Source: Magnetospirillum sp.
Lineage (GTDB): Bacteria > Pseudomonadota > Alphaproteobacteria > Rhodospirillales > Magnetospirillaceae
Assembly (NCBI GenBank): GCA_020217035.1
Contig: JAIWOG010000048.1
Coordinates: 1-10,000, forward strand
Length of the DNA: 10,000 bases
Direction: 5' to 3'
Below the pieces are notes generated by a model, which worked only from the letters and a program-made list of their open reading frames with translations, did no database searches and was not told the origin of the DNA. The first letter of the stretch is position 1. Every line of letters starts with the position of its first letter. Positions 1-10,000 of this stretch are shown here, piece by piece. Position numbers and translations under genes: made by a program.

Positions 1-42
1 CCTGTCAGGGGATAAAACCGGCATCGGTGGGGATTTAAGGCA

Positions 43-71
43 TTAACGCCAGCGCCTGTCGCGTCTACAAT
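43..71 (+). promoter_or_regulatory. Candidate sigma70-type promoter for psd-pssA
   Basis: A TTAACG box (43-48, 4 of 6 matches to TTGACA) and a TACAAT box (66-71, 5 of 6 matches to TATAAT) are separated by exactly 17 bases. Transcription would start near 77-79. The -10 box overlaps the ATG at 70, so an mRNA made from this promoter could not use that ATG, which favours the in-frame ATG at 121. This was found by eye; no transcript data are available. Confidence 0.5.
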
Positions 72-120
72 GCGCCGCCATCTTCTGACGAGGTTGATCT
101 TGCACGCGCCCAATTTGTCC

Positions 121-807
121 ATGTCCAGCTACATCATGGTTCCCATCCACCGCGAGGGCTGGCCGTTCATCGCGCTCTTCGCCCTTGGCGCCCTGTTGCT
201 GGGGTGGCTGTGGACACCGTTGGGATGGCTGGGGCTGGCCGCCACCTTGTGGTGCGCCTATTTCTTCCGCAATCCCGACCGCGTCACCCCCACCCGCGAC
301 GGCTTGGTGATCAGCCCCGCCGACGGCGTCGTCTGCCTGATGGGCGACGCGGTGCCGCCGGCCGAATTGGGCCTGGGAGACGCCCCCCGCCCGCGTGTCT
401 GCGTGTTCATGAGCGTGTTCGACGTCCACGTCAACCGGGTCCCGCTCAGCGGCCGGGTGACCAAGCTGGCCTACCATGCCGGCAAGTTCGTCAACGCCGC
501 CCTGGACAAGGCCAGCGAGGAAAACGAACGCATGGCGGTCGCCCTGGAACTGGAGGATGGCCGCCAGGTGGCCTTCGTGCAGATCGCCGGCCTGGTGGCA
601 CGGCGAATCAAATGCGATTTGGTGGAAGGACAAGCCGTCCGTGCCGGCGAACGTTTCGGTCTGATCCGCTTCGGCTCGCGCGTTGACGTCTACCTGCCGG
701 AAGGGGTGCAGCCCAAGGTCGCCCTGGGGCAGCGTTGCATCGCCGGCGAAACCGTGCTGGCCGATATGCTGTCGGACGAGCCGGTGCGGTTGGGCGAGGT
801 GCGCTGA
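121..807 (+). CDS. psd: Phosphatidylserine decarboxylase proenzyme
   Basis: This enzyme decarboxylates phosphatidylserine to phosphatidylethanolamine at the inner membrane. The 228-residue product opens with a hydrophobic region (about residues 11-47) and continues with the motif FFRNPDR. D68 in SPADG and H103 in FDVHVNR match the family's catalytic Asp and His. The autocleavage site is G185-S186 in RFGSRVD, where the serine becomes the pyruvoyl group of the small alpha chain. The length and the FGS form fit the short alphaproteobacterial type. The frame is open from an ATG at 70, but a likely -10 box covers that codon, so I chose the ATG at 121. An ATG at 136 is also possible, and none of these has a clear Shine-Dalgarno sequence. 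pssA, which makes the substrate, begins one base after the stop. Function is near certain; the start is not. Confidence 0.93.
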
Positions 808-808
808 G

Positions 809-1651
809 ATGTTCCGCCAGCGCCCCCCAGGTCAAGGCCGGCGTCGCCTGATCCGGCCGCCGAAATTGCCGGGGCTGTCCATCAACACGCTGATCCCCAA
901 CATCCTGACGGTGCTGGCCCTGTGCGCCGGCCTGACTTCGATCCGCTTCGCCCTGCACGGCAAGTGGGAACACGCGGTGGTGTCCATCGTCCTGGCCGCC
1001 ATCCTGGACGGGCTGGACGGACGGGTGGCGCGGCTGCTTCAGGGCACGTCGAAATTCGGCGCCGAGCTGGATTCGCTGTCGGATTTCGTCAGCTTCGGCG
1101 TGGCGCCGGCCATGATGCTGTATTTCTGGACCATGCAAGGCGCCGGCGGTTTCGGTTGGGCGCTGGTGTTGCTGTTCACCGTCTGCTGCGCCCTGCGTCT
1201 GGCCCGCTTCAACACCATGCTGGGCAACGCCGACCTGCCGCCCTATGCCTATAATTTCTTCACCGGCATTCCCGCCCCGGCGGCGGCCGGGATCGTGCTG
1301 CTGCCCATGGTCGCCAGCTTCGAATTCGGCGAGGCGTTCTTCGCCCGCCCGGCGGTGGTGTCGGTGTTCCTGCTGGGGGTGGCGTTCCTGATGGTCAGCA
1401 CCATCCCCACCTTTTCCTTCAAGAAGGTGCGCATCCCCAACGCCTGGGTGCTGCCGGTCCTGTTGGTCGTCGGCTTGTTGGCGGCCTTCCTGGTCACCGA
1501 GCCCTGGTTGACCCTGGTGGTGTTGGGTTTCGTCTATTTGGGGATGATTCCCTTCAGCATCCGCGCGTTCCGCCGGTTGAAGCGCCAGGCCGAGTCGGTG
1601 ACCACCGCCCCCGTCGATGGACACAGTGACGAAAATGCCACGCTTCCGTGA
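809..1651 (+). CDS. pssA: CDP-diacylglycerol--serine O-phosphatidyltransferase
   Basis: PssA is an integral inner-membrane enzyme that joins CDP-diacylglycerol and L-serine to give phosphatidylserine and CMP, the substrate of the Psd encoded just upstream. The 280-residue protein has the complete CDP-alcohol phosphotransferase signature DG-x2-AR-x8-G-x3-D-x3-D: D70-G71, A74-R75, G84, D88 and D92. Several hydrophobic segments follow up to about residue 255. The multi-spanning form matches type II PssA, not the peripheral E. coli enzyme. The reading frame is open further upstream inside psd, but the ATG at 809 lies one base after the psd stop and has GAGG at 796-799, nine bases ahead. It is therefore very likely co-transcribed and translationally coupled with psd. 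I see no hairpin terminator after it. Confidence 0.94.
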   Translation: MFRQRPPGQGRRRLIRPPKLPGLSINTLIPNILTVLALCAGLTSIRFALHGKWEHAVVSIVLAAILDGLDGRVARLLQGTSKFGAELDSLSDFVSFGVAPAMMLYFWTMQGAGGFGWALVLLFTVCCALRLARFNTMLGNADLPPYAYNFFTGIPAPAAAGIVLLPMVASFEFGEAFFARPAVVSVFLLGVAFLMVSTIPTFSFKKVRIPNAWVLPVLLVVGLLAAFLVTEPWLTLVVLGFVYLGMIPFSIRAFRRLKRQAESVTTAPVDGHSDENATLP

Positions 1652-1740
1652 AACATTGCGTTGCCTCTAATGCGCCCCCTTGCTCCCAATGATCGTCTGC
1701 GGTAGAAGTCGCCTTAATCATTTTCACACGCGTCACACCA

Positions 1741-1746
1741 AAAGGA
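1741..1746 (+). promoter_or_regulatory. Ribosome binding site of the OmpA-family gene
   Basis: AAAGGA lies ten bases before the ATG at 1757. It supports that start over the ATG at 1766, which would place the ribosome too far downstream. The spacing is slightly long. Confidence 0.5.
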
Positions 1747-1756
1747 ATCCAATTCC

Positions 1757-2719
1757 ATGCGCGCCATGAAGTCTCTGCTGGTCGCCGGCGTCCTCGCCGC
1801 CCTGCCCGTCGCCGCCAACGCCCAGTGGTACGTGGGTCTGGATGGTGGCGCCAATTACATGCAAGACCCCGGCTCGGCCCAAGGCGCCGATTCCGATTGG
1901 GGTTGGGTCGGCCTGGGTCAGGTCGGTTACAGCTTCGGTGCCCCCAAGGTTGAGTTCGAAGTCGGCTATCGCGCCAACGACTCGATCGACTCGGTCAGCA
2001 CCATGATCAACGGCATCTACGACTTCATGCCGACCAGCAAGTGGCATCCCTTCGTCGGCGCCGGTATCGGCTGGGCTTGGCTGGACGGCGACTTCGCCGG
2101 CGTCGGCGCCCGCAATTCCGACAATGCCTTCGCCTATCAGGGCATCGCCGGTGTCGGCTACGACATCGACAGCAACTGGGCTCTGAAGGCTCAGTATCGC
2201 TACTTCGCCACCCTGGACGCCGATGTCGGCACCCGCACCTCGGGTGACGCCGATTATCGCAACCACTCGATCCTGGCGGGCTTCACCTACAAGTTCGGCG
2301 CTCCCGCTCCGGTGGCGGCCCCGACCCCGGTGGCCAAGCCCGCTCCGGCTCCGGCTCCGGCTCCGGTGGCCAAGCCGGCCCCGGCCCCGTTGAAGAACTT
2401 CATCGTGTTCTTCGACTTCAACAAGGCCGACATCACCCCGGAAGCCGCCAAGATCATCACCCAGGCCGTCGACACCGCCAAGAAGGGTGGCTCCACCCGC
2501 GTCGACCTGACCGGCCACGCCGACCGTTCGGGCCCGGACAAGTACAACATGGCTCTGTCGCTGAAGCGCGCCAACGCCGTCAAGGCCGCCATGGTCAAGC
2601 AGGGCATCCCCGCCGACCAGATCTCGGTGGTCGGCAAGGGCGAGACCGCTCCGCTGGTCCAGACCCCCGATGGTGTCCGCGAGCCGCAGAACCGTCGCGT
2701 CGAGATCGTCCTGCCCTAA
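1757..2719 (+). CDS. OmpA-family outer-membrane protein
   Basis: This is a structural outer-membrane protein that likely ties the outer membrane to peptidoglycan. Residues 1-22 form a signal peptide ending ANA before Gln23. Residues 23 to about 181 look like an eight-stranded barrel: alternating aromatic/polar strands, Gly-rich turns and a final strand ending in YKF. A Pro/Ala/Val/Lys linker covers residues 182-211. The C-terminal OmpA domain (about 213-320) contains FFDFNKADIT and GHADRSG...LSLKRANAV. D256 and R271 are 15 residues apart, as are the diaminopimelate-binding Asp and Arg of E. coli OmpA. The gene follows pssA after 105 bases in which only weak promoter-like boxes are visible, and ends 16 bases before a strong terminator. 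I give no symbol because OmpA paralogues are common in this group. Confidence 0.93.
   Translation: MRAMKSLLVAGVLAALPVAANAQWYVGLDGGANYMQDPGSAQGADSDWGWVGLGQVGYSFGAPKVEFEVGYRANDSIDSVSTMINGIYDFMPTSKWHPFVGAGIGWAWLDGDFAGVGARNSDNAFAYQGIAGVGYDIDSNWALKAQYRYFATLDADVGTRTSGDADYRNHSILAGFTYKFGAPAPVAAPTPVAKPAPAPAPAPVAKPAPAPLKNFIVFFDFNKADITPEAAKIITQAVDTAKKGGSTRVDLTGHADRSGPDKYNMALSLKRANAVKAAMVKQGIPADQISVVGKGETAPLVQTPDGVREPQNRRVEIVLP
2300..2389 (+). repeat. Pro/Ala-rich linker repeat inside the OmpA-family gene
   Basis: Tandem GCTCCG hexamers encode Ala-Pro dipeptides. A 14-base unit, CCGGTGGCCAAGCC, occurs at 2327-2340 and again at 2363-2376. The 36-base period corresponds to a 12-residue PVAKPAPAP unit. Such low-complexity DNA can gain or lose units, which would change the distance between barrel and peptidoglycan-binding domain. 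Confidence 0.8.
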
Positions 2720-2735
2720 TCGGAGCAGACGACGG

Positions 2736-2771
2736 AAAACCCCCGGTCGCAAGGCCGGGGGTTTTTCTTTT
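2736..2771 (+). terminator. Rho-independent terminator after the OmpA-family gene
   Basis: A stem of CCCCCGG (2740-2746) pairs with CCGGGGG (2755-2761) around an eight-base loop. The A run at 2736-2739 extends the pairing into the T run. The T-rich tract at 2762-2771 is interrupted by one C, a classic intrinsic terminator on the + strand. Read on the - strand, the same hairpin is followed by only four U residues. It may therefore also act, more weakly, on the convergent SGNH hydrolase gene that stops 10 bases away. Confidence 0.9.
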
Positions 2772-2780
2772 GTCTGGCGC

Positions 2781-3374
2781 TTATCGGAACCAGTCCTGCC
2801 AGGCGTTCCATTGGCACACCATGTCCGCCAGGATGCTGTAACCGTTGCTGCCTGGATGTGCGCCGTCGCCGGACAGGGCCTCGGCCATCCAGGTCTGGTT
2901 CTGGCGCAAGGCGGCGAAAACGGGAAGATAAGCGATGCCGCGGCGTTTGGCGCCATGCGCCATCATCGCGCACATGTCGGCCAGCACGGGATCGGTTGAC
3001 GGCGTGTCGGCGATGGGGGCGGGGCCGATCAGCAGAACTGGGGCCATGCCCTGGGCCTGGTCCAATGTCGCCTCGGTGTGCGAGCGGGTCAGATCCAGGG
3101 TGATCCCCTGCGCGGCGTCGTTGGCGCCAAAGGAAAACACCAAGCCGCGACGGTCTCTGGGTTGCATCGACAGGCGGGGCAGGGCCTCGGCATGCCATCG
3201 GGCGGCGATGTCGCCGCTGGTTTGGCCGCGAACTCCTAGATTATAGGCGGTCAGGTCACGATTTTGGGCGATGGCCTGTTGGCAAACCCGGCCAACCCAT
3301 CCCAGCAAGGCGGGATCACCGCATCCTTGCACGAAGGAATCGCCGATGAAGCATAAATGGCTTGGTGCCGCCAA
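2781..3374 (-). CDS. SGNH/GDSL-family hydrolase, probable TTG start
   Basis: This is a small esterase- or lipase-like hydrolase of unknown substrate. All four SGNH blocks are present in the 197-residue product: FIGDSF with nucleophile S13; N45-L-G47; GAND with N85; and DGAHPG with D170 and H173 as the rest of the triad. No signal peptide is visible, so it is probably cytoplasmic. The frame is open far upstream, but that part runs through the next gene in another frame and lacks family character. No ATG or GTG lies between the upstream stop and the GDS motif. TTG at 3374-3372 has AAGG five bases ahead and gives a normal family N-terminus. It begins seven bases after the upstream stop, suggesting coupling. 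The family is firm; the substrate and exact start are not. Confidence 0.85.
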   Translation of the reverse strand: MAAPSHLCFIGDSFVQGCGDPALLGWVGRVCQQAIAQNRDLTAYNLGVRGQTSGDIAARWHAEALPRLSMQPRDRRGLVFSFGANDAAQGITLDLTRSHTEATLDQAQGMAPVLLIGPAPIADTPSTDPVLADMCAMMAHGAKRRGIAYLPVFAALRQNQTWMAEALSGDGAHPGSNGYSILADMVCQWNAWQDWFR

Positions 3375-3379
3375 GCCGG

Positions 3380-3383
3380 CCTT
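3380..3383 (-). promoter_or_regulatory. Ribosome binding site supporting the TTG start of the SGNH hydrolase
   Basis: On the - strand, AAGG at 3383-3380 lies five bases before TTG 3374-3372. It overlaps the stop codon (TAA, 3384-3382) of the upstream exported-protein gene. This arrangement fits translational re-initiation after that stop. Confidence 0.45.
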
Positions 3384-3972
3384 ATCCCTTGATCTCGTCG
3401 CGACGAGCGGTCTTGGGCTTTTCCGATGTCGCCTTCTCGACCTTGGGTTTGGCCTTGGGCTTGTTGGCGGCGGCGGCCGAAGCCTGCTTGACCGGGGCTT
3501 GCGGCGCGGCGGCGCAATTGGCGGTGGCGGGGATCGGCTTTTCGATCGAGGTGGCGGCCCAGGTTTCCATTTCGTTGGGCGACAAGGCCAGAACGGTGTC
3601 GAACAACTTGGCCTGGGTTCCGCAATAATCCTCGACATGCTGGGCTCGCATCGAGGCATCGTTGGACAATTGCGTCACATAGCGGTCCATGCCGCTCTGG
3701 CCCTTGCCCAGCCGGGCGAACATGCCGCGCAGATGGTTGGCGTTGGTGTTCATGGTGCTGCCGAAACGGCCGACCCAGTTGGACCACTTGTCGCGGAAAT
3801 CCACCTCTCCGCCTTGGCATTTCAGGGCGGCGACCATCAACTCGTAATGCAACTGGCGGACCTGCATGGCCCGGATGTCCTGGGGGCTGTAACACTGTGG
3901 GCGGGCGAAGGCCGGGCTGGCGATGGCAGCGCAAAGAATTGCTGCGACGACGCACTGGGTCTTTCGATTCAC
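3382..3972 (-). CDS. Exported protein of unknown function, Lys/Ala/Pro-rich tail
   Basis: I do not recognise this family. From a GTG start the product is 196 residues. It begins with a signal peptide (residues 1-23: NRK, a hydrophobic stretch, then SPAFA), so it is likely periplasmic. The mature part (about 24-153) looks mainly helical and has four cysteines, C27, C52, C117 and C153, which could form two disulfides. Residues 154-196 are a low-complexity Ala/Pro/Lys tail, probably disordered and basic. The frame is open 64 codons further upstream into the glycosyltransferase gene. The GTG at 3972-3970 is preferred because it has GAGG five bases ahead and immediately yields the signal peptide. 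It lies between the glycosyltransferase and SGNH hydrolase genes on the same strand, which hints at an envelope role without proving it. Confidence 0.8.
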   Translation of the reverse strand: MNRKTQCVVAAILCAAIASPAFARPQCYSPQDIRAMQVRQLHYELMVAALKCQGGEVDFRDKWSNWVGRFGSTMNTNANHLRGMFARLGKGQSGMDRYVTQLSNDASMRAQHVEDYCGTQAKLFDTVLALSPNEMETWAATSIEKPIPATANCAAAPQAPVKQASAAAANKPKAKPKVEKATSEKPKTARRDEIKG

Positions 3973-4078
3973 TCGGGCCTCGCGGGGTCGTGTCGGAATT
4001 GCGGCGACAGTGTGGCCGAGCGTCGTGCAAAAGGCAACATTTCCGACCGGGATTTTCGCCCGGAATCTCAGTTTTCCG

Positions 4079-5080
4079 CTATGTGCGCAGGGGGCGCAGA
4101 AGCGACAGGAACTGTTCGGCCACTTTGTCCCAGGAAAAACCCAAGGCGTAGGCGCGACAAACATCGGGATCGATGTCCAAGGCGGCCAGGGCGGCGCGAC
4201 GCAGGTCGGGATTCAGGATGCCTGCCGAGGACTGGCCCAGGACGTCTTGCGGTCCGGGAACCGGGAAGGCGGCGACGGGGACGCCGCTCGCCAGGGCTTC
4301 CAGCATGACCAAGCCGAACGTGTCGGTCAGCGACGGGAAGACGAAGCAGTCGCCGGCGGAGAAGTAGCGGGACAATTCCTGGTCGCCATTGGCGATGCGC
4401 CAGTGGGTGTCGGGGAAGCGTTTCATCAGCGCGGCGCGGGCCGGGCCGTCGCCCACCACCATCTTCGAGCCGGGCAAATCCAATTCCAGGAAGGCGGCAA
4501 GGTTCTTTTCCACCGCCACGCGTCCCACATACATGAACAGTGGCCGGGGCACGTCGACGAAATCCTTGCCCTGGGGGCGGAAGGTGTCGCAATCGACGCC
4601 ATGACACCATTCCACGGCGTTGGCGAACCCCCATTCTCCCAATTCGCGGTGGACCGACGGCGACGGGCACATGACCGCGGCCGACGGGGCATGGAAGCGT
4701 CGCATCAGCGCATAGGGCCAGGACAGCGGCACACCGGTGCGGGCTCGGACGTAATGGGGGAACTTGGTGTGGTAGGCGGTGGTGAAAGCCAGGTTCTGGT
4801 TCAGGCACCAGTTTCGGGCGGCCCAACCCAACGGGCCTTCGGTGGGAAGGTGGATGGCGTCGGGATCGAAATCCCGCAGGGCCTGCCCCACCTTGGCGCC
4901 GGGCCACAGCGCCAGTCGGATTTCCGGGTAGGACGGGCAGGGAAAGGTGGCGAAATGTCCCGGCTCGATCACCAGGACCTGATGGCCCATCCGCCGCAAC
5001 GTGTCGGCCAGGGTCGACAATACCCTGACCACCCCGTTGCGTTGGGGATGCCAGGCGTCGGTGACGATGGCGATGCGCAT
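4079..5080 (-). CDS. GT4-type glycosyltransferase, GT-B fold
   Basis: This enzyme probably transfers a sugar from a nucleotide donor to a lipid or glycan acceptor at the cytoplasmic face of the membrane. The 333-residue product has the N-terminal acceptor half (MRIAIVTDAWHPQRNGV, Gly-rich loop around N15-G16). The donor-binding half includes YVGRVAVEKN (R187, K192) and the E-x7-E-like motif D253-TFGLVML-E261, followed by EALASGVPV. It resembles the family that includes mannosyl- and diacylglycerol-glycosyltransferases such as MgtA, but the sugar and acceptor cannot be read from sequence. A GTG lies immediately upstream at 5083; ATG 5080 is chosen because AAGGAG ends five bases before it. It lies 74 bases after murI on the same strand, probably in the same transcript. 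Confidence 0.88.
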   Translation of the reverse strand: MRIAIVTDAWHPQRNGVVRVLSTLADTLRRMGHQVLVIEPGHFATFPCPSYPEIRLALWPGAKVGQALRDFDPDAIHLPTEGPLGWAARNWCLNQNLAFTTAYHTKFPHYVRARTGVPLSWPYALMRRFHAPSAAVMCPSPSVHRELGEWGFANAVEWCHGVDCDTFRPQGKDFVDVPRPLFMYVGRVAVEKNLAAFLELDLPGSKMVVGDGPARAALMKRFPDTHWRIANGDQELSRYFSAGDCFVFPSLTDTFGLVMLEALASGVPVAAFPVPGPQDVLGQSSAGILNPDLRRAALAALDIDPDVCRAYALGFSWDKVAEQFLSLLRPLRT

Positions 5081-5085
5081 CACTT

Positions 5086-5091
5086 CTCCTT
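5086..5091 (-). promoter_or_regulatory. Ribosome binding site of the glycosyltransferase gene
   Basis: AAGGAG on the - strand (5091-5086) is a near-perfect Shine-Dalgarno sequence. It is five bases from ATG 5080 but only two from GTG 5083, so it selects the ATG. Confidence 0.75.
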
Positions 5092-5154
5092 GCGACGGTT
5101 CTGCGCAGCCTTAAGGCCGTCCTTCATGTCGGGCAAGTGACGAAGCGATGAATA

Positions 5155-6033
5155 TTACAGGTCGATCAGTTCGACGGCGGGGGCGGCACCCAGGGCCGGG
5201 AAGAATTGTCCGGCGCTGGCGGAAAAGCGTTGTGGCGCGTCCGTGGTGAAAAGCGTGATGCCGCCTTGGCCGGACCGGGCCAGCATGCCACGGGCTTGCA
5301 GCATGGCGGCGGCCTTGTCGGCCACCGCCTGGGCGCAGTCCACCAGGACCGGGCCTTCCCCCAGGACCTTGCGCAGGGTGGGGGCCAGCAGCGGGAAATG
5401 GGTACACCCCAGAACCAGGCAATCGGCGGCTTCGGGGCCGCTGAAGCTGTCGGCGAGGTATTGGCGGATCATCGCTTCGGCGATGGGGCCGTCCACCAAT
5501 CCTTCCTCGACCAGGGCGACGAACAGCGGGCAGGGCACCGGGGTGACCCGGCAATCGGGACGTCGGTCCAAGATGGCGTGGTCGAAGGCCCCGGATCGGC
5601 AGGTTCCTTCGGTGGCGGCGACGACGATGCGGCCGCCCGGCGACAGCCGGACCGCCTGTTCGGCTCCGGAATCGATGACGCCCAGGACCATCATGTCGGG
5701 ATAAAGCTGTGCCAAGGTGGTGGCGGCATGGGCGGAAGCGGTATTGCAGGCCAGCACCATCATCTTGATATCATGTTGGCTAAAGAAATCAGCGGCCCTC
5801 AGCACGTATTGGATGATGGTTTGCGGCGCCTTGGTGCCATAGGGCAGGCGGGCGGCGTCACCCAGGTAAAGCAGGTTTTCCGCCGGTAAAGCGTGTCGCA
5901 ACGCAGCCGCGACGGTCAGCCCGCCGACACCGGAATCAAAGACCCCGATGGGGCGACGGCTTGGCTCGTCTGGTAAGGTATTCGCCGTATTCGAAGCGCG
6001 ATTATCCACAGTCTGTACCCGGTTAACTGTCAC
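5155..6033 (-). CDS. murI: Glutamate racemase
   Basis: MurI interconverts L- and D-glutamate in the cytoplasm and supplies D-Glu for peptidoglycan. The 292-residue product has GVFDSGVGGLTV (D33-S34), LPYGTK (residues 64-69), the first catalytic cysteine in ACNTAS (C96) and the second in GCTHFP (C210, followed by T211-H212). Family members are usually near 260-280 residues; the extra length is an N-terminal extension of about 25 polar residues before the conserved core. The only upstream in-frame candidate is GTG 6033. A GTG at 6009 would shorten the extension, and neither has a good Shine-Dalgarno sequence, so the start is uncertain. It heads a - strand run with the glycosyltransferase, exported protein and SGNH hydrolase. 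A strong promoter candidate sits about 50 bases upstream. Confidence 0.95.
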   Translation of the reverse strand: MTVNRVQTVDNRASNTANTLPDEPSRRPIGVFDSGVGGLTVAAALRHALPAENLLYLGDAARLPYGTKAPQTIIQYVLRAADFFSQHDIKMMVLACNTASAHAATTLAQLYPDMMVLGVIDSGAEQAVRLSPGGRIVVAATEGTCRSGAFDHAILDRRPDCRVTPVPCPLFVALVEEGLVDGPIAEAMIRQYLADSFSGPEAADCLVLGCTHFPLLAPTLRKVLGEGPVLVDCAQAVADKAAAMLQARGMLARSGQGGITLFTTDAPQRFSASAGQFFPALGAAPAVELIDL

Positions 6034-6079
6034 TCATGCGTTCAATTGCATGGTTTTGAAGGATTATTTGAGGGCGTTG

Positions 6080-6109
6080 ATTATCCGGCCCTTGGCGGGT
6101 CAATGTAAA
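6080..6109 (-). promoter_or_regulatory. Candidate sigma70-type promoter for murI
   Basis: Read on the - strand, TTTACA (6109-6104, 5 of 6 matches to TTGACA) and GATAAT (6085-6080, 5 of 6 matches to TATAAT) are separated by 18 bases. The predicted start near 6073 gives a leader of about 40 bases to GTG 6033. It overlaps the divergent promoter at 6092-6120. Confidence 0.6.
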
Positions 6110-6120
6110 TAGCCTATAAA
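6092..6120 (+). promoter_or_regulatory. Candidate sigma70-type promoter for the sensor/MFS operon
   Basis: TTGGCG (6092-6097, 4 of 6 matches to TTGACA) and TATAAA (6115-6120, 5 of 6 matches to TATAAT) are separated by 17 bases. Transcription would start near 6127, leaving a leader of about 130 bases before ATG 6257. I see no recognised riboswitch or clear terminator-like hairpin in that leader. Confidence 0.5.
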
Positions 6121-6245
6121 TCTAAAACACGCATGGCTGCCACCGGTTGTGCGTAAGGCAGTGCGGGCGGGAGATTAACGGGTGCCGGTCGGGGACGGGT
6201 TCTGCATCAATGTCGCCGTTTCGGTTTCCGGCAGCGGTTGGGGGC

Positions 6246-6250
6246 GGAGG
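6246..6250 (+). promoter_or_regulatory. Ribosome binding site of the sensor gene
   Basis: GGAGG six bases before ATG 6257 is an optimal Shine-Dalgarno sequence and fixes this start. Confidence 0.8.
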
Positions 6251-6256
6251 TAATCC

Positions 6257-7060
6257 ATGTCGTGGTCGCTTTCGCGCAAGGTTTCCGTCGCTCTGATCGC
6301 CATATTGGCGAGCACCATGCTGCTGACCGCGTTGTTCGGTTATTACAAGTTCGAGGACGAAGTGTCCTCGCTGGTCCGCTCGCGCTACAGCTTCGTCGCC
6401 TTCACCATCAAGAAGCGGGTCGAGGACAGCCTGAACCTGGGCTTCGCCTTGCGCCAACTGCGCCAGGTCCAAGACGCCATCGAGCTTGAGAAAACCCGCG
6501 ACGAACAGATCGTCGGCATCGAGATTTATGATTCGCGCGGCGAGATCCTGTTCAACAGCGACCGCGGGCGCATCGGCGCCTCGGTTCCCGACGAATGGCT
6601 GTTACCCCTGGCCGAGCCTTCCGGCCAGCCTTTCGCCCTGATGGACGAGGATTCGCACGCCGTCGGCCTGCCTTTGGTCAACAATCTGGGCAAGGTGGAG
6701 GGAGCGGTGGTGTTGGTTTACCCCGCCGGCTATGTCGAGCGCGAGCTGGGGGGCGCGTTGTGGGGGCTGGCGACGCGGATGGCCGGGATCGTCGCCGTCT
6801 TCGCCGTGTTGACTTTCGTGGTCGCGGGTGTCGCCTTGGGGCCGGTGCGTCGTCGCCTCGCCGCCATGGAGACCGCCCTGGCGACGGCCGTCACCAACCA
6901 TGCCGCCGGCGCCGCTCCGGATGGCGCCGCGCCGCCGTCTTCGGATGTGGCGGCCGAGTTCGACGGTCATTTCGGCGAATTCGTCGCCAAGGCGCACGAG
7001 GCGCTTGAACATATCAAGCTCTCGACCGACGAGGTCGAGCGGCTTGATCGATTGGCATGA
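6257..7060 (+). CDS. Two-TM membrane sensor protein without a recognised output domain
   Basis: The 267-residue product has a first membrane helix at about residues 8-28, an extracytoplasmic domain of about 135 residues, a second helix at about 169-193, and a 75-residue cytoplasmic tail. The extracytoplasmic part has a Cache/PAS-like pattern, with IVGIEIYDSRGEILF followed later by a LPLVNNLGKVEGAVVLV strand pair. The tail starts with a HAMP-like GPVRRRLAAMETAL, then an Ala/Pro-rich stretch, and ends in an acidic helix. No kinase, GGDEF, methyl-accepting or other output domain is present. The start has an excellent GGAGG. The stop overlaps the next gene's first possible ATG in ATGA. It resembles the N-terminal half of the next protein and may work with it. 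Family assignment is by pattern only; the ligand is unknown. Confidence 0.85.
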   Translation: MSWSLSRKVSVALIAILASTMLLTALFGYYKFEDEVSSLVRSRYSFVAFTIKKRVEDSLNLGFALRQLRQVQDAIELEKTRDEQIVGIEIYDSRGEILFNSDRGRIGASVPDEWLLPLAEPSGQPFALMDEDSHAVGLPLVNNLGKVEGAVVLVYPAGYVERELGGALWGLATRMAGIVAVFAVLTFVVAGVALGPVRRRLAAMETALATAVTNHAAGAAPDGAAPPSSDVAAEFDGHFGEFVAKAHEALEHIKLSTDEVERLDRLA

Positions 7061-7063
7061 GGG
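7059..7063 (+). promoter_or_regulatory. Ribosome binding site of the sensor-HAMP-MFS gene
   Basis: GAGGG lies five bases before ATG 7069 and favours it over the ATG at 7057, which has no purine-rich sequence ahead. The 7057 start would instead rely on the ATGA overlap with the upstream stop. Confidence 0.5.
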
Positions 7064-7068
7064 CGACC

Positions 7069-9168
7069 ATGCGGCTGGATAGCTCCCGCTCATTGCTGGT
7101 AAGGCTGTTGATGCTGGCGGTGCTGGTGTTGGTGCCACCCATGGGATTCGCCTCGTTCATGGCGTTGGACCGCTTCGAACAGGGGATGAACCCGGAATTG
7201 GACCGCAAGGCCGCCGCCGTCGGCCGTGATCTGGTGGTCCAGGTGGAGCGGGCGGTGGCTTACGGCATACCGCTGGACAAGCTGGTGGGGGTGGACGAGT
7301 TCTTCGCCCAGGTGCTGAGCGGCAACCCGGAAATCCGCTATCTGGGCATCACCGGCACTGACGGCGGCATCTTGTTCCTGCGCGGTGCCCTTAGCGGCCA
7401 ACTGGCCGACCATTATCGCCAGCAAATGGCCGTCCCCGCCAATGTGGAGGGCAAGACCACGCGCATCGGCGACTTCGTCGATCTGGCCCTGCCGCTGAAG
7501 GGGCGCTCTGGCTTGGTCGGTTCGGTGCATGTGGGCTTCGACCAGGGCTACATCTCGTCGCGCCTGTTCAGCATTTTCTACGACATCGCGGTGGTTCTGG
7601 GGGCGTCGCTGATCGTCGCCTTCGAAATCCTGCTGTTCGTGGTGGTGTTCAACGTCTCCGGCCCCATGAAACTGGTGGCGGAGGTCATCGACCAGGGCCG
7701 CAAGGGCGACTTCACCCGGCTGCCCGGTATCCGCGCCGACGACGAAGTGGGGCATTTCGCCCGCGTGTTCAACGCCACCATGCGGCAAGTGGACAATGCC
7801 TATCGCGGCTTGATGGCCTATATCGACGAGGTGCGAACCGGCCATTTCGACCGCAGCGTCGCCGAGAAGGCCGGTGAAATCGCCGACCGGGTCAAGTTCC
7901 TGTTCCGCTTCGATCCTTCGGGGACGCCGCGTTTCCTGCGCGAGAAGCTGTCGTCGGACGTTCGCTTGCCGCTGTTCCTGTTCGTCTTCGCCGAGGAAAT
8001 CAGCCGTTCCTTCATGCCGCTTTACGCGCAATCCCTGCCCCAGCGGCTGGCGTGGTTGACGCCCGAGGTGATGATCGCCCTGCCCATCGCGGTGTTCATG
8101 ACCGGCATCGCCCTGGGCTCGTTGTGGGGCGGCGCCGTGACCGAACGCTTGGGCAGCCGCCGCGTGTTCCAGATCGGGTTGCTGCCGGCTGTCCTGGGCT
8201 GCTTGATGAGTGGCCTGTCGCAAAGCGTCATCGAACTGAGCTTGTGGCGCGGCATCACCGGCCTGGGCTACGCCTTGGTGACCGTTGCCTGCCAGGGCTA
8301 TATCTCGAAAACCTCGAGCGACAGCAGACACGTCACCGGTCTGGGCAGCTATGTGGGGGCGGTGCTGTCCGCCGCCCTGTGCGGCACTGTCCTGGGCGGC
8401 GTCATGGCCGACCGCATCGGCTTCGCCCCCACCTTCTTCGTCTCGGCCGGATTGGTGGTGGTGTCGGGCATCTTGTTGGGCTATCTGCTTGAAAAAGCCG
8501 CCTCGGCCCCCGACGCGGCGGCTGCCGAAAGCGTCGCTCCCCGCGGCTTGTCGCGTATCTTCCTGAATTGGCGTTTCACCGTGCTGGTGGTGTTCGCCGC
8601 CATTCCGGCCAAGATCGCCCTGACGGGCTTCTTCTTCTTCCTGGTGCCGCTGGTTTTGTGGGATTCCGGGCACCAATTGCCGGAAATCGCCCGCATCATG
8701 GTGCTGTATCCCTTGGTCATGCTGGTGGTGTCCTATTTCGCCACCCGCTTCGCCGACCAATGGGGGTGGCGGGTCGGTCAGATCGCCGTGGGCGGGGTGT
8801 TGGGCGGTGTCGGCATCTTGCTGGCCGCCTTGTTCGACGGCACCTTGCCGCTGGCCGCCGGGGTCATGCTGCTGGGGGCCGCCCATGGCATGTCGGCGGC
8901 GCCGCAACTGGCGCTGGTCCCCGACATCTGCTGGGTCGAATGCCATCATTTCGGCCGCACCCAGGTCCTGGCGCTGTTGCGCACCCTGGAGCGTGTCGGC
9001 TCGGTGATCGGGCCGGTGCTGGCCGCCGTCTTCTGGCCGATGTGGGGGACCGAAGGGGCCATCGTCGCCATCGGCTCGGCGGTGTTGGGAATGGCGGCGG
9101 TGTTCGCCTTGTTGGCCGGCCGCTATGGCGACGGCCCGCACCTTGAGAGCGAGGAGGACGCGGCATGA
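7069..9168 (+). CDS. Sensor-HAMP-MFS fusion transporter
   Basis: This is a 699-residue membrane protein joining signal-transduction and transport modules. A helix at about 9-31 is followed by an extracytoplasmic Cache-like domain (about 33-168), a second helix (about 173-197) and a HAMP domain (about 196-250, with P199 and DEVGHFARVFN around D225-E226). A helical linker leads to a complete MFS domain (about 299-690) with about twelve hydrophobic segments. The first MFS loop has a motif A-like sequence (G350 to R365, with E359-R360 and G362); a second copy, GGVMADRIG, follows the seventh or so hydrophobic segment. It may transport a small solute with activity gated by the sensor, or act as a receptor in the manner of UhpC. 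Its stop overlaps the next start in ATGA. An alternative start at 7057 adds four residues. The domain calls are firm; substrate and ligand are unknown. Confidence 0.88.
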   Translation: MRLDSSRSLLVRLLMLAVLVLVPPMGFASFMALDRFEQGMNPELDRKAAAVGRDLVVQVERAVAYGIPLDKLVGVDEFFAQVLSGNPEIRYLGITGTDGGILFLRGALSGQLADHYRQQMAVPANVEGKTTRIGDFVDLALPLKGRSGLVGSVHVGFDQGYISSRLFSIFYDIAVVLGASLIVAFEILLFVVVFNVSGPMKLVAEVIDQGRKGDFTRLPGIRADDEVGHFARVFNATMRQVDNAYRGLMAYIDEVRTGHFDRSVAEKAGEIADRVKFLFRFDPSGTPRFLREKLSSDVRLPLFLFVFAEEISRSFMPLYAQSLPQRLAWLTPEVMIALPIAVFMTGIALGSLWGGAVTERLGSRRVFQIGLLPAVLGCLMSGLSQSVIELSLWRGITGLGYALVTVACQGYISKTSSDSRHVTGLGSYVGAVLSAALCGTVLGGVMADRIGFAPTFFVSAGLVVVSGILLGYLLEKAASAPDAAAAESVAPRGLSRIFLNWRFTVLVVFAAIPAKIALTGFFFFLVPLVLWDSGHQLPEIARIMVLYPLVMLVVSYFATRFADQWGWRVGQIAVGGVLGGVGILLAALFDGTLPLAAGVMLLGAAHGMSAAPQLALVPDICWVECHHFGRTQVLALLRTLERVGSVIGPVLAAVFWPMWGTEGAIVAIGSAVLGMAAVFALLAGRYGDGPHLESEEDAA
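9151..9157 (+). promoter_or_regulatory. Ribosome binding site of the substrate-binding protein gene
   Basis: GAGGAGG lies seven bases before ATG 9165, inside the end of the MFS-fusion gene, and fixes the start of the next gene. Confidence 0.7.
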
Positions 9169-10000
9169 AGCGTCGTCTGGTCCTGGGGCTGGTTTCCGCC
9201 CTCAGCTTGTGGGCTTTGCCTGTGTTGGCCGCCGATTCGGCGCCGGCCAAGCCTTACCGCATCTACATGGCCCTGTGGCGGGGATGGGAAGACGCCGCCC
9301 AGGGCTTCAAGGACTACTTCACCAACCAGAATATCCCGGTCGAGTTGATCATCCGCGACGCCGGCCAAGATCGCGCCAAGCTGCCGGAATTCGTCGCCGA
9401 GGCCAAGCAACTGGGCGTCGATCTGGTGTTCACCTGGGGCACCACGGTGACGGTGGAAATGCTGGGGACCTACGACAAGGTCGACCCGGCCAAGCATATC
9501 ACCGACATCCCCGCTGTCTTCGCCATCGTGTCGCAGCCGGAAGGCGCCAAGGTGGTGCCCGATCTGTCGTCATCGCGCCGCAACATCGCCGGCACCAGCT
9601 ACCTGGTGCCCATGGAAACCCAGCTCAACCTGCTGCAATCCTACCGGCCGGTCCGGCGTCTGGGCATGGTCTACAACCCGCTGGAAAAGAACTCGCTGGT
9701 GGCCGCCGACGAATTGCGGGCGCTGGGGCGTCGTGACGGCTTCGAGTTGGTGGTTGCTCCGGTGGACGTGGTCGATGGCAAGCCGGCGGTGGATAGCATC
9801 GCCCCCAAGGTGGCGGGCTTGAAGCAAGCCGGTGTGGACTTCCTGTACATTCCCCCCGACACCTTCCTGAACGTCAACCGCGACATCCTGACCGGCGCCG
9901 CGCTGACTGAAAAGATCCCCAGCTTCGCCGCCGCCGAGAACCCCGTCTTGTTCTCCAAGGCCATGTTCGGCGGTGTCTACCGTTATTACACGGTGGGCCA
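9165..10000 (+). CDS. ABC_sub_bind (PF04392-type) substrate-binding protein, 3' end missing
   Basis: The first 278 residues of an exported binding protein are visible; the gene is open at the window edge. A signal peptide (KRR, hydrophobic core, cleavage after VLA at about residue 22) has no lipobox cysteine, so the product is probably free in the periplasm. The body matches the PF04392 family of two-lobed periplasmic binding proteins: DLVFTWGTTVTVEML, IPAVFAIVSQPEGAK, NIAGTSYLVP and LGMVYNPLEKNS, with the second lobe starting near VDFLYIPPD. The start has GAGGAGG seven bases ahead, and the ATG overlaps the upstream stop in ATGA. No ABC permease or ATPase gene is visible. It may deliver a ligand to the adjacent sensor proteins instead of, or as well as, an ABC importer. 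The ligand is unknown. Confidence 0.88.
   Translation, partial: MKRRLVLGLVSALSLWALPVLAADSAPAKPYRIYMALWRGWEDAAQGFKDYFTNQNIPVELIIRDAGQDRAKLPEFVAEAKQLGVDLVFTWGTTVTVEMLGTYDKVDPAKHITDIPAVFAIVSQPEGAKVVPDLSSSRRNIAGTSYLVPMETQLNLLQSYRPVRRLGMVYNPLEKNSLVAADELRALGRRDGFELVVAPVDVVDGKPAVDSIAPKVAGLKQAGVDFLYIPPDTFLNVNRDILTGAALTEKIPSFAAAENPVLFSKAMFGGVYRYYTVG

Follow-up and report, generated by a model that had tools for sequence, protein, structure and literature searches.

In the window analysed here, a stretch of 10,000 nucleotides from Magnetospirillum sp., a relative of magnetic bacteria, a single open frame joins a periplasmic sensor and a HAMP domain to a full-length MFS transporter domain. The locus raises the question of whether this fusion is genuine and, if so, what a carrier could be doing behind a sensor. 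An earlier note had described the fusion and had proposed that HAMP-linked signals either gate transport or make the transporter a signalling receptor. The fusion gene (g2) lies between two genes on the same strand (g1 and g3), and the features of the three are as follows.

6257..7060, forward: g1, TM / Cache-like / TM, a second sensor of 267 aa whose cytoplasmic tail aligns with the HAMP region of g2
7057..7060, forward: ATGA overlap of the g1 stop and the upstream g2 start, read from the sequence; if g2 starts at 7069, 8 bases lie between the genes
7069..9168, forward: g2, the fusion protein, 699 aa (703 aa if the start is 7057)
7084..7260, forward: TM helix 1 and periplasmic extension of g2, residues 6-64 (model)
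7261..7542, forward: Cache-like periplasmic sensor domain of g2, residues 65-158 (model; sCache_3_2 matched by 35 of the 69 rows of alignment A1 at E<=0.01)
7543..7662, forward: TM helix 2 of g2, residues 159-198 (model; HAMP boundary set by hand at P199)
7663..7839, forward: HAMP domain of g2, residues 199-257 (model and alignment; conserved P199, G213, D225-E226 and G228)
7840..7950, forward: HAMP-MFS linker of g2, residues 258-294 (model: a single helix at 262-278 with breaks on either side)
7951..9117, forward: MFS domain of g2, residues 295-683 (Pfam and model; R394, R638, E641 and R642 invariant in A1)
9165..9998, forward: g3, periplasmic binding protein of PF04392 (E 1.8e-16), N-terminal 278 aa; runs off the window

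Sensor, HAMP and MFS domains form one conserved protein

The g2 frame runs uninterrupted through TM / Cache-like / TM / HAMP / MFS, and its start candidate at 7069 is preceded by GAGGG, which resembles a ribosome-binding sequence. Pfam MFS_1 matches residues 303-619 (E 7.6e-29; 101.1 bits against a cut-off of 33.4). On g2 itself sCache_3_2 is sub-threshold (13.1 bits against 28.4) and Pfam HAMP gives no match; in alignment A1, which holds the window's g2 and 68 of 120 listed homologues, 16 of the 69 rows match HAMP at E<=0.01, and the relative P0105 exceeds the curated HAMP cut-off (26.1 against 25). The AlphaFold2 model of g2 (mean pLDDT 85.7) has a helix at 6-64, an alpha/beta sensor up to 158, a helix at 159-211 that comprises TM2 and the first HAMP helix, a second HAMP helix at 226-257, and from 295 an MFS fold in which we count 12 TM helices, with the final pair merged into one DSSP segment (630-683). 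Model and alignment thus agree on two helices and a connector behind a TM helix, with the conserved P and DExG of a HAMP domain (P199 in 65/69 rows, G213 in 65/69, E226 in 63/69 and G228 in 67/69). The secondary structure of an alpha/beta domain between two TM helices, as in a Cache sensor, is seen both in this model and in that of a naturally fused g1-g2 protein (mean pLDDT 75, used for topology only). With the whole g2 model as query, Foldseek and VIA-align list MFS chains.

Relatives carry the same fusion. In all, 126 homologues were found at E<=0.001, and 116 of the 120 listed are at least 646 aa long. At the same threshold, a search of 41 genomes close to the window matches g2 in 28. Every one of the 13 from the genus is among them; 12 of these have the gene in a single frame, and in the remaining one (G011) the last ~40 residues are in another frame. 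The family profile, at E<=1e-40, picks out 30 genomes in a draw of 289 from the class and 12 in a draw of 398 from the phylum; the two draws overlap. No family match in either draw contains an internal stop, and among the 41 genomes near the window one weak MFS match does (G026:C89, E 7.5e-4). When compared with three relatives, g2 has dN/dS values of 0.10-0.20 for the complete gene, 0.01-0.24 for single domains and 0.11-0.15 for the linker, so that every domain tested, linker included, is well under 1.

The earlier note had named two findings that would undo the fusion, and neither turned up. A sequencing error joining two frames between about 7840 and 7980 was rejected on the single-frame relatives and the low dN/dS, and homologues are not consistently split at the HAMP-MFS junction, since all 54 near rows of A1, the window's included, have exactly 70 residues between HAMP G228 and MFS R299. 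Two counter-cases were seen: P0104, a 433-aa metagenome protein that may be either truncated or truly split, begins inside the HAMP-MFS linker, and L116 contains a stand-alone MFS relative. The fusion of sensor, HAMP and MFS in one continuous frame is confirmed by the open frame, Pfam, the model and the relatives.

g2 belongs to a three-gene unit

The gene upstream encodes a second sensor. Although dCache_1 is sub-threshold in the window's g1, 23 of 38 rows match it at E<=0.05 in alignment A3 (the window's g1 and 37 of 120 listed homologues; 132 were found). Profile comparison shows g1 to be homologous to the sensor-HAMP part of g2 (hhalign of A3 against A1, probability 94.7 over 229 columns), and g1 and g2 may therefore form a heterodimer. 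Downstream, the g3 start overlaps the g2 stop in an ATGA at 9165-9168, and the contig of the window's genome ends inside g3. The N-terminus of g3 looks to us like a signal peptide. The partial protein scores 57.4 bits against the TrpX cut-off of 390, and we rejected g3 as the tryptophan-specific TrpX.

A profile survey of long loci gave 57 units from Alphaproteobacteria, to judge by how the nearest relatives are named, and from other classes of the phylum, in genomes that were chosen by their MFS and of which many are close kin; 16 units are from the window's own family (L002-L004, L025-L037), and L044, whose MFS is cut by the contig, was excluded. In 56 of the 57 units g3 is in the locus, and in the 57th (L054) the contig ends. 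In 50 units it follows g2 directly and in the same orientation (g3 match start <=2.5 kb from MFS match start); in seven it is elsewhere or beyond the contig end. Two sensors are present in 56 units, 41 with a separate g1 (L037, where the g1 match is in two overlapping frames, was counted as present) and 15 with g1 fused to g2; the exception, L115, shows one sensor, and five of the fused units match the second sensor only weakly (E 3e-3 to 5e-6). Natural g1-g2 fusions are also represented by 22 proteins of the P0120 type, P0120 included.

As a control, we counted both protein families in 13 unit-bearing genomes. Above the cut-off, MFS_1 is matched at least 490 times there and PF04392 19 times. 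Of these 19, 13 adjoin an MFS of the g2 family and six do not. The sole PF04392 match in the window's genome, which is 94% complete, is g3, and in G241 the g3 gene was missed by the Pfam model and found by the family profile. Seven of the eight operon genes of L002 (Magnetospirillum sp. 64-120) were scanned with Pfam, the eighth being the MFS gene, and no ABC permease or ATPase was found among them. The g3 protein is apparently dedicated to the g1-g2 unit.

In L116 (5593-7964) a 415-aa MFS relative without Cache or HAMP is divergent from an adjoining PF04392 gene and retains the charged residues R638-E641-R642 (R-E-R); genes for a response regulator-SpoIIE protein and an MCP follow. A screen of 289 genomes, 19 of which matched at E<=1e-15 (with up to 6 candidates scored per genome), gave a stand-alone MFS relative beside PF04392 in G203 only. 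The rest of the window (70-6033) matches NCBIfam models for phosphatidylserine decarboxylase, phosphatidylserine synthase, an OmpA-like protein, a glycosyltransferase and glutamate racemase; the ORF at 2781-3659 (reverse strand) has no NCBIfam match.

The sensor-MFS fusion is constant and the HAMP domain is optional

The earlier note asked whether the HAMP heptads run continuously into the first MFS helix. In the AlphaFold2 model two breaks, at 258-261 and 279-294, separate the HAMP helix from MFS helix 1, and the model does not support a coiled coil continuous with that helix. The spacing that is fixed in the near rows also changes with distance, with 57-73 residues between G228 and R299 in 10 distant rows of A1, 37-40 in three, and 4 in two rows that have no HAMP. 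Measured from where the last sensor match begins up to the MFS match, the distance is 256-311 aa in 39 of the 41 units with a separate g1 (L094 and L095 were left out of this figure). Ten fused units gave 173-249 aa, five of the 15 having been omitted with a second sensor over E 1e-6, and this shorter distance suggests that many fused units do not have a full HAMP. Among 20 P0120-type proteins (alignment A4, 20 of 22), none matches Pfam HAMP at E<=0.05.

Since the spacing varies and HAMP is missing or shortened in part of the family, the constant element is the fusion of sensor and MFS, and HAMP is optional. Given the broken helix and the distant spacings, HAMP gating cannot be the general mechanism. 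The earlier proposal is right about the fusion and its domains, and as an interpretation is partly supported and too narrow. With the partner genes in view, the question shifts from crosstalk between HAMP and MFS to what the MFS, its binding protein and the two sensors do jointly.

Carrier residues are largely retained beside g3, and R-E-R is lost in two clear paralogues of one genus

Six residues of the MFS domain (R394, G400, P513, R638, E641 and R642) are present in all 69 rows of A1. Among fused relatives, L104, L107, L108 and L111 have R-E-R, and L100 and L103 have R-D-K. The helix-1 residues E309-E310-R313 are not retained in L100, L103, L104, L108, L111 and L116. The sequences of known structure closest to the g2 MFS are VMAT, NorA and EmrB, which are exporters or antiporters, and export or exchange therefore fits better than import fed by a binding protein. 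Fold matches are mixed and not decisive (VMAT2, SotB, Spns2, SLC37A4, MCT1 and the galactonate symporter). In helix 5 the family consensus is CGPAIGG, presumably akin to antiporter motif C, and the window's protein reads CGTVLGG.

Six loci (L085, L087, L088, L092, L094 and L107) contain an intact g1-g2-g3 unit together with a second sensor pair, g1'-g2'. This second pair adjoins a class III cyclase gene in L087 and L088 and SpoIIE in L085, L092, L094 and L107. In all six, g3 follows the intact MFS, and in L085 it is also directly before g1'. The TM region of g2' is recognisable as MFS by hhalign in L087 and L088 (probability 96-97) and weakly in L085 (65) and L094 (43), with reversed sequences giving at most 1.9; for L107 and L092 the probability is ~0.1, which gives no support for homology to the MFS. 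In the two clear MFS homologues, L087 and L088, which are from one genus, R638-E641-R642 is lost. The same residues read as lost in L085 and L094, where the alignments are weak, and in L107, whose alignment is unproven, they read R-G-R; the comparison covers these five loci. R394 is retained in the degenerate copies of L085, L087, L088 and L094. We read these loci as possibly holding a transport arm with a binding protein and a signalling arm without one, the clear cases, L087 and L088, being of one genus. Where its TM region is degenerate or can no longer be recognised, a g1'-g2' pair may represent a former carrier that now serves as a receptor. In the window's genus, the loci surveyed (L042 excepted) show the transport arm only, adjoining a phosphatase with its own Cache-HAMP input.

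Signalling genes and other neighbours of the unit

A SpoIIE phosphatase gene is found in 31 of the 57 loci, and several of the other 26 are on short contigs. After g3, the operon of L002 goes on to encode a formyltransferase-like protein, then a Cache-HAMP-SpoIIE-HATPase protein of 971 aa, and next a STAS protein. A partner-switching set is complete here, as g5 and g6 match SpoIIE, HATPase_c_2 and STAS in Pfam. The formyltransferase-like gene (PF00551; L002:11113-12015) has a four-base overlap with g3, and such a gene is also near the unit in L082 and L085. The STAS gene is followed by a gene for a 77-aa protein without a Pfam match (L002:15339-15572) and one for an MCP-signal-domain protein (L002:15562-16461), and relatives of one or both of these occur in several loci. 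In L042, the second locus of G004, two Cache-type proteins without a TM carrier region are encoded between g3 and the SpoIIE gene (3862-7521).

In the stretches fetched, seven of the 57 units have type VI secretion genes within ~25 kb or around them (L089, L090/L117, L097, L098, L100/L118, L108 and L109); Pfam checks were made on L098 and L108. In L108 and L109 the sensor-MFS-binding-protein unit sits between ClpV-like and FHA-like genes. VipA is present in 9 of 30 class genomes with the unit versus 42 of 259 without it, and none was found in the window's genome. With linkage in only seven units, a general link to type VI secretion was rejected; the window's genome shows no VipA, so that association with type VI secretion is one use made of the unit and does not define it. 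A defence system was also rejected, as PADLOC gave no match for the four proteins submitted.

Relation to known systems

Fusions of carriers with signalling modules have been described before. CbrA (SSS-STAC-PAS-histidine kinase) transports histidine and signals, and like g2 both CbrA and MxtR/CrbS join a secondary carrier domain to signalling modules, according to excerpts of PMC7918813. In those proteins the carrier is N-terminal, of the SSS family, and on the same chain as the kinase, whereas g2 has an N-terminal Cache-HAMP sensor, a C-terminal MFS carrier and no fused enzyme. The ammonium sensor kinase Ks-Amt5 also has a transporter fold within a signalling protein but, in the text available, the fold is Amt, HAMP is absent and the kinase is fused (PMC5764959). 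The partner-switching genes of the L002 operon resemble the RsbU/SpoIIE-HATPase-STAS arrangement, to which the operon adds the sensor-MFS-binding-protein unit. In glucose-6-phosphate sensing by UhpC/UhpB an MFS protein likewise works with a membrane sensor; UhpC is a separate MFS receptor beside the kinase, without Cache, HAMP or binding protein.

For the binding protein the nearest precedent is TAXI-GltS of Bordetella pertussis, where, as with g2-g3, a binding protein is genetically coupled to a secondary carrier outside TRAP/TTT and where the type occurs in other bacteria with binding protein and carrier fused (PMC12344293, in part). GltS is thought to be an elevator carrier; the carrier here is an MFS and the binding protein is PF04392. 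Before this 2025 paper, as its excerpts put it, TRAP and TT(T) were the only secondary transporters known with a soluble binding protein, and an elevator mechanism is suggested there as a possible requirement that further classes would test (PMC12344293). In the part of the 2016 Cache survey available as text (PMC4822843), the words transporter, MFS, major facilitator and permease do not occur. Among the matches listed from PMC full text, outside which most subscription journals lie, no paper describes a Cache-HAMP-MFS protein or a PF04392-MFS pair. Carrier-receptor fusions are already known, and the matches listed held no description of a sensor-MFS-binding-protein unit.

A model for the unit and its alternatives

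We tentatively prefer, with somewhat less than even confidence, to see the unit as an MFS transporter that is under sensor control, has a binding protein of its own and is coupled to signalling by partner switching. In this model g2 would be the transporter subunit of a three-part membrane unit, in which the homologous Cache sensors of g1 and g2 are most likely paired in the membrane and the MFS carrier is on g2. The g3 protein would most likely capture a solute and dock from the periplasm onto the complex of g1, g2 and the MFS. The occupancy of the Cache domains and the state of the carrier could influence each other through TM2, plus HAMP where it is present, and in genomes with the genes this state might be read by the SpoIIE-type phosphatase together with its anti-sigma kinase and STAS partners. 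In favour of the model are the linkage of g1, g2 and g3 with its PF04392 control, the natural g1-g2 fusions, the conserved charged residues of the carrier, the contrast with the paralogues, the PF04392 neighbour of L116 and the ATGA overlap of g2 and g3, all of it genomic evidence. Against this model stand the exporters and antiporters among the closest known structures, the restriction of SpoIIE to 31 loci, the paralogue contrast that comes mainly from L087 and L088, the R394 kept in degenerate copies, the R-D-K of L100 and L103, the helix-1 residues lost in fused relatives, the single sensor of L115, the seven units in which g3 is not directly downstream, and the close kinship of many surveyed genomes.

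The SpoIIE genes would also suit a receptor whose MFS has ceased to move solute and, in the manner of transporter-like receptors, signals the binding of a ligand to the phosphatase. The cyclase genes directly beside the degenerate-MFS paralogues of L087 and L088 point the same way, as do the SpoIIE genes beside pairs with weakly or not recognisable TM regions in L085, L092, L094 and L107, and CbrA and Ks-Amt5 are precedents for transporter-derived receptors (excerpts of PMC7918813 and PMC5764959). However, the copies beside g3 keep R-E-R, or R-D-K in L100 and L103, when the clear cyclase-side paralogues have lost it, and 26 loci, some on short contigs, show no SpoIIE; we consider a pure receptor rather unlikely. 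The kinship to VMAT, NorA and EmrB and the helix-5 consensus, with its resemblance to what we take to be motif C despite the CGTVLGG of the window, would favour a sensor-gated efflux pump, in which the ligand of g3 is handed to the Cache domains alone and the sensors gate the export of a different compound through the MFS. Such a pump would also suit the Cache domains, which are ligand sensors. The pairing of PF04392 with a Cache-less MFS in L116 argues against it, though the two genes are divergent there and a HAMP-MCP receptor gene is nearby, and we hold this pump to be unlikely. That sensor and carrier share a chain for expression or localisation only, uncoupled in function, would be consistent with the broken HAMP-to-MFS helix and with a spacing of 4 to 73 residues over A1, but the fixed 70 residues of the near rows, the purifying selection on the linker and the two sensors of nearly every unit (56/57, weak in five) make it improbable, the least likely of these readings.

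A possible combined transport and sensing machine

To our knowledge no binding-protein-dependent MFS is known. It is doubtful, though conceivable, that binding-protein dependence extends beyond elevator carriers, here to an MFS. If true, such dependence would not be limited to elevator carriers, and an MFS served by a dedicated binding protein would test the suggested elevator requirement (PMC12344293, in part). In some genomes, comparison of an intact sensor-MFS protein that has a binding protein with a degenerate copy beside a signalling enzyme could show how a carrier changes into a receptor. Together, the unit suggests a machine that combines transport and sensing.
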